A stretch of DNA of 64,000 bases, from contig BQMY01000084.1 of NCBI GenBank assembly GCA_022181065.1, positions 1-64,000 on the forward strand, read 5' to 3'. Shown here one piece after another: positions 1 through 64,000 of the stretch. The notes under the pieces are model-generated. The model saw nothing but the letters and a program-made list of their open reading frames with translations. It searched no databases and was not told the origin of the DNA. The stretch comes from Melioribacteraceae bacterium (GTDB lineage Bacteria; Bacteroidota; Ignavibacteria; Ignavibacteriales; Melioribacteraceae). A program made the translations under genes and the position numbers. Every line of letters begins with the position of its first letter. Position 1 is the stretch's first letter.

Positions 1-456
1 GATAAATTACAAAAAACTCTGAACGCTAAAGATCTCGATTTAGTTTCGATCAGCACTAATTCAACGAGAAGTAAGGTTACTTCATTAAGTGATTATTTGA
101 ATTATGAGATTTCTGTTGAAGAGGTAATCAAAGGTATTATTGAGGAGTTTGGGCAATTTTATGAGTTGGAAGAGTTACAGCTTTCTGATACTGATATTAA
201 TGAAATTAGTAGATTAACCGAGAAATTTAACTCGTACTCCTGGATTTATGGCAGAACACACAAATTCCATATAACCGATCAGTCCGGGAAGTTAAGTCTG
301 TTTGTAGAGGATGGGATTATACGCGAAATTAGAGACTCAGGGGAAAAAATTAGCCTTAACCCGGATACGACGGATGTTTACTTCCTACCAAACTCAATAG
401 AAGAATCTGCCTATGATGTAACTCTCAAATCCAGATTGCTTAAAGCATTTTTTTAA
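1..456 (+). CDS. lplA: Lipoate-protein ligase, C-terminal part (5' end outside window)
   Basis: The reading frame is open from base 1, so about 151 C-terminal codons are visible and the start lies upstream. The visible part contains a block like the LplA stretch that follows the catalytic core (STRSKVTSLSDYL) and then a W-x-YGRTHKF segment followed by G-K-LSLFVEDGIIREI. That layout matches the accessory C-terminal domain of lipoate-protein ligase A, where W-x-YG-x-[ST]-P-x-F and a G-x-[IV]-x-[DE] strand are usual. LplA attaches lipoate to the E2 and GcvH subunits of 2-oxoacid dehydrogenases and the glycine cleavage system. The catalytic lysine region is not in the window, so activity cannot be judged. 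The stop overlaps the convergent peptidase gene by 4 bases. Confidence 0.72.
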   Translation, partial: DKLQKTLNAKDLDLVSISTNSTRSKVTSLSDYLNYEISVEEVIKGIIEEFGQFYELEELQLSDTDINEISRLTEKFNSYSWIYGRTHKFHITDQSGKLSLFVEDGIIREIRDSGEKISLNPDTTDVYFLPNSIEESAYDVTLKSRLLKAFF

Positions 457-1250
457 TTTTTCTTTTCCCAGTGCCAATGCCAAGGCTCAAACTGCACTCC
501 AAGATTATTACCCCTTGGATAAGTGAGGTAAAAATTAAACTTTGACGCGTTTTCTATTAGCCATTTATATTCCGGCAATACCTCGAAATCTTCAGCACGC
601 TGCCCATGCTCCTCGCCCGATATACCATCTTCGTTAATCAAGTCGATAGCGTTATTTATTCCACTGTTGTGTTCGCTATATCCCGGCATGGCAACCCACT
701 TTGCTGTTTTATAAAGTGAGTAATCATTCCTTTCCATAACAAGATCGTCTATAAAGCCGTATGCCTGTCTGCCCGGGGATCGATAGCCCGAGTTGATATA
801 GAGCCTTCTGCCAAGATCAGAAAACATTGAATCCACCATCACCTCAAAATCGTAATAACTATGCTCGGGACAATATTTCGCGGGCAGCTCGTGCTTGCCT
901 GTTGGGGTATTGAGGCTAACAGGTTCAATTTTAATCAGATTTTCAGGTTTCTCGAGAGAATAGAATGGTCCCATAAACCCGAGGTCTGCCGGATTAACTT
1001 CAAATACGCGCTCCACAAATCTTCGTTCGAAGTAATTGAGCTTATTGATCAGTTCCGAGTATTCAACAATCTGCCACTCATCCTTCGGGATTTCAGCCAG
1101 ATGATCATTCCATTTCTCATAAATAGAATCAGTAAGATATATTTGAACAAAATTTAATCTATTATAGTCCGGTTTTTCACAGTAGAGAAAGAGCATTATT
1201 AACCCGATAAAAAATAGTGGTGTGAAAATATACAAGAGCTTATTCGACAT
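453..1250 (-). CDS. VanY-like D-alanyl-D-alanine carboxypeptidase (peptidase M15 family)
   Basis: A 265-residue protein with one N-terminal hydrophobic segment (about residues 5-24) that is probably a membrane anchor or signal sequence, so the rest should sit outside the inner membrane. The M15 zinc-peptidase signatures are present in order: SGYRS at 154-158, SEH followed by AID (H194, D203), and the C-terminal EPWHWHW with H258/H260. These would be the two histidines and the aspartate that bind zinc. Family members trim the terminal D-alanine from peptidoglycan stem peptides. The roughly 130 residues before the catalytic domain are not recognised. The gene is convergent with lplA (4-base overlap) and divergent from the T9SS protein at 1469. 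Confidence 0.8.
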   Translation of the reverse strand: MSNKLLYIFTPLFFIGLIMLFLYCEKPDYNRLNFVQIYLTDSIYEKWNDHLAEIPKDEWQIVEYSELINKLNYFERRFVERVFEVNPADLGFMGPFYSLEKPENLIKIEPVSLNTPTGKHELPAKYCPEHSYYDFEVMVDSMFSDLGRRLYINSGYRSPGRQAYGFIDDLVMERNDYSLYKTAKWVAMPGYSEHNSGINNAIDLINEDGISGEEHGQRAEDFEVLPEYKWLIENASKFNFYLTYPRGNNLGVQFEPWHWHWEKKN

Positions 1251-1468
1251 AAATATCCAAAACTTTAGTAGCCAAAATAAATGAATAAAAATACTTTAGC
1301 AATTCGTTAAAGATGTTAATTAAATGTAATATTTCAATTTTATGAATATAAATACTTTTGATTGAAACGATATTTTTTTATCTTCCAAATACCACCAATA
1401 TAAGCAGAAAGAAAAAGAAATAGTCCCCAAACTATAATTACATTATAACATAATCGTAAGGAGGATTC

Positions 1469-4381
1469 ATGAAGCAACTAAAATTATTTGTATTGCTTCT
1501 TTCCACAATGCTGATTCTATCAACAATGGTTTCAGCACAAAATAGCCCCAGCTTGAAATACGACAATTTGTCCGTTAGAGCTGAAGGAAATATCTCACTT
1601 ATCGCTGAAGCAAAACGGGCAGCGATCAATGCAGGGCTACCGGTATCAATTTATCTGCAGGGTGAATTTTTTGCTGATGTAATGGGTGTCGAGAACGGTG
1701 AACCTGTTTATGCATTTGTTACAAATCTTCTTCGTCCTGAAGAAGGAGCCTCTCTCAAGTTTTATAGTGAAATCGCGCGCAGATATGATTTATCCGAAGC
1801 CAGGTTAAACTATGGAAAAGGACGAATTGTTAACGCGCACGTTGGTTATCCCCAAATTCGCCAGCGTGATCTAAACCTCGATGATATTATTCTTGTTCCT
1901 GAATCATCAAATGACGCTGTAATGGCATTCGATAAAAACACAGGTGATCTGGTAGATCCGAACTTCATTCCGCCCGCACCGGATTATCTTTCAACACCAA
2001 TTGAAGCAATCGCCAGCGCAAGCGGTATGATTCTGGTCTCTGATCAGTTGGATGACGGAGTTGTCGAGTTTGATACTGCCGGAACCTACCAGAGGTTTTT
2101 CGCTCCTGCCGGCGGAGCAAATCCGGACATTCTTGATAACGTGCGTGGTATGGGTGTTCATCCTGTTTCAGGAAATCTATTGGTTACCACCGCAGGTGGC
2201 GCAAATTCAGACGCGATAGCAGAATTTGATTCTGACGGAAACTATCTTGGTAACCTTATAGCTCCCGATGTGACCACCATGGACAGCCCTTTTGATGTTC
2301 TTCCTCATGGAGGCTATCTATACGTTCCGGCAATCACAACAGACGCGGTAGTAAGGTACGATCTTGATGGTAACTTCGTCGATGTATTTGTTCCTTTTAT
2401 AAATTTCCCGGAACAGATAAATGTTATTTCCGATGATCGTTTCACAGTTGCCGGTTTTTCATCTCCATCAGGTGTTTATGTTTATGACGCAGATGGTAAC
2501 CAGCTTGATTATTTTGACGCTATTACCGGTCTGAGAGGAGCTTATGAGCTTGGTAATAAAAACTTCCTCGTAACCAACGGAAGTGGTGTGCACGAAATCA
2601 ACGGTACTGATGGAACATTTATCAGAACTATCGTTGAAGGTGTAAGTGCTCGTTTCATTTCAAATCCTTATGACACTCCTCCTGATTATATCCCGATCGC
2701 GGAAGCAAGGATAGACGCAAATAATGATTACGTTCCCGATCTACTTGACGATACAGTAACCGTAAAAGGTCTTGTTAATTCCATTAACTTTACTGCAACA
2801 TCAAATCGTTTTTCATATTACGTTCAGGATAATACCGGTGGTATTAACATAACCAAAGGTAGTGAAGATAATGGTGGACCGGTTTATAACATTGGTGACG
2901 AGATAAAAGTTACCGGTGTAATAGGTCAGTTTGCAGGCGCGACACAGATGAATCTGGACGCGGATATGTTGGCTGGTATCGAACTTTTGAGCACAGGCAA
3001 CATGGTTGAACCAATGGAAATGACTATTGCCGATTATCTTGCAAATGCTGAAATGTACGAAGGTATGTATATTAAATTTGTTGGCGTTGATAAAGCTGCC
3101 GGTTCTGACCCATGGCCTGATGCCGGAAGCAGCGCGAATATGACAATTACTGATGGAACCGAGACAACACTAAGAGTTGACAGCGATACTGATATAGACG
3201 AAAATATGGAACCTGAATGGCCTGTCAATGTTGCCGGTGTCGCGACACAGTACACTTTTAGCTCGCCAGCGAATGATGGTTATCAGATAAGTCCAAATAT
3301 GTACTCTGATTTCACACCATACGGAACAGGCGTTTCATTTATGGTTATGGGTGACTGGAATATGGTTTCAGTTCCTGTAATGGCAGACGATATGAGTACA
3401 ACCTCATTATTCCCGAGTGCGTCATCTCAGGCGTTTGCGTTTGATAATGGTTATGTAACCGCATCCTCTATGATGAATGGAGCAGGTTACTGGTTGAAAT
3501 TCCCTGCGGAAGAACAGATAGATCATTTTGGTATGGTTGCCGAAGGTAATATCCCTCTTGCTGAAGGCTGGAACATGGTTGGTCCTTATCATGAGATGGT
3601 TGCCTCCGCGGATATTGTCACTGATCCTGCCGGAATCATCACATCCGAATTCTTCGGATTTGACGGAACATATACTATAGCTGATACAGGTCATCCTGGT
3701 CATGGTTATTGGGTGAAAGCATCTGAAGCAGGTGTGATTGTTGTAAATTCAGTTGGTAAAAAATCACCACAGCCTGTTAGTGAAATAAATAGAGATTTTA
3801 CAAAACTTGTAATCACCGATGTTACCGGTAAGAGCTCAACTCTTTATCTTTCACAAAGTAGTGTAAGCGGTTACGAAATGCCTCCGTTACCACCCGCAGG
3901 TGCGTTTGATGTTCGTTTTAGTACAAACACATATGTCGAAGCAATGGCAGGCGCAACTGTTCAAATGAAAGGCGTTCAATATCCTGTTACCGTCATGGTT
4001 GATGGTGCGGATATCAGAATTTCTGATGGTTCTATATTCGCGACCTTGAGAAGTGGCGAAAATGTAGTTCTTGCTGATGGTAACGGTTTATTTAACATTG
4101 AATCACTCGTAATTCCTGCCGAGTTTGAACTTTCTCAGAACTATCCTAATCCGTTCAACCCCGCTACAACAATCAAATTTGGTATTCCTGAAGCATCAAG
4201 AGTTACTCTAAGAGTATTTAACGCGATTGGTGAACAGGTTGCTACACTTGTTGAGAAAAACATGGAAGCAGGATATCATACAGTTCAGTTTAATGCTTCT
4301 CAGTTAACCTCTGGAGTATATTTCTATTCAATCACCGCAGGCGATCACAACGCGGTTAAGAAAATGATGATCCTTAAATAA
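1469..4381 (+). CDS. Secreted T9SS-sorted protein: propeller-like repeats, OB-fold-like domain, GWN module, C-terminal sorting domain
   Basis: 970 residues. A signal peptide (residues 1-23, ending VSA before QN) is followed by about six repeats of the NHL/propeller type (VVEFDTAGTY, AIAEFDSDGNY, VVRYDLDGNF, VYVYDADGNQ) at about 130-400. Next is an OB-fold-like segment (YYVQDNTGGINI ... GDEIKVTGVIGQF) at 410-610, a doubled GWN...GYWVK module at about 625-757, a PPLPPAG segment near 804, and a T9SS type-A sorting domain from about 881 (YPNPFNP, ending KKMMILK). The propeller and OB parts suggest binding rather than catalysis. Start choice: ATG 1469 lies 7 bases after AAGGAGG. A TACTTTTG box at 1353-1360 could be the -7 element, although no clear TTG lies upstream. 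Two other window proteins share the GWN and PPLPP modules. The ligand is unknown. Confidence 0.82.
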   Translation: MKQLKLFVLLLSTMLILSTMVSAQNSPSLKYDNLSVRAEGNISLIAEAKRAAINAGLPVSIYLQGEFFADVMGVENGEPVYAFVTNLLRPEEGASLKFYSEIARRYDLSEARLNYGKGRIVNAHVGYPQIRQRDLNLDDIILVPESSNDAVMAFDKNTGDLVDPNFIPPAPDYLSTPIEAIASASGMILVSDQLDDGVVEFDTAGTYQRFFAPAGGANPDILDNVRGMGVHPVSGNLLVTTAGGANSDAIAEFDSDGNYLGNLIAPDVTTMDSPFDVLPHGGYLYVPAITTDAVVRYDLDGNFVDVFVPFINFPEQINVISDDRFTVAGFSSPSGVYVYDADGNQLDYFDAITGLRGAYELGNKNFLVTNGSGVHEINGTDGTFIRTIVEGVSARFISNPYDTPPDYIPIAEARIDANNDYVPDLLDDTVTVKGLVNSINFTATSNRFSYYVQDNTGGINITKGSEDNGGPVYNIGDEIKVTGVIGQFAGATQMNLDADMLAGIELLSTGNMVEPMEMTIADYLANAEMYEGMYIKFVGVDKAAGSDPWPDAGSSANMTITDGTETTLRVDSDTDIDENMEPEWPVNVAGVATQYTFSSPANDGYQISPNMYSDFTPYGTGVSFMVMGDWNMVSVPVMADDMSTTSLFPSASSQAFAFDNGYVTASSMMNGAGYWLKFPAEEQIDHFGMVAEGNIPLAEGWNMVGPYHEMVASADIVTDPAGIITSEFFGFDGTYTIADTGHPGHGYWVKASEAGVIVVNSVGKKSPQPVSEINRDFTKLVITDVTGKSSTLYLSQSSVSGYEMPPLPPAGAFDVRFSTNTYVEAMAGATVQMKGVQYPVTVMVDGADIRISDGSIFATLRSGENVVLADGNGLFNIESLVIPAEFELSQNYPNPFNPATTIKFGIPEASRVTLRVFNAIGEQVATLVEKNMEAGYHTVQFNASQLTSGVYFYSITAGDHNAVKKMMILK

Positions 4382-4406
4382 GAAACAAACATATGCTGAG
4401 TTTTAC

Positions 4407-4441
4407 AAAGAGGACTTCCATAAAGGGGTCCTCTTTTTTTA
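4407..4441 (+). terminator. Rho-independent terminator of the 1469 gene
   Basis: Nine-base stem AAAGAGGAC (4407-4415) paired with GTCCTCTTT (4429-4437), a 13-base loop, then a T run. It begins 25 bases after the stop codon. Confidence 0.85.
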
Positions 4442-4635
4442 TTTTATATTTAGAATTTATTTCGATTTCATGCGTCTAATACAGAAATTTGTCTCGATTA
4501 GCCCTATTTGTTCGGTCAAAAATAAATCAATTAACAAAAACGATAAAATTATTTTATTTTAGTTGCAGATAAATTGGATGTCTTTGCTTTTGGAACCCAA
4601 CTAATTAAAAGTTTTAACAATAATCGGATTAGACT

Positions 4636-5271
4636 ATGAAAAAAGTTTTAATGTTTTTAATTCTTTGTACAGTCGTTGTAAGCGGGCAGCACAACTGGTC
4701 AGCATTTAAAATCGGGTTTTTCTCACCACAAGCCAGTGACGGTGGTTTGATACTCGGTTACCAGGGTGGTAAATATGTAGATGAGTATATTGATATCGGT
4801 TGGAGTGTCGACTGGTTCAATAAAAATTATACAGATAAATCGCTCGCAAACCAGTTTAATGAATTTAATCCCGGCATCAGCGGTGAAGTAAATGAGTTGA
4901 GAGCCAAAACCAATCTTCATGATATTCCAATAATGTTTAATCTTACCGGGTATTTTGACGCAGGCAGAAGACTGGCTGCTTTTGCTTCTGTTGGGGTAGG
5001 AGCTGAAATTCTTCTCGTATTCTACAGAGATTATCAGAATCCTGACGAAGATGAACTTAAAGGAGCCTTTGATTTTAGCTGGAGACTTTCCGGAGGTGTT
5101 ATTTATGAATTGGGAAGACGTTCAGAATTAATTCTTGAGGTTGGATACCACGCTTCAGAACCCAGCTGGGAGTTTGAAGTTGAAGATGATCTTGGAAGAA
5201 AAAGAGTGTTCGAAAGAAAATATGATATGAGCGGTATGATGATGCGCGCAGGTGTGAAAATTTTCTATTGA
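4636..5271 (+). CDS. Predicted outer-membrane beta-barrel protein
   Basis: 211 residues with a signal peptide (MKKVLMFLILCTVVVSG, cleaved near Q18). The rest alternates short amphipathic strands with Gly/aromatic turns (GLILGYQGGKYV, DIGWSVDWF, WRLSGGVIYELG) and ends with strand MMMRAGVKIFY, whose final aromatic residue is typical of barrels inserted by the Bam machinery. The size suggests an 8-10 strand barrel. No enzymatic motif is visible and the role is unknown. The start has only a weak ribosome-binding site. It stands alone between two terminators. About 250 AT-rich bases precede it with no other recognised feature. Confidence 0.6.
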   Translation: MKKVLMFLILCTVVVSGQHNWSAFKIGFFSPQASDGGLILGYQGGKYVDEYIDIGWSVDWFNKNYTDKSLANQFNEFNPGISGEVNELRAKTNLHDIPIMFNLTGYFDAGRRLAAFASVGVGAEILLVFYRDYQNPDEDELKGAFDFSWRLSGGVIYELGRRSELILEVGYHASEPSWEFEVEDDLGRKRVFERKYDMSGMMMRAGVKIFY

Positions 5272-5293
5272 TCAAATTTTGATAGCATATCAG

Positions 5294-5327
5294 AAAAAAG
5301 CCCCGCAAATAATTACGGGGCTTTTTT
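5294..5327. terminator. Bidirectional terminator between convergent genes
   Basis: Twelve-base perfect stem AAAAAAGCCCCG (5294-5305) with CGGGGCTTTTTT (5316-5327) and a 10-base loop. The A and T tracts let it work on both strands, for the barrel gene on plus and the DUF4097-like gene on minus. Confidence 0.88.
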
Positions 5328-5329
5328 TA

Positions 5330-6721
5330 TTAGTTTAATTCATAAAACTCAATATCACCGGAGCGGGTCTTTATTATTACATCCGACTTTCCACCCTCGA
5401 CAATTTCCATAAGATTCTGCGAACTTGATTGTTCTACCACCTTATACGGAAGGTTTGTCTCAATCTCTCCGTATGTTGAATAAAGTTTAATTTTACCGCC
5501 AAATTTAACCTTGAGTTTAATGTATGCGCCACCGTATTCGTTATCAATATCAATTACTGAAGGCAAATTGTTTAGTTCCAGCTCAACAGGGTTGGATCGG
5601 TTTTTTATCAGTATTTTATCGGCTGAAAGTTTTCGGAACTCAAGTGAAGAGTATTGTGTGTTCGAGATAATGTTACCTTCAACTTCATCGCCGATTATGC
5701 TGCCGCTTCTGCTTGATATATCCAGATTACCCTTAACTTTCAGAAAAGTAAGATCAGAATACTGATCAACTATTTTTATATGGGAAGTTACTCGGTCAAG
5801 GCGGATAGTTCCTGATTTGTTCTCAATGTATAGGTCCACTTCTTCCGGATTGGCAATATTTCTGAGGTCAATTTCCATGTATGAAGTGATTACTTTATGA
5901 AGTTCTCCTTTATCGATTAAGAGAGTTCCACTGCGCGATTTAACTTCAGTAAGTACTGCAATACTGCTTAGATTTATGTCACTATAGTCGGAATGAATTT
6001 TTGCTGTTCCCGAAATATTTTCGACCCTTATTTCAGCGCTTCTGCTTTTAATACTCAGGTCTCCAGCTACAGAACTGACTTTAATATCAGAATAGTCTGC
6101 ATCAATGGTCAGGTTGCCTTCAAAGAAATTTACTTTCACATCATCACTTCGGGTGTTTAATCGCAGATCACCACCACAATCAGAAAGATCAACACCTCCG
6201 TATGCGTTTTCAATTTTCTTGAGATTGAGGCAGTTAAAAATCTTAAGTTCATTCCCCTTACCTTTGAGAATTATCTCATTTTTTAAACCTGTCAAGATAA
6301 TATCGCCATACCTGAAATCACTCGTAAATTTTGCATTTTCAGGAATTGTAATGGTTCCCCGCAAAGAAATATTTTCATAATATGAGAATTTCAGCTTGAA
6401 GAGGTCGAAAAAATTCCACCCTCCATCTTCATCGGTTTTACTGAATTTAAACTTATGAACTCCGGATTTCTTTAGCTCGATGATTTCAAAATCCTCCATA
6501 AATCTTTTTTCATAATCTTTATCGGAAGAGTCGAAATCAAGTGTAAGGTCGAATACAACTTCAGAGTTAGGCGAACCAACAATTTCAATATCCATTCCTG
6601 AAATTGTTTCAAAGATAATATCAGCGCCCGGTTCAACGGGAAATACTTCTGATATACGTTTTTCTCTGCCACTCGCAAATAGAGTGAACGAAATAACGAG
6701 GAATACTAAAATCTTTTTCAT
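5330..6721 (-). CDS. DUF4097-like exported beta-helical repeat protein
   Basis: 463 residues. A signal peptide (MKKILVFLVISFTLFASG) precedes a long series of short strands with recurring patterns such as SRSGTL, KSRSAEI, NKSGTI, SRSGSI and TRSGDI alternating with YSDI or YGGV. This is the right-handed parallel beta repeat of the DUF4097 (putative adhesin) family. Those proteins are often encoded downstream of ECF sigma/anti-sigma pairs and lack a proven biochemical function. The start codon overlaps the anti-sigma stop as ATGA, so translation is probably coupled, making it the last gene of the sigma operon. It is longer than many DUF4097 proteins, perhaps from repeat expansion. Location is probably periplasmic or outer surface. 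Confidence 0.75.
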   Translation of the reverse strand: MKKILVFLVISFTLFASGREKRISEVFPVEPGADIIFETISGMDIEIVGSPNSEVVFDLTLDFDSSDKDYEKRFMEDFEIIELKKSGVHKFKFSKTDEDGGWNFFDLFKLKFSYYENISLRGTITIPENAKFTSDFRYGDIILTGLKNEIILKGKGNELKIFNCLNLKKIENAYGGVDLSDCGGDLRLNTRSDDVKVNFFEGNLTIDADYSDIKVSSVAGDLSIKSRSAEIRVENISGTAKIHSDYSDINLSSIAVLTEVKSRSGTLLIDKGELHKVITSYMEIDLRNIANPEEVDLYIENKSGTIRLDRVTSHIKIVDQYSDLTFLKVKGNLDISSRSGSIIGDEVEGNIISNTQYSSLEFRKLSADKILIKNRSNPVELELNNLPSVIDIDNEYGGAYIKLKVKFGGKIKLYSTYGEIETNLPYKVVEQSSSQNLMEIVEGGKSDVIIKTRSGDIEFYELN

Positions 6722-7236
6722 TTTCTTTTTGCCTCCAATTCAAGGATCGAGTCTATAATTTTCATTTTCATTCTGTAGAGATCAATTAATCGCTGATACT
6801 TGATATCGGAGCTGCTGCTTGATTTGATTTCTGTCTTCAGCATTTGAATAGCGGATGTGAGTGTATCAAGTTCTTCTCTCCTGACATTTATCAGTTCGTC
6901 AACTTCTGTCTCACTCTTTTTTTCTTCGAGAACAACGGGTAATGCTCTTTCAAAATTATCCACAGCACGGGAGTATGTTTCCGATAAAATCAAATTTTGA
7001 GGTTTATCGTTACTCAATATTTTCTCGGCTGAAAAATAGACACCTGTAAAAAAGAAAAAAACCACTATCGCGGCACCAAAACCAATAGCGAAATTTCTGA
7101 AATCAAATTGAAATCCGAAGTTTTTTCCCGATTGGATTTCATTATTGATATTTCTCCACATTTTGTCTTTTGCTCCATCACTCGGGTAGCTGTCAGAGGT
7201 GTAGAATGATTCCGGTTTAAGGTTATGCTTTTTCAT
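6718..7236 (-). CDS. Single-pass membrane protein, putative anti-sigma factor
   Basis: 172 residues: about 48 cytoplasmic N-terminal residues, one strong membrane segment (about 49-68, FAIGFGAAIVVFFFFTG) and a charged, helical C-terminal part rich in Lys and Glu that would lie in the periplasm. No zinc-binding HxxxCxxC of ZAS anti-sigma factors is seen. The assignment rests on topology and on position: it overlaps the ECF sigma gene by 14 bases and is followed by a DUF4097-like gene with a 4-base overlap. In this gene order the middle gene usually encodes the membrane regulator of the sigma factor. It may instead be a structural envelope protein. Confidence 0.55.
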   Translation of the reverse strand: MKKHNLKPESFYTSDSYPSDGAKDKMWRNINNEIQSGKNFGFQFDFRNFAIGFGAAIVVFFFFTGVYFSAEKILSNDKPQNLILSETYSRAVDNFERALPVVLEEKKSETEVDELINVRREELDTLTSAIQMLKTEIKSSSSSDIKYQRLIDLYRMKMKIIDSILELEAKRK

Positions 7237-7753
7237 TTTCCAACCATTTTTGCTTCAGGATTTTTTTTGTTCTGTGAAGTTTGGATCGGCAGAGGTTTTC
7301 GGGAAGACCAATAATATCAGCGATCTCTTTGTGAGAATATCCTTCTACTTCGAACAGGATGAATATCGCGCGCTTTTCATCATCGAGTTCTGACAGATAG
7401 ATATTCATATCGTGTTGCCAGATAAAATCGGGAATAACTTCATCGCCCAATTCAGAAGCATCTTTTTCAACGTGGTATTCGCTTCTTCGGTTATCGGTAC
7501 GATAGAAACTTCTCATTTCATTCATGGCTATACTGAAAAGCCATGTTGAGAATTTTGATCTGAAGCCGAAATGATGAATATTTTCGTAAGCTTTGATGAA
7601 CGCGTTTTGTACCCAATCTTCAACCAGATCATGGTCTTTTGAAAATTGGGAGAGAAATCTGTAAAGTTTCAGGAAGTGTAAATCGTATAACTTCTTGTAA
7701 GCTTTAATATTTCCCCGCTGAACCTTACGAATAACTGAATTTTCTGAAATCAT
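7223..7753 (-). CDS. RNA polymerase ECF-type sigma-70 factor
   Basis: 176 residues, usual for ECF sigma factors. Region 2 covers about 25-85, with VEDWVQNAFIKAYENI and FSTWLFSIAMNEMRSFYR as the core-binding and -10 recognition helices. Region 4 covers about 120-170, with the helix-turn-helix GYSHKEIADIIGLPENLCRSKLHR. Regions 1 and 3 are absent, as expected. It is first of a three-gene operon with a membrane protein and a DUF4097-like protein. A GTAAC/CGTC pair just upstream looks like an ECF promoter, so the factor may transcribe its own operon. The inducing signal is unknown; envelope stress is plausible from the company it keeps. Confidence 0.92.
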   Translation of the reverse strand: MISENSVIRKVQRGNIKAYKKLYDLHFLKLYRFLSQFSKDHDLVEDWVQNAFIKAYENIHHFGFRSKFSTWLFSIAMNEMRSFYRTDNRRSEYHVEKDASELGDEVIPDFIWQHDMNIYLSELDDEKRAIFILFEVEGYSHKEIADIIGLPENLCRSKLHRTKKILKQKWLENEKA

Positions 7754-7783
7754 GCATTCCCGGATTTTGGTTTTCGATCCTTG

Positions 7784-7809
7784 GACGCCCTCATTTTGGG
7801 AAATGTTAC
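7784..7809 (-). promoter_or_regulatory. Candidate ECF-type promoter for the sigma operon
   Basis: On the minus strand GTAAC (7809-7805) is followed after 17 bases by CGTC (7787-7784), resembling the ECF consensus GAAC-N16/17-CGTC. It lies about 30 bases before the sigma start codon, between the GNAT stop and the sigma gene. This is a motif match by eye. Confidence 0.4.
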
Positions 7810-7822
7810 ACGAGGCAGAGAA

Positions 7823-8332
7823 TTATTTTAAAATTTTTGCCATCAAATATTCATCTACAAATTTATCGTTCAGTTTGAATGAAGATTTAATGGTACCTTC
7901 GGTTAAAAACCCGAGCTTTTTGTAAAGTTTGATGGCGGGGGTATTGTATGTAAATACTGTCAATTCGAGTCTGACCAAGCCAACATCCCGCGCCCATTCT
8001 TCCATGCGTGTAAACAGGTGCTTCCCGATACCCTGACCTGTGTAATTCTTCAAGATACCGATCACGATGTGAGTTACATGAAATTTTCTCTGAAATGCTC
8101 TGCCATTTGCTTCCAGAAGTCCGATTGGAGTCACTCCATCAAAAGCGACAAAAATATTAGAGTTTTTTGATTTCCGGATCTCCTCTAGGTAGAGCGCGTA
8201 TTCTTCGGGGAGGGTTTTACGTTCCCCCGGTTTATATGCCCTGAATTCGGTTTCATTATCGAGTATATTATTAAGGAGAAGCAAATCTTCCGCCATGGAG
8301 GGTTTTGCTTCCAGTATAGTTATATTATTCAT
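7823..8332 (-). CDS. GNAT-family N-acetyltransferase
   Basis: 169 residues covering one GNAT domain. The acetyl-CoA pyrophosphate loop is seen as NYTGQGIGKHL, preceded by a strand (HIVIGIL) and followed by ARDVGLVRLELTVFTYN and AIKLYKKLGF, the classic motif B with its N-x-x-A-x-x-L-Y-x-K-x-G-F ending. This resembles RimI/YhhY-type enzymes. The substrate cannot be told from sequence. The start overlaps the end of the alcohol dehydrogenase gene by 8 bases, so the two are probably co-transcribed, though no functional link is evident. Confidence 0.85.
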   Translation of the reverse strand: MNNITILEAKPSMAEDLLLLNNILDNETEFRAYKPGERKTLPEEYALYLEEIRKSKNSNIFVAFDGVTPIGLLEANGRAFQRKFHVTHIVIGILKNYTGQGIGKHLFTRMEEWARDVGLVRLELTVFTYNTPAIKLYKKLGFLTEGTIKSSFKLNDKFVDEYLMAKILK

Positions 8333-9494
8333 ATGCCAATTTATAAATATTGAGAATATCTTCTTTATAAAGTTTTTTTAATCTGCCAATTGGTGCAATG
8401 ATGGCGGCGTTTTCTGCAAGTGTGGGGAGCATATCCCGTGAAACTGCTCTTTCACTCAATGTGACCGGTGCACCAATTTCGGAATAAAACTCGCGTAGCT
8501 TGTGAATAAATTGAATTGCGCTCTTTTTATCTGATCCTTCATCGATTCCGAAAAGCGCGCCACCAAGTTTTGCCAATTTTGGAGAGGCAATATCAAGATT
8601 ATACATCATCCAGGCAGGGAAGAGGATCGAGAGTCCCTCACCGTGAGGAATATCATAGAACGCGCTGACGGAATGTTCGATTGTGTGTGTTGCCCAATCA
8701 CCTCCAAGGCGACCAATGCGGGTAGTACCGTTAAGAGCAAGCATTGCGCAAAGTGCCAGTTGTGAACGTGATTCAAGATTATATGGCTGCTCAAGAAGAA
8801 CCTTAACATGTTTCATTAGAGATTTTAGTAAACCCTCCGCATATGCTTCGATGGCATCGTTTTCGGGTGTGCCGTCAAGGTAAAGCTCAAAAATATGAGA
8901 CATTGCGTCAATCGCTCCATTTACAGTCTGATTAGCAGGGAGAGAAAACTGCACGGTCGGGTCTATAACAGAGACTCTGGGGAAAGTGTGAACACCACCG
9001 GAGAATGCCCATTTTTTATTTTCTTCTTCTTTTGTCACAACACCGAATGGATTACCCTCTGAGCCCGTGGCTGATAATGTGAGTACCACAAAGAGTGGAA
9101 TAGCAGATTCGGGAGCTGCTTTTCCTTCAAAGAAATCCCATACGTTTCCGTCATATTTTGAACCGGCGGCGATAGCTTTTGCCGAGTCAATCACACTTCC
9201 TCCGCCAACAGCAATTATCCCGTCAATATTTTCTTCACTTATAAGCTTGATCGCTTCTTGAACTTTAGAAATTACGGGATTTGGTTTAACTCCGCCCAAT
9301 TCAACATAAGCGATGTTGTGTTTTTTTAAGGTCTCTACAACCTGGTCATAAACACCATTTTTAAAGATTGAGCCCTTCCCGTAGTGAAGCAGAACTTTCT
9401 TGACCCCCGATTTGGCAATCTCTTTACCAAGTTTTGCGATTTTACCTTCGCCGAACAAAATTTTAGTGGGATTGTAATATTCAAATGGAACCAT
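8325..9494 (-). CDS. Iron-containing alcohol dehydrogenase (group III)
   Basis: 389 residues, the normal size. The N-terminal dinucleotide-binding half has VGGGSVIDSAKAIA at 96-109. The metal-binding half carries D196, H200, H270 and H284 (in IDAMSH, WATH and IPHGEG), spaced as in FucO, so a divalent metal site is intact. TGSEGNPF corresponds to the conserved TGSE segment. Family members reduce aldehydes or ketones with NAD(P)H. Similarity of the N-terminus (YYNPTKILFGEG) suggests the butanol dehydrogenase/YqhD branch. A GGAGG lies directly upstream of the start. It shares a transcript with the GNAT gene by overlap. The physiological substrate is not predictable. Confidence 0.92.
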   Translation of the reverse strand: MVPFEYYNPTKILFGEGKIAKLGKEIAKSGVKKVLLHYGKGSIFKNGVYDQVVETLKKHNIAYVELGGVKPNPVISKVQEAIKLISEENIDGIIAVGGGSVIDSAKAIAAGSKYDGNVWDFFEGKAAPESAIPLFVVLTLSATGSEGNPFGVVTKEEENKKWAFSGGVHTFPRVSVIDPTVQFSLPANQTVNGAIDAMSHIFELYLDGTPENDAIEAYAEGLLKSLMKHVKVLLEQPYNLESRSQLALCAMLALNGTTRIGRLGGDWATHTIEHSVSAFYDIPHGEGLSILFPAWMMYNLDIASPKLAKLGGALFGIDEGSDKKSAIQFIHKLREFYSEIGAPVTLSERAVSRDMLPTLAENAAIIAPIGRLKKLYKEDILNIYKLAYE

Positions 9495-9610
9495 TTATAA
9501 ACCTCCGGAATATAATCTAAACTTAAAATGATATTATCAATAATAGCTACATTAATTTACAAAAAAGTACAAGTTATTGTATTATAACAATTTTTGGGAA
9601 TTTTTATGAT

Positions 9611-9641
9611 TTGCTTTTGAGTGATGGTGTGTCTAAATTTG
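9611..9641 (+). promoter_or_regulatory. Candidate FCB-type sigma-A promoter of the PpiD-like gene
   Basis: TTG (9611-9613), 20 bases, then TAAATTTG (9634-9641), a full match to the TAnnTTTG -7 element used by Bacteroidota and relatives. The start codon is 48 bases downstream. Confidence 0.5.
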
Positions 9642-9688
9642 TAATCTGAATCTTTTTACATACTTTAATTTAGGAGGAGTTTCTTGTA

Positions 9689-11776
9689 ATGGGTATGATG
9701 GCGAGAATGAGGAGCCTGGCTCCCTGGTTCATCTTAACAGTTGGCGGTTTATTTGTGCTGTTTATGGTACTTTCCGATTCCAAGCTTACAGAGCTTGTCG
9801 GAAGACAGTCGGCTATTATTGGTGAAATAAATGGTGAAGAAGTAACATATCAGCAATTTGCCCGGCTGGTAGAACAAGCCAGAACTAATCAGGTGCAGCA
9901 GACAGGTCAGGAGATAGATGAATCACAGATGAATTTATTCAGGGACAGAGTCTGGGACGCTTATATTAGTCAACGTTTGGTTGAATCTAAAATTGATGAA
10001 TTCGGACTTGAAGTAACTGATGAAGAAATCATGGATGTTATCGCTGGTCCTAATCCTCCGGCATTTTTGAGAAACAGTTTTATTGATTCTACCGGTAACT
10101 TTAACCGCGCAATGTATGATGAAGCTATTTATGACACAAGAAATAAAGAAGCACTTATACAGGCGGAAGAAGCGGTAAGACAGCAGAGAATCCAGGAAAA
10201 ACTCCAGTCGTATGTAACAGCTTCTGTAGTTGTTTCTCAGGAAGAATTGAAACGTACTTACATGGAAAAAAACATCATGATGGACGCCAACTATGTTTTG
10301 GTGAGCGAAGCGCAGATCCGCGATGATGAACTTGAAATTACTGATGCCGGACTTAAAAAATTCTATGATGAAAACCTGGATCTTTACGAAGTAGAACCTC
10401 AGAGAAAACTAAAGTATGTAATGTTCAGAAAGGCTCCTTCAGCACTGGATTCAAGTAGTGTAAAGAAAAGCCTTGAAAGTGTAGTTAAAAAACTGAAAGC
10501 GGATACAAGCCAGTTCAAAACTTACGTTGAAATTTACAGCGAAGAACCTTATTCAATTGATACTGTTTCCTTAACAAGAATACCTGCCGAAGTAGGTTCT
10601 GTTATTACAAGTTCGGAGAAGGGTGAGGTAATAGGACCAATGCTTACCTCTCAAGGCTTTGCGATATATAAATTGAATGATGTACTAAATTCAGATGAAG
10701 AAGTTGTAAGAGCTTCACACATTCTTGTAAGTGATCAGGGTGACCAGGCGGCAGCAAAAGCTGAAGCTGATAAAGTTTACGAGCAGCTTATGGCAGGCGC
10801 TGATTTTGAAGAACTGGCTCGCCAGGTGTCAGGCGACAAAGGTAGTGCCGTAAAGGGCGGTGACCTGGGTTGGTTTGGCAAAGGCGCGATGGTACCGGAA
10901 TTTGAACAGGCAAGTTTTAGCGGTAAAATTGGTGTTATCCAGAAACCAGTTCAAACTACTTTCGGATTTCATATTATTAAAGTTACAGGTCGTTCTGATA
11001 AAAAGTACGCAGTTGAAAAAATAGTACGCAAGATTGAACCAACAGCGACAACTATTGACAGAATTTACGGCAAAGCGGGTGATTTTGCTTACCTCGCAGG
11101 CGAAGACGGATTTGAAAAAACAGCCGAAACTTATAGCTATATCACTCTCGAAACTCCTGCCTTCAAGGAAGACGCTACGTCAATCCCTGGTATTGGACAG
11201 AATAGTGGTTTAAAAAGGTTCGCTTTTGAACATCCTGTCGGTGATGTAAGTGAAGTATTCAGCATCAATTCCGGTTATGTTGTTGTGATGGTTTCAGAAG
11301 TTATTAAAGCCGGTTATAAACCTTTTGATGAAGTGAAAGCACAGGCAAAAATCGGTTATACCAGACAATTGAAAAAACAAAAAACAATGGAAATAGCCAA
11401 AAGAATCCATGCTGAGCTAAAACCCGGAAACCTCCAGGCTGCCACAAGTGTGTATGATAAAGCGATTGTTAAAGACGCTAAAAACTTTACCGCCGGTATT
11501 AATGTACCGGGTGTTGGGCGTGACTTTGCATTTATTTCCGCTGCTCTGGAAATTCCGGTGAACACAGTTTCAGAACCGATTCTTGGAAATAAAGGCGCAT
11601 ACATTATTGAAGTCACATCACGTACAGACTTCGATGAAAGTAAATTCGCGATGCAGAGAAACTTGTTGAGAGATCAACTTTTACAGCAGAAAAAATCACG
11701 CGTATTTAATAATTGGGTGGATAATCTTGCTAAAGCAGCTGATGTAAAAGACTACAGATTCAAGTTTTACAGATAA
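9689..11776 (+). CDS. SurA/PpiD-like peptidyl-prolyl isomerase, membrane-anchored
   Basis: 695 residues. A single N-terminal membrane helix (about 13-31) anchors a periplasmic foldase. A SurA_N-type chaperone segment follows (INGEEVTYQQFARLVEQAR), as in PpiD. One clear parvulin domain is at about 340-432 (RASHILVSD, GGDLGWFGKGAMVPEFE, TTFGFHIIKV) with the conserved GDLGWF and final FGxHIIKV strand. A second, weaker C-terminal repeat (about 505-650) may be a degenerate isomerase domain. PpiD-type proteins help newly exported outer-membrane proteins fold, which suits the many barrels and TonB receptors here. Start choice: AGGAGGAG precedes ATG 9689. The gene ends in its own terminator. Confidence 0.88.
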   Translation: MGMMARMRSLAPWFILTVGGLFVLFMVLSDSKLTELVGRQSAIIGEINGEEVTYQQFARLVEQARTNQVQQTGQEIDESQMNLFRDRVWDAYISQRLVESKIDEFGLEVTDEEIMDVIAGPNPPAFLRNSFIDSTGNFNRAMYDEAIYDTRNKEALIQAEEAVRQQRIQEKLQSYVTASVVVSQEELKRTYMEKNIMMDANYVLVSEAQIRDDELEITDAGLKKFYDENLDLYEVEPQRKLKYVMFRKAPSALDSSSVKKSLESVVKKLKADTSQFKTYVEIYSEEPYSIDTVSLTRIPAEVGSVITSSEKGEVIGPMLTSQGFAIYKLNDVLNSDEEVVRASHILVSDQGDQAAAKAEADKVYEQLMAGADFEELARQVSGDKGSAVKGGDLGWFGKGAMVPEFEQASFSGKIGVIQKPVQTTFGFHIIKVTGRSDKKYAVEKIVRKIEPTATTIDRIYGKAGDFAYLAGEDGFEKTAETYSYITLETPAFKEDATSIPGIGQNSGLKRFAFEHPVGDVSEVFSINSGYVVVMVSEVIKAGYKPFDEVKAQAKIGYTRQLKKQKTMEIAKRIHAELKPGNLQAATSVYDKAIVKDAKNFTAGINVPGVGRDFAFISAALEIPVNTVSEPILGNKGAYIIEVTSRTDFDESKFAMQRNLLRDQLLQQKKSRVFNNWVDNLAKAADVKDYRFKFYR

Positions 11777-11792
11777 AAATTATTGTTATTTC

Positions 11793-11827
11793 AAAAGCCG
11801 GTTCTTGCCAGAACCGGCTTTTTTTTT
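11793..11827 (+). terminator. Rho-independent terminator of the PpiD-like gene
   Basis: GCCGGTTCT (11797-11805) pairs with AGAACCGGC (11810-11818) around a 4-base loop, flanked by AAAA and a run of about ten T. Confidence 0.9.
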
Positions 11828-11850
11828 ATGTGGATTTAATGTGTTATTTT

Positions 11851-11877
11851 TTGAACTTTTTTGTGACGCTACATTTT
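11851..11877 (+). promoter_or_regulatory. Weak candidate promoter for the barrel-aroK-aroB unit
   Basis: TTG (11851-11853), 16 bases, then TACATTTT (11870-11877), one mismatch from TAnnTTTG. It lies between the upstream terminator and the first gene of the unit. Short spacing makes it uncertain. Confidence 0.28.
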
Positions 11878-11906
11878 TATAAATTATCGGAAAAACCGGT
11901 ATCAGG

Positions 11907-12635
11907 ATGAAAAAAGTTTTATTGCTTTTTATAACGATCAGTTCAATTGCTTTTGCACAGTATAATGGAAATGAGTTTGGGATTTCAGCCTCGTGGTCTT
12001 ATACTACATCAAGTAAACTCTTTTATTTCCCTAATGCTGAAGACCCTTTCCTTAGAAATCAATCCGTGTCGTTAGAGGATATCAACAGCATAGCTTTCGA
12101 GTTGAAATATCGGGTATCTGAAGCAATTATTACCGGATTAAATATTGGATATGTTGATCATTCAGGCTATATTAAACCTGTTACAGCTATTGGTGAATCC
12201 GGAATTGTGAGTCTGGATGCCAGTGATGGTTTTAATGTAATTCCGGTAGAGTTGACTTTGTACTATTTCCTCCCATTTTCGAGTGATAGATTCAAGTTTT
12301 ACATGGGAGGTGGCGCTGGTTTTTATATCGGCAATCATACACGCTCTCTAGGTACCCTGGAAGTTGAGAACATAAAACGAGAAAATGCGTACGGCATTCA
12401 TGTGATGGTTGGCATGGATTATATGATTTTTGATTTCCTCTCCGTAAAAGGGGAGATGAAATTCAGGGACCCGGAGTTTGAGGTAGTGAATAATTACAAG
12501 AATAATACCATTACTTACAGGGGAAAAGAATATTTCGTTTCGGGTAATAAATATGACGCTGCTGTTAATATTGACGGCGTTATGTTTACAATGGGTGTCG
12601 CCTATCATTTTTCACTTTCAGCTTTGGGATTCTAA
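11907..12635 (+). CDS. Predicted outer-membrane beta-barrel protein
   Basis: 242 residues with a signal peptide (MKKVLLLFITISSIAFA before QY). Alternating strands follow, such as FGISASWSYTT, FYMGGGAGFYIG and FLSVKGEMKFRDPEFE. The C-terminus ends FTMGVAYHFSLSALGF with a terminal Phe typical of barrel insertion signals. It resembles the general OmpA-like/opacity-type small barrels, with no catalytic motif. The stop overlaps the aroK start (TAATG), so it is co-translated with shikimate-pathway genes. A functional link to them is not evident. Confidence 0.6.
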   Translation: MKKVLLLFITISSIAFAQYNGNEFGISASWSYTTSSKLFYFPNAEDPFLRNQSVSLEDINSIAFELKYRVSEAIITGLNIGYVDHSGYIKPVTAIGESGIVSLDASDGFNVIPVELTLYYFLPFSSDRFKFYMGGGAGFYIGNHTRSLGTLEVENIKRENAYGIHVMVGMDYMIFDFLSVKGEMKFRDPEFEVVNNYKNNTITYRGKEYFVSGNKYDAAVNIDGVMFTMGVAYHFSLSALGF

Positions 12636-13189
12636 TGGTTGAGCGCATCTATCTTACGGGATTTATGACAAGTGGTAAATCTACCATTGGACCAATTCTG
12701 GCGAATGTACTCGGGTGGAATTTTTACGATCTCGATAAAGTAATTGAAGGCAAACACGAAAAAAGTGTTGTTGAAATATTTGAAGAGTTTGGTGAAGAGT
12801 ATTTCCGAAATTATGAAACAGAAACACTTGAAAAATTATCTACAGAGAAAGACACTATTATCTCGCTGGGTGGAGGTACTCTTACCAGTGAACGTAATCT
12901 TGCTATTTTGAAACAAACCGGAAAAATTGTTTATCTTCGTATTACGGCTGAAACGATTTATCACAGACTTAAACATAAAATTGATCGCCCGCTAATCCGC
13001 GACTTAGTACTGAATGAAAGACCCCGAGAAGAGTTTATCGAGCGTATAAACAAAATTCTGGATGAAAGAAAATATTATTACGAAAAAGCTGATATCATTC
13101 TAGACACAGATAATAATAAAATTGGTATCACCGTTGACCAACTTGCGTCAGAAATGAGGAAACTATTGCATGCGCACAATCAGGGTTGA
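12635..13189 (+). CDS. aroK: Shikimate kinase
   Basis: 184 residues; phosphorylates shikimate at the 3-hydroxyl with ATP in aromatic amino acid synthesis. The Walker A loop GFMTSGKST is at 9-17, the DLDKVIEG segment (with the conserved D of the D-x-D motif) near 33, and GGGT near 88. The lid region carries DRPLIRD with the substrate-binding Arg. The expected ribose and shikimate-binding residues appear intact. The start overlaps the upstream barrel stop by one base and the end overlaps aroB by 20 bases. The adjacency of aroK and aroB is common in bacteria and supports both names. Confidence 0.93.
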   Translation: MVERIYLTGFMTSGKSTIGPILANVLGWNFYDLDKVIEGKHEKSVVEIFEEFGEEYFRNYETETLEKLSTEKDTIISLGGGTLTSERNLAILKQTGKIVYLRITAETIYHRLKHKIDRPLIRDLVLNERPREEFIERINKILDERKYYYEKADIILDTDNNKIGITVDQLASEMRKLLHAHNQG

Positions 13190-14267
13190 GGTTCCCGGAG
13201 CGGCATATGATGTCTATTCGAGATACAATTCACTTGCAAGCCTTCAAAAATATATATCGGAAGCATTTTCAGCAAAAAAAGTTCTTTTTGTGATTGATGA
13301 AAACGTAATGCGTCTTCACCGAGAATATTTACTCGAAACCATTGACGTTCTTTCGGCGGAAAATCATCTGGTTATTGAGATATCCGAAAAGAAAAAATCA
13401 ATTGATACCGTTGAACTGATTTATGAAAAACTTATATCGGTTAATGCCGGCAGAGACGCTGTTTTAGTTGGAATTGGTGGCGGAATTACAGGTGATATCA
13501 CCGGGTTTGCGGCTGCCACTTTCATGCGTGGAATTAGCTACATACAAGTTCCGACAACCTTGCTTTCCATTGTTGACAGCTCAGTTGGCGGGAAAACCGG
13601 CGTAAATTTCGGGAGTATCAAAAATATTGTCGGCGCTTTTTATCAACCCGAAGCTGTTTTTGCAGATTTTAAGTTTCTTTCCACTCTTGAAGAAGATGAA
13701 TTAGTTTGTGGTCTCGGAGAAATTGTGAAGTATGCTTTTCTTACCGGAGATGAGTATTATTCAAAATTAAAGAATGATTACAGGGCGCTTCTTCAGTTAA
13801 ATGATACCGTACTTGATTATTTTATAGCTGAGTCCGTTAGATATAAAGCCGATGTTGTAGCCCGGGATGAAAAAGAGGCAGGATTGAGGAAAGTCCTTAA
13901 TCTGGGACACACATTCGCGCATGGTCTGGAAACATCACTCAATTTTGAAATTAAACATGGTCAGGCTGTAATAGCGGGTATTTCATGCGCACTGGAGTTA
14001 TCGAGATTACTCAATCTCATTTCGGAAGAGGAATACACCAGTTCAACTGATTTTATTAAAGAGTTTGCATCATTAATTCATTTTCGTCAGCCTGATTTGA
14101 ATATCATGCTGAATGTAATGTCGCGTGATAAAAAAAACAGGAACGGGAAGATCAAGTTTGTACTTCCTGTGAGTCCCGGTGAAGTAGTTTTAGATGTAGA
14201 AGCTGAAAAAAATAATGTTATTGAAGCGATTTTCAGGGGAATAGAGCCTTTTGTCTATGAAAAATAG
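13170..14267 (+). CDS. aroB: 3-dehydroquinate synthase
   Basis: 365 residues, the usual size for the enzyme that converts DAHP to 3-dehydroquinate using NAD and a divalent metal. Visible motifs: GIGGGITGDITGFAAATFMRG for NAD binding, VPTTLLSIVDSSVGGKTGVN, and the metal-binding histidines in NLGHTFAHGLE and KHGQAVIAG. All canonical motifs are present. It begins inside the end of aroK with GAGGA as a ribosome-binding site, and runs into the start of the next gene, so the four genes from 11907 likely form one transcript. Confidence 0.95.
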   Translation: MRTIRVEVPGAAYDVYSRYNSLASLQKYISEAFSAKKVLFVIDENVMRLHREYLLETIDVLSAENHLVIEISEKKKSIDTVELIYEKLISVNAGRDAVLVGIGGGITGDITGFAAATFMRGISYIQVPTTLLSIVDSSVGGKTGVNFGSIKNIVGAFYQPEAVFADFKFLSTLEEDELVCGLGEIVKYAFLTGDEYYSKLKNDYRALLQLNDTVLDYFIAESVRYKADVVARDEKEAGLRKVLNLGHTFAHGLETSLNFEIKHGQAVIAGISCALELSRLLNLISEEEYTSSTDFIKEFASLIHFRQPDLNIMLNVMSRDKKNRNGKIKFVLPVSPGEVVLDVEAEKNNVIEAIFRGIEPFVYEK

Positions 14268-15927
14268 GATATTTCTGATTGTATTATTGTTTTCCTTTTC
14301 GCTTTTTGGTCAATTGGCTCATGAAACAAGAGCGGTATGGGTTGCAACAAATTTTGGTCTTGATTTCCCTCATGGGATTCGTGACGCTGAATCGCAGAAG
14401 ATTCTTCTAAGGAGGATTTTCAAGGACATTAAAGAGAAAAACTACAATACTGTTTATTTTCAGGTAAGGGCGAATGGTACAACTTTCTTTAATTCCGAAT
14501 ATGAGCCATACAGCGCGGAATTAACAGGAAGAACCGGTTCTATTCCTGCATATGATCCTGCTCAACTCTCAATTGATCTGGCGCGTGAATTTGGTCTCGA
14601 AATACACGCATGGGTAAATACATTCCGATGTTTCTCGGGAAATGACAGGGAACCTCTACTCGATAAAAAACATCCGGTTACCGCCAGAGAGGATTTGGTA
14701 GTGCCATTTTACGAAGGGGAAACTCTGGCATACTGGATGGATCCGGGAAATCCTGATACACACACTTATCTGGTTGAATTATTCAGCGATCTCACAACGA
14801 AATATAATTTTGATGGTCTGCAACTTGATTTTATACGTTATCCGGGTAAATCATTTAATGATGGAACAACCTTTAGCCGCTACGGAGAGAGGAGAGATAA
14901 AGCTGAATGGCGAAGAGATAATATAACCCGCTTTATAAAATCTTTGTCGCAAAAAGTTAAATTGCAAAATCCGTATTTGAAGCTAGGTACTACTCCTATT
15001 GGAATTTATAAAAATCCGCCTGGTGTGTATGGTTTTGAGGCTTTCAATGATGTATATCAGGATGTTGAATCGTGGATCAATAATGGTATAATTGATTATG
15101 TTATTCCGCAGATATATTGGGATATCAATAGTAACCCAAGATTTGAGGTGATCGCAAAAGATTGGCTCAAAATGAAGGGGAATGTCCAGATTATACTGGG
15201 AATTGGCGCCTACAAACCGGAAGTAAAAAGCGAAATTACAAGTCAGATCGCTATCAGCAGGAAACTTGGTGCTGAGGGAATCGCAATGTTCAGGTACAGA
15301 AATATTTCCGATATAAACCTGTTTTCAGATCCCGCATTACCTGCGACTTATAATACTATCGCTATTGAGCCATTACCTCTACCCTTCAATCTTTCCGCAG
15401 GTGCTGACAAATTGATGAACAATAATCTCAAATTGAGTTGGCAATATGACAGTGAGAATGAACAAAAATTAAAATACTTTGTGCTATATGAAGTTCAGGA
15501 TGGTGTCCCATTACTCCTTAAGTTAGTTGATCCTGCCGATAGAGCATCTTATCTCATCTCTGCCCGTAAGGTAAAGGAAGTTGGATACTACACCGTAGGA
15601 ACAGTCGATTTGAACTGGAATGAAAACTATGACGCCTCAAATCTAATCAGAGTTGAAAACAAACTACTCAAAAATCTTTTGGGGAAAATAGGGAACTCAG
15701 AGACACCTTTATTACAAAAACGGGATAATAATTTTCTTTTGAATCTTTATTCAGAAGGGGATGAACGGCTGGATATAAGCATTAAAACACAAAGCGCCAA
15801 TGCAACCACATACAATATTAAACTGAAGAAAGGCTTGAACCTGATAACACTCCCACTCGTGGAAGGTGCGCAAGAGATGAAACTTGATTTTATTGAGAGG
15901 AAGCAAAAAAGAAGTTTAAGGTTATAA
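14257..15927 (+). CDS. GHL10-type (DUF187) secreted glycoside hydrolase-like protein
   Basis: About 557 residues. Residues 1-19 form a signal peptide ending FG before QLAHE. The core (about 20-370) is the GHL10/DUF187 TIM barrel: ETRAVWVATN at the N-terminus, NTVYFQVRANGTTFFNS, EIHAWVNTFR and the FDGLQLDFIRYPG strand, whose D-F-I-R-Y is diagnostic. Relatives act on bacterial cell-wall or exopolysaccharide glycans, though the reaction is established for few. The last 190 residues look like a beta-sandwich (NLKLSWQYDSENEQKLKYFVLYEV), perhaps fibronectin-like. ATG 14257 is preferred to the TTG six bases upstream because it opens directly on the signal peptide. It overlaps the aroB end. Confidence 0.85.
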   Translation: MKNRIFLIVLLFSFSLFGQLAHETRAVWVATNFGLDFPHGIRDAESQKILLRRIFKDIKEKNYNTVYFQVRANGTTFFNSEYEPYSAELTGRTGSIPAYDPAQLSIDLAREFGLEIHAWVNTFRCFSGNDREPLLDKKHPVTAREDLVVPFYEGETLAYWMDPGNPDTHTYLVELFSDLTTKYNFDGLQLDFIRYPGKSFNDGTTFSRYGERRDKAEWRRDNITRFIKSLSQKVKLQNPYLKLGTTPIGIYKNPPGVYGFEAFNDVYQDVESWINNGIIDYVIPQIYWDINSNPRFEVIAKDWLKMKGNVQIILGIGAYKPEVKSEITSQIAISRKLGAEGIAMFRYRNISDINLFSDPALPATYNTIAIEPLPLPFNLSAGADKLMNNNLKLSWQYDSENEQKLKYFVLYEVQDGVPLLLKLVDPADRASYLISARKVKEVGYYTVGTVDLNWNENYDASNLIRVENKLLKNLLGKIGNSETPLLQKRDNNFLLNLYSEGDERLDISIKTQSANATTYNIKLKKGLNLITLPLVEGAQEMKLDFIERKQKRSLRL

Positions 15928-15928
15928 C

Positions 15929-15966
15929 AAAGGGATTGAAATTAACTCTCAATCCCTTCAAATTTT
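15929..15966. terminator. Terminator between convergent genes
   Basis: AAGGGATTGA ending at 15939 pairs with TCAATCCCTT (15949-15958) around a 9-base loop, followed by AATTTTT on plus. It directly follows the glycoside hydrolase stop and may also serve the minus-strand dehydrogenase. Confidence 0.75.
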
Positions 15967-15973
15967 TAGCGGT

Positions 15974-17137
15974 CTAGTGAAATTTTTCCGTGATTTTAAT
16001 ACCACGTTTTTCAATCTCCATTTTAATATCTCTTCCGGGCACAGCGTTTTCAACGGATACAGCACCTTTTCTAACTTTTCCTTTATTAGCGAGTATCGCG
16101 ATCATTGAGGCATGCCATCCGGTAAGTCTCTGCATTGCGGTAAAACCGGTCTTCGGATCGTAGTAGTCAATCAGTTCAAGTTCATATCTCGAATCTCTGC
16201 CATTTTTAATACCTTCCGCGAATATCCGGATGATACCAATATCTTTTGTGGTATCAGATGTGATCTGGTCTTCAATTAATTTATGGTAAAATTCTCTGGG
16301 GGAGATAACACAATTGCCCACTTCAATTTTTTTTGTATCAAACAATCCCAGATCGGAGAAAGCCTTAAATTGCTGCCAGTGACCGGGGTATCTTAACGTT
16401 TTATTTTCGAGTGTTTTCAGTTTACCTTTTAGTGTGTATGGAAGTGTTGATAGACCTCCGGAAGTTACCGCTGCTTCAAGTTGACCGAGAGAATCAGGAA
16501 AATCGATAGTTTCAAGTTCTGATAAGCAGGGTATTTCCTCCACTTCACCATCTCTCAGGAAAAGGGCATTCCCGAAGTATTCATTTGTGAGTCCGTTAAT
16601 ATGAAAAGTAAGTTCAAAATTCCATGGTGGTTTGGGGAATTGAGTCAGACCAGCACCATAAGATTTAATACTAACCGGAGAATCGAAAATATCGGCTATA
16701 TACATGATGAGGGAGATATTGAGACCGGGATCCATCCCGCAATCGGGAATGATTGAAATGTTTGCCTCAAGAGCGGATTCATCAAGATTGAGTTGTTCTT
16801 TTACCACGTCGGTATTGCCGCCAAAATCAACGAAATTCGCGCCGACTTTGATAGCAAGTTCAGTTAGATAATGATTGTAATAATAAGGTACACCGCTTAC
16901 AATCGCGTCAACATCTTTTAGAAGATGTTCGAGCGCCTCGGCATCATTTATATTAAGAGTAACGCCTTTGCAGATATCTTTTCCGGTGAGATTCCCAAGT
17001 TTTTCCAATGCCTTGTCTATCGCATCCTGTCGGGAATCAATCAGTAATATTTTTTCTGCCTCACCGAACATTATGAAATCATAAGCCGAGGCAGTACCTT
17101 GTCTTCCGGCACCAATAACAGCATATTTATAGCTCAT
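15974..17137 (-). CDS. Saccharopine dehydrogenase-family enzyme, L-lysine 6-dehydrogenase-like
   Basis: 387 residues. The N-terminal Rossmann motif is VIGAGRQGTASAYDF, with LLIDSR ending strand 2. The middle has the substrate-domain signatures IIPDCGMDPGLNI and TSGGLSTLPYTLKGK followed by LRYPGHW, and the C-terminus ends AVPGRDIKMEIEKRGIKI. This closely follows the pattern I know for lysine 6-dehydrogenase, which oxidatively deaminates the epsilon-amino group of lysine, and for related saccharopine/carboxynorspermidine reductases. The nearby OsmC and KamA-like genes are on the same strand but separated by terminators. The substrate is inferred from family resemblance only. Confidence 0.75.
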   Translation of the reverse strand: MSYKYAVIGAGRQGTASAYDFIMFGEAEKILLIDSRQDAIDKALEKLGNLTGKDICKGVTLNINDAEALEHLLKDVDAIVSGVPYYYNHYLTELAIKVGANFVDFGGNTDVVKEQLNLDESALEANISIIPDCGMDPGLNISLIMYIADIFDSPVSIKSYGAGLTQFPKPPWNFELTFHINGLTNEYFGNALFLRDGEVEEIPCLSELETIDFPDSLGQLEAAVTSGGLSTLPYTLKGKLKTLENKTLRYPGHWQQFKAFSDLGLFDTKKIEVGNCVISPREFYHKLIEDQITSDTTKDIGIIRIFAEGIKNGRDSRYELELIDYYDPKTGFTAMQRLTGWHASMIAILANKGKVRKGAVSVENAVPGRDIKMEIEKRGIKITEKFH

Positions 17138-17203
17138 AAGAACCTCATCAGATAGTTATGTTCAAGATAGCATTTCCAAGAATCAATAAATACTATTTAA
17201 ACT

Positions 17204-17237
17204 AAAAAAGGCGGAATCGTAATAAACAATTCCGCCT
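17204..17237 (-). terminator. Terminator of the OsmC-family gene
   Basis: AGGCGGAAT (17210-17218) pairs with ATTCCGCCT (17229-17237). On the minus strand the stem is followed by a T tract (AAAAAA on plus at about 17204-17209). It separates osmC from the dehydrogenase downstream. Confidence 0.82.
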
Positions 17238-17256
17238 GATTTCAAATAATGTACTG

Positions 17257-17685
17257 TTAATCTTTATTAACTATTTTGAATGAATGAGTAATTTCCATTA
17301 CTTTTTCGAACATGGCAGTAACTCCGCAGTATTTAGTCTGTGATAGTTCTATAGCTCTTTCAACATCTTTTTCCTTGATACCCCTTCCGTGAAATACATA
17401 CTCTACATGCATCTTTGTATAAACTTTCGGATGATCATCTGTCGATTCAGCCGAGATATTCATCTCAAAATTATCAACTTCAACTCTTTTCTTCTGCAGA
17501 ATGGAAGCAACGTCGCTACCTGTGCAGCCACCCAGTGAAAGTAGTAATAATTCTTTAGGTCGAATCGCGGCGTTACTCCCGCCGAAGTTTTCGGGACCAT
17601 CCATCATAACCCAATGATTTGAATCTGTTTTTCCTGAAAAAGTTAATCCTTGTAATTGTTTTATATAGGCGGTTGATTTTCCCAT
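17257..17685 (-). CDS. OsmC/Ohr-family thiol peroxidase-like protein
   Basis: 142 residues from the chosen start. The two redox cysteines of the family are present: C54 in LGGCTGSDV and C120 in KYCGVTAMF. The R-P-K-E-L-L-L segment before C54 is typical. OsmC/Ohr proteins reduce organic hydroperoxides; this one resembles the YhfA-like OsmC branch, where the role is less certain. An in-frame ATG lies four codons upstream (17697), but GGAG then sits 6 bases before ATG 17685, so the shorter form is preferred. It is a single-gene transcript with a terminator after it. Confidence 0.85.
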   Translation of the reverse strand: MGKSTAYIKQLQGLTFSGKTDSNHWVMMDGPENFGGSNAAIRPKELLLLSLGGCTGSDVASILQKKRVEVDNFEMNISAESTDDHPKVYTKMHVEYVFHGRGIKEKDVERAIELSQTKYCGVTAMFEKVMEITHSFKIVNKD

Positions 17686-17770
17686 TGTGTTCTCCATTTT
17701 TTTCGTATAAGATTCAAAAAGAAAATAAAAGATTCTTTTTTAGTTACAAAATAGAAGGAAGAGCTAATTG

Positions 17771-17807
17771 CAGGTTTTAAAACAAAAAAAGCCGGAAAAA
17801 CCGGCTT
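17771..17807. repeat. Copy A of a 37-bp direct repeat containing a terminator hairpin
   Basis: Thirty-seven bases identical to 18010-18046. The core is AAGCCGG/CCGGCTT with a 5-base loop. On the minus strand the hairpin is followed by a T tract, so it has terminator form. A related ACTGTTGA follows both copies after a few differing bases. Copy A serves no obvious gene of its own. Confidence 0.85.
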
Positions 17808-18009
17808 CAGACTGTTGACAAAGTCATTTCGTTCAAAAGTCCTCCAACGCCTGAGGCGCACAGGTTTGAAGGAGGTGGATTCCGACGAATGTCGGAAGAC
17901 GGAGGATGATTTATTGCATTTTTTGTGACTTTTGGTCATCCCCCATCACAAAATCCGCCTGTGGCGGAGTGATCTCCCCCTTCGAAAGGGGGACTTGAAA
18001 ATAAACAAC
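17808..18009. repeat. Hairpin-rich intergenic element between the two repeat copies
   Basis: Two hundred bases, richer in G and C than their surroundings, with five short palindromes: CGCC-TGA-GGCG (17848-17858), TCCGAC-GAAT-GTCGGA (17881-17896), TGAC/GTCA (17926-17938), TCCGCC-TGT-GGCGGA (17954-17968, extended by ATCAC/GTGAT) and CCCCCTT-CGA-AAGGGGG (17976-17992). No convincing gene is present. It looks like a dispersed non-coding repeat or a remnant of a small mobile element. Confidence 0.55.
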
Positions 18010-18046
18010 CAGGTTTTAAAACAAAAAAAGCCGGAAAAACCGGCTT
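18010..18046 (-). terminator. Copy B of the 37-bp repeat, terminator of the KamA-like gene
   Basis: Identical in 37 bases to 17771-17807. It sits 56 bases past the KamA-like stop codon on the minus strand. AAGCCGG/CCGGCTT followed by a T tract gives a normal Rho-independent terminator. Confidence 0.82.
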
Positions 18047-18102
18047 TTAAACTGTTGAAAATGGTAAAATCTATTCTCACGAAATTTAAGAAATCCTCTT
18101 GA

Positions 18103-19467
18103 TTAAGCAGCACCAAATGAAGAGACTTTTTTGAATTCCTCCTCTTTTGCCGCCACCATAGCATCGAGTTCATCCTGGAAGAAAAATCTTTTCTGTCCGA
18201 AAGCAGGTTTAAGATGGTGCAGCCATGTCGCTTTTTCATCATATTTTGCGAAAAAGGGTCTTTTAACCCAATCAGGATTTCTTGCCTGAAGGAAATTAAG
18301 CACAAATGCCTTTTCACCATGGATTTCTGTTATACCTTCTATTGCTACTTTACCGGGCATAGCGGACATGGAAGGACCTCTGACAGTTCTGCCAAGACCG
18401 GAAATCTGCGTGAAAGCTTTTCTAAAAATATCATAAGCCTCTGCAAGAGGTATGGCAAAATATTCTACCGCGCCTGTATCGCGTTCAACAAAGAAATAAT
18501 AGGGGATAGCACCCAGTTTAACCTGTTCTTTCCACATTGTTGCCCATACATCCGGGTCATCATTGATATGTTTGATCAGAGGCGATTGAGTACGTATCTC
18601 AGCACCGGTATTTCTGATATTTCTCACAGCTTCCCTGGCAACATTGGTCGTTAATTCAACCCAATGGTTATAATGACCCATTATTGCAAGATGTTTTCCT
18701 GCCGCAACAACTCTTTCAAATAAATGTAATATGTCTGTTGCGTCTTTATCGGTGACATATTTATAAGGCCAGTATGAAACAGATTTGGTGCCAATTCTTA
18801 TATTACGTATATGTTCAAATTCGGGGGAAAGCAGCGGTTCGATATAAGCCTTTAATTTTTCGTAGGTCATGATCATAGGATCACCACCTGTAAAAAGTAC
18901 ATCGGTTATTTCTTTATGCTGACTAAGATATTTCTGGAATCTTTTCGATTCGTCTGTGGCGAATTTGATATCATTCATCCCAACGAATTGTGCCCAGCGG
19001 AAACAGAATGTACAATATGCATGGCACGTTTGACCTGCAGAAGGAAATACCAGGCAAGTTTCTTTGTATTTATGCTGAACTCCACGAACAGGTTCATCTT
19101 CATCTTCGAGGAAGGGAACATTTGCTGTTAACTGTCCGGCCGGATGCGGATTTAATTCTAATCTGATCTCATTCGCAAGATTTTTTATCTGCTCTTGCGG
19201 AGCATCATTTCTGACAAGATCTGCCATTTTATTGAAATGTTCATCCTTTAACATTCCTTTTTGCATAAAAGTAAGCTGGTACATCGGGTCATCAGGAATG
19301 TTATTCCAATCTATCAATTCGTCCACAACGTAATTATTCGTTCTGAAAGGAAGAACATTGGCAACCACTTTTGTGGCAAAAATTTCTTCCTGAGAAACAT
19401 GATGAGCGTTCAAAACCTCTTCAAGATTCTTCAACCCATAAAATCGCATTTTTTTAGGTTTTATCAT
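18103..19467 (-). CDS. KamA-family radical SAM, PLP-dependent amino acid 2,3-aminomutase (substrate uncertain)
   Basis: 454 residues from ATG 19467, chosen over an upstream TTG because GGGA lies 8 bases before it. The radical SAM cluster is C148, C152, C155 in TCHAYCTFC. GGDPM follows at 194-198 for SAM binding, and the probable PLP lysine is K373 in MPGKV. Family members move an alpha-amino group to C3. By eye, the two aspartates that hold the lysine side chain in clostridial lysine 2,3-aminomutase align with R329 and S366, and the VVDAPGGGGK motif is replaced by RGPSMSAMPGK. Lysine is therefore doubtful. Glutamate 2,3-aminomutases are known to have a basic residue at the first site. No acetyltransferase (ablB) is adjacent. 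A terminator follows. Confidence 0.82.
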   Translation of the reverse strand: MIKPKKMRFYGLKNLEEVLNAHHVSQEEIFATKVVANVLPFRTNNYVVDELIDWNNIPDDPMYQLTFMQKGMLKDEHFNKMADLVRNDAPQEQIKNLANEIRLELNPHPAGQLTANVPFLEDEDEPVRGVQHKYKETCLVFPSAGQTCHAYCTFCFRWAQFVGMNDIKFATDESKRFQKYLSQHKEITDVLFTGGDPMIMTYEKLKAYIEPLLSPEFEHIRNIRIGTKSVSYWPYKYVTDKDATDILHLFERVVAAGKHLAIMGHYNHWVELTTNVAREAVRNIRNTGAEIRTQSPLIKHINDDPDVWATMWKEQVKLGAIPYYFFVERDTGAVEYFAIPLAEAYDIFRKAFTQISGLGRTVRGPSMSAMPGKVAIEGITEIHGEKAFVLNFLQARNPDWVKRPFFAKYDEKATWLHHLKPAFGQKRFFFQDELDAMVAAKEEEFKKVSSFGAA

Positions 19468-19648
19468 GCTACTTTCCCTTTCTCTAAATTGCAAAAATCA
19501 GGTACTTCGCCGCTGGCTAGCCGTGTAGCCGGAGAAATAGTAAACGCCTTCTTCTGAGGACTTTTTAGGGATGAGGTGTTACAATAGTTAAAATAGAAAA
19601 AAACAAATTATTATCAAGTAATAAGAAAATTTAGTTCTTTTGATAGGT

Positions 19649-19671
19649 AAAGCGGTAGAACCTACCGCTTT
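19649..19671. terminator. Hairpin between the 53-residue gene and the KamA-like gene
   Basis: AAAGCGGTAG (19649-19658) pairs with CTACCGCTTT (19662-19671) around a 3-base loop. It directly follows the small gene stop on the minus strand; the T tract is better on plus, so function as a minus-strand terminator is likely but not certain. Confidence 0.65.
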
Positions 19672-19833
19672 TTATTTTAAGGTAGTAACTTTACTCACGT
19701 CGTCAAGTTTTACAAATTTTTCGTTAAACTTATAACTGCCTTTTTCTGATTTCACAGTCTTTACAAATTTAACACTTACGAAAGCTGGTTTACCTTTTTT
19801 CGCTTTGTCAGCAAACGTTTGTTGTTTAGCCAT
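19672..19833 (-). CDS. Small basic conserved-looking protein, 53 residues
   Basis: Reads MAKQQTFADKAKKG at the N-terminus and continues with FVKTVKSEKGSYKF and KFVKLDDVSKV, stopping at TAA 19672-19674. GGAG lies 8 bases upstream of the ATG and a hairpin follows at once, so this has full gene form despite its length. It is strongly basic with no Cys. The pattern VK-x-VKS-x-KG-x-Y-x-F resembles the small DUF4295-type proteins found with ribosomal protein genes in Bacteroidota, but the resemblance is weak and the neighbours here are different. Function unknown; an RNA- or ribosome-associated protein is one possibility. Confidence 0.7.
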   Translation of the reverse strand: MAKQQTFADKAKKGKPAFVSVKFVKTVKSEKGSYKFNEKFVKLDDVSKVTTLK

Positions 19834-19908
19834 TATCAATCTCCATTTTTTACAGCACGGAAATATATGAAAATTACCATAAAAATAAAAGAGTTCCCGG
19901 GCAAAAGT

Positions 19909-19937
19909 TTGTAAAAATATTCCCCCATTTAAATTTA
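19909..19937 (+). promoter_or_regulatory. Candidate promoter of the PspC-LiaF pair
   Basis: TTG (19909-19911), 18 bases, then TAAATTTA (19930-19937), one mismatch from TAnnTTTG. It is about 70 bases before the pspC-like start codon. Confidence 0.35.
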
Positions 19938-20005
19938 CTTCAACCTCTTAAAACATTGAAGCCAATCGCGCGTCTAAAAAATTGAATCGAATATGGAGGA
20001 TAGTT

Positions 20006-20446
20006 ATGCGAGAGAATTTGTATAGAACAAAAGTTAATAAGGTTGCCGGCGGTGTTGCGGCTGGTTTAGCGGAATACTTTAAGATTGATCTTATGCTTAT
20101 AAGAATTCTTTTTATCATTCTCGCTTTTTTTAACGGTATTGGTTTACTGATTTATATAATACTGTGGATCATACTCCCGGAAAAACCATACAATGAATAT
20201 GTGTACAATATGGGAATGAGCTCTGATGCTGCCGGAACAACGGATAATATTGAAGCTGCAGAAACCAAACCTAACAATGGTAAACTATATCTTGGTGGTA
20301 TATTGATAGTTCTTGGCGTACTCTTTCTTGTTGAGAAAGTTGTACCCGATTTTACCTTTTTTGATATTTTCCCGTTTATTGTGATTTTTGCCGGAATATT
20401 TTTGATACTAAACTCATTGAGGAAGAAAAATGAACAAGGAAATTAA
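20006..20446 (+). CDS. PspC-domain membrane protein
   Basis: 146 residues from ATG 20006, chosen because GGAGGA stands 6 bases upstream; an in-frame TTG at 19982 is less likely. The PspC domain fills residues 1-60: LYRTKVNKVAGGVAAGLAEYF, then LMLIRILFIILAFFNGIG and LIYIILWIILPE, forming a hydrophobic hairpin or two membrane segments. Two more hydrophobic stretches follow (GGILIVLGVLFLVEKV and FPFIVIFAGIFLIL), as in LiaI/DUF5668-type proteins. Such proteins sense or respond to membrane damage. The gene overlaps the next one by 17 bases, so the two act as a pair. Confidence 0.85.
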   Translation: MRENLYRTKVNKVAGGVAAGLAEYFKIDLMLIRILFIILAFFNGIGLLIYIILWIILPEKPYNEYVYNMGMSSDAAGTTDNIEAAETKPNNGKLYLGGILIVLGVLFLVEKVVPDFTFFDIFPFIVIFAGIFLILNSLRKKNEQGN

Positions 20447-21365
20447 TGGCGGTCAACTTTTTTGGGGTACATTTTTACTCACAGGCGGTTCACTTTTTTT
20501 CGCGTACAGATTTGAATATTTGCCTTATGACTGGTCATTTATCTGGGATATATGGCCGGTAGCTCTTATTCTAATGGGAGTAATTATTATACTGAAAAAT
20601 ACTGTCGCTAAACCGGTAATCAGTATTCTTCTCGGTATTTTTGTCGCCGTGATTGCGTTCGGGGTATTCGCTGAAATTACTTTTGACGATTATGAATATA
20701 GATATTACGGTGATCACAACAGGAGTTCACGATATATTGATAACAGAAATGAAATTGCTGAATCGTGGAGTGACGATATTAAATTCGCCGAACTTGAGGT
20801 AAAAACAGGTGCTTCCAGAGTGAGACTTACAGACCCGACTTCTGATCTGATAAAAGTTGATTCGAGAGGATTTCTCTCTGATTACTATCTGGATAAAGAT
20901 ATCAGTGACGGCATCGCAAGTTTAGAGTTGGGACTGATAGATAAAGATGTTGAACTTTTTGATGAACCCGGTTCAAACAGGTTGGATATTAAACTGAATT
21001 CGAAACCGGTTTGGGATATAACCTTAAAAATGGGAGCCGCCGAATCATATTTGGATCTTAGTGATTTTGCGGTAAAGAAACTCGAATTAAAAACGGGTGC
21101 CTCAAATACGTCGCTTGTGATAGGTGACAGACAGGAAAGATTGGATCTTAAAATCAGTATCGGAGCTGCAGCGTTAAAGATTAAAGTTCCTGATGGAAGC
21201 GGATGCCGCATTGAGGGTAAAATGATTCTGATGGTCAAAGACCTTGATGGGTTTAATAAAATTGGCGATAACCACTACGTTACCGAAAATTATGATGAGT
21301 CCGAGAAAAAAGTAAATATCAAGATTGATGGCGGGGTATCATCTCTTGAGGTATTGAGATACTAA
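20430..21365 (+). CDS. LiaF-like membrane protein with C-terminal beta domain
   Basis: 311 residues. N-terminal membrane segments at about 8-26, 33-54 and 63-83 (FWGTFLLTGGSLFFAY, IWPVALILMGVIIIL, VISILLGIFVAVIAFGVFA) match the LiaI/LiaF transmembrane unit. After a charged linker, residues 110-311 form repeats of short strands with DUF2154/DUF4097 character (FAELEVKTGASRVRLTD, KLELKTGASNTSLVIGD, LDLKISIGAAALKIKVPDG). LiaF proteins regulate envelope-stress two-component systems in Firmicutes; here no LiaRS pair adjoins, so the partner is unknown. The stop codon overlaps the convergent sensor kinase by 4 bases. Confidence 0.72.
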   Translation: MNKEINGGQLFWGTFLLTGGSLFFAYRFEYLPYDWSFIWDIWPVALILMGVIIILKNTVAKPVISILLGIFVAVIAFGVFAEITFDDYEYRYYGDHNRSSRYIDNRNEIAESWSDDIKFAELEVKTGASRVRLTDPTSDLIKVDSRGFLSDYYLDKDISDGIASLELGLIDKDVELFDEPGSNRLDIKLNSKPVWDITLKMGAAESYLDLSDFAVKKLELKTGASNTSLVIGDRQERLDLKISIGAAALKIKVPDGSGCRIEGKMILMVKDLDGFNKIGDNHYVTENYDESEKKVNIKIDGGVSSLEVLRY

Positions 21366-24300
21366 TTAGTTCTAAAAGTTATTACAAATTCGGTTCCCTG
21401 ACCTTTTTTACTTCTGACTTTAATATCAGCGTTGTTGAGGGTACAATATTTTTTAACGAGGGCGAGCCCAAGACCATTGCCTTCAAACTTCCTGGTATAT
21501 CCCTGCTCTTCCTGGGTGAAAGCCTCAAACAAATGAGGAAGATAATCTTCGGAAATACCAATTCCGGTATCTTTAACATGGACCGATATATTATCCTCTT
21601 TTTTCTCAAAACTGATATCAATTCCTCCTTCCTGGGTGTACTTGATCGCATTATCTATCAGGTTGTTGAATATCTGATTTACCGTGTACTCGTCGCCCTG
21701 TATTCTTGCAGGAAAAGCAGGTTTATGGATATCAAGAATCAGACCTTTGTTTTTGATCATCGTTTTATGTTCAGCGCTTAGATTTACAAGTATATCGATA
21801 TATAAATCTATTTCAGTTAGATTGTAATCGTAAGTACCGGTCTGAATTTCAGACATGTTTAGAATGAGATCAATTGTACGTATGATTCGGTTTCCGGCGG
21901 TTCTCATGGCTCTGAAACCATCCTGCAGATCTTGTTCAAGTTTATCTCGCAGCTCCTCTTCCATAAGTCCGGCAAAACTAAGAATTGCGTTTACCGGAGT
22001 TCTTATTTCGTGGGACATCTGCGCTAAAAATTCCGATTTCAGCTTATTTGATTTTTCAGCACGTTCTTTAGCAAGTTTCAATTGGTTTTCAGCTTCTTTG
22101 AGGGTAGAAACATCCCTTAAAATACTTACAACCATACTTCCTTGAGGAGTAGAGATGATAGCAACAGAGCTCTGGGTGAAAATCTCTTTCTGATCTTTTC
22201 TTTTGATCCTGGCTTCCTGTATGCTGCCGCCTCTTATAATGGAACCTTGAGCGATCGATTGCTCTACGGAAGTTTTAAGTAATTCTTTGTAGTTTGATTT
22301 ATCAACTTCATCCGGTGCAAAATCGTATTGTACATCCCAGATATATTTATCAAAGACATCCTCTTTTGCGTAACCGGTAATCTCTTCCGTTGCACTGTTC
22401 CACTCAACTATCTTACCAAGGTTGTTGACAAGTATTATTCCGTCACTTGAATTTTCAATAATGTTTCTCAGTTTCTGCTCACCGATACGCAATTCATCCT
22501 CAACCTTTTTACGATCAGTAATGTCTCGTATCATACCCTCAACTGCTACAGGATTATTCTCTTTATCGTAAACGTAATGTGAATTGAGCTCAACCTGAAC
22601 AAGTGAACCATCAGCACGTTTAAATTCCAGATAATAGTTATTTACATATCCTGATAAAGTTAATTGTTTTAAAAGCTCGTTACGATTTTCAGGGACAGCG
22701 TAAAAATCGGAGATTTTGGAACCATTCAGAAGTGACTTATGATCTTTAATCTTGAATAATTTCTCAACAGAAGGACTGATATTCAGGAAGGTTCCGTCGA
22801 TATCAGTCATGTAATAAACGTCCATAAGGTTTTCGAAAATTGAACGGTATTTACGTTCACTCTGTTTTAACTCGTTTTCAATTTCCTTAACCTTTGTAAT
22901 ATCTTCAACGATACCAATTCCGCCAATAATTTCATTTTTGTCATTATAAAAGGCTCTTGTATGGAGGCTTATATATATATCTGTATTACTTGTGGTTGTG
23001 TGATAAGGACCGTTGTAGTTGTTATCAATTCCTTTAAGTGTTGAGCGAAGATTTGGGATAAATGATTGATCAACCAGTTTATTCAGATCGAGCCCTTGCA
23101 GTTTTTCTCTCGATGAGCGGAAAATCCCGATAAAGTGATCATTGAATGCTTCAAGAATCAGTTCTTTACTGAACTGAAAAATGCCCACGGGCGCTTTGGC
23201 AAACAGATATTTGTATCTTTGTTCACTTTCCCTTATTTGCCGCTCGATCATAAGTCTTTTTGTAATATCAGTTTTAACAGATACAAAATGTGATATTTTG
23301 CCGTTATCATCATATACCGGAGTAATTGATGCTTCTTCGTAATAGTGTGAGCCATCTTTACGCTTGTTTACAAAAATTCCACTCCATTGGTTACCACTTA
23401 AAACGGTATCCCACATATTTTTATAAAACGCCTCATCTTGTATCCCTGATTTGAGAATTCTTGTATGGGCACCTAGTATTTCATTTCCGGGGTATCCTGT
23501 AAGGGTTGAGAATGATTTATTGACCCACACAAAATGACCTTCCACATCTACGATAGCAATGCCATTGGCAGCAGCGTTCAATGCAGTTGTCTGTAAACGG
23601 ATGCGATCTTCTTTTCTCTTCTGCTCCTCGATGTTACTGCAGATTGCGAGTACCAATTTTTCATTATCGAGTGTTATGATTGCCAATCTCACCAGAACTC
23701 TATATCCTGAACCATCTTTTCTTACATGATAACCCTCAGTCTGGTAAGTATTATTTTCCTCAATTGATTCGATAAGTTGAACACCGCTGAAGTGGGTATA
23801 TTCTTTTTCGATATCCCAGGCATTAAGACTTATTAATTCTTTGTATGAATATCCCAGTGACTTTACAGCGTGTTCGTTCGCGTCTATAATATTTCCATCA
23901 AAATCATGCAAAAATATAGACAAACCGGCGTTATCAAACAGGAGCTTGAATTTGTTTTCACTCCTTTCAAGAAGCTTAAGGTTTTTCACCGTGTCAGTGA
24001 TGTCAATACCAAGAGAAAGCAGACTATTATTTTCCGATTCATCACCTTCAATCAATAAACGCGTAAACTGAAAGGTTTTTCTGGTTCCATTAGGGAATGT
24101 AAGCGATTCTTCATTGACTAATTGAGTTAGGGAATTTTCTTTGCTGAATAGTTTATTTTCGATATCACAAAATCTTTGAATTTCAATGTCGGAAAGATGG
24201 AACTCTTTCTGAGTTTTTCCAACAAGATATTCGGTTTCCAGATTATAGTTTTCCGCGAAGGCTTTATTTACAAAAACGAATTTACCCGTGTGATCTTTCA

Positions 24301-25198
24301 ATGCGATTTGATGTGGAATATTATCCAACACCTTGAACATAGTTTCACGAGTTTTAGAAATTTTGTTTTTGAAATTGATCAGCCATATTAGCCCGATGAT
24401 CAAAATGTTGAATAAAATGATCATTATCATCACAAAATAACGACTATTAAACCAGATCAGACCGGTGGCTGACTCATCATATTCTCCCATTATTTCAACA
24501 AATTTACCAGAGATCTTGAGTAGTGAGATACCTTCATTTATTTTGGAAAGCAGTTCTATATTGTCTTTATTTACAGCGAAACATAGAGGTAGTGAAATAG
24601 ATAAAAGTCTGTTATGAATTATGCTTTTATATTTTTCTTCCTGAGCAATAATAACGGAACTTTGCCTGGGAAGAATTGCGTACTTAATCTTTCCCTGATC
24701 AATTCCGTTTAGTATTCCTGTAATTGTTCCTCCATATAAAAAAGTAGTGCCGGGATATATTTCCTTCAAATTATGCAGTACGGGATCATCTTTCACAATA
24801 TACACCGTTTGCTCATCCAGTTCTTCATCCCTGTAAATCGAATTCTTAATACTTGAAAAGAGATCATACATTATGTAGGAGATTGGCGCCGAATAGAGAA
24901 TTTCGGAAGTAAATGCAGAGTCTCTGACTACTGATACGCCAATATCAATTTTACCGCGGATGAGGTTCTGATAAATATCAGCGGTCTCGGCATGGCTTAT
25001 ATTCGAATTGAAGTTTTGCTGTTCGCCAATTTCTTGAATGAGCTTAAGTGAAGTACCCGCTATAATACCTGTGCTATAATGGGAATAAGGTGGAAGTTCA
25101 TCGGTAGTTTGAACTGAGTAAACATCCGGTTTTTGGGCAGCCGAACTGACTTGAAAAATCATTAATAACAAGGTGATATGTATTAGGCGAGCAAGCAA
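21362..25198 (-). CDS. Sensor histidine kinase with periplasmic solute-binding domain and six PAS domains
   Basis: 1278 residues. Order: signal peptide (1-21), a bacterial solute-binding family 3-like domain (about 25-240), one membrane segment (about 250-272), six PAS/PAC units (about 285-405, 412-535, 537-660, 660-785, 788-905, 907-1035), then HisKA with H-box FLAQMSHEIRTPVNAIL (phosphoacceptor His) and HATPase with N-box FNNLIDNAIKYT, G1 DTGIGIS and G2 GNGLGLALVKKY. No receiver domain is present and no response regulator gene adjoins it, so it probably acts on an unlinked regulator. The periplasmic domain suggests a small solute as one signal; PAS domains may add redox or other cues. It is divergent from the gingipain-like protease. 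Confidence 0.9.
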   Translation of the reverse strand: MLARLIHITLLLMIFQVSSAAQKPDVYSVQTTDELPPYSHYSTGIIAGTSLKLIQEIGEQQNFNSNISHAETADIYQNLIRGKIDIGVSVVRDSAFTSEILYSAPISYIMYDLFSSIKNSIYRDEELDEQTVYIVKDDPVLHNLKEIYPGTTFLYGGTITGILNGIDQGKIKYAILPRQSSVIIAQEEKYKSIIHNRLLSISLPLCFAVNKDNIELLSKINEGISLLKISGKFVEIMGEYDESATGLIWFNSRYFVMIMIILFNILIIGLIWLINFKNKISKTRETMFKVLDNIPHQIALKDHTGKFVFVNKAFAENYNLETEYLVGKTQKEFHLSDIEIQRFCDIENKLFSKENSLTQLVNEESLTFPNGTRKTFQFTRLLIEGDESENNSLLSLGIDITDTVKNLKLLERSENKFKLLFDNAGLSIFLHDFDGNIIDANEHAVKSLGYSYKELISLNAWDIEKEYTHFSGVQLIESIEENNTYQTEGYHVRKDGSGYRVLVRLAIITLDNEKLVLAICSNIEEQKRKEDRIRLQTTALNAAANGIAIVDVEGHFVWVNKSFSTLTGYPGNEILGAHTRILKSGIQDEAFYKNMWDTVLSGNQWSGIFVNKRKDGSHYYEEASITPVYDDNGKISHFVSVKTDITKRLMIERQIRESEQRYKYLFAKAPVGIFQFSKELILEAFNDHFIGIFRSSREKLQGLDLNKLVDQSFIPNLRSTLKGIDNNYNGPYHTTTSNTDIYISLHTRAFYNDKNEIIGGIGIVEDITKVKEIENELKQSERKYRSIFENLMDVYYMTDIDGTFLNISPSVEKLFKIKDHKSLLNGSKISDFYAVPENRNELLKQLTLSGYVNNYYLEFKRADGSLVQVELNSHYVYDKENNPVAVEGMIRDITDRKKVEDELRIGEQKLRNIIENSSDGIILVNNLGKIVEWNSATEEITGYAKEDVFDKYIWDVQYDFAPDEVDKSNYKELLKTSVEQSIAQGSIIRGGSIQEARIKRKDQKEIFTQSSVAIISTPQGSMVVSILRDVSTLKEAENQLKLAKERAEKSNKLKSEFLAQMSHEIRTPVNAILSFAGLMEEELRDKLEQDLQDGFRAMRTAGNRIIRTIDLILNMSEIQTGTYDYNLTEIDLYIDILVNLSAEHKTMIKNKGLILDIHKPAFPARIQGDEYTVNQIFNNLIDNAIKYTQEGGIDISFEKKEDNISVHVKDTGIGISEDYLPHLFEAFTQEEQGYTRKFEGNGLGLALVKKYCTLNNADIKVRSKKGQGTEFVITFRTN

Positions 25199-25452
25199 GT
25201 ATGATCCGATAACACGTATTTTATTGGTGGTCTCTTATTATCGTAAAATATATTTAAATATTAAATTAAAAACACCTTTTTTTAGAATTCTTATGCAAAA
25301 AGTTATTTTTATATCACATATGAAGTAAAGTTTATTTCATAAATTAAAATTAAGTGGTATTTTAGACTAAAATAAGTTTATCTTAATTAAAGATATTAGA
25401 ACCTTATTATTTATATTCTCAATGAAGTACAACTAATTTAAGGACCTTTTTA

Positions 25453-28400
25453 ATGAATAACTCGCAACAATTTCCCCAATTAGCGAGGAAATGTATCACA
25501 TTATGTTTCCTGATGTTCTTTGTCTCTTCATTATTTTCGCAAACGACCGTTTATAATGATGCGTGGGCAGAACAAGGTTTAACCGTTTCCTACTCTGGAA
25601 TGAGTAAAACGGAACTAAATTTCTCCGTTGGAAGCTGGACTCTTATGGAGAATAGTATTGAAGGCGAAACTATGTACTCTGTGCATTTGCCGAAAGTGTT
25701 TTTACCTAATAATGAAGGTGCTCCTGATCTTCCGGCAATTTCCAGAATTCTTGCCATCCCCAATGGCGCAAGAGTTGAGGTAAGGATATTATCATCAAGA
25801 GTAGAAACTCTTGAAAATATAAACATTGCCCCGGCGCCGGATATTCCGGCAATTCCTGAAGAGGGCGAGATGAAGTACGCGAAAGATATGAGTATTTATA
25901 ATTCAGATAGTTTCTATCCGAAAAATGTTGTTGAAGTTTCTGATGTATATCATATCCGTGGTGTTGAATCAGCTGCAATTTCTGTCTCACCATTCCAGTA
26001 TAATCCTGTTACAAAAGAATTGAAGATCCATCGTGATCTTAAAATTGAAGTTGTTTATTCGGGTGGAACTGGCTCGGTTGGTGAAGACAGATTAAGAAAC
26101 AGATTTTTTGACCCGATATTAAGAAACACATTTGCCAATTATGATCTGCTTCCCGATGTTTCTTTCAATCAGAGAACCGCGACTGAAGGACAGGATTATG
26201 AATATCTTATAATTTGTCCGGATGACCCGATATATCTTGCATGGGCGGATTCAATCAAGCAATTCCGTACTGCTGAAGGTATTATCACAGGTGTTGTTAC
26301 CACAACCGAAATTGGCGGCAACTCACCTTCGACGATTGAAAATTATATTGATAATGCTTACAATAACTGGAGTATTCCTCCAATCGCGGTTTTATTAATG
26401 GCGGACTATGGTAACTCGGGTAACACTATTACTTCTCCAACATTACCTCATCCTTATAGCGGTCAGTTTATTACAGATAATGTGTACGCTGATGTTGACG
26501 GCGACGCGCTTCCTGATATGGTCTTCGCTCGAATGACCGCGCAGAATGAGGCTCATCTTGAAACAATGGTTACCAAATTTTTGAATTACGAAAGAACTCC
26601 TCCTACTAATCCTGCATACTACAATAACCCGATTGCCGCAGGTGGTTGGCAGACTGAAAGATGGTTCATTCTTGCCGATGAAGTTATCTATGGCTTCTGG
26701 GAAAACGCGCTTGGTAAAGAACCTGTAAGGGAATATGCCATTTACAGTGGTACACCCGGTTCACAGTGGTCAACAAACCAGAATACCAGTATGGTAGTTA
26801 ACTATTTTGGACCCAATGGTTTGGGATATATCCCGGCTACTCCTTCACATCTTACTGACTGGGGTGGTAACGCAACAAGAATTAATAATGATATTAACTC
26901 CGGCGCGTTTATGCTTCAGCACCGTGATCATGGCGGCGAAACAGGTTGGGGTGAACCTGATTACGGAAATAGTGATATCGGTGGATTGGATAATGATGAC
27001 CTTACTTTTATTATGTCAATAAACTGTTTAACCGGTAAATTTGACTGGAGTGGTGAATCTTTTGCCGAAAAATTCCACAGAGCGGATAAAGCGGCTCTCG
27101 GTTTGATAGCGGCAACAGAAGTATCTTACTCCTTTGTAAATGACACCTATATCTGGGGTCTGTATGATTATATGTGGCCTGATTTTGATCCTGGTCACGG
27201 AGTTGAAGGCGACGTTAATTTACTTCCGGCGTTCGCGAATGTTTCAGGTAAATATTATCTTATGGAATCGAACTGGCCTTATAACACCGGTGATAAGGAA
27301 GTTACCTATAATCTATTCCATATGCACGGGGACGCTTTTTCTCGCGTCTATTCCGAGATGCCACAAGATTTGACAGTAGTGCACAATCCTGTTCATACAA
27401 CAGGCGTGCCCGCATTTAGTGTTCAGGCGGAAGATGGCGCTTTTATCGCGATCACACACGATGGTGAAATACTCGCGACTGCCGAAAGTAACGGCGGTAC
27501 GATTGATCTTGAACTTCCGTTTGTTACAGCGGGTGAGTATTTGACAATTACAGTTACAAAACAGAATTATTACCGCTACACATCGCAGGTACAGGTAATT
27601 CCTGCTGAGGGTCCATATGTTGTGAAACATACTGTTGAGATAGATGATTCACAAGGTAATGGAAATGGTCAACTTGACTATCATGAAATTATTGCGCTTG
27701 ATATGTCAGTCAAAAATGTTGGTCTTGATGAAGCTGTGGATGTCTGGGTAAAATTAAGGTCTGAAGATCCGTATTTATCCTTAATTGATACTATTTATTT
27801 TTATGGAACCATTGGTGCAGAAGACACTGTGTTTATGAATGACGCATTCTCTCTCCAGATCGCTGACAACACACCCGATGGACATCAGATCCCTATCCAG
27901 GTTGTAGCTAGATCCGGTGCTGATGAGTGGTTTAGTTCATTCTCACTTGAAGCACACGCGCCGGTACTGCAATTTCTCGGATTTGAAATATTCGATCCAA
28001 CCGGTAATTATAACGGTAAGCTTGATCCGGGTGAAACAGTAACCATGAAAGTTTCCATAAAAAATCAGGGGACTTCAGCAGCATACGGAGTGACGGGTGA
28101 CCTGAGTGTTGATAATAATAATATTACAATTTCAGACTCACCGCAAACCTATGGTGAAATTACTCCGGAAGGAACTGTGGAAAAAGAATTTACAGTTACT
28201 GTTGGCGCAAATATTCCTCAGGGACAGATTGTTAACTTCATGCTGGATATTGACGCGGATTTCAATATTCATTCAAGTGGTGAATTTTATTCTGTAGTTG
28301 GTCAGTTCCCGGTACTTATTATCGATCTTGATGAAAACCATAATTCCGGTCCTGCAATGCTTGAAGCATTTGAGGCAAATAACCTTCCTGCTGAATATAT

Positions 28401-29994
28401 GACTTCGTTCCCGGATGATCTGTCAATTTACACATCAATCTTTGTTTGTCTCGGGATTTACAGTAACAATACTGTTCTTTCCAGCTCGCAGGGACAATTA
28501 TTAGCCGACTTCCTGAATAATGGTGGTCTGCTTTATATGGAAGGTGGAGATACCTGGTATTATGACGATGAAACACCTGTTCACGGCATGTTCAACATCG
28601 ATGGAACCGCAGACGGATCAGGTGACCTTGGTGTTCTTACTGGTGAAAGCGGTACTTTCGCTGATGGTTTGAGTTTCGACTATAATGGTGATAATAACTG
28701 GGTTGACCGACTTTCACCTCTTGGTGACGCATATTCAATATTCAGTAACGACTCTCCATCATACAGTTGCGCAATAGCGAATGATGCAGGTGATTATAAA
28801 ACTATCGGTGCTTCATTTGAATTTGGTGGTTTAACTGATGGTAATTATCCTTCTACAAAAGAAGAATTAATGAAACAGTACATTGATTTCTTCGAAATAT
28901 TCAGTGCCGGTAATGACACAACAATCTGCCGCGACATTACTGTTGCCGAAGGCTGGAATATTATTTCTGCTCCAACCGAAGCAAGTGACATGAGTGTTGA
29001 AGGATGTTTCCCGAATGCTGCCTCACCAGCTTATATGTTCAACGAAACATACGTTCTTAGCGAAAACCTGGAATGTGGTAAAGGTTACTGGCTCAAATTT
29101 GATCAGTCTGATAACGTTATGTTCTGCGGCTCACCTGAAATGGATGAAATTGATGTCATGGAAGGTTGGAATATGATAGGTATGTTCCATGATAATATTG
29201 ATGTCACAAATCTTGTCACCAATCCTGCCGGAATAGTTGCGTCAGAATTCTTCGGATTCGCGAACGGATACAATCCGGTATCTACCATCGAATTTGGTAA
29301 AGGTTACTGGGTTAAGATGAGTGCCGCCGGTACAATGTCTGTCTCAACCGGAGCAGCAAAAAAATCAATGAGAGTTCTACCTGAAGATTGGGGCAAGATC
29401 ATCGTATCTGATAATCTTGGTCACGTTTCAACACTATACGCGCAGGGAGAAACTGAAGGTAAAGTATTGGCCGATATGCCTCCAATGCCGCCAAAAGGTG
29501 TATTTGATGTTCGTTTCGCGACTAACAAATATATCGAATCACTGGCAGGTAGTGGTCAGCAGATAAATATCAGTGGCGCAACTTATCCTGTAACCATTAA
29601 AGCAAGTGGCGCGGATATTACAGTTTACGATCCGGTTAGTGGTGAAAGTAATCTGGTACTGGATGGTAACGAATTGGTTATATCTGATGAAAACGTAAAA
29701 TATGTGGAAGTCAGCACTGCTGAAATCCCTGAAGATTATGCGTTATATCAGAACTATCCGAACCCGTTCAATCCGAAAACTACTATCAGGGTTGCTGTGC
29801 CTCAGACAAGCAAAGTATCCTTGAAAATTTATGATGTGGTTGGTCGTGAAGTTGAAACTATCGTAAATAAAGAACTTGAACCCGGTTATTATAATTTCAA
29901 CTGGAACGCTTCTCGTTACGCGAGTGGTGTTTACATTTATCGTGTTATTGCCGGTGATTTTGTTCAAACTAAAAAACTTGTATTGCTCAAGTAG
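25453..29994 (+). CDS. Gingipain-like C25-family cysteine peptidase with T9SS sorting domain
   Basis: 1513 residues. After a signal sequence (about 1-32) comes a propeptide-like region containing IPNGARVEVRI, then the C25 catalytic region (about 240-620, starting YEYLIICPDD). H493 in HRDHGGETGW and C525 in SINCLTGKF are 32 residues apart, close to the His/Cys pair of RgpB, so the enzyme is probably active. Downstream are beta-sandwich segments with a KLDPGE repeat (about 720-970), a DUF4350-like segment with FVCLGIY, a doubled GWN...GYWVK module (1165-1295), a PPMPPKG segment near 1342 and a T9SS type-A domain from about 1423 (YPNPFNP ... KKLVLLK). It is exported and surface-attached or released. 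Specificity is unknown. The leader is 254 AT-rich bases with no clear promoter. Confidence 0.85.
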   Translation: MNNSQQFPQLARKCITLCFLMFFVSSLFSQTTVYNDAWAEQGLTVSYSGMSKTELNFSVGSWTLMENSIEGETMYSVHLPKVFLPNNEGAPDLPAISRILAIPNGARVEVRILSSRVETLENINIAPAPDIPAIPEEGEMKYAKDMSIYNSDSFYPKNVVEVSDVYHIRGVESAAISVSPFQYNPVTKELKIHRDLKIEVVYSGGTGSVGEDRLRNRFFDPILRNTFANYDLLPDVSFNQRTATEGQDYEYLIICPDDPIYLAWADSIKQFRTAEGIITGVVTTTEIGGNSPSTIENYIDNAYNNWSIPPIAVLLMADYGNSGNTITSPTLPHPYSGQFITDNVYADVDGDALPDMVFARMTAQNEAHLETMVTKFLNYERTPPTNPAYYNNPIAAGGWQTERWFILADEVIYGFWENALGKEPVREYAIYSGTPGSQWSTNQNTSMVVNYFGPNGLGYIPATPSHLTDWGGNATRINNDINSGAFMLQHRDHGGETGWGEPDYGNSDIGGLDNDDLTFIMSINCLTGKFDWSGESFAEKFHRADKAALGLIAATEVSYSFVNDTYIWGLYDYMWPDFDPGHGVEGDVNLLPAFANVSGKYYLMESNWPYNTGDKEVTYNLFHMHGDAFSRVYSEMPQDLTVVHNPVHTTGVPAFSVQAEDGAFIAITHDGEILATAESNGGTIDLELPFVTAGEYLTITVTKQNYYRYTSQVQVIPAEGPYVVKHTVEIDDSQGNGNGQLDYHEIIALDMSVKNVGLDEAVDVWVKLRSEDPYLSLIDTIYFYGTIGAEDTVFMNDAFSLQIADNTPDGHQIPIQVVARSGADEWFSSFSLEAHAPVLQFLGFEIFDPTGNYNGKLDPGETVTMKVSIKNQGTSAAYGVTGDLSVDNNNITISDSPQTYGEITPEGTVEKEFTVTVGANIPQGQIVNFMLDIDADFNIHSSGEFYSVVGQFPVLIIDLDENHNSGPAMLEAFEANNLPAEYMTSFPDDLSIYTSIFVCLGIYSNNTVLSSSQGQLLADFLNNGGLLYMEGGDTWYYDDETPVHGMFNIDGTADGSGDLGVLTGESGTFADGLSFDYNGDNNWVDRLSPLGDAYSIFSNDSPSYSCAIANDAGDYKTIGASFEFGGLTDGNYPSTKEELMKQYIDFFEIFSAGNDTTICRDITVAEGWNIISAPTEASDMSVEGCFPNAASPAYMFNETYVLSENLECGKGYWLKFDQSDNVMFCGSPEMDEIDVMEGWNMIGMFHDNIDVTNLVTNPAGIVASEFFGFANGYNPVSTIEFGKGYWVKMSAAGTMSVSTGAAKKSMRVLPEDWGKIIVSDNLGHVSTLYAQGETEGKVLADMPPMPPKGVFDVRFATNKYIESLAGSGQQINISGATYPVTIKASGADITVYDPVSGESNLVLDGNELVISDENVKYVEVSTAEIPEDYALYQNYPNPFNPKTTIRVAVPQTSKVSLKIYDVVGREVETIVNKELEPGYYNFNWNASRYASGVYIYRVIAGDFVQTKKLVLLK

Positions 29995-30001
29995 TATATA
30001 T

Positions 30002-30029
30002 GCTCCGGGGGAGACCCCGGAGCTCTTTA
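30002..30029 (+). terminator. Terminator of the C25 peptidase gene
   Basis: GCTCCGGGG (30002-30010) pairs with CCCCGGAGC (30015-30023) around GAGA. The following T tract is short (TCTTTAA), but the stem is very strong and starts 8 bases after the stop. Confidence 0.75.
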
Positions 30030-30148
30030 AATCACAGTTAACCCTCCCTCTTTAAACTCCGATTGTAACAGTTATTATAATTTTATATATTACTCCTCTC
30101 AGGCTTTCTTAATTGATTTTATGTTCATAGTTGTGAAAACGGGATTGT

Positions 30149-30949
30149 ATGACTCAGAATGACGTGATTTTTACCGGTTTGACGGTATTTTTCGTTTTTG
30201 TGTTTGTAGCGTTGTTTGTTTCATGGATAGTTTATACTGTTAGACAAAAAAAAGCGGGTGAACCAAAACCTTACGAGGAAAACTCCATCGTCGATCTTGA
30301 TACAGGTAAACTGAAGGAAACCGCACCAACCAAACCAGCATCCGAAAAGAAAAAAGATGATACACCGAAACTGGATTTTAAAGATCCAAAAAAAGATTCG
30401 GGAGAGAAAAAGAAATCAAAAGAACATTCATCTGATAAAAGAAGAAGTTCTTCAAGTGGTAAATCCTCTTCGTCGTCTTCTTCAGGATCATCATCACGAA
30501 GAAAATCCTCCGAACACAAAAGTTCGTCCGAAAAGAGCAGTTCGTCCGAAAGAAGAAGCTCCTCCGATAGAAGCAGTAGATCAAGCAGACGCAGCAGCTC
30601 TGACGAGAGACGAAGTTCATCTGATCGTGATCGATCCGGAAGCAGAGATGATGACAGAGAGTCAAGACGCGGTTCTTCATCATCTTCAGGCAGGTCTTCA
30701 TCCTCCTCCAAAAAAAGTTCGCGATCTTCCTCTGACAGAAAATCTGATAGTTCTTCACGAAAAGAACCTTCATCACGAAATCCCCGGCGACAAAAATTAC
30801 GTCCACTTACCAGAGATAAAAGATTAAAAATTTTGAACGATGATTTTGAAAATCAGGATGACGACAAGTCGGAAGAAATAAAAAATGATTCTCGTTCCAA
30901 TAAGAAAAAAAATGATGACGGCATTGACATAACCAAAGATTTTATTTAA
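30149..30949 (+). CDS. Membrane-anchored Ser/Arg-rich low-complexity protein
   Basis: 266 residues. One N-terminal membrane segment (about 7-30, FTGLTVFFVFVFVALFVSWIV) is followed by a Lys/Glu-rich stretch and then about 130 residues (85-215) made almost only of Ser, Arg, Lys, Asp and Glu with many SRSS, RRSS, SSSDR and SSRR units. This looks like the RS domains of eukaryotic splicing factors. The C-terminal 45 residues are acidic (LNDDFENQDDDK). The tail should be cytoplasmic by the positive-inside rule. No family is recognised. It lies between the C25 peptidase terminator and the copper genes, with 45 bases to the HMA gene, so it may head that transcript. Function is unknown. Confidence 0.7.
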   Translation: MTQNDVIFTGLTVFFVFVFVALFVSWIVYTVRQKKAGEPKPYEENSIVDLDTGKLKETAPTKPASEKKKDDTPKLDFKDPKKDSGEKKKSKEHSSDKRRSSSSGKSSSSSSSGSSSRRKSSEHKSSSEKSSSSERRSSSDRSSRSSRRSSSDERRSSSDRDRSGSRDDDRESRRGSSSSSGRSSSSSKKSSRSSSDRKSDSSSRKEPSSRNPRRQKLRPLTRDKRLKILNDDFENQDDDKSEEIKNDSRSNKKKNDDGIDITKDFI

Positions 30950-30994
30950 GATTTGGTATTATAATATATCTTGTCTTTATTTAAGGGAGCTACA

Positions 30995-31201
30995 ATGAAA
31001 GAATCTGATTTTAATATTTCCGGGATGAGTTGCCAGCATTGTGTAAAAGCTGTGGAAAAAGAGTTGTCAATGCTTGATGTTGACTACTATGAAGTTGAAA
31101 TTGGTATGGCGAAAATTGAGTATGATGAATCTAAAGTAAAGGTTTCGGATATTGAGCGTGCTATCAGTGACGCCGGATTCAAAATGATTTCAGAAAGCTG
31201 A
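30995..31201 (+). CDS. Heavy-metal-associated (HMA) domain protein, copper chaperone-like
   Basis: 68 residues from ATG 30995, which follows AAGGGA by 7 bases; an in-frame TTG at 30971 is less likely. It is one ferredoxin-like HMA domain with the metal motif GMSCQHC (C13, C16), as in CopZ. CopZ-type proteins bind Cu(I) with the two cysteines and pass it to a P-type ATPase. The CopA gene starts 6 bases after its stop, which supports that job. The histidine in the C-x-H-C spacing is a common variant. Confidence 0.86.
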   Translation: MKESDFNISGMSCQHCVKAVEKELSMLDVDYYEVEIGMAKIEYDESKVKVSDIERAISDAGFKMISES

Positions 31202-31207
31202 TTTTTT

Positions 31208-33430
31208 ATGGCTAAATATACATATCCTGTTGAGGGAATGACTTGTGCCGCTTGTGTGGCGCGAGTTGAAAAGAGTGTTAATAAAATTGACGGACTTGAA
31301 AATATTAACGTCAATTTCGCGACTGAAGAATTGAGTTTTGAAACACCTGTAGATAACCCCGACATCCGGCATATCTCAGAAGTTATTGAGAAATCGGGAT
31401 ACAAACTTATTATTCCTTCTACTTCCTCTACAGGTGGAAAAGCCGATAGCACCGTAAATACTGAAGAGAACAACAAAGGTTACGTTGATTTAAAAAATGA
31501 ATTCCTGTTTGCTTTGGTGTTGACCCTGCCAATATTTATTATCAGTATGTTTTACGATTTTCAGTTTTTCAGGGATATCTGGCAGCTTGATCGGCAATAC
31601 ACCAACAATATTCTGCTTATTTTAACCACACCGGTAATATTTATCTCGGGGAAACGTTTTTATTCTATTTTCTGGAAGAACCTGAAACAGTTTAACACAG
31701 AAATGAATTCGCTTGTCGCTATCGGAACAGGCGCGGCATTCGGATATAGTACATTTGCGACTTTGTTTCCGGAGTTACTCCTTGGTGGAGATATTGAACC
31801 CCATGTCTATTTTGAAACCGCCGCCGTTATAATCACACTCATATTACTTGGCAGACTACTTGAAGCGCGAGCCAGGAAAAAAACATCATCCGCAATAAGA
31901 GAACTTCTTGCTCTGCGTCCTAAAACGGCTCTGTTAAAAATAGATGGGGAAGTGAAGGAAGTTTCCTCGGATACTTTGAAAACAGGTGATGTAGTTATTA
32001 TTAAACCGGGCGCAAAAATCCCGGCTGACGGAAAGATAATTTCAGGCAATTCCAATATTGATGAGTCGATGGTTACAGGCGAAAGTCTTCCGGTTGAAAA
32101 AGAAACAGGTATGGCGGTAACCGGCGGGACAATCAATATTTCGGGAAGTTTTGAATATGTTGTTACTGAAACAGGAGAGAATTCTTTTCTTGGTCAGATA
32201 ATAAATCTGGTAAGAGAGGCACAAGGTTCAAAAGTACCAATTCAGAGATTAGCTGATAAAATAGCATCCTGGTTTACACCAATAGTAATAATAATTTCGT
32301 TTATTACCTTTGCCGGATGGTTATTAGCGGGCTACGATGTTAGTATTGCACTTGTAAATTTTGTATCAGTGCTTATTGTCGCCTGTCCATGTGCTTTAGG
32401 TCTTGCCACACCAACCGCTATAATGGTTGGGACGGGTCTGGGCGCAAAACACGGTATAATTATTAAAGATGGTGAAAGCCTGGAAACCGCAAAAAAAATC
32501 ACCACTATGATATTTGACAAAACCGGAACACTTACTAAAGGCACTCCTGAAGTTACAGAACAACATAATATCATAGAGGGCGCGGAAGATTATCTCGTAT
32601 ATGCCGCGGCTTTGGAAAACAAATCAGAGCATCCTCTTGCCAATGCGATAATAAAATATAGCTCGCATCATGAAGGTATTCCGTCAGAAATTGAAGATTT
32701 CAAAAATCATCCGGGATTTGGTGTTAGTGGTACTATTAATAATAAACGTATTGCGGCAGGAAGTAAAAAACTGGCTAAAGAACTAAATATCGATTTTCAA
32801 TCAGCCGAACAAAAATACACCGGGATCGCAAAATCGGGTAAAACTCCCGTTGTGATTTTTGTAGATTCAGAACCCGCGATTATTTTGGGCATAGAAGATC
32901 CTCTGAAAGAAGAAGCGGTAAATGTAATCAGTTCTTTGCACAACAAGGGAATACAGACCGCAATATTAAGCGGCGATAACATTCGAACAGTAAAAGCCCT
33001 CGCGAAAAATGTTGGGATCGATAAAGCTCACGGAGAAGTATTACCTTCGATTAAATCGGAAATAGTTGAAAAGTATAAAACCGCGGGCGAGATTACGGCG
33101 ATGGTTGGTGATGGAATAAATGACGCTCCGGCGCTTGCGGCGGCGCATGTAGGTATTTCATTAGGCAGCGGAACAGATGTCGCGATTGAATCATCCAAAA
33201 TTACGTTGTTGAGAAATAATCTTGCTGACCTTATCTCTACACTGGATCTTTCCCGGTACACAATTAACACAATCAAACAAAATCTTTTTTGGGCGTTTAT
33301 TTATAACGTTATTGGAATACCTCTTGCGGCAGTGGGGATGCTTAATCCAATGCTCGCCGCTCTTGCTATGAGTTTCAGTTCAGTTTCGGTGGTTTCAAAT
33401 TCACTAAGATTAAGAAGAAAGAAGATATGA
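31208..33430 (+). CDS. copA: Copper-translocating P1B-type ATPase
   Basis: 740 residues. An N-terminal HMA domain (GMTCAAC, C13 and C16) is followed by the eight-helix P1B membrane region. TGES occurs in the actuator domain, CPC in the sixth membrane helix (about 393-395, CPCALGLATP), the phosphorylation motif DKTGTLT at about 436, SEHPLANAI in the nucleotide domain, and GDGINDAPAL in the hinge. The CPC motif and the order of motifs mark a Cu(I) exporter of the CopA type. It pumps copper out of the cytoplasm with ATP. The upstream HMA gene and the downstream cupin gene (ATGA overlap) form one unit. No CueR or CsoR regulator is seen nearby. Confidence 0.95.
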   Translation: MAKYTYPVEGMTCAACVARVEKSVNKIDGLENINVNFATEELSFETPVDNPDIRHISEVIEKSGYKLIIPSTSSTGGKADSTVNTEENNKGYVDLKNEFLFALVLTLPIFIISMFYDFQFFRDIWQLDRQYTNNILLILTTPVIFISGKRFYSIFWKNLKQFNTEMNSLVAIGTGAAFGYSTFATLFPELLLGGDIEPHVYFETAAVIITLILLGRLLEARARKKTSSAIRELLALRPKTALLKIDGEVKEVSSDTLKTGDVVIIKPGAKIPADGKIISGNSNIDESMVTGESLPVEKETGMAVTGGTINISGSFEYVVTETGENSFLGQIINLVREAQGSKVPIQRLADKIASWFTPIVIIISFITFAGWLLAGYDVSIALVNFVSVLIVACPCALGLATPTAIMVGTGLGAKHGIIIKDGESLETAKKITTMIFDKTGTLTKGTPEVTEQHNIIEGAEDYLVYAAALENKSEHPLANAIIKYSSHHEGIPSEIEDFKNHPGFGVSGTINNKRIAAGSKKLAKELNIDFQSAEQKYTGIAKSGKTPVVIFVDSEPAIILGIEDPLKEEAVNVISSLHNKGIQTAILSGDNIRTVKALAKNVGIDKAHGEVLPSIKSEIVEKYKTAGEITAMVGDGINDAPALAAAHVGISLGSGTDVAIESSKITLLRNNLADLISTLDLSRYTINTIKQNLFWAFIYNVIGIPLAAVGMLNPMLAALAMSFSSVSVVSNSLRLRRKKI

Positions 33431-33798
33431 GTGAAAAATATATAATTCAGAAAAACCCGGTTAAGATACCCGTACCCGGTAACAAAATAATTAATGAGTA
33501 TTTCGGATTTGCATCGTTAAATGGTGGGGATTTCAGTTTTGCGCATATGATCGCGCCACCGGGATGGGAAGAACCGGCACAGAAACCCGAGTTTGACGAG
33601 ATAACATTTATTATCAAAGGGAAAAAACGATTTGAATTTGATGATGAAATTGTAGAGCTTAAGCAGGGAGAATCGATACTTGTAAAAAGGGGAACGCGCG
33701 TCCGCTACTCAAATCCGTTTGAGGAAGCTTGTGAATATATTTCAGTCTGTATTCCCGCGTTTTCACCTGATTCTGTAAACAGAGAAAATAACATCTGA
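33427..33798 (+). CDS. Small cupin-domain protein
   Basis: 123 residues forming a single cupin barrel: FAHMIAPPGWEEPAQKPEFDEITFIIKGK and then LKQGESILVKRGTRVRYSNP. The first cupin motif usually has G(X)5HXH(X)3,4E(X)6G; here the histidines are replaced around WEEPAQ, so metal binding may be lost or changed, while the E and G of ITFIIKG remain. The start overlaps the copA stop as ATGA, so it is translationally coupled to copper export. A cupin could bind copper or a small ligand in that setting, but that is only suggested by position. Substrate and reaction are unknown. Confidence 0.75.
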   Translation: MSEKYIIQKNPVKIPVPGNKIINEYFGFASLNGGDFSFAHMIAPPGWEEPAQKPEFDEITFIIKGKKRFEFDDEIVELKQGESILVKRGTRVRYSNPFEEACEYISVCIPAFSPDSVNRENNI

Positions 33799-34305
33799 AA
33801 ATCTGATTCTTTCATATAAAAGTTTTAGACATCTAAATAATAAATATTCCACATTTTTTAAAAAAATCACGGAAAAATTTATTAGTGCAGATGTTGTATA
33901 AATTAATTTATTGCATTAGTTGATTTCATTTTTTATTATAAATTGTTATTAGTTCAGGTTAATACAATTACATTTTCACCGTATCTAATCGCTTTTTTTT
34001 GAAATAGTTGTTGTCAAATTTATTTATTTCTTTTATTTTCTTGTTTACTTTAATTAAAAGGCAAGGTTTATTTTGGCATTCACAATAAATAACTTACTTT
34101 CCAAAGTTTTTTCAATTCTTCACCTAACAAATGTTCCAACGTATATCATTTTTAAGTAAATAAATATGTATAGTATTACTATGAATTTTAATAAATATAA
34201 GGAGGTATATAGAAAACATTTTCTTGAGTACGGTTTCTAGAGGTACCCCAAGCCTCTTAACTAAAAAGAATTACTCTATTTTAGAACTAAATAAGGAGAT
34301 TTCTA
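33799..34305 (+). other. 507-bp AT-rich leader of the large T9SS gene
   Basis: This interval carries no convincing gene. It is AT-rich. An AAGGAGG sits at 34199-34205, about 100 bases before the true start, and lies inside a tiny frame 34181-34240 (19 codons). Further on is AGAGG...CCTCT (34240-34259), a small hairpin. The authentic ribosome-binding site is AAGGAG at 34292-34297. No riboswitch class I know fits. A promoter could not be located with confidence. Confidence 0.4.
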
Positions 34306-37300
34306 ATGAAGAAATTCACCATTTATAGCATGCTTTTTATGTTAATGCTATCTTTCTCTTTCGTATCTGCTCAAGATCAGAGCACATACAGAAAGACTCC
34401 TGCTAAAATTTCAAGCATTGAACAAATGCAGCAGGTTAAAACAAATAATGATTTTGATAAAAACGCAACAAGACACGAAGTTACCGCAACTGAAGATCAG
34501 TGGGATCTTCTATTCGCATATGATATAGAAACTCTAACGGCTTCTGTTGGTAACGCTGGTGCCGAAACAGATGGTTCACATTTTTATGTAACTATCTGGA
34601 GTAGTGACCAGATCCATAAACTTGATATGGACGGTAACTACATCGAATCTTTTGCTATCGCTGGTGTTTCAGGTCTTCGCGACTTGGCATATGACGGTAC
34701 ATATTTCTATGGTGGTGCTGCTAGTACTACTATTTATGAAATGGATTTCGATAACAAAACATTGGTTTCTTCTATCTCAACAACAGCTTCTGTAAGAGCT
34801 ATTGCTTATGATAGTGATCTTGATGGTTTCTGGGTTAACAACTGGGCTGATGACCTTTCTCTTGTAGGTCGCGATGGTACTGTTAGTCAGACTTTCACAG
34901 GTATCACAAGTCAGTATGGTATGGCTTATGATAACGTATCTGACGGTGGTCCATACATCTGGTGTTTCACTGGTACTAATGGCGCTCCTGATCCAATTTA
35001 TTTGGAACAGTTCGATATCGCTACAGGTATGTACACAGGTGTTGCTCAAGATATTACTGCTGATTTTGGTAATGGTCTTGCTGGTGGTCTTTTCACCTAC
35101 GAAGCTGATGGTCTTTACATCATTGGTGGTTTGAATCAGGGTGAAGCTACTCTTACACCAATCGTTCCTAACACACTATTTGGTTATGAACTTGCTCAGT
35201 TAGTTTCTTATGACCATGACATGGCAGTTACAGGTTTTGTATCTCCATTGACAGGTTATGATCTTACAGCTACTGAAGTAGTTGAAGTTAAATTAAAAAA
35301 CAAAGGTACAATGGACGCAAGTGGTTTCATGGTATCTTATTCAGTTGATGGCGGAACACCTGTAGATGAAACTTATTCAGGTACTGTTATGGCTGGTGAA
35401 GAAGTTACTTATGCTTTCACAGCTACAGCTGATCTTTCAGGTTTTGGTGATTATGAAATAGTTGCTACTGTTATGTTAACCGGTGACGAAAATCCTGGTA
35501 ACGACAGTAAATCTACTATGGTAACAAACTCACCTGCACCTTCTCAGATTATGGCTTATCCAATGAACGTTGATTATTGGACAGGTTCTACTGATGGTGT
35601 TACAAAAACTGAAGTAAGTTTGACACATGCAGTTGGTGGTGATGAAGAAGGTGGATGGATGATCTTTGACGTTTCTGAACTTCCTCCTGGCGCCACAGTT
35701 AACTGGGTTGACATGAGCGTTTATGTTTATGACGCAAACTGGCCATATTGGTCAATTACTCCTATGGGAGTTGATCCTCTAACAGCTGACGCCGCGGCTA
35801 TCTATAACGAAGCTGCTGCTAATTCCGGCACAGACGTTGCTTATTCTTATAACAACGAAAGTAGTGCATTTGGTCCGGGATGGTGGACATACACACTTGG
35901 TAACAGCGCTAATGAAGATTTGGCAGCTGCAGCCGGTGGCGCATTCCCTGTAGGTGTGGTTTCTCGCGACGGTACTAACACTTATTATACAAAACTTGAA
36001 GGACAGGCAGAAACTAACGTTCCTTACCTTTTGATTGATTATAACGTACCAATGGAAGGTGACGCAGGCGTTACAATGTTAATGCTTCCTGGTCAGGCTA
36101 CTCCTGGTCCAATCATGCCAAAAGCAATGGTTAAAAACTGGAGCGGTAGCATGATGTCATTCCCTGTTACTTTAACTATCGACGGTGGTTACAGTTCAAC
36201 AATGCAGGTTGTTGATCTTCCTGCCGGTGAAGAAGTTGAAGTTACTTTCGACGAATGGAACGCGATGATTGGTACTTATACAGCTGAAGTTTGTACAGAA
36301 GCTTCTGGCGACCCTGTTCCTGAAAATAACTGTATGATGAAATCTGTTACAATTTCAGACCTTACACAGGCTTATGCTTATGTAGCATATGATCCTACTT
36401 CCACAAACCCTGAAGGTCCTGCAACATTCTTCTTGCAGTCACCTGACGCGATTACATCATTAGCTCCAACAACATCAGCTCAGTTTATCGGTGCCGGTGC
36501 ATGGGGTAATGGTACATGGTACGCAATGGAATATTTTGATGGAACATCTGGTGGTAATCTTTACACAATCGATCCTAACACCGGCGCAATGACCGCAGTT
36601 GGTGGTAGTGGTGTTGGTATTAACGGTATCGCTTATGATGGTACAACCAATACTCTATTTGGTATCGGCGGCGGAATGCTATATGAAATAGATATGGCTA
36701 CCGGTGTCGCAACTACTGTTGGTGCTACAGGTAGTGCTTCTCTTATGATTGGTCTTGCATGTAGTGGTGACGGTACACTTTATACATATTCTCTTGATGA
36801 TGAATTATTCATGGTGGACAAAAATACCGGTGCTGTTACTCTAATCGGTGCAATCGGTTTCGACGCTAACTATGCGCAGGATATGGAATTTGACCTTAAT
36901 ACAGGTACTCTATATCTGGCAGCATATAATAATGCCGGTGGTGGTGAGTTAAGAACCGCTGACATCAATACAGGTGCTACTACCCTTATTGGCTTGTTCC
37001 AGGGTGGTTCTGAAATATGCGGTTTCGCAATTCCTGGTGAAGCTGGTCCTGTAAGTGGTTTCATGGCTGACGTTAGTGTATATGACGCTGGTGGCATGGC
37101 TCTTGAGACAGGTAACACTCTTACTTTTGGTACAGCTGATGACGCTACCGATGGTTTGGATGCACAGTATAACGAACTTGAATTACCTCCGGTACCACCT
37201 GCAGGTGTATTCGACGCTCGTTTCATTCTTCCTGGTGGAACTACAGCTTCTCTGGTTGATATCAGAAATACTGATAACGAAGAAATCATTTGGAAAATGA

Positions 37301-38973
37301 ACTTCCAGCCTGGTGATCAGGGTTATCCTTTCACTTTCGCATGGGATCCTAATGATCTTCCTGATGGTTCATTTATGCTTGTTGACGGTGTTACAGGCGG
37401 TATGCTTCTAAGCGTTGACATGAAGATGAATGATATGTATGAACTTACTAACAGTTCAATTACTTCACTAGAAATCCATTACTCAGAAGCAATGACTATG
37501 TCATTTGAAATGCTTGCGGGATGGAATATTATGTCAGTTCCTGTAATGACTCCTGATATGTCAGTTGCTACAATGTTCCCGGATGCTACTTCAGACGCGT
37601 TCGCGTTTGACAATGGTTATACAGCAGTTACTGAACTTGAAGGTGGAGTTGGTTACTGGTTGAAGATGCCTGAAGCTGGTACACACGAAATGACCGGTAT
37701 GGCAATGACTGCTAACGTTGCGGTTAACGCCGGCTGGAACATTATTGGTCCTTATCACTATGAAATGGATGTAACTAACGTTACAACTAACCCTGCTGGA
37801 ATTATCACTTCAGACTTCTTCGGATTTGATGCTGGTTATTTCTCAGCTGAAGGTTTGATGCCAGGACATGGTTACTGGGTTAAAGCTTCTGCTGCCGGTG
37901 AAATCGTAATGTCTATGGCTAAAAAAGGTGAAGATACAGACGCACCTGCTGAAGACGCGCTTTATACAATCAGTGTTGCTACATCTGATGGCGCTGCCGG
38001 TTCTTATGGCCTAATGTTAGGTATTGATCCTGCTGCTACAGATGGTATTGACAGTGACCTTGGCGAAACAGAACTACCTCCTCTACCTCCTGCAGGTGTT
38101 TATGACGCACGTATGATCCTTGCTGACGGTACAACAGGTTCTCCTGCTGACTACCGTATGGGAGATGCTAACTTCACAGGTCAGATTACTTATACACTTA
38201 AGTATCAGCTTGGTGACGGTGGCGCAAGCATGACTCTTGACGTAGATATCCCTGAAATTCCTGGAACAGTTACAATGACAGTTCAGGATCCATTCGGTGG
38301 TGTTCTTGTTAATGAAGTAGTTAACGAAGGTGGTGGTCAGGTTGTAGTAACAAATACATCATTGACTGAACTTAAACTTATCGTTGATTACAACGCGCCT
38401 ATCCCTGTTGAGCTTTCAAGCTTTGCTGCAAACGTTGTTGGCGAAACAATTCAGTTAGCTTGGGAAACAGCAACTGAAACTAACAACAAAGGATTTGAAG
38501 TTGAAAGAAGTGAAGATGGTCAGACCTTTACCAAAATCGGATATATCGATGGTAACGGTACTTCATCTGAAAAACATGCTTATAACTTCACAGACCATCA
38601 TGCAACAGTTGGATCATACTTCTACAGATTACGTCAGGTTGACTTTGACGGAACAGCTCACTATAGTGATGCGGTAGAAGTTGATTTTGTACCAACAGAA
38701 TTCAGCCTTGGTCAGAACTATCCTAACCCATTCAACCCAAGTACAAAAATTAAATTTGCTGTACCGGTTGATAGTAAAATTACTGTAACTCTATATAACA
38801 TGTTGGGACAGAAAGTTAAAGAATTGGTTTCTCAGGACTACAGTGTAGGTCTGCATGAAGTTGAACTTAATGCTTCTGAACTAGCATCAGGTATGTATAT
38901 TTACAGCATCACAGCACAGGGTGTTGATGGTAGCAACTTTGTTGATACCAAGAAAATGATGTTGATGAAATAA
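34306..38973 (+). CDS. Very large secreted T9SS-sorted modular protein
   Basis: 1555 residues, the largest T9SS protein here. Signal peptide (about 1-23, ending VSAQ). The first 330 residues form propeller-like repeats (LDMDGNYIESFAIAGVSGL, VGRDGTVSQTFTGI). Next are Ig/CARDB-like domains (about 300-410), a DNRLRE-like sandwich (about 415-580), a second propeller (about 680-905, LYTIDPNTGAMTAV, LYEIDMATGVATTV), a PPVPPAG segment near 961, a doubled GWN...GYWVK module (1070-1205), a second PPLPPAG segment near 1259, a VELSSF beta domain (1367-1460) and a T9SS type-A domain (from 1464, YPNPFNP, ending KKMMLMK). It is rich in Gly, Thr, Asp and Met, and codon choice is narrow (many GGT, GCT, CTT, ACA), which hints at high expression. 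A structural or adhesive surface role is likely; no catalytic site is seen. Confidence 0.82.
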   Translation: MKKFTIYSMLFMLMLSFSFVSAQDQSTYRKTPAKISSIEQMQQVKTNNDFDKNATRHEVTATEDQWDLLFAYDIETLTASVGNAGAETDGSHFYVTIWSSDQIHKLDMDGNYIESFAIAGVSGLRDLAYDGTYFYGGAASTTIYEMDFDNKTLVSSISTTASVRAIAYDSDLDGFWVNNWADDLSLVGRDGTVSQTFTGITSQYGMAYDNVSDGGPYIWCFTGTNGAPDPIYLEQFDIATGMYTGVAQDITADFGNGLAGGLFTYEADGLYIIGGLNQGEATLTPIVPNTLFGYELAQLVSYDHDMAVTGFVSPLTGYDLTATEVVEVKLKNKGTMDASGFMVSYSVDGGTPVDETYSGTVMAGEEVTYAFTATADLSGFGDYEIVATVMLTGDENPGNDSKSTMVTNSPAPSQIMAYPMNVDYWTGSTDGVTKTEVSLTHAVGGDEEGGWMIFDVSELPPGATVNWVDMSVYVYDANWPYWSITPMGVDPLTADAAAIYNEAAANSGTDVAYSYNNESSAFGPGWWTYTLGNSANEDLAAAAGGAFPVGVVSRDGTNTYYTKLEGQAETNVPYLLIDYNVPMEGDAGVTMLMLPGQATPGPIMPKAMVKNWSGSMMSFPVTLTIDGGYSSTMQVVDLPAGEEVEVTFDEWNAMIGTYTAEVCTEASGDPVPENNCMMKSVTISDLTQAYAYVAYDPTSTNPEGPATFFLQSPDAITSLAPTTSAQFIGAGAWGNGTWYAMEYFDGTSGGNLYTIDPNTGAMTAVGGSGVGINGIAYDGTTNTLFGIGGGMLYEIDMATGVATTVGATGSASLMIGLACSGDGTLYTYSLDDELFMVDKNTGAVTLIGAIGFDANYAQDMEFDLNTGTLYLAAYNNAGGGELRTADINTGATTLIGLFQGGSEICGFAIPGEAGPVSGFMADVSVYDAGGMALETGNTLTFGTADDATDGLDAQYNELELPPVPPAGVFDARFILPGGTTASLVDIRNTDNEEIIWKMNFQPGDQGYPFTFAWDPNDLPDGSFMLVDGVTGGMLLSVDMKMNDMYELTNSSITSLEIHYSEAMTMSFEMLAGWNIMSVPVMTPDMSVATMFPDATSDAFAFDNGYTAVTELEGGVGYWLKMPEAGTHEMTGMAMTANVAVNAGWNIIGPYHYEMDVTNVTTNPAGIITSDFFGFDAGYFSAEGLMPGHGYWVKASAAGEIVMSMAKKGEDTDAPAEDALYTISVATSDGAAGSYGLMLGIDPAATDGIDSDLGETELPPLPPAGVYDARMILADGTTGSPADYRMGDANFTGQITYTLKYQLGDGGASMTLDVDIPEIPGTVTMTVQDPFGGVLVNEVVNEGGGQVVVTNTSLTELKLIVDYNAPIPVELSSFAANVVGETIQLAWETATETNNKGFEVERSEDGQTFTKIGYIDGNGTSSEKHAYNFTDHHATVGSYFYRLRQVDFDGTAHYSDAVEVDFVPTEFSLGQNYPNPFNPSTKIKFAVPVDSKITVTLYNMLGQKVKELVSQDYSVGLHEVELNASELASGMYIYSITAQGVDGSNFVDTKKMMLMK

Positions 38974-38985
38974 AATTCTCACTTT

Positions 38986-39013
38986 GTAGAGACGGCATAT
39001 ATGCCGTCTTTAC
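38986..39013. repeat. Compact palindromic repeat element (related to 58151-58218)
   Basis: A 28-base near-perfect palindrome GTAGAGACGGCAT...ATGCCGTCTTTAC. The central 20 bases (38990-39009) are fully self-complementary. The same outer arms occur at 58151-58163 and 58206-58218, each time just after a T9SS-protein gene. It may act in transcription termination or as a dispersed repeat. Confidence 0.75.
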
Positions 39014-39050
39014 GAAGCAAATAGAAAATTTTACGAAGCAAATAGAAAAT
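39009..39050. repeat. Two perfect tandem copies of a 21-bp unit
   Basis: TTTACGAAGCAAATAGAAAAT occurs at 39009-39029 and again at 39030-39050 with no gap or mismatch, starting at the last arm of the palindromic element. It looks like a recent slippage duplication. Confidence 0.85.
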
Positions 39051-39061
39051 ATTTCTATTAG

Positions 39062-39087
39062 GGCGGGTCTTTTGACTCGCCTTTTTT
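39062..39087 (+). terminator. Terminator downstream of the 1555-residue T9SS gene
   Basis: GGCGGGTC (39062-39069) pairs with GACTCGCC (39074-39081), with one G-T wobble and a 4-base T loop, followed by TTTTTT. Confidence 0.8.
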
Positions 39088-39120
39088 ATTTTAAATGAAT
39101 AATCACGTTGTTTTATAACC

Positions 39121-39154
39121 TTGGATTAAATTGCATTAAAATTTCTTACATTTG
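39121..39154 (+). promoter_or_regulatory. Candidate promoter of rlmB
   Basis: TACATTTG (39147-39154) fully matches TAnnTTTG. TTG at 39121-39123 lies 23 bases upstream, longer than usual. The start codon is 22 bases downstream of the -7 box. Confidence 0.38.
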
Positions 39155-39175
39155 TAATAAAAAGATCAGGATTGT

Positions 39176-39907
39176 ATGAGAACTATTTATGGCAGGAAAC
39201 CGGTATTGGAGGCGATCAAATCGGATCAGCAGATTGAGCAAATCAATTTGCAGTTTGGTTTAAAGGGAGGGATAATTCAGGATATTGTAACTGAAGCGAA
39301 AAGAAGAAAAATTAAAGTTAGTGAATTGGGGAATGAAAGGTTTAAGAAATTAAAAGGGAATGAAAGATCACAGGGTGTTATAGCCTTTATAAGCGATTTG
39401 AACTATCTTGCTCTGGATGAACTGGTTTACAAACACCATGGCGAGGCAAATACTCTGCTGCTCCTGTTGGATAGTATTCAGGATCCGCAAAACCTTGGCG
39501 CAATATTGCGATCTGCTGAATGTACCGGCTGTGATGGAGTGGTACTCACTACAAATAATAGCGCGCCAATATCAGAGACTACTATAAAAACTTCAGCCGG
39601 GGCTGTAAATCATCTTGATATCTGTAAAGTTACCAATCTTAATAATGCTATAGATTATCTCAAATCAAATGGATACTGGGTTACCGGAACTCAGCTTGGC
39701 GGGGGTAAGAAATATACTGAAGTAGATTATTCCGGTAAGGTAGCTATTGTAATGGGTAATGAAGAGAAGGGAATTCACCGACTTGTTGCCGAGAAGTGCG
39801 ATAATTTAGTTGAAATACCGATGATTGGCAATATTCAGTCACTTAATGTGTCTGTAGCAACTGGTGTAATGTTGTTTGAAGTGCTTCGCCAGAGGAATAA
39901 TAAGTAA
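39176..39907 (+). CDS. rlmB: 23S rRNA (guanosine-2'-O)-methyltransferase, RlmB type
   Basis: 243 residues. The N-terminal substrate-binding domain (TIYGRKPVLEAI, residues 1-75) precedes a SPOUT methyltransferase domain with the knot motifs LLLDSIQDPQNLGAILRSAECTG, IVMGNEEKGI and IPMIGNIQSLNVSVATGVMLFE. These are the three conserved TrmH/RlmB motifs including the N-x-x-R and S-L-N-V-S of the SAM knot. RlmB methylates G2251 in the peptidyl-transferase loop of 23S rRNA, with TrmB/RlmB paralogues on other sites, so the exact nucleotide is inferred. It stands alone between a terminator and the suf operon. Confidence 0.88.
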   Translation: MRTIYGRKPVLEAIKSDQQIEQINLQFGLKGGIIQDIVTEAKRRKIKVSELGNERFKKLKGNERSQGVIAFISDLNYLALDELVYKHHGEANTLLLLLDSIQDPQNLGAILRSAECTGCDGVVLTTNNSAPISETTIKTSAGAVNHLDICKVTNLNNAIDYLKSNGYWVTGTQLGGGKKYTEVDYSGKVAIVMGNEEKGIHRLVAEKCDNLVEIPMIGNIQSLNVSVATGVMLFEVLRQRNNK

Positions 39908-39959
39908 AATTGAACTTTAGAGTATAAAAATGAGTTTTTCAAGTAAAATTGATTCAAAT

Positions 39960-39996
39960 CTAATCTTGACATTTTTTTCCAGATTGATTAGGTTTA
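39960..39996 (+). promoter_or_regulatory. Candidate promoter and operator of the suf operon
   Basis: TTG (39966-39968), 20 bases, TAGGTTTA (39989-39996), one mismatch from TAnnTTTG. An inverted pair CTAATC (39960-39965) and GATTAG (39986-39991) brackets the promoter and could be an operator for the Rrf2-type regulator encoded at the operon end. Confidence 0.38.
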
Positions 39997-40029
39997 ATAT
40001 CTGTAATTATGAGACAAGGAGTATTGATA

Positions 40030-41472
40030 ATGAGTGATATGAAGGTCGTTGAAGACTTAACTCAATCGGAGTATAAGTGGGGATTCGTTACTAACATCGA
40101 AGCTGAATCCGCCCCTAAAGGTCTGAACGAAGATATAGTTCGATTTATATCAATGAAAAAGGAAGAACCGGAATGGATGTTGGAATGGCGGCTTAAAGCG
40201 TTCAGAGAATGGAAAAAACTTCCTGAACCGGATTGGGCAAAAGTAAAATTTAATAAAATTGATTATCATGATGTTGTTTATTATTCAGCACCAAAGGTTA
40301 AACCAACACTTGAAAGCATGGATGAAGTTGATCCCGAATTGCGTGAAACTTTCGAGAAATTGGGCATCCCTCTCGATGAACAGAAACTACTCGCCGGTGT
40401 AGCGGTTGATGCTGTATTTGATTCTGTATCAGTCACCACCACATTTAAAGAAACTCTTAAAGAAAAAGGTATCATCTTCTGTTCTATTTCAGAGGCAATA
40501 AAAGAATATCCTGATCTCGTGAAAAAGTATATAGGTTCTGTTGTACCTCCAAAGGATAACTATTTTTCAGCACTCAACTCTGCGGTATTTTCTGATGGCT
40601 CATTTGTATATATCCCGAAAGGTGTTCGCTGCCCTATGGAACTTTCGACCTATTTCAGGATTAACGCGCAGGAAACCGGACAGTTTGAACGTACGCTCAT
40701 CGTTGCGGATGATGATAGTTATGTTAGTTATCTTGAAGGTTGTACAGCACCGATGAGAGATGAAAATCAGCTTCATGCAGCTGTAGTTGAACTTGTTACT
40801 CATGATAACGCTGAAATTAAATATTCTACTGTACAGAACTGGTATCCCGGCGATAAAGATGGTCAGGGAGGGATATTTAATTTCGTTACAAAAAGAGGAA
40901 TGTGCGAAGGAGTAAATTCCAAAATCAGTTGGACGCAAGTAGAAACCGGTTCCGCTGTTACCTGGAAATACCCGAGCTGCATTCTTAAAGGTGATAACTC
41001 AATTGGTGAGTTTTATTCCATAGCCGTTACCAACAATTATCAGCAGGCGGATACCGGTACCAAAATGGTGCATCTTGGAAAAAATACACGCAGTACTATC
41101 ATTTCAAAAGGTATTTCAGCCGGAAGAAGTGATAATTCATACCGTGGTTTAGTCAAGATTGGTAAAAACGCAACCAACGCCAGAAATTTTTCACAGTGCG
41201 ATAGTATGCTGATGGGAGATCGCTGTGGCGCTCATACTTTCCCATACATAGAAGTACAGAATCAAACAGGTCAGGTTGAGCATGAGGCTACAACTTCGAA
41301 GGTAGGGGAAGATCAAATATTCTACCTTAATCAGCGCGGCATTGAAACCGAAGACGCTGTAAATATGATTGTTAACGGATTCTGTAAGGAAGTTTTCAAC
41401 GAATTACCAATGGAATTTGCGGTGGAAGCTCAGAAGCTTCTTGCTGTTAGTCTTGAAGGTAGTGTTGGTTAA
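40030..41472 (+). CDS. sufB: Fe-S cluster assembly protein SufB
   Basis: 480 residues from ATG 40030, preferred over ATG 40009 because GGAG lies 8 bases before it. SufB is the scaffold of the SufBC2D complex. The family core is present: [44 protein letters not shown], and near the C-terminus [20 protein letters not shown] and [17 protein letters not shown]. The cysteines in SQCDSML and GDRCGAHT are candidates for cluster ligands. It is first of seven same-strand genes (sufB, C, D, S, sufT-like, bacilliredoxin-like and rrf2-like). Confidence 0.95.
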
Positions 41473-41500
41473 AAAAGAAATTAGAAGAGGAAAAATATAA

Positions 41501-42265
41501 ATGATAAAGATTAAAGATTTACATGCCAGTGTTGAAGGCAAGGAAATATTGAGAGGTATAAACCTTGAAGTAAAAGAAGGTGAAGTACACGCTATCATGG
41601 GGCCGAATGGCTCAGGTAAGAGTACTTTAGCGAATATTTTAGCAGGAAATGAAGCATTTGAGATCACCGGTGGTTCAGTAGAGTATGTTGGTAAAGATCT
41701 TTTGGATATGACTCCTGAAGATCGTGCTCGCGAGGGTGTATTTCTCGCGTTTCAATATCCAATTGAAATTCCGGGTATTACAAACGCTACATTTTTGAAA
41801 ACCGCGATAAATGAAATTAGAAAATATCATGGTGGTGAAGAGATCACAGCTAAAGAATTTATGGCGATGATCCGCAATAAAGCTGAAATTCTTGGAATGA
41901 GCGATTCAATGATCAACCGTTACGTCAATGTTGGCTTTTCCGGTGGTGAGAAAAAAAGAAATGAAATCATGCAGCTGCTGATGCTTGATCCAAAACTTGC
42001 CCTCCTTGATGAAACCGATTCCGGTCTTGACATCGACGCTCTTAAAGTTGTTTCTGAAGGTGTTAACAAATTCAGATCAGAAAAAAATGCAGTAATATTA
42101 GTTACCCACTATCAAAGATTGCTCAACTATATCGTTCCGGATTATGTGCATGTTCTCAGCAAGGGCAGAATTATAAAATCTGGTGGAAAAGAACTTGCTC
42201 TTGAACTTGAAGAAAAAGGATATGACTGGATAAAATCAGAACAGCTTGAGGAAAACCCTGCTTAA
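41501..42265 (+). CDS. sufC: Fe-S assembly ATPase SufC
   Basis: 254 residues, an ABC-type ATPase. Walker A GPNGSGKST is at 34-42, the signature FSGGEKKR at about 146, and Walker B with LALLDETDSGLDI at about 168-180. SufC dimerises while bound to SufB and SufD, and drives scaffold opening. It has no membrane partner, as expected for SufC. It begins 28 bases after sufB and is followed 10 bases later by sufD. Confidence 0.96.
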   Translation: MIKIKDLHASVEGKEILRGINLEVKEGEVHAIMGPNGSGKSTLANILAGNEAFEITGGSVEYVGKDLLDMTPEDRAREGVFLAFQYPIEIPGITNATFLKTAINEIRKYHGGEEITAKEFMAMIRNKAEILGMSDSMINRYVNVGFSGGEKKRNEIMQLLMLDPKLALLDETDSGLDIDALKVVSEGVNKFRSEKNAVILVTHYQRLLNYIVPDYVHVLSKGRIIKSGGKELALELEEKGYDWIKSEQLEENPA

Positions 42266-42275
42266 GGAGGAGATG

Positions 42276-43613
42276 ATGACAAATAGTTCAAAAAATATAG
42301 ATGTAAGGAACTGGTATTTATCCGGGTTTAAGGATTTCGAGAGCAAACTGAATGGTGAGTCGGAGTCGTATCTTCATTTAATCCGCAAGCTCGCTTTTGA
42401 AAAGTTGGGAAATACTGAATTCCCTACGATGAAAAATGAAGAGTGGAAATACACAAATGTAAATCCGGTACTGGAAACAAATTACATTCCGGCTTTTATC
42501 TCGGAAAAAACCGTTATTACCGCGGATGATGTAAACGAAAGAATTTATACCGGTTTTGATTGTTATAAAATGGTGTTTATAAATGGTGAATACTCTGAAG
42601 AATTGTCCGATATGGAAAATTTACCTGAAGGGGTAACTGCCGGAAGCATCAGAAAGTTACTCAAAGAACAACCGGAAATTGTAGAAAAATATATCGGTAA
42701 GAATTTATACAAGGAGAACGCTTTTAATTTGCTGAACTCCGCATATGCTACTGATGGAATTTTTGTTCACGCGGCAAAAGGTGTTGTTGTTGAAAAACCT
42801 ATCCAGGTTGTTTACATAAACGGTAGTAAAGACCAGAATTTACTCATTACACCCAGAAATATTTTTGCGGCCGATGAAAACGCGGAGTTTTCTGTAATTA
42901 CGAATCATTCCGGAATTGAAGGAAAATCATACTTCACTAATATTGTTACCGAGGGGTTCCTGCAGAAAGACGCGAAGATAAAAGTATATAAACTTCAGAA
43001 TGAAGCTGATAATGCTTATCATATTGAACGCGCTGAAGTTGATCTTAAAGAAACCAGTATATTTTCTCACTATAATATTACATTTGGAGGTTCGCTCGTC
43101 CGCAATGATATAAATACCGAATTAAATGGTGAGTATTGCGAGAGTAACCTCTACGGACTTTATTTTGGAAGTACCGACCAGCATATTGATAATCATTCTC
43201 TGGTAAAGCATATGTCACCAAATTGTGAGAGTAATGAGCTGTACAAAGGGATTCTTGATGATAGCTCGCGTGGCGTTTTCAACGGTAAAATTTATGTAAG
43301 AAAAGATGCGCAGAAGACTAACGCGTATCAGAGTAACAAGACAATATTGCTAAGTGATGACGCGCGTATTGACACAAAACCTCAGTTGGAGATTTACGCA
43401 GATGATGTTAAATGTTCGCACGGTGCTACTATAGGTCACCTTGATGATACCGCATATTTTTATATCATATCACGTGGTGTACCCGCAGAATTGGCAAAAT
43501 CGATGTTGATAAGAGCGTTTGTTGATGATGTTGTTGGTAAAATAAATATTGAACCCCTGAGGGAACAAATAAACCATCAGATATTCGAGCATCTTCACAG
43601 AGTTGAAATATAA
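42276..43613 (+). CDS. sufD: Fe-S cluster assembly protein SufD
   Basis: 445 residues from ATG 42276, whose AAGGAGG is 5 bases upstream; the adjacent ATG three bases earlier would leave too little space. The N-terminal helical part (FPTMKNEEWKYTNV) and the C-terminal beta-helix with VFNGKIYVRKDAQKTNAYQSN and DVKCSHGATIGHLDD are the SufD signatures; the His in KCSHGAT is near the SufB-SufD interface in known structures. It pairs with SufB in the SufBC2D scaffold. It ends 2 bases before sufS. Confidence 0.93.
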   Translation: MTNSSKNIDVRNWYLSGFKDFESKLNGESESYLHLIRKLAFEKLGNTEFPTMKNEEWKYTNVNPVLETNYIPAFISEKTVITADDVNERIYTGFDCYKMVFINGEYSEELSDMENLPEGVTAGSIRKLLKEQPEIVEKYIGKNLYKENAFNLLNSAYATDGIFVHAAKGVVVEKPIQVVYINGSKDQNLLITPRNIFAADENAEFSVITNHSGIEGKSYFTNIVTEGFLQKDAKIKVYKLQNEADNAYHIERAEVDLKETSIFSHYNITFGGSLVRNDINTELNGEYCESNLYGLYFGSTDQHIDNHSLVKHMSPNCESNELYKGILDDSSRGVFNGKIYVRKDAQKTNAYQSNKTILLSDDARIDTKPQLEIYADDVKCSHGATIGHLDDTAYFYIISRGVPAELAKSMLIRAFVDDVVGKINIEPLREQINHQIFEHLHRVEI

Positions 43614-43615
43614 TT

Positions 43616-44887
43616 ATGGATGATAGTACCGTGTTTACGGAAAAAACTACAGATAGCGTGAGCAAAATATTTAACGTCGATGAAGTCCGGGCGGATTTTC
43701 CGATTCTATCTCGCATGGTTAAGGAAAAACCTCTGGTTTATCTTGATAATGCCGCTACGACTCAAAAACCTCAAGCGGTAATTGATTCTATTGTGCATTA
43801 CTACACTTATGAAAACGCGAATATACATCGTGGTTTGCATTTTTTAAGTGAACTTGCCACAGAATCTTACGAAAACGCCCGACTCAAGGTTAAAGAGTTT
43901 ATCAATGCGATGAGCGCTTCGGAAATAGTATTTGTCCGTGGTGCTACAGAGGCGATAAACCTCGTTGCCAGCTCGTTGTGCAGGGCTAATTACTTCGGGG
44001 ATGGAGATGAAATTATCCTCACCGAAATGGAACACCACGCTAATATAGTGCCCTGGCAATTACTTTGTGAGCGTAAAAACCTTAAAATCAGGGTTATTCC
44101 GATCGACGATAACGGCGATCTTGATATGGACACATTTAAGAGTATGGTGAATGAAAAAACCAAACTTGTTTCTGTTGTTCATATTTCAAACTCACTCGGT
44201 ACTATCAATCCGGTCAAAGAGATTATAAACTATTCACATGAACACGATATTCCGGTGTTACTTGATGGCTCACAGTCAACACCACACATAAAGGTTGATG
44301 TTCAGGAATTGGACTGCGATTATTTTGTATTCTCAGGACATAAAGTTTTCGCGCCAACCGGTATTGGGGTCTTATACGGAAAGACTTTCCGACTCGATGA
44401 TCTTCCACCTTATCAGGGAGGAGGAGACATGATCAGGAAAGTTACTTTTGAGGAGACTACTTTTAACGATCTACCCCATAAATTCGAAGCTGGTACTCCG
44501 AATATTGAAGGTGGCATCGCCCTCGGAACCGCAATTGATTATCTCAGTCAATTCGATAGGGAAGTGTTATCCAATTATGAGGATAAACTACTCAAATACG
44601 CTACCGCGAAACTTTCTGAAATTGACGGTCTAAAAATAATTGGTACGGCAAAAGAAAAGGCAAGTGTTGTTTCCTTCATAATTGAGGGTATCCATCCCTA
44701 CGATATTGGTACATTGCTCGATACGTATGGTATTGCAATTCGTACCGGTCATCATTGCACACAGCCAATTATGCAGCGATACAAATTACCTGCCACCGCA
44801 CGTGCTTCATTTACTTTTTATAACACACTTGAAGAAGTTGACCGACTCGTTGAGGGACTTCTCAGGGTAAAGAAAATGTTTAGTTGA
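43616..44887 (+). CDS. sufS: Cysteine desulfurase SufS
   Basis: 423 residues of fold-type I PLP enzyme, type II desulfurase. PLP lysine is K243 in SGHKVFAPTGIG; the catalytic Cys is C381 in RTGHHCTQP. LDNAATTQKP opens the core. A 25-residue N-terminal extension precedes the family start. SufS mobilises sulfur from cysteine for cluster assembly, and in type II enzymes needs a SufE or SufU acceptor. Neither is in this operon, which instead holds a SufT-like and a bacilliredoxin-like gene. Confidence 0.95.
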   Translation: MDDSTVFTEKTTDSVSKIFNVDEVRADFPILSRMVKEKPLVYLDNAATTQKPQAVIDSIVHYYTYENANIHRGLHFLSELATESYENARLKVKEFINAMSASEIVFVRGATEAINLVASSLCRANYFGDGDEIILTEMEHHANIVPWQLLCERKNLKIRVIPIDDNGDLDMDTFKSMVNEKTKLVSVVHISNSLGTINPVKEIINYSHEHDIPVLLDGSQSTPHIKVDVQELDCDYFVFSGHKVFAPTGIGVLYGKTFRLDDLPPYQGGGDMIRKVTFEETTFNDLPHKFEAGTPNIEGGIALGTAIDYLSQFDREVLSNYEDKLLKYATAKLSEIDGLKIIGTAKEKASVVSFIIEGIHPYDIGTLLDTYGIAIRTGHHCTQPIMQRYKLPATARASFTFYNTLEEVDRLVEGLLRVKKMFS

Positions 44888-44898
44888 ATGGAATTGTT

Positions 44899-45213
44899 AT
44901 GAGTGACAAAGGAAAACTGGAACAGGATATAATAAAAAATCTTAAATCGGTTTATGACCCTGAAATTCCGGTAGATATATATGAGCTCGGATTAATTTAC
45001 GAGATTCAGATTGATGAGAATGATAATGTCTATGTCAAGATGACTTTAACTTCGCCCGCATGCCCGGTTGCCGGTTCTCTGCCTGGTGAAGTAAAACAAA
45101 AAGTTGAAGCGGTTCACGGTGTGAATGAAGTATTTGTTGATTTAGTGTTCGAGCCCCCGTGGGATAAGGACATGATGTCTGAAGAAGCAAAGTTTCAATT
45201 AGGATTTATTTAA
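44899..45213 (+). CDS. sufT: SufT-like MIP18/DUF59 protein
   Basis: 104 residues from ATG 44899. The DUF59/MIP18 core is complete: YDPEIPVDIYELGLIYEIQ, MTLTSPACPVAG with the conserved Cys, and VFEPPWDKDMMSEEAKFQLGF. Such proteins help mature Fe-S proteins and are found in suf operons, where they are called SufT. Start choice: an in-frame TTG at 44884 overlaps the sufS stop and lacks a better ribosome-binding site. It follows sufS by 11 bases, supporting co-translation with the desulfurase. Confidence 0.88.
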   Translation: MSDKGKLEQDIIKNLKSVYDPEIPVDIYELGLIYEIQIDENDNVYVKMTLTSPACPVAGSLPGEVKQKVEAVHGVNEVFVDLVFEPPWDKDMMSEEAKFQLGFI

Positions 45214-45236
45214 TCTTTTAATCAAAAGGTATTTTT

Positions 45237-45785
45237 ATGCTAAACGCAAAAATGAGACCTCCTATCTATGATCCCGAAGCGGTACAACCAATGAGGGATG
45301 AATTATTATATGTGGGTTTTGAAGAAGTGGTAACCCCACAGTTGGTCGAAGATAGATTAAGTTTGGAAGACGATAAAATTAGTCTTGTAATGATAAATTC
45401 AGTTTGCGGGTGTGCTGCTGGCAGCGCGCGTCCCGGAGTAACTCATGCTGTTATGAATGAAGTTATTCCTGACAGATTGCTTACCTCGTTTGCGGGGCAG
45501 GACAGGGATGCTGTTGATCATCTAAGAAATGAGTTTTTAGGCGGATTTCCTCCTTCTTCACCTTCGATGGCGCTAATTAAAAACAAAGAAGTAGTTTTTA
45601 TGCTTCCGCGTCATCATATTGAAGGCAGAACTCCACAGCAGATCGCTGAAGTACTTGCTGATCAGTTTAATCAGCATTGTACGAAAAAAGGTCCTGTAAT
45701 TTCTGAGGAAGCTTATGCGAAATTAGTACATGCGCGAGCTTGCGGTTCGAAAATCCCTTTGAATGAAACAAAGGATAGTGAGTAA
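45237..45785 (+). CDS. BrxA/BrxB (DUF1094) bacilliredoxin-family protein
   Basis: 182 residues. The domain has the CGC motif (C57-G58-C59) in INSVCGCAAGSARPGV, with FAGQDRDAVDHLRNEFLGGFPPSSPS and FMLPRHHIEGR around it, the fixed pattern of the YphP/YqiW group. In Bacillus these proteins remove bacillithiol from S-bacillithiolated proteins. A 30-residue C-terminal tail with one more Cys (HARACGSK) exceeds the usual length of about 145. Its place between sufT and rrf2 suggests a role in thiol or sulfur handling during cluster assembly, which is inference. Bacillithiol synthesis genes are not in the window. Confidence 0.85.
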   Translation: MLNAKMRPPIYDPEAVQPMRDELLYVGFEEVVTPQLVEDRLSLEDDKISLVMINSVCGCAAGSARPGVTHAVMNEVIPDRLLTSFAGQDRDAVDHLRNEFLGGFPPSSPSMALIKNKEVVFMLPRHHIEGRTPQQIAEVLADQFNQHCTKKGPVISEEAYAKLVHARACGSKIPLNETKDSE

Positions 45786-45788
45786 CAA

Positions 45789-46250
45789 ATGAAATTCAGT
45801 GCCCAGGAAGAATATGGATTGAGATGCCTCATAAGCATTGCCAGGGAATATGGTAATCGGGGTGTCACTATTCCCGAAATAAGTGAAATCGAAAGGATTT
45901 CTCAACATAATGTCGCAAAATTGTTGAGAGTTCTCAGACTGGGTGGTTTCCTTGAAAGTGAACGGGGACAAGCAGGCGGGTACACGTTATCCAAATCGCC
46001 TGAAAAAATCCCTGTTAGCGAAGTTCTTGCTGTGCTTGGCGGAAGATTGTTCGATGATTCATTCTGCAAGTCGCATACCGGCACTGTTTCTATCTGTACA
46101 AATTCCTCGGATTGTTCTGTTCGTTCGTTATGGCGAATAATTCAGGAAGCAGTTGACAAGGTTTTGGAAAATTTGACCTTGCGGGATCTGATGCAATCTG
46201 AAGATGAGTTTTTTGCGCTTGTAAATAATAATTTTGAAAGTGTAAAATAA
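45789..46250 (+). CDS. Rrf2-family Fe-S responsive transcriptional regulator
   Basis: 153 residues. The N-terminal winged helix is typical: FSAQEEYGLRCLISIA, ISEIERISQHNVAKLLRVLR as recognition helix region, GGYTLSKSPEKIPVSEVL. Three cysteines lie at C93, C103 and C109 (FCKSH, ICTNSSDC), followed by SVRSLW; this is the IscR arrangement except that the first gap is nine residues, longer than in IscR. They could bind a [2Fe-2S] cluster. Position at the end of the suf operon suggests feedback control of it, as IscR does for isc in proteobacteria. A strong terminator follows. Confidence 0.88.
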   Translation: MKFSAQEEYGLRCLISIAREYGNRGVTIPEISEIERISQHNVAKLLRVLRLGGFLESERGQAGGYTLSKSPEKIPVSEVLAVLGGRLFDDSFCKSHTGTVSICTNSSDCSVRSLWRIIQEAVDKVLENLTLRDLMQSEDEFFALVNNNFESVK

Positions 46251-46254
46251 TGTC

Positions 46255-46289
46255 AAAACCCCTTCCGGTTAAACCGAAAGGGGTTTTTT
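46255..46289. terminator. Bidirectional terminator between the suf operon and the porin gene
   Basis: AAAACCCCTT (46255-46264) pairs with AAGGGGTTTT (46278-46287), extended inward by CCGGTT/AACCG with one mismatch. The T tract on plus and A tract on plus serve rrf2 and the nrf-porin operon respectively. Confidence 0.85.
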
Positions 46290-46309
46290 GAAAACAAATT
46301 AATTGTTTA

Positions 46310-47521
46310 TTAGAAAGTTACCGTAGTCATGAAATATGACCAGTATGAAACATCCTCGCCACGTGTCTCCTTGAATATATCTCCCGCGGAGAAGAAAGAA
46401 AACCCGGTAGTAAAGCTAATATTATCTTTGTAAGCGTATTTTGCGGTTAGATCAATTTCAGTTCCGAATGAAGTGGATGTGTCACCATTCAACAGAGTAT
46501 AATCTTCCACAGAACTGAAAAGGTGGAATGCCGCGTTTAAGCCAACTTTTTTATGCGGAGCCATACCCGCTTTTACATGGATATCAGTTAAACCCAATCC
46601 GAAAGTACTGGCAGGAATATTAATGAAGTAGTCCATGAAACCATAAAACTTGTGGTTTGTTGCATATAGGGTATTAAACGCTCCATATTCGCTATCAGCG
46701 GCATCTTTGTCGCCGGAAAGCATTTCAAATCCGGCTTTAAGATAAGGATTGTAATCGGAATTAAATTTATAACCGACATTAGCAGTCAGCATTAGCGCTG
46801 CGATATCGAGTTCAGTTGCTACCGGTGTGATTTTCCCAAACTGGTATGCGCCTTCAGCTTCAATAGCCAAACCTTCTATATTTGCGTTTATTAGAGCGCC
46901 AAGAGTACCTCTGGATAGATTTTCAGAAGGAACGGTATTCTGGAAGTAGAAAAATGGTTGAAGAGTTATATTTTTTGATACCATCCATTTTGCGTGTAAA
47001 CCGGTAAAGGCGTAATCGGCTGTATCACCTGGATTAAAATTCTCTCGTTCCTGAAAAGAGAAGAAATCAATAGTGGAGTTTTTCATTTTTAATGTTACAA
47101 TTCCACCATCAAAACTGCGACCCACATTGTGCCATCCAACAGCACCGACTAATCTCTGTGTGCCGTATATAACTTCCATACGTCCGCCTTTAACATCAAG
47201 CGGTAAACCAAACAAATCGTTTATCTTGAAATAAGCCTGGTGAAGATCAACATTTTTAAGATCATTCATCGTACCCATTTCCTGACCATAATAACGGCTA
47301 TCCTGCAGCTGAATATAGGCTTCAATACCGGATTTATTAGCGAAACTTGCTCCGATACGTGTACGCAAAAGTGTGAAACCTGATGGGTCGTTATCATTGT
47401 TAAAGTCTTTGTTATCAAGTTCTGCGCGTACTCTAACTTGTGCGTCAAAATTCACATCTGTCTGAGCAATTAACATACTGCTCATAAAAAGAATTGAAAG
47501 AATAATTGCTAGTTTTTTCAT
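46310..47521 (-). CDS. Outer-membrane porin-like barrel (alginate-export-like family)
   Basis: 403 residues with a signal peptide (MKKLAIILSILFMSSMLIA before QTDV). It forms a run of beta strands with aromatic girdle residues (FTLLRTRIGASF, EAYIQLQDSRYYG, AYFKINDLFGLPLDVKGGRM, YWSYFMTTVTF) and a terminal Phe. FxLRTRxG and the RMEVIYGTQR strand resemble alginate_exp-type porins. The start is 8 bases after the nrfA stop, so it is likely part of the nrfHA transcript and may bring nitrite or another substrate into the periplasm. Selectivity cannot be read from sequence. Confidence 0.72.
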   Translation of the reverse strand: MKKLAIILSILFMSSMLIAQTDVNFDAQVRVRAELDNKDFNNDNDPSGFTLLRTRIGASFANKSGIEAYIQLQDSRYYGQEMGTMNDLKNVDLHQAYFKINDLFGLPLDVKGGRMEVIYGTQRLVGAVGWHNVGRSFDGGIVTLKMKNSTIDFFSFQERENFNPGDTADYAFTGLHAKWMVSKNITLQPFFYFQNTVPSENLSRGTLGALINANIEGLAIEAEGAYQFGKITPVATELDIAALMLTANVGYKFNSDYNPYLKAGFEMLSGDKDAADSEYGAFNTLYATNHKFYGFMDYFINIPASTFGLGLTDIHVKAGMAPHKKVGLNAAFHLFSSVEDYTLLNGDTSTSFGTEIDLTAKYAYKDNISFTTGFSFFSAGDIFKETRGEDVSYWSYFMTTVTF

Positions 47522-47529
47522 TTTTCACC

Positions 47530-49008
47530 CTATTTAGAATATTCCATGAGAGTACCCTGACGTTCTTTGGCTTTTTTATCCCATTCAACGGCAGTTGTTT
47601 TTAGAAAATCTTGTTTGTCTTTATTAAGGAAATCCATATCCAGACCAATGACGGCCTGCGCCTTTTCTTTTGTTGAAATATCCGGAAGTTTAACGGGATA
47701 ATCAACACCAAGCTTCACTAAAATCAGGGCAATTTCTTTTCTCGCTTTTCCAGCTTTATCAAGGGAAGTACCTATAACTCTTAGTGCCTCTACCGGGGCG
47801 TGGAAACCAAGACCATTTGCGGCAGCAACCCAGTCCCATCTCCATTGAGCGTGGCGAATAAGAGTCAGAACAGGTTTCATTTCTTCTTCGGTAGCACCGT
47901 TATCCCATGCCATTTTTGCTTCGAGATGAGCAGCTGCTAACGCTTTTTCCGTTAATCTTCTCAATTCTTCGAGTCTATCCTGTCTGTCGTAAACATCCTG
48001 AATAAGGGTACGGGCGTTTTCACGGTGACAAACCTGGCATGAGTTTTCGATGTTATTGAGAGGGCTTTGAATATGGTGATCTGTAAATTTCACACCACCT
48101 TCAGTTTTGTATGGCATATGGCAGTCAGCACAAGAAACACCGCGTTTAGCGTGGATACCGGTCATGAACAATTCATAATCAGGGTGCTGTGCTTTAAGCA
48201 TAGGAGTTTTACTAAGTTTATGAGTCCAATCTTTAAATTCCATTTCATCGTAATATTCTTCCATTGCGTCGGCGCTAAAACCTTTATCCCACGGGAAAGT
48301 AAGGTATTTGCCATCACCTTTGAAATAATATTCAACATGGCACTGCGCGCATACAAGAGAACGCATTTCGTTGCGAGAAAACTGACTCATATCCTTACCC
48401 TGGCGTTCAAAAGCCTCTACGAGCGCGGGTCTGCTTATTTTTAGAGCCATCGTTTCGTTATCATGGCAATCCTGACAACCGATTGGGTTGACAACATCAT
48501 GCCCTTTATCGATCCATTTACCTTCGTAAAATTCTGCTACACCAATTTCTTCCATAACACGAGGTACATCAGGACTTTTACAAGTCCAGCAAGTTGCGGG
48601 CATGGGACTTACTTCGTTCCCGCCAGTTCTAAGTGTGTTGCGGATATCTTCAATAGCGTAAGCATGACCTCTACCCTGATTATAATCTTTCGAGAAACCG
48701 TAACCTGCCCACATTACAACAAGTTCGGGATATTTTTCCAGATAGTCGATCATTTTCGCGCCACCGTGGTTGCTGGCGAAATCTGTATCAAGGGTTTTCA
48801 TATAAGTTTCATATTCACGAGGAAAGTTAGCACCCCAAACTTCATTTCTTGCTTCCCCGTCAGGGATTGGTTTAACCATTTGTAAGGAATAAGTTTCACT
48901 TTTTCTTTCAAGAATGGAAGAAAGAAATAATCCGAGCAGAAAAACAGCTACTGTCGCGATTATAAAAACTGATCGGTAAATCCAGGGATTTTTTCCATTA
49001 TCACTCAT
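47530..49008 (-). CDS. nrfA: Ammonia-forming pentaheme cytochrome c nitrite reductase catalytic subunit
   Basis: 492 residues. An N-terminal hydrophobic segment (about 12-31) acts as export signal or anchor. Five heme-binding sites are seen: CWTCK (140-144), whose lysine ligand marks the catalytic heme of NrfA, then CQDCH (178), CAQCH (220), CADCH (293) and CQVCH (324). The enzyme reduces nitrite to ammonium with six electrons in the periplasm. A Y and two basic residues near the active heme are expected; Y is seen after CAQCH in VEYYFK. nrfH lies 21 bases upstream and supplies electrons from menaquinol. Confidence 0.96.
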   Translation of the reverse strand: MSDNGKNPWIYRSVFIIATVAVFLLGLFLSSILERKSETYSLQMVKPIPDGEARNEVWGANFPREYETYMKTLDTDFASNHGGAKMIDYLEKYPELVVMWAGYGFSKDYNQGRGHAYAIEDIRNTLRTGGNEVSPMPATCWTCKSPDVPRVMEEIGVAEFYEGKWIDKGHDVVNPIGCQDCHDNETMALKISRPALVEAFERQGKDMSQFSRNEMRSLVCAQCHVEYYFKGDGKYLTFPWDKGFSADAMEEYYDEMEFKDWTHKLSKTPMLKAQHPDYELFMTGIHAKRGVSCADCHMPYKTEGGVKFTDHHIQSPLNNIENSCQVCHRENARTLIQDVYDRQDRLEELRRLTEKALAAAHLEAKMAWDNGATEEEMKPVLTLIRHAQWRWDWVAAANGLGFHAPVEALRVIGTSLDKAGKARKEIALILVKLGVDYPVKLPDISTKEKAQAVIGLDMDFLNKDKQDFLKTTAVEWDKKAKERQGTLMEYSK

Positions 49009-49029
49009 TTGATCCTCAGTTAATTATTT

Positions 49030-49599
49030 TTAATTTTTTTTCAATTTTGGCGCTGATACATAAGGTACAGAAGAAAGAGAGTTTACTCTTCCGTGTGGAA
49101 CATGTCTGTGACAATCCCAGCAATATCTGTCTCCCTCATCGATGATATTCGAATTACTGATCGCTCTGACCGCAATCGGGTGAATATTGTTTTCATGACA
49201 TCTGATACAGTTATCCTGTACCGCTCGTTTACCGGCATCTTTGATCTGGATAACCTGATCTTCAAGTCGTAATGTAAAATAAGTTGCGTGACGTAAACCA
49301 TCACTCGCTTTGAACATGTACTTACTCACAATGTTATCCTGCGGAACATGACAATCATTACAAGTAGCCCTGTTTGCGTGGCTGCTTCGTTCCCACGTTA
49401 AGTACTGAGGAGTCATTACATGACAATTAATACAAGTTTCCGGATCATCCGATAAATATGATACCGCATTGGAAACATAGAAGATATTGATTGCCAAACC
49501 AACGAGAGCACCTAACATAATCGCGGCTGCCAGCTTGAGTTTTCCGGGGGGAAACAAGTTAAAGAAAGAGAACCTGCCCGGTGTGTTGCTATCCTTCAT
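49030..49599 (-). CDS. nrfH: Tetraheme quinol dehydrogenase subunit NrfH
   Basis: 189 residues of the NapC/NirT/NrfH family. One N-terminal membrane helix (about 21-42, LKLAAAIMLGALVGLAINIF) and four CxxCH sites: CINCH (56), CNDCH (80), CIRCH (131) and CWDCH (160). HVMTPQYLTWERSSHA after the first site fits the methionine-ligated heme near the quinol site. It oxidises menaquinol and passes electrons to NrfA, with which it forms a complex on the periplasmic face. It begins the nrfH-nrfA-porin run; 272 AT-rich bases without a recognised gene separate it from the next gene. Confidence 0.95.
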   Translation of the reverse strand: MKDSNTPGRFSFFNLFPPGKLKLAAAIMLGALVGLAINIFYVSNAVSYLSDDPETCINCHVMTPQYLTWERSSHANRATCNDCHVPQDNIVSKYMFKASDGLRHATYFTLRLEDQVIQIKDAGKRAVQDNCIRCHENNIHPIAVRAISNSNIIDEGDRYCWDCHRHVPHGRVNSLSSVPYVSAPKLKKN

Positions 49600-49871
49600 T
49601 TTTACTCCTTTTTATTCGGAGATATTATCAGAAAAAATAATCTTAATAAAAATGCAGCCGATAGATACAATTGGCTAACATTTTGTATATGTAATTATAA
49701 TTCAAGAAATCAATATTCGCAAGAATAAAATCAGAATAATAATTCTTTTTATAGATTTAACGTTTATAAATGTGAAATATTATCGCATCTAATTCAGAAA
49801 ACTCTAAAACGAATTATCGTCTAAAATGTTTTATGAATATAAAATAAAATAAAGTGAGTAGCAAGAAGGAT

Positions 49872-50780
49872 TCAGATCAGTTTAGCGCGTTTTTTGAAAT
49901 AATTCAATAATGCTTTGTCGAATGGTGTGTCAGTAGTGATAAGGTTGTATTCAATGGCTGAATTACGGCATTCTGTTTTAAGCTTTTCGAGAAATAATTG
50001 CATCGATTCCTGATAAGCTTTTTGGATTTGTCCCGGTTGAGTTGTCATCTCCTCACCTGTTTCCATATCCACAAATACTGAATCAGACCCGAAAGCGAAA
50101 CTTCTTTCAATAGGGTCAAGCAACTGAAATACAATTATTTCATTTTTTTTGTAGTGGAAACGTTTGAGTGCAGAAATAACTTCTTCCGGTTTATCAAAAA
50201 AATCTGAAATAACCACAACCAATCCACGTCTTTTAATCTTTTCGGAGATTGTGTTAAGGCATACTGCGGTATTTGTCTTATTGGATGGTTCAATATCCGA
50301 AATAACGCTTAACAGCTGCGAGAGATAAGTTCTGTGAGATTTGGGTGGCAAGTATGATTCGATTTTATCTGAGTAAAGTACAAGTCCCGATGCATCCTGT
50401 TGCTGAATCATAAGGTACATAAGAGAAGCAGCGAGGATTCCTCCATATTCGAGCTTTGATATGCTGCCTGTGTGTTTGAACGCCATCGATCTGCTTTTAT
50501 CAAGAAGTACGTGAGATACAAGGTTAGTTTCTTCTTCGTATTGTTTTACGAAAAAACGTTCACTTTTGGCGTAAACTTTCCAGTCAATATTTTTGATAGG
50601 ATCCCCCTGCATATAAGGACGGTGTTCGCTGAACTCAACACTGAAACCATGGTAGGGACTTTTATGCAAACCAACCATAAAGCCCTCAACCACCATTTTT
50701 GCCTTTAGTTCAATGGTATTAAGTTTGGATACTACCGCGGGGTCGAGATAATTTTTATATGAGGTGTCTTGTAATTCCAC
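49872..50780 (-). CDS. DUF58-domain protein (VWA-like, MoxR-associated family)
   Basis: 302 residues. The central signature HRPYMQGDPIKNIDWKVYAKS and ETNLVSHVLLDKSRSM define DUF58; DKSRSM resembles a MIDAS-like metal site (D-x-S-x-S). In many genomes such genes lie with MoxR-type ATPase and BatA/BatB genes, but here only a lipoprotein gene adjoins. GTG is the start, overlapping the lipoprotein stop as TAGTG. No membrane segment. Function is unknown; a chaperone-like or envelope-assembly role is suggested by the family. Confidence 0.85.
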   Translation of the reverse strand: MELQDTSYKNYLDPAVVSKLNTIELKAKMVVEGFMVGLHKSPYHGFSVEFSEHRPYMQGDPIKNIDWKVYAKSERFFVKQYEEETNLVSHVLLDKSRSMAFKHTGSISKLEYGGILAASLMYLMIQQQDASGLVLYSDKIESYLPPKSHRTYLSQLLSVISDIEPSNKTNTAVCLNTISEKIKRRGLVVVISDFFDKPEEVISALKRFHYKKNEIIVFQLLDPIERSFAFGSDSVFVDMETGEEMTTQPGQIQKAYQESMQLFLEKLKTECRNSAIEYNLITTDTPFDKALLNYFKKRAKLI

Positions 50781-51289
50781 TAATCATTTACGCTGAGCTT
50801 TTTCTTCAGAATTTCTTCAGGATCAAGACCTATATGGTCAAGTTCTTCTTTAGCCGATGACGCAAGTTCACTGGAAGGATATTTTTCCAGAAATTCGCGA
50901 TAAATCGTTTTTGCTTCATCATAAGCTTTTAAATCATTCGCGAGAATAAATCCAACCATAAACATCGAGTTAGGGGCATTAACCGAATTGGGGAATTCCT
51001 TGTAAACTCTTGAATAATAAAGAATTGCCTTACGGAAAGATTCTTCGGCGGATAAGTTTTTAATTACTCTTCCGTGGTACAATTTACCAATTTCGAAGAT
51101 TGAATTTTCGGCAAATTCACTTTCAGGAAACTCTTTTAGTAATGTTTCAAATTCAACTAATGCTTCGCTGTAACTTTCTGTTTTTATTAACTGAAGTCCG
51201 TTATCATAGTATTCTTTATCAGATTTTGAATCACAAGCTGTAAATATTAATGAAAAACCGAACAATAAAACAATTAACCACTGTTTCAT
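50780..51289 (-). CDS. Lipoprotein with TPR-like repeats (BamD/YbgF type)
   Basis: 169 residues. The lipobox FTAC gives lipidation at C19 after a hydrophobic signal. Residues 25-165 contain TPR-like helix pairs (YYDNGLQLIKTESYSEALVEF, LLKEFPESEFAENSIFEIGKLY, VYKEFPNSVNAPNSMFMVGF, IYREFLEKYPSSELASSAKEEL), a pattern seen in BamD-like and YbgF-like proteins. It is shorter than BamD (about 245), so the name is not applied. It overlaps the DUF58 start by one base and may be its lipid-anchored partner. Confidence 0.7.
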   Translation of the reverse strand: MKQWLIVLLFGFSLIFTACDSKSDKEYYDNGLQLIKTESYSEALVEFETLLKEFPESEFAENSIFEIGKLYHGRVIKNLSAEESFRKAILYYSRVYKEFPNSVNAPNSMFMVGFILANDLKAYDEAKTIYREFLEKYPSSELASSAKEELDHIGLDPEEILKKKLSVND

Positions 51290-51417
51290 ATTTATTTACC
51301 CAAATTTGATTAAGATAAAATACCCAGAGCAAGTAGTGAAAATAGTTAAAAAAGATTAAAAAAAATAGGTCTATTTCATATACGCATTAAACCGGGAAGA
51401 GGGTTAAAAGTTTCAAT

Positions 51418-52431
51418 TTAGACCGGATCGCCTTTAGTTGTCGCGATTTTTCTTCCGGAAGTTTCAATTAAACTTTCAAGTTTGTGCGGATCGGGAGAAT
51501 AGTCAGAGATTATATTTTTATCCAGGCTATATTTTTCATTGGTTGAAATTGTTGACGTAAGATCGGATAATATAACATTTGCGCCACAATTAAGTCCGTC
51601 AATACAACCATTTTCTGAAATTTTGTTCAATGCCGTTGAGGAGACGATATGAGTTTGTGGCATTGCAAGACGGGCAACGGCTAATGTTTTGAGCGCCATA
51701 CCGAGTGATGCCGTCGGCATATTCTGGTATGGAGTAAAGGGTGAGGGTACAAAAGGAGAAAAAGATGCGATATCGGCATCCAGTTCTCGGACAAGCAATA
51801 TATCATCAGCAATATCCTCCACACTCTGTTTTGGAAGACCTACAATACTACCGGACCCAACACGGTAACCTATGCGCTTTAAGAATCTGAGGTGTTGGAT
51901 CCGGTCTTGTAAAACAGTTTTTTCATTATATATGTTATACAGTTCGGGGTTTGAGCTTTCGAATTTGAGTATATACCTGTCAGCCCCTGCGATCTTCCAG
52001 GTTCTATACTCGTCAAAACCTCTGGCGCCCAAACTTAATGTAACGGCAACATCGGCAAACTGTTTTATTGTGTAAACTATATATGCAATGATATCAGTAT
52101 CATAGTAAGAATCTTCGCCGGAAGAGAGGACAATGGTTTTATATCCAGCGTTCGAGAGTTTTTTCGCTGCAAGTATTATTTCTTCAGCACTCATTCTGTA
52201 GCGATCAACGGAGAAATTTTCTTCACGCATCGAACAATAAAGGCAATTCTGCTCGCAGTAGTTTGAGAAAATTATTACTCCTCTAAGATGAACATCGTCA
52301 CCGATATACTTCTTCCTGAGCGAATCAGCTTTTTTGAAAAGCGGCTCTGTGAGTCCCTCTTCAGTATTGAGCAATTCGATTATCTCTTCACGCGAGAGTT
52401 GTTTTTCGGTATTTTGTAAACTATGTGGCAT
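51418..52431 (-). CDS. hydE: [FeFe]-hydrogenase H-cluster maturation radical SAM protein HydE
   Basis: 337 residues from ATG 52431. The radical SAM cluster is C59, C63, C66 in NYCEQNCLYC. The HydE pattern follows: REENFSVDRYRMSAEEII, VLSSGEDSYYD, SLGARGFDEYRTWKIAGADRYILKFE, VGLPKQSVEDIADDI and SPFTPYQ. HydE makes part of the H-cluster organometallic precursor with HydG and HydF. The start is one base after the hydG stop. hydF and hydrogenase genes are not in the window. A longer TTG-started form would lie inside hydG and has no better ribosome-binding site. Confidence 0.92.
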   Translation of the reverse strand: MPHSLQNTEKQLSREEIIELLNTEEGLTEPLFKKADSLRKKYIGDDVHLRGVIIFSNYCEQNCLYCSMREENFSVDRYRMSAEEIILAAKKLSNAGYKTIVLSSGEDSYYDTDIIAYIVYTIKQFADVAVTLSLGARGFDEYRTWKIAGADRYILKFESSNPELYNIYNEKTVLQDRIQHLRFLKRIGYRVGSGSIVGLPKQSVEDIADDILLVRELDADIASFSPFVPSPFTPYQNMPTASLGMALKTLAVARLAMPQTHIVSSTALNKISENGCIDGLNCGANVILSDLTSTISTNEKYSLDKNIISDYSPDPHKLESLIETSGRKIATTKGDPV

Positions 52432-52432
52432 T

Positions 52433-53824
52433 TTAGAAAAACACGTCCCGTTTACCTTTATCAACCTTCTCAATCATGCTTTTTGTTTTATTTTTGATTG
52501 ATTCAGTTTCATTTTCCAGTTCATTTTTTATGAGCTTTTCAGCTTTCTGTTTGGTATCCTCAGAAGCGTAATCGTTAACATATTCTTTAAAAGTAGCGAG
52601 CGCGTTTGGCGTACAAAGTTTCCCGATATTACCACTTTTAGCCAGAGCCATAAATCTGTCCCCTGTACGATCCGAGCGATAACATGCGGTACAGAAACTG
52701 GGAACGTAACCCAAATCGCAGCAATCGGCTACAACTTCTTCGAGTGTTCTGTGATCACCAAGCTGGAACTGTTCCATCTGATGTTCATTCATGCCTGCTT
52801 TAGATTCATCGTATGCGCCGGGAGAAGTTCTGCTGCCCGCGCTAATTTGCGATACTCCCAACTCGTATAATTCCCTTCGAAGTTCAGCGCGTTCCCTGGT
52901 TGACAAGATCAAGCCGGTATAAGGAACTGCGAGGCGTAAAACAGCAATCAACTTGCGAAATTGATCGTCATCAAGCGCGTAAGGAGGTTTCTCGGAAAGA
53001 GGAGCATTGTGGGCCGGCTCCAGGCGTGGGATCGACATAGTATGCGGACCGATACCAAATCTTTCATCAAGATTGAACGCGTGCGACAACATACCAAGCG
53101 CTTCAAATTTGTAGTCAGTCAGTCCAAATAAAGCGCCGATGCCAACATCATCTATTCCTGCCTGAATGGCTCTATCCATTGCGAAAAGTCTCCACGCGTA
53201 ATTTCTTTTCGGGCCTGATGGATGCATAGCCTGATATGTATCGTAGTGATAAGTTTCCTGGAAACACTGATAAGTACCAATCTCAAATGATTTGAGTGTC
53301 TTGAATCCTTCTAGACTTAATGGCGCGGTATTAACGTTTATTCTACGGATGTTATTACCGTTAAAATTAACACTGTAAATGGCATCAACAGCTTTCCCGA
53401 TAAAATCAAGAGCTGATTCTTTCGGGTGTTCACCGGCAACGAGCAAAGCGCGTTTGTGACCTTGCTGAACAAGATACTCGGCTTCCTGCCTGATTTCTTC
53501 AACAGTAAGAGTTTTTCTTATCAGTTCTTTATTATCATGTCGGAATGCACAGTAAAGACAATTATTTACGCATTGATTAGTAACGTAAAGAGGGGCGAAC
53601 AATACCAGGCGTTTACCGTAAATCTTCTCTTTAACTTCCCTTGCTGTATGATACAGACTTTCCAGAACATCTTTATCATCTATATTTAACAAAGCGGCGC
53701 TTTCTCTGAGGTTAAGTCCTTTTGAGTCAGCAGCTTTTTTAATAATATCTTTTTGGAAATCTTTATCCTTTAGAGAATTATCTTCAATCAGAGAGTATAT
53801 TTGTTTTTCATCAATAAATTCCAT
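52433..53824 (-). CDS. hydG: [FeFe]-hydrogenase maturase HydG (radical SAM tyrosine lyase)
   Basis: 463 residues from ATG 53824, which follows GGGAG by 5 bases. The N-terminal radical SAM site is C85, C89, C92 in NQCVNNCLYC. The C-terminal auxiliary cluster motif C-x2-C-x22-C is C378, C381, C404 (FCTACYRSDRTGDRF...LC). This pairing separates HydG from ThiH, which lacks the second site. HydG splits tyrosine to CO and cyanide for the H-cluster. It sits ahead of hydE, so the two form a short operon. ThiH/thiamine genes are absent nearby. A 50-residue charged C-terminal tail is longer than usual. Confidence 0.93.
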   Translation of the reverse strand: MEFIDEKQIYSLIEDNSLKDKDFQKDIIKKAADSKGLNLRESAALLNIDDKDVLESLYHTAREVKEKIYGKRLVLFAPLYVTNQCVNNCLYCAFRHDNKELIRKTLTVEEIRQEAEYLVQQGHKRALLVAGEHPKESALDFIGKAVDAIYSVNFNGNNIRRINVNTAPLSLEGFKTLKSFEIGTYQCFQETYHYDTYQAMHPSGPKRNYAWRLFAMDRAIQAGIDDVGIGALFGLTDYKFEALGMLSHAFNLDERFGIGPHTMSIPRLEPAHNAPLSEKPPYALDDDQFRKLIAVLRLAVPYTGLILSTRERAELRRELYELGVSQISAGSRTSPGAYDESKAGMNEHQMEQFQLGDHRTLEEVVADCCDLGYVPSFCTACYRSDRTGDRFMALAKSGNIGKLCTPNALATFKEYVNDYASEDTKQKAEKLIKNELENETESIKNKTKSMIEKVDKGKRDVFF

Positions 53825-54095
53825 TACTTCTCCCTTTCTTAGGATATCTTGACAATATCTAAACAAGAAACATACCAAGAGGTGATTGCGGAATACTTGA
53901 ATGTTTTTAGAGGAAATTAACTAACGGATTCTTAAAAAAGAGAATGAGAAAATAAATTAATTCTTTTTATTAGGTAAAAGAGGATAGAATGTTTTTTGAT
54001 GTAAGGGAGAAACGAATTATTCCTCCCTCTCGTATTTACCAGACATTATATTTTAGGATGTAAAATGTATTCTAATAAATTTTGCAATACTTTAG

Positions 54096-55055
54096 TTAAA
54101 GCATATCAATTGTTACAGCATGCATCATTTTAGTATCACCAGAAGTTATAACTCTGTCGTAATAGGAATATGTTGTCCAGCCTGAACCTACATGAATGAT
54201 GTTACCGAGGAATTCAGTACGTGTGATTTCCATTTCCTTGAATGTATTCTTCAGGCTGTCCGGCGCGTCGATTGATTGTAGTTTTTCATTTAAATAAGTT
54301 TTTACAGAATTAGAGATCGAAGCAGTATCGGCCTCCATGTCACAATAAAGCGCTACAGAATTATCATCGACGTAGATTGTGTCAATATATGCAAGCCTGT
54401 TGATAAGCACCGGTATGTTACTCATATAATTTGGTGCCTCTATCTGGCTATGGTAAACTTCATCAAATCCGAATACGTTACCATGAAAAAACTGCATATA
54501 GTTAATCTCTTCCACAACAAGGTTCATCACGGCTCCCTTGGAAGAATATAAATTCTTGAAATCTAATAGCCGGGAGACCATTTTTGCCTCTTTGGATGTG
54601 TCCATAACCATATTTTCAACTATACCGCCCAAAACATCTCTGATTTCTTCCCAGTTATGCAAATCATAAAACTGTCCGTAAGAATTAGTTTCAACTATAT
54701 AGGTAATTGTATCAATTTGGGAAAACAATTCAATAAACCAGTCATCGTAACCATCGAACACTGAACCGTATGTATCCCACTTCATTATATAATTACTATC
54801 AGTACTGTCTATAATAGCAATATCTATAAGTCCATTCATTATCTTGGTATCTGACGTGTCGTCGTTTTTGATTGTATAGCTTGTACTTTCGATGGAGTAT
54901 GTATATTTATCCCCTTTTGACCAATGAGCCAGAACATAAACCGTTGAATCCTCAAATGATATCTGTCCAAAGAGATTTGATGTGGTCAAAGTTGTTAGAA
55001 TAAATGAAAGTAAAATTTTAAAAAAAATAGACCGGATATTTTTCGAATATTTCAC
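54096..55055 (-). CDS. Secreted protein of unknown function
   Basis: 319 residues. The signal peptide extends to about residue 30 (FFKILLSFILTTLTTSNLFG before QIS). The rest has no recognised family. Segments such as VYVLAHWSKGDKYTYSIES and TYSYYDRVITSGD are beta-rich, and there are only two or so Cys. It reads as an all-beta soluble or surface domain. No T9SS sorting domain is visible at the C-terminus (VTIDML), so it should be periplasmic or outer-membrane associated by another route. It is separated from hydG by 271 bases that hold nothing recognised, and is divergent from the Asp-box T9SS gene. Confidence 0.6.
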   Translation of the reverse strand: MKYSKNIRSIFFKILLSFILTTLTTSNLFGQISFEDSTVYVLAHWSKGDKYTYSIESTSYTIKNDDTSDTKIMNGLIDIAIIDSTDSNYIMKWDTYGSVFDGYDDWFIELFSQIDTITYIVETNSYGQFYDLHNWEEIRDVLGGIVENMVMDTSKEAKMVSRLLDFKNLYSSKGAVMNLVVEEINYMQFFHGNVFGFDEVYHSQIEAPNYMSNIPVLINRLAYIDTIYVDDNSVALYCDMEADTASISNSVKTYLNEKLQSIDAPDSLKNTFKEMEITRTEFLGNIIHVGSGWTTYSYYDRVITSGDTKMMHAVTIDML

Positions 55056-55255
55056 TTTTGCCCTCGTAAATAATCAAAGAAATTTAATGTGATATATATA
55101 TCTAATTATTTTCTCCCACAAAAACAATAAAAAAGATGAGTTTGAGAACGGTGGATTTTTATACATTATTATTTGTAAAAGATTACCAAAATAGATTGAA
55201 ACTTAATTTTATTTAGAATAATTTGATTTCAACTTTAATAAAATCAGGAGGGTTG

Positions 55256-58123
55256 ATGAACCGCCTTTTATACTTGTTGATATTTCTATTTGTTGCTACC
55301 AGTTTCAGTTTTTCACAACAGGAATCTATTTGGGAACGATATCCCGATTATATAAAGGAAAAAAATGCATTTAAGCGACTGGAGTGGTTCTACCGTCAGC
55401 GTTCAGCTCCGGATGATTTTATTGATATAAAAAAGTTTAATGAAGAGAAGGCGAAATTAGTAGAGTCAATCAATTTGGAAGGACGGGGCACACAACTCGA
55501 ATGGGAGCCTATTGGACCGTTAGGCATTAATGCGGGCTGGCCTCCTCAGTGGGGACGAATAAGCGGCAGGACAAGAGCTTTGGCAGTACATCCCGCAAAC
55601 CCTGATATAGTTTATGCCGGGGCATCAGCAGGTGGGTTATGGAAAACAACAGATGGTGGCGAAAATTGGCATTTTGCAGGAGAAGAATTCACCAATAACT
55701 CATTTGGCGCGATTGCTATTGATCCTTCCAACCCTGATGTTATTTACGCCGGTACCGGTGAATCACTTTTGGGTTATAACCCTACAACTTATACAGGGGA
55801 TGGAATTTATAAATCTACTGACGCCGGAGACACCTGGGTTAAAATCGGATCACCCGGTGATAAAACTCATGTTACTGATTTGCTGGTACATCCCGATGAC
55901 TCAAACCTTATTTTTGCTACTTTAGCGGCAGGTTACTGGCACTATGGTTCACCGGGCACCGAAGGTGTTTGGAAAAGTACCAATGGTGGTATAACATGGT
56001 CAACTGCTATTCCCGGGATTGCCAATCCATCTTACGATCTTGAAATCCACCCCACTAATAGCGATATACTTTTTGCGGGAGTTGGGGGAACTAACTCGAA
56101 TAACGGAATATATAAGTCAACAAATCGGGGTGAAAACTGGACCCGCACAGGAAGTGGTGTATCTACTTCTATATTGAACAGAATGCATATCGACATTGCT
56201 GAGTCATCCCCCGAAACAATGTATATGATTGTATATTCATCAGGTTCCGGAACGTCATCCGCTTATAAGTCTACCAATGGCGGACAGAGTTTCACTCAAC
56301 TTTCAGCCTCTCATAACTTTGGTGGAAATTATGGCAGCGGTCCGAGAGACCAGGGCTGGTACGATTTGATGATCGCTGTTTCACCAGGTGACGCGAATCT
56401 GGTTTTCACCGGTAATCTTGAATTACACAAAACTACCGATGGAACCAATTTTGACTTTGTGCGTATGCCCGGTGGTGGAGGTGCGTGGGATAGCCCAATG
56501 CATGTGGATTATCACAAAATAGTTTTCGCTCCTTCGAACACAGATGTAATTTACGTTGGATGTGATGGCGGCGTGTATAAATCTACCGATGCGGGAGAAA
56601 CCTGGTTCAGTGTCAATAACGGATTCAGTACCATTCAGTTTTACAGGCTATCTTCAAGTCCGTTCGATGAAAACCTAATGATAGGTGGCGCACAGGATAA
56701 TGGAAACTTTTTACGTTCAACAAGTGGTGAAAGCAGTTGGGATTTTGTTTCAACCGGTGATGGTATGGAATCGTTGTGGGATTATAGCAATCCACAGATT
56801 GCTTACGCAAGTACACAGTATGGGTCTATCTATAAAACTACAAATGCCGGTGCCAGTATTACAACAATTTCCCCAAACTATTCGGATACTCCAGCCTGGA
56901 CTGTACCAATTATTATGCATCCAACGGACCCTCAAATATTATATACCGCCTCAAGATATGTCTGGCGAACTACAAATGGTGGCAACAGCTGGACTGCGAT
57001 TACCGGACAAATGACCTCCGACGCAATAAACACAATGGCTCAAAGTCCGGTTAATCCGGATAACATGATTCTTGCGGGAAGTGGTAGTTACACCGCAAAT
57101 CCCAGAATAAGAGTCTCTTCCGACGGCGGCTTTACCTGGGATATTATCACCGGTAATATTCCCGGAACAAGGAAATATGTTTCGAGAGTATATTTCCATC
57201 CGACAGAGGCAAACACCTGCTTTGTTGTTCGTTCCGGTTTTGGCGGTGGTAAATTATTTAGGTCAGAGGATTTGGGAGAGTCATGGTCAGATGTGTCGGG
57301 AAATCTTCCCGATATTCCGCATAATGATTTTATGATAGACCCCCGCAACACTAATGTATATCTGATCCTCAACGATTTTGGCGTTTATATGTCGATCGAC
57401 AAAGGGGAGACATGGACTTATGAGAGTAACGGAATGCCGGTAGTTCCCGCGATGGATTTTTCATATTACACTGATGGCAACAAGAGATTGGTGAGAGTTG
57501 GTACACATGGTCGTTCCGCGTTTCAGGCTGAATTAAACAATATAATCGTTCCTGTCGAGCTTACATCTTTTACAGCCAGCGCTATTGCGGGAGAAGTTAT
57601 TCTTGAGTGGGAAACCGCAACTGAAATTAATAATATGGGTTTTGAGGTTGAAAGAAGTTTCGACAATTCCAGGTTTACACGAATTGCTTTTATTGATGGT
57701 TTCGGAACTACCTCTGAAAGAAAAACTTACCGTTATACAGATGACGCGAGTCAGCCGGTTATATATTACAGATTAAAACAAATCGATTTTGATGGTAAAT
57801 TTGAGTACTCCGCTACTATCTCTGTTGAAAACGATGTACCGGAAAGATTTACTGTTGAACAGAATTATCCAAATCCGTTCAATCCTTCTACCCGGGTACA
57901 ATATGCCGTTCCTGAAAATGGCAGCGTAAAAATATTTATTACCAATCCTCTTGGTGAAGTTGTGGAAACCATTCACTCAGGGGCCATAGAGAATGGTAAA
58001 CACGAGTTTATGTGGAACGCGTCAGGGTTACCTTCGGGAATATATTTCTACACAATAGAGTATCAATCGGAAGTTTCGGCAAGATCATTTGTTGAGACAA
58101 AAAAGATGATATACTTGAAATAG
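55256..58123 (+). CDS. Secreted T9SS-sorted Asp-box (VPS10/sortilin-like) beta-propeller protein
   Basis: 955 residues from ATG 55256, where AGGAGGG precedes the start by 3-4 bases. After a signal peptide (MNRLLYLLIFLFVATSFSFS) come about twelve Asp-box repeats of the form [YW]KST[DN]GG-x-[ST]W (e.g. WKTTDGGENW, YKSTDAGDTW, WRTTNGGNSW, FRSEDLGESW) over about 120-740. These usually build sialidase/VPS10-type propellers that bind sugars or proteins. A VELTSF beta domain similar to that of the 1555-residue protein (about 765-860) and a T9SS type-A domain (YPNPFNPS, ending KKMIYLK) follow. No catalytic sialidase Arg triad was checked. Role: probable surface or extracellular binding. Confidence 0.82.
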   Translation: MNRLLYLLIFLFVATSFSFSQQESIWERYPDYIKEKNAFKRLEWFYRQRSAPDDFIDIKKFNEEKAKLVESINLEGRGTQLEWEPIGPLGINAGWPPQWGRISGRTRALAVHPANPDIVYAGASAGGLWKTTDGGENWHFAGEEFTNNSFGAIAIDPSNPDVIYAGTGESLLGYNPTTYTGDGIYKSTDAGDTWVKIGSPGDKTHVTDLLVHPDDSNLIFATLAAGYWHYGSPGTEGVWKSTNGGITWSTAIPGIANPSYDLEIHPTNSDILFAGVGGTNSNNGIYKSTNRGENWTRTGSGVSTSILNRMHIDIAESSPETMYMIVYSSGSGTSSAYKSTNGGQSFTQLSASHNFGGNYGSGPRDQGWYDLMIAVSPGDANLVFTGNLELHKTTDGTNFDFVRMPGGGGAWDSPMHVDYHKIVFAPSNTDVIYVGCDGGVYKSTDAGETWFSVNNGFSTIQFYRLSSSPFDENLMIGGAQDNGNFLRSTSGESSWDFVSTGDGMESLWDYSNPQIAYASTQYGSIYKTTNAGASITTISPNYSDTPAWTVPIIMHPTDPQILYTASRYVWRTTNGGNSWTAITGQMTSDAINTMAQSPVNPDNMILAGSGSYTANPRIRVSSDGGFTWDIITGNIPGTRKYVSRVYFHPTEANTCFVVRSGFGGGKLFRSEDLGESWSDVSGNLPDIPHNDFMIDPRNTNVYLILNDFGVYMSIDKGETWTYESNGMPVVPAMDFSYYTDGNKRLVRVGTHGRSAFQAELNNIIVPVELTSFTASAIAGEVILEWETATEINNMGFEVERSFDNSRFTRIAFIDGFGTTSERKTYRYTDDASQPVIYYRLKQIDFDGKFEYSATISVENDVPERFTVEQNYPNPFNPSTRVQYAVPENGSVKIFITNPLGEVVETIHSGAIENGKHEFMWNASGLPSGIYFYTIEYQSEVSARSFVETKKMIYLK

Positions 58124-58150
58124 TGTTGAGTGCTAAGTGCCGAGTACAAA

Positions 58151-58218
58151 GTAGAGACGGCATCAGGTTGGTGAGCATATCTGCCTGCCGCTCGCGGGGA
58201 ACCATATGCCGTCTTTAC
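58151..58218. repeat. Extended palindromic repeat element (related to 38986-39013)
   Basis: Arms GTAGAGACGGCAT (58151-58163) and ATGCCGTCTTTAC (58206-58218) bracket a 42-base insert. The insert has further complementary parts (GGTT/AACC and GAGC/GCTC), so the whole can form a branched hairpin. The preceding bases contain GAGTGCTAAGTGCCGAGT, itself a partial direct repeat. It sits between convergent genes and could also stop transcription. Confidence 0.72.
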
Positions 58219-58230
58219 TACCAGAAAAAA

Positions 58231-59508
58231 CTAATCGATTATTTTAAATCCGGTGTATTTCTGTAATACTTCAGGTACGATAATTTTACCTTCCGGTGTC
58301 TGGTATCTTTCAAGAATAGAAACCATCAGTCTGCTGGTCGCGAGTCCGGAACCGTTAAGGGTATGAACAAAATCAACTTTCTTGTTATCTTCTTTACGAA
58401 AACGGATATTAGCGCGGCGAGCCTGGAAATCTTCAAAGTTACTGCAAGATGAAGCTTCAAGCCATTTGTTCTCGGCAGGAGACCAGGTTTCGATGTCATA
58501 ACATTTTGCGGCGGCAAAACTTAAATCACCGGAACATAATAATAGTATTCTGTAAGGTATTTTTAACGCCTGAAGAATATCTGTAGCGTCAGAAACCAGT
58601 TTTTCAAGATGGTCGTATGATTCCTCGGCTTTAACAAGTTTTACCATCTCAACTTTGTTAAACTGATGTACTCTTAAAAATCCTTTAGAATCTTTGCCAT
58701 ATGAACCGGCTTCACGTCTGTAGCATGCAGTGTATCCAACATAATTAACAGGTAAATCATTTTCTGCCAAAATTTCATTACGGTGCATGTTCGTTATCGG
58801 GACTTCCGCTGTTGGTATGGCGAAAAGATCATCCTTTTCCATGTGGTACATATCTTCAGACATTTTTGGCAACTGACCTGTACCTTTCATTGATTCACGA
58901 TTTACAAGCATAGGAGGAATAATTTCGGTGTAATCGTGGTCGTTCAGGTGTACATCGAGCATATAATTAATCAATGCTCTCTCCAAAGTAGCGCCTTTAC
59001 CAACATAAACAGGGAAACCGGAGCCTGAAATTTTCGCGCCACGTTCAAAATCGAGTATATTCAGTTTTTTACCAAGTTCATAATGATCGAGCGGTTTGAA
59101 ATCGTTTTCGAAGTTAAAACCTTCAGGTAGCCACTGGCGTACTTCAACGTTATCATCCGCTGATTTACCAACAGGTACAGAACTGTGAGGCAAATTAGGC
59201 ACCCACATTAGTAGTTCGGTAAGTTTTTCACCAATTTCACGCAGGGTATCGTCAAGCTCTTTGATTTCATCAGACACATTCCTCATTTCGAGGATAATAT
59301 CTTCCGCGTCCTTACCCTCTTTTTTGAGTTTCGCGATATCTTGAGAAACTTTATTTCTTTTGGCTTTTAACTCTTCAACTTTCTGCAAATTCGCGCGACG
59401 CTCTTCGTCGAGCTTCAACATTTCATCGACGGTGTCTTTTTCATTTTTATTGGTGACACCGGTTTTAACCACGTCGGGGTTTTCTCTAATAAATTTCAGG
59501 TCGAGCAT
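58231..59508 (-). CDS. serS: Seryl-tRNA synthetase
   Basis: 425 residues, the usual length. A coiled-coil N-terminal arm (about 30-100, rich in Lys/Glu) binds the long variable arm of tRNA-Ser. Class II motif 2 is ACYRREAGSYGKDSKGFLR, and motif 3 is NGSGLATSRLMVSILERYQ. Adenylate forms with serine and ATP. It is 24 bases after leuS on the same strand, so the two synthetases are co-transcribed. The region after the stop holds a palindromic repeat rather than a simple terminator. Confidence 0.97.
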   Translation of the reverse strand: MLDLKFIRENPDVVKTGVTNKNEKDTVDEMLKLDEERRANLQKVEELKAKRNKVSQDIAKLKKEGKDAEDIILEMRNVSDEIKELDDTLREIGEKLTELLMWVPNLPHSSVPVGKSADDNVEVRQWLPEGFNFENDFKPLDHYELGKKLNILDFERGAKISGSGFPVYVGKGATLERALINYMLDVHLNDHDYTEIIPPMLVNRESMKGTGQLPKMSEDMYHMEKDDLFAIPTAEVPITNMHRNEILAENDLPVNYVGYTACYRREAGSYGKDSKGFLRVHQFNKVEMVKLVKAEESYDHLEKLVSDATDILQALKIPYRILLLCSGDLSFAAAKCYDIETWSPAENKWLEASSCSNFEDFQARRANIRFRKEDNKKVDFVHTLNGSGLATSRLMVSILERYQTPEGKIIVPEVLQKYTGFKIID

Positions 59509-59532
59509 TTTATAAAATTTCCTATAATTATT

Positions 59533-62001
59533 TTACCTTACAACAATGTTGTAAATTTTATTTTTCACATATATTTCTTTCACAACGGTTTTGCCATCTG
59601 TGTGGGCTTTAACTTTATCATCCGCCCAGACAACTTCTTTTACCGCTTCCTCAGCGGAATCAACCGGCATATCTATTTTAGCGCGAAGTTTTCCCTGAAC
59701 CTGTACGGCAATAGTGACGCTATCTACTGTAAGAGCGTCTTTGTCAACATCGTAATAAACAGGAGCTTCAAACAAAGATTTCTCTTTACCGATTGTCTGC
59801 CAGACTTCTTCCGCAAGATGAGGCGCGACGGGTCCGAGTAGGGTCGCAAATCGTTCAAGGGCGTAAACTTTTAGTTCATCGCGGCAATCTGCGATATTTT
59901 TACTTAACTCGTTAATAAGCTCCATCATCACGGCAACAGCGGTGTTGAATCTGAAATGCTCAAGTTCTTCGGCGTATTTTTCTACCGATTGATTAACTTT
60001 GCGATAGACTGATTTTTCGGTTTCGGAAAGTGATGCCAGATCAAATTTATCAGGGGATTTGGCAGTTTTGGCAATACCTTCATAATCTTTGAACAATACA
60101 TATGTACGGTTTGCAAAACGATCAACACCAACTATACCCTTGTCACTCCAGTCACCCCCAAGTTCATATGGTCCCATAAACATGAGATACATTCTGAAAA
60201 CATCTGAACCATAGTCCACAATAAAATCATCCGGGTTAACCACGTTACCTTTAGACTTTGACATCTTGGCGCCGTTGTTGGTTATTGTTCCCTGATGAAT
60301 AAGTTTTGCGAATGGTTCATCACTGTTAACCATCCCGATATCGCGCAAGAATTTATGGATGAATCTGGCGTATAGCAAATGCATTGTAGCGTGTTCTGCG
60401 CCACCAACGTACATATTGACCGGAGTCCAGTTATTCGCGCGTTCCTTGTCAAACATCCCCTCATTATAATTCGGGTTGGGATAACGAAGATAATACCAGG
60501 ATGAATCAACAAATGTATCCATGGTATCAGGATCACGTTTCGCGTCTTTACCGCACTTTGGACATTTGGTGTTGATAAAATCTTCCTCACGCGCAAGGGG
60601 AGAGCCTGAACCCAGGCTAAAATCTACATCATAAGGTAGTTCAACGGGGAGCTGATCCAACTCTATGGGAACTTCACCGCATGAATCACAATGTACAATC
60701 GGAATTGGTGTTCCCCAGTATCGCTGACGGGAAATCAACCAGTCGCGCAAACGGAAGTTTGTTTGTCTTTCACCTTGTTTGTTCTCTTCGAGGTAATCTG
60801 AAATTTTTTCTTTTCCTTCAACGGAATCAAGTCCGTCAAACTGTCCCGAATTTATCATTGTTCCGGGTGCTGTGAAAGCTTCGGTTAGTTCCGCCTCCGG
60901 TTCGGTACCTTCTTCCAGAATTACTTTTCTGACAGGTAACTGATATTTTTTAGCGAATTCAAAATCTCTTTCATCATGTGCCGGAACTGCCATAACACAA
61001 CCTGTACCATAGCTTGCCAGTACATAGTCGCCAACCCAGATTGGCACCTTCTCACCATTTACCGGATTGATCGCATAAGTTCCGGTAGGTACACCAGTTT
61101 TTTCTTTGGTAGTTGATGTACGGTCAATTTCAGATAGAGACTGTACATCTTCAACATATTTCGCTACCTGAGTTTTATTTTCTGCTGTTGTGAATTTACC
61201 AACAAATTCGTTTTCCGGCGCGATAACAACGTAGGTAACACCAAACAAGGTATCCGGTCTGGTTGTAAAAACTTTTATAATTTCGTCAAAACCTTCAACT
61301 TTAAATTCTACTTGGGTACCTACCGATTTACCAATCCAGTTGGTTTGCATAAGTTTTGTTTTTTCGGGCCAGTCGATATTGTCAAGATCGCCGAGTAGTT
61401 CATCAGCATAATCGGTAATTTTGAAGAACCACTGGGATAACATTTTCTTTTCAACTCTTGCACCCGAACGTTCAGCGGTACCATCGGGCAATACCTGCTC
61501 ATTCGCGAGAACTGTCTGATCTACCGGGTCCCAGTTTACAGGAGCTTTTTTACGATATGCCAAACCACGCTGATACATCTGAAGGAACAACCACTGGTTC
61601 CATTTGTAATATTCGGGTACGCAGGTTTTCAGTTCAGCATTCCAGTCGTACATACAACCCATTTCTTTCAGCTGGCGACGAATATCCTCAATGTTTTGCA
61701 TTGTGCTGTCGTAGGGATGGATTCCTGTCTTGATAGCGTAGTTTTCCGCAGGAAGCCCAAACGCATCGTAGCCAATTGGTTCAAACACATTGTTCCCTTG
61801 CAGCTTTTTGAAACGCGCCCAGGAATCGGTTGGACCATAATTGTACCAGTGCCCGCAATGCAGCTTCGAGCCGGAAGGATAAATGAACATCACAAGGGTG
61901 TAAATTGCTTTTTCAACGTCGGACATATCGGTTTTATAAACTTCATTATCTTCCCAATATTTCCGCCATTTTGGTTCTACTTCATTAAAAGGATATTTCA
62001 T
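59533..62001 (-). CDS. leuS: Leucyl-tRNA synthetase
   Basis: 822 residues. Class I signature appears as HCGH (48-51), a HIGH variant, in YPSGSKLHCGHWYNYGPTDS. The CP1 editing domain is seen with TTRPDTLFGVTYVV and VPAHDERDFEFAKKY. A zinc-like CDSCGEVPIEL...CPKCGKD pair lies in the central insert. KMSKSKGNVV is near residue 580. The bacterial layout and length are normal. The start is weakly supported by a ribosome-binding site. It is the first gene of leuS-serS. Confidence 0.96.
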   Translation of the reverse strand: MKYPFNEVEPKWRKYWEDNEVYKTDMSDVEKAIYTLVMFIYPSGSKLHCGHWYNYGPTDSWARFKKLQGNNVFEPIGYDAFGLPAENYAIKTGIHPYDSTMQNIEDIRRQLKEMGCMYDWNAELKTCVPEYYKWNQWLFLQMYQRGLAYRKKAPVNWDPVDQTVLANEQVLPDGTAERSGARVEKKMLSQWFFKITDYADELLGDLDNIDWPEKTKLMQTNWIGKSVGTQVEFKVEGFDEIIKVFTTRPDTLFGVTYVVIAPENEFVGKFTTAENKTQVAKYVEDVQSLSEIDRTSTTKEKTGVPTGTYAINPVNGEKVPIWVGDYVLASYGTGCVMAVPAHDERDFEFAKKYQLPVRKVILEEGTEPEAELTEAFTAPGTMINSGQFDGLDSVEGKEKISDYLEENKQGERQTNFRLRDWLISRQRYWGTPIPIVHCDSCGEVPIELDQLPVELPYDVDFSLGSGSPLAREEDFINTKCPKCGKDAKRDPDTMDTFVDSSWYYLRYPNPNYNEGMFDKERANNWTPVNMYVGGAEHATMHLLYARFIHKFLRDIGMVNSDEPFAKLIHQGTITNNGAKMSKSKGNVVNPDDFIVDYGSDVFRMYLMFMGPYELGGDWSDKGIVGVDRFANRTYVLFKDYEGIAKTAKSPDKFDLASLSETEKSVYRKVNQSVEKYAEELEHFRFNTAVAVMMELINELSKNIADCRDELKVYALERFATLLGPVAPHLAEEVWQTIGKEKSLFEAPVYYDVDKDALTVDSVTIAVQVQGKLRAKIDMPVDSAEEAVKEVVWADDKVKAHTDGKTVVKEIYVKNKIYNIVVR

Positions 62002-62130
62002 AACGCCGTCAATTTTAATTCTAAATAAACCTAAAAATTATGAAAAACATGCCCTATTAGCAAGAAGTTAAACACCTTCATGAAATTAGTTGTGTTTAAG
62101 TGGATAATTATACGTCGGGGTATTTAAAAA

Positions 62131-62164
62131 TAAAAAAACCGGCTCAATGGTTGCGGCCGGTTTT
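62131..62164 (-). terminator. Terminator of the TonB-dependent receptor gene
   Basis: AAAACCGGC (62135-62143) pairs with GCCGGTTTT (62156-62164) with a 12-base loop; on the minus strand a T tract follows the stem. It lies just past the receptor stop codon. Confidence 0.85.
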
Positions 62165-62184
62165 GAAAAGTGTAGAAGAAAATT

Positions 62185-64000
62185 TTAGAATACCTGAATA
62201 CCAAGGTTGAATATCATAGTTCTTTCAGCTCCTGGAAGGAAACCATAGTTGTCACCTTTCTGCCAGTATTCTTCGTTCAATACGTTGTTAATATGCAGAG
62301 AAAGATTAACAGGCATGTTATAAAGTTTAAGCTCATAACCTGTAACAAAATCGATAACCATAGCTGATGGAAGAGTAGCACTATCTTCAACAGAGTTACC
62401 GGCAGCGTCAACTTCAACAGCAACTTCAGAGTTATCTTCAAGAACATAAATATCCTGATAGTATCTCATCGCCGCGGAGAAGTAAAATCCTGAAATTCCA
62501 TAGTTCAAAGTAGCGCCCATGATTGTCTGAGGCATACCAACTTCAACTCTGTTACCGAATTTATCAGTGAAACTGCTGTGTAATTTATTTTCGCCGGAAT
62601 CCCATGTACCGCTTCCGTCCGCGTCATTATAATCAACACCGGCAACTACGTTTTCATTAGAATAAAGGTACTGCGCACCTTCCGAGTTTTCCGGTTCTCC
62701 CCATTCGTTGCTTGCGAAGCTGGCGTTAACTCCAAGCTGAAGATTATATGGAAGAGCAAAGCTAAGCGCGATTTCATGACCCTGATATGTTGATTCACCA
62801 ATAGGAATATAGCGACGACCTTTATAGTCATATCCCGGAGTATTAGCTTTTGTAGGATCTGCCAATTGGAGTGCTTTACCGTCAAAGGCGATATTATAGA
62901 AGTTATATTTACCATTAACAGCCCACTGACCAAAATCTTTATTCACACCAAGACCAAGTTCGATATCTGAAGTTTCTTCAAGGTCAAGAGCATCGTTCGG
63001 AGAACCATAACCGAAGAAATATTTTACACGTGGTTCGTTGACAGCCATCGACCAGTTTGCGAATACGTTTAACCATTCAGTTACGTTGTAGTTCGCGCCA
63101 AGTTTTGGTGAGATAAAGTTGTAAGATTTATCATAATCCCATAGAGAGTAAACAGCGCCGTTTGGACCTACCCATGTACCGTTACCTTTATCTGTACCAT
63201 CAATTGATAGAGGATAGTTGTTGCTTGAAGGTACATCTTCTTTAATATTGTAATTCATTGTTGAGAACTGAAGGTCAGTCATAATATTCAAGTCACCGAA
63301 TCTCCATAGAGCATGGGCAAATGTAGTGAACTGAGGTTTGGTTGTTGTGTAATCGTAATAAAGTTCACCATTACCAAATTTCTGACCGTTATTACCAATA
63401 TAATAAGTGATATCACTGTTTGAGAAGGTATTAAGAACTTCACCTGCGTGACGAGCATCCCAGTAACGAAGCTCAACACCAAAACTAAGATCATGAACAC
63501 CCATCAAACGGGTTGAAAAGTTTGACAAGATACCTGTCTGGAAATGATCAGAATAGTTACGATATTGATAAACCGAGCTGCCTGCTGTGTTGATCGCGTT
63601 GTAAGTCATAAGACCATTTGCGTCTCTTGCTACTTTGTAATAAGAGTTAAGGTTTTCACCATAACCGTAACCTTTTGAGACGAAGAAAGTTGTAGTAATT
63701 TTTGATTCATCACTCATTGAGTAATTATGATGAATTTCAAATTGTGGTTTGTGATAAACATTGTTATCGAAAGAAGCGCGATCGTTACCGATTACCAATC
63801 CGCCTTTCTGATCTGCGAAACTTGTACCAGGGTTGATAGTCATGAATATTACATCAAAAAGAGAAGTTCCTCTGTCTGCATAAGGAGTACCGTCAATCAT
63901 ACCCTCAGCTACGTGAGGATGACCGTTCCAGTCGCGACCATATTTTGCGAAATCCGCAGCGGGAAATCCGTAATATGAATAAGCGTGGTACTGAGGAGCA
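62185..64000 (-). CDS. TonB-dependent receptor, C-terminal part (5' end outside window)
   Basis: The frame stays open to the window edge, so 605 C-terminal codons are visible and the plug domain and TonB box are missing. The barrel shows alternating strands, and the C-terminus has INNVLNEEYWQKGDNYGFLPGAERTMIFNLGIQVF-like elements, i.e. the N-N-L-x-N-x-x-Y and P-G-R-x-[FY] pattern ending in an aromatic residue, typical of TonB-dependent receptors. A large loop set with DYNDADGSGTWD may help bind ligand. It imports siderophores, B12 or carbohydrate through energy from TonB. Substrate unknown. A terminator follows. Confidence 0.85.
   Translation of the reverse strand, partial: APQYHAYSYYGFPAADFAKYGRDWNGHPHVAEGMIDGTPYADRGTSLFDVIFMTINPGTSFADQKGGLVIGNDRASFDNNVYHKPQFEIHHNYSMSDESKITTTFFVSKGYGYGENLNSYYKVARDANGLMTYNAINTAGSSVYQYRNYSDHFQTGILSNFSTRLMGVHDLSFGVELRYWDARHAGEVLNTFSNSDITYYIGNNGQKFGNGELYYDYTTTKPQFTTFAHALWRFGDLNIMTDLQFSTMNYNIKEDVPSSNNYPLSIDGTDKGNGTWVGPNGAVYSLWDYDKSYNFISPKLGANYNVTEWLNVFANWSMAVNEPRVKYFFGYGSPNDALDLEETSDIELGLGVNKDFGQWAVNGKYNFYNIAFDGKALQLADPTKANTPGYDYKGRRYIPIGESTYQGHEIALSFALPYNLQLGVNASFASNEWGEPENSEGAQYLYSNENVVAGVDYNDADGSGTWDSGENKLHSSFTDKFGNRVEVGMPQTIMGATLNYGISGFYFSAAMRYYQDIYVLEDNSEVAVEVDAAGNSVEDSATLPSAMVIDFVTGYELKLYNMPVNLSLHINNVLNEEYWQKGDNYGFLPGAERTMIFNLGIQVF

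Follow-up and report, generated by a model that had tools for sequence, protein, structure and literature searches.

A KamA-type aminomutase clade with arginine at a lysine-binding aspartate position: candidate glutamate 2,3-aminomutases outside the clostridial eam model

The described systems closest to the gene analyzed here are 2,3-aminomutases. In lysine 2,3-aminomutase (LAM) from C. subterminale (PDB ID 2a5h; TIGR03820), we take D293, D330, R134, and K337 to be residues with roles at the active site, D293 and D330 being the ligands of the lysine epsilon-ammonium group. The arginine 2,3-aminomutase BlsG (TIGR04468) is a further relative with the KamA fold. The clostridial glutamate 2,3-aminomutase Eam (TIGR04368) is said to have been described by Ruzicka and Frey in 2007 as carrying a lysine at the place of LAM D293, and IdnL4 from the incednine cluster is a putative glutamate 2,3-aminomutase. 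The reaction, the eam idea, and the proposal of IdnL4 as a glutamate aminomutase are already known.

The window, a 64,000-nucleotide stretch of contig BQMY01000084.1 from a Melioribacteraceae bacterium, holds one KamA-type gene, whose product is called P0001 here. The gene lies on the minus strand, a detail absent from the sequence-only reading of this DNA. Its features and nearest surroundings are as follows.

18103..19467, minus strand: gene for a KamA-type radical SAM/PLP aminomutase of 454 aa (P0001), predicted L-glutamate 2,3-aminomutase
19003..19026, minus strand: CX3CX2C codons, C148 to C155, the [4Fe-4S]/SAM site (113/113 members; opposite C125/C129/C132 of 2a5h)
18481..18483, minus strand: Arg329 codon, at the place of LAM Asp293 (three alignments; Arg in 113/113)
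18379..18390, minus strand: Arg360 to Arg363 codons, both Arg invariant (113/113 each), just before the PLP-lysine loop
18370..18372, minus strand: Ser366 codon, at the place of LAM Asp330; variable (S102/V10/L1)
18349..18351, minus strand: Lys373 codon, predicted PLP Schiff-base lysine (LAM Lys337; 113/113, motif alignment)
18026..18048, minus strand: terminator-like hairpin directly 3' of the aminomutase gene
19672..19839, minus strand: 55-codon ORF between the aminomutase and a PspC-like gene, on the aminomutase strand

The aminomutase is probably a single-gene unit, because the hairpin lies directly downstream and the nearest upstream ORF of at least 35 aa on the same strand, at 19672-19839, is about 200 bases away. 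The transcript probably ends at the hairpin at 18026-18048; the region 15900-20000 has 9 terminator-like sites versus 3.2 expected in shuffles. The window offers no operon support for the gene. A perfect 37-nt direct repeat (17771-17807 and 18010-18046, 239 nt apart) carries the terminator-like hairpin, and the stretch that it flanks may be an intergenic repeat.

Downstream of the aminomutase, after osmC, a saccharopine-dehydrogenase-like protein (PF16653, PF03435) is encoded on the minus strand at 15974-17137. This protein and OsmC were considered as partners and rejected, since none of the seven window neighbors checked in 15 neighborhoods of relatives recurs beside the aminomutase, except osmC in one; three other window neighbors have weak similarities in two of these 15 loci. 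Rfam at the gathering threshold gave no match, riboswitches included, in the window and six relatives' loci; a sodium or c-di-AMP riboswitch is reported for ablA/eam in the part of PMC9337991 that was available.

Active-site residues, predicted fold, and family

P0001 lies below the cut-offs of the curated models, with 130.4 bits for TIGR00238 (KamA; E 7e-38, cut-off 199.2), 114.9 for TIGR03820 (lysine 2,3-aminomutase; 525.4), 111.2 for an AblA-like model (396.25), 96.5 for TIGR04468 (arginine 2,3-aminomutase; 600), 94 for the EpmB model (369.3), 92.5 for the glutamate 2,3-aminomutase equivalog TIGR04368 (650), and 23.2 for Pfam PF04055 (29.5). The only PDB sequence match at E 0.001 is 2a5h. 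The AlphaFold2 model of P0001 (70 sequences; mean pLDDT 91.5, pTM 0.90) also has 2a5h as its first match among solved structures (VIA Z 33.4, rmsd 3.2, 332 aligned residues), followed by RlmN with a Z of 13.4. The match covers model residues 1-433 and 2a5h residues 14-406, with 20% identity in the structural alignment, and Foldseek likewise puts 2a5h first (E 2.7e-17; next entry 4e-5). The invariant cysteines of the CX3CX2C motif and the barrel, as seen in the 2a5h match, place P0001 in the radical SAM superfamily, and the full-length fold is LAM-like with a PLP lysine, Lys373, placed by motif alignment only. The geometry of the active-site side chains in P0001 is inferred, and the comparison model of a LAM-like paralogue (pLDDT 60.7) is too poor for a side-by-side view.

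P0001 has in common with LAM the fold, the CX3CX2C motif, the PLP lysine by motif, R134 (R157 in P0001), and Y113 (Y134). It differs at the two lysine-binding aspartates and in the replacement of R112/R116 by Lys133/Thr137. Arg329 stands opposite Asp293 of 2a5h in a phmmer alignment with the printed rows counted. A PDB profile search gives the same pairing, as does a profile-profile alignment made with ten LAM, ArgAM, and KamA sequences, and none of the three restores an aspartate there. Ser366 aligns with Asp330, and Lys373 with the PLP lysine of the references, in MAFFT alignments and by the K-minus-7 spacing; the HMM-based alignments end before both residues, and their placement is by motif and MAFFT alignment. 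At the place of the VVDAPGGGGK loop, P0001 reads RGPSMSAMPGK, as the sequence-only reading gave it together with the residue numbers.

The traits of the clade were checked in 113 members, P0001 and 112 other usable ones, after 6 of 118 loci had been dropped for a stop in the read. C148, C152, C155, R157, R329, R360, R363, K373, and K133 are invariant (113/113). The CX3CX2C site is intact and the predicted PLP lysine present, in agreement with the first reading. The columns of LAM R112 and R116 hold K in 113 and T in 109 of the 113 members. Position 366 is S in 102, V in 10, and L in 1. Some members are near-copies; thinning at 82% identity leaves 78, in which the Arg and Lys columns are still invariant (78/78) and position 366 is S in 67, V in 10, and L in 1. 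The initial claim that both LAM aspartates are replaced thus stands for Arg329, and for P0001 itself at Ser366 by motif alignment, whereas the second replacement is variable and the conserved basic residues nearby are Arg360 and Arg363. Since position 366 varies, the conserved change, as read from the alignments, consists of a single Asp-to-Arg replacement and two further arginines. The clade signature is an RDTG-type loop with Arg329, and RTxRGPxMS..GK.

All of the LAM, ArgAM, KamA, and EpmB-like references (15/15) have Asp in the D293 column. Arginine 2,3-aminomutase has also lost D330 and, unlike P0001, keeps the aspartate at the D293 site (2/2). Arginine at this site is also found in four distant relatives, namely two rhizobial, one Paenibacillus, and one paralogue from the family of the window's organism. 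A 531-aa paralogue (locus L043, 7145-8740), 32% identical to P0001, has arginine at the D293 site with a different PLP loop and is perhaps a further subfamily. Two distant Arg-bearing KamA-type genes lie in ectoine-related surroundings, one beside ectB and aspartate-semialdehyde dehydrogenase genes on a Sinorhizobium meliloti plasmid and one near an ectoine synthase gene on a Rhizobium etli plasmid. Both loci hold genes annotated as biotin carboxylase subunits and perhaps serve an unknown diaminobutyrate-derived metabolite.

Near full-length relatives of at least 46% identity occur in 31 of the 296 phylum genomes sampled, the window's own included, with partial or split matches in four more. 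The family of the window's organism has relatives in 11 of its 16 listed genomes, and further members lie on plasmid records of Actinobacteria and Burkholderiales. A scan of named genomes gave at least 578 pattern-matched relatives, of which the best 80 were kept. In the first alignment, the identity of members to the window protein lies in the range 46-74%. In a tree of 64 rows, made by a quick method with no bootstrap and with long branches flagged, all Arg-bearing rows fall on one side of a branch (SH-aLRT 99), and the EpmB-like sequences fall on the opposite side. Because the arginine is invariant in the family and a single branch holds all Arg-bearing rows, the change from Asp to Arg looks like a single ancient event and not the result of drift in one genome. 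By sequence and predicted structure, P0001 belongs to a distinct, Arg-bearing clade of aminomutases with the KamA fold.

The ten other subfamily-bearing genomes listed in the family all have a second KamA-type match of 29-35% identity (10/10). The window's genome differs from these in having the Arg-type gene as its one clear KamA-type gene, the other match being weak (20.7 bits). Four LAM-like copies from the phylum whose sequence was read keep both aspartates.

Clostridial Eam resembles P0001 in having a basic residue in place of D293 and in the same proposed reaction. LAM-type sequences reach 502 bits on the Eam model TIGR04368, against 92.5 for P0001, so Eam looks nearer to LAM, as judged from model scores with a tree that holds no Eam sequence, and the P0001 clade would be a separate origin. 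Neither the 296 phylum genomes nor the two clostridial plasmid records and six relatives' genomes searched gave an Eam match over the cut-off.

Gene contexts in other lineages and the candidate substrate

Gene contexts in two other lineages point to L-glutamate, and we consider it probable that P0001 is a glutamate 2,3-aminomutase that the clostridial eam model does not cover. All of the evidence on the substrate is gene context in other lineages. The first reading held that the product may be a beta-amino acid other than beta-lysine and saw a resemblance to glutamate 2,3-aminomutases, which now gains indirect support from the invariant charge reversal and these two contexts.

The first context is actinobacterial. 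The Streptomyces NBC_00334 member (locus L036) is 49% identical to the window protein and is flanked on both sides by polyketide synthase genes. The locus also has an adjacent gene of aminotransferase fold, an adenylation enzyme, and an amide hydrolase whose annotation is proline iminopeptidase. The best PDB match of the hydrolase is 3wmr (481 bits), which we take to be VinJ. The adenylation enzyme matches 5jjq best, with 619 bits, followed by 7dq5 (580), like entries (574-580), and 5jjp (572); in the available part of PMC11253843, 5JJQ is IdnL1 with (3S)-3-aminobutyrate, 7DQ5 is HitB, and 5JJP is CmiS6. An IdnL1-like adenylation enzyme, an aminotransferase-like gene, an amide hydrolase, and a polyketide synthase are parts of an incednine-type cluster. 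According to the accessible text of PMC11284099, feeding in incednine biosynthesis showed a path from L-Glu to beta-Glu to 3-aminobutyrate with decarboxylation of beta-Glu by IdnL3, and IdnL4 is the presumed aminomutase, its involvement being confirmed by idnL4 disruption and its expected activity not being observed in vitro. By analogy with L036, which stands in the same type of cluster, IdnL4 would belong to the Arg-bearing subfamily.

Among nine plasmid loci from Actinobacteria and Burkholderiales, a close IdnL1-type adenylation gene is found in one, an aminotransferase-like gene in two, and the whole gene set in L036 only. The adjacent aminotransferase-like gene of Amycolatopsis AA4 (locus L034) is 49% identical. 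The aminotransferase at locus L039 was rejected as a homologue of that at L036, with no match at E 1e-10. S. clavuligerus and NBC_00868, the two looked at, have the aminotransferase-like gene with no annotated aminomutase within 6 kb. On these gene contexts, one or more actinobacterial members appear to feed beta-glutamate into a macrolactam starter-unit pathway. IdnL4 supplies secondary metabolism; the window gene, by contrast, is a stand-alone gene, and no partner gene is common to the neighborhoods of its relatives. Position 366 is Val in L036 and in 4 of the other 5 actinobacterial rows and Ser in the window protein, so the step from L036 to P0001 carries risk.

In a cluster on a Rhodococcus plasmid (locus L038, 11941-18798), a subfamily member is accompanied by cupin, MupA-like, SidA-like, class I tRNA-ligase-like, and saccharopine-dehydrogenase-like genes, the saccharopine-dehydrogenase resemblance being 23%. 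This cluster is reminiscent of hydrazine-forming pathways.

The second context was observed for Halomonas and Billgrantia alone. Of the 80 best loci, 12, all from these two genera, have genes for a TAXI binding protein, a fused TRAP permease, and a Usp protein downstream of the aminomutase and in the same orientation; a 13th locus from these genera (L082) is too short to tell. The TRAP and Usp families were named for locus L097, and the binding protein was compared in L097 only, where it scores 382.7 bits against 8s4j, with 9ibo level at 382.5. In the accessible portion of its source, 8S4J is described as the glutamate-specific VcGluP, with Y45, S75, Q93, E125, Y200, and M201 as mutated residues. 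The L097 binding protein keeps five of these six, M201 being replaced by Val, as judged by eye from the printed alignment. The L097 permease carries DUF3394, as VcGluQM does in the part of the description available.

In the proposed reaction, SAM would be cleaved by the reduced cluster, the 5'-deoxyadenosyl radical would abstract a beta-carbon hydrogen of the PLP-glutamate aldimine, and the amino group would migrate as in LAM. Arg329, helped by Arg360 or Arg363, would hold the gamma-carboxylate where LAM holds the lysine epsilon-ammonium. With LAM R112/R116 replaced by Lys133/Thr137, the extra arginines might instead hold the PLP phosphate. The most likely use of the resulting beta-glutamate would be as a compatible solute in the window's organism.

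Beta-glutamate, salt, and alternative explanations

Beta-glutamate is described, in the available part of PMC1224877, as a known osmolyte of methanogens, seen in a few bacteria; early NMR work is said there to have ruled out a glutamate aminomutase route in methanogens, and another pathway was proposed. In Nitrosopumilus maritimus, it is given as the most abundant identified metabolite, at 730 mM, and, in two ocean profiles, deep water holds more of it than surface water (PMC8269262, in the portion available). Within the accessible parts of the literature searched, we did not find the enzyme that makes beta-glutamate in other producers stated. The same search, which reached few subscription papers, gave no activity or metabolite evidence for the clade.

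Among the best 80 of at least 578 named relatives, 20 are Marinobacter and 13 are Halomonas or Billgrantia by title; among the rest are Ectothiorhodospira, Nitrosomonas marina, Marinospirillum, Guyparkeria, and Trichodesmium, and also Trinickia, Methylocaldum, and numerous metagenome bins. The ranking is by similarity, and habitats are not sampled evenly in it. Of 274 Gammaproteobacteria sampled, 30 have a member at E <1e-140, a 31st, weaker match being left out, and 39 have an ectoine synthase over the cut-off, one of them a fragment. Nine genomes have both genes. Ectoine synthase is thus present in 9/30 member-bearing genomes and 30/244 others (odds ratio 3.1, Fisher p 0.022), in a test that ignores kinship and includes the centre genome, which was chosen for having the aminomutase; the remaining 21 of the 30 have no ectoine synthase. 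This association gives weak support to a salt link. The osmolyte role suggested at the outset is circumstantial, with 33 of the best 80 named relatives falling in two halophilic genus groups alongside the weak ectoine link, and beta-glutamate from P0001 perhaps serves as an osmolyte in the window's organism.

It is a serious possibility, if short of a likely one, that beta-glutamate is made for a purpose other than osmoprotection, such as storage, the cell wall, or a secondary metabolite, an explanation that overlaps with ours and differs from it on purpose. The lack of a known RNA family match in the window, riboswitches included, the lack of an evident salt-linked neighbor, and the members in Trinickia, Methylocaldum, and various metagenome bins fit such a purpose, whereas the many halophilic genera among the nearest named relatives (best 80 of at least 578) and the standing of beta-glutamate as a known osmolyte (PMC1224877, available part) favor osmoprotection.

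It seems unlikely to us that the enzyme acts on a different acidic or polar amino acid, for example 2-aminoadipate or a carboxylated intermediate, or that the substrate changes with the lineage. The Rhodococcus cluster, with its SidA-like, class I tRNA-ligase-like, cupin, and saccharopine-dehydrogenase-like genes, is not an obvious glutamate pathway, and position 366 varies, with Val in 5 of 6 actinobacterial rows; however, R157, R329, R360, R363, and K133 are invariant across 113 members, which cover 46-74% identity in the first alignment, and the two informative contexts point to glutamate.

We regard it as very improbable that the clade is no longer a free-amino-acid 2,3-aminomutase and instead acts on a residue bound in protein or RNA, like EpmB on EF-P, or performs other radical chemistry. 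This would suit a stand-alone gene with no conserved partner in the neighborhoods of 15 relatives and the in vitro result for IdnL4, but a starter unit that is a free beta-amino acid requires idnL4 (both from PMC11284099, accessible text), and the EpmB-like sequences lie on the other side of the tree. Least probable is a lysine 2,3-aminomutase that still makes beta-lysine with a rebuilt side-chain site, which has in its favor the sole PDB sequence match, 2a5h, and the best score among the three substrate-specific free-amino-acid models, and against it the charge reversal at D293, the distance of that score from its cut-off, and the second, LAM-like copy held by many subfamily-bearing phylum genomes, including all ten others in the window's family.

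Returning to glutamate as the substrate of P0001, a broader proposal can be put forward tentatively, as one that may hold for the whole clade. The clade would be the beta-glutamate synthase of bacteria in general, another glutamate 2,3-aminomutase besides clostridial eam, with a separate origin through an old Asp-to-Arg switch. It would provide halophilic and marine bacteria with an as yet unassigned osmolyte, contribute to the beta-glutamate of the sea, and have been recruited in Actinobacteria for macrolactam starter units. In a literature search that reached few subscription papers, we found no statement that a glutamate role fits a single widespread clade, rich in halophiles, with a signature of its own and a place outside the curated models; an earlier description of the clade in such a role may exist. 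The finding is relevant to genes that currently carry the annotation "lysine 2,3-aminomutase", and the clear signature makes the beta-glutamate question directly testable in culturable Marinobacter and Halomonas.
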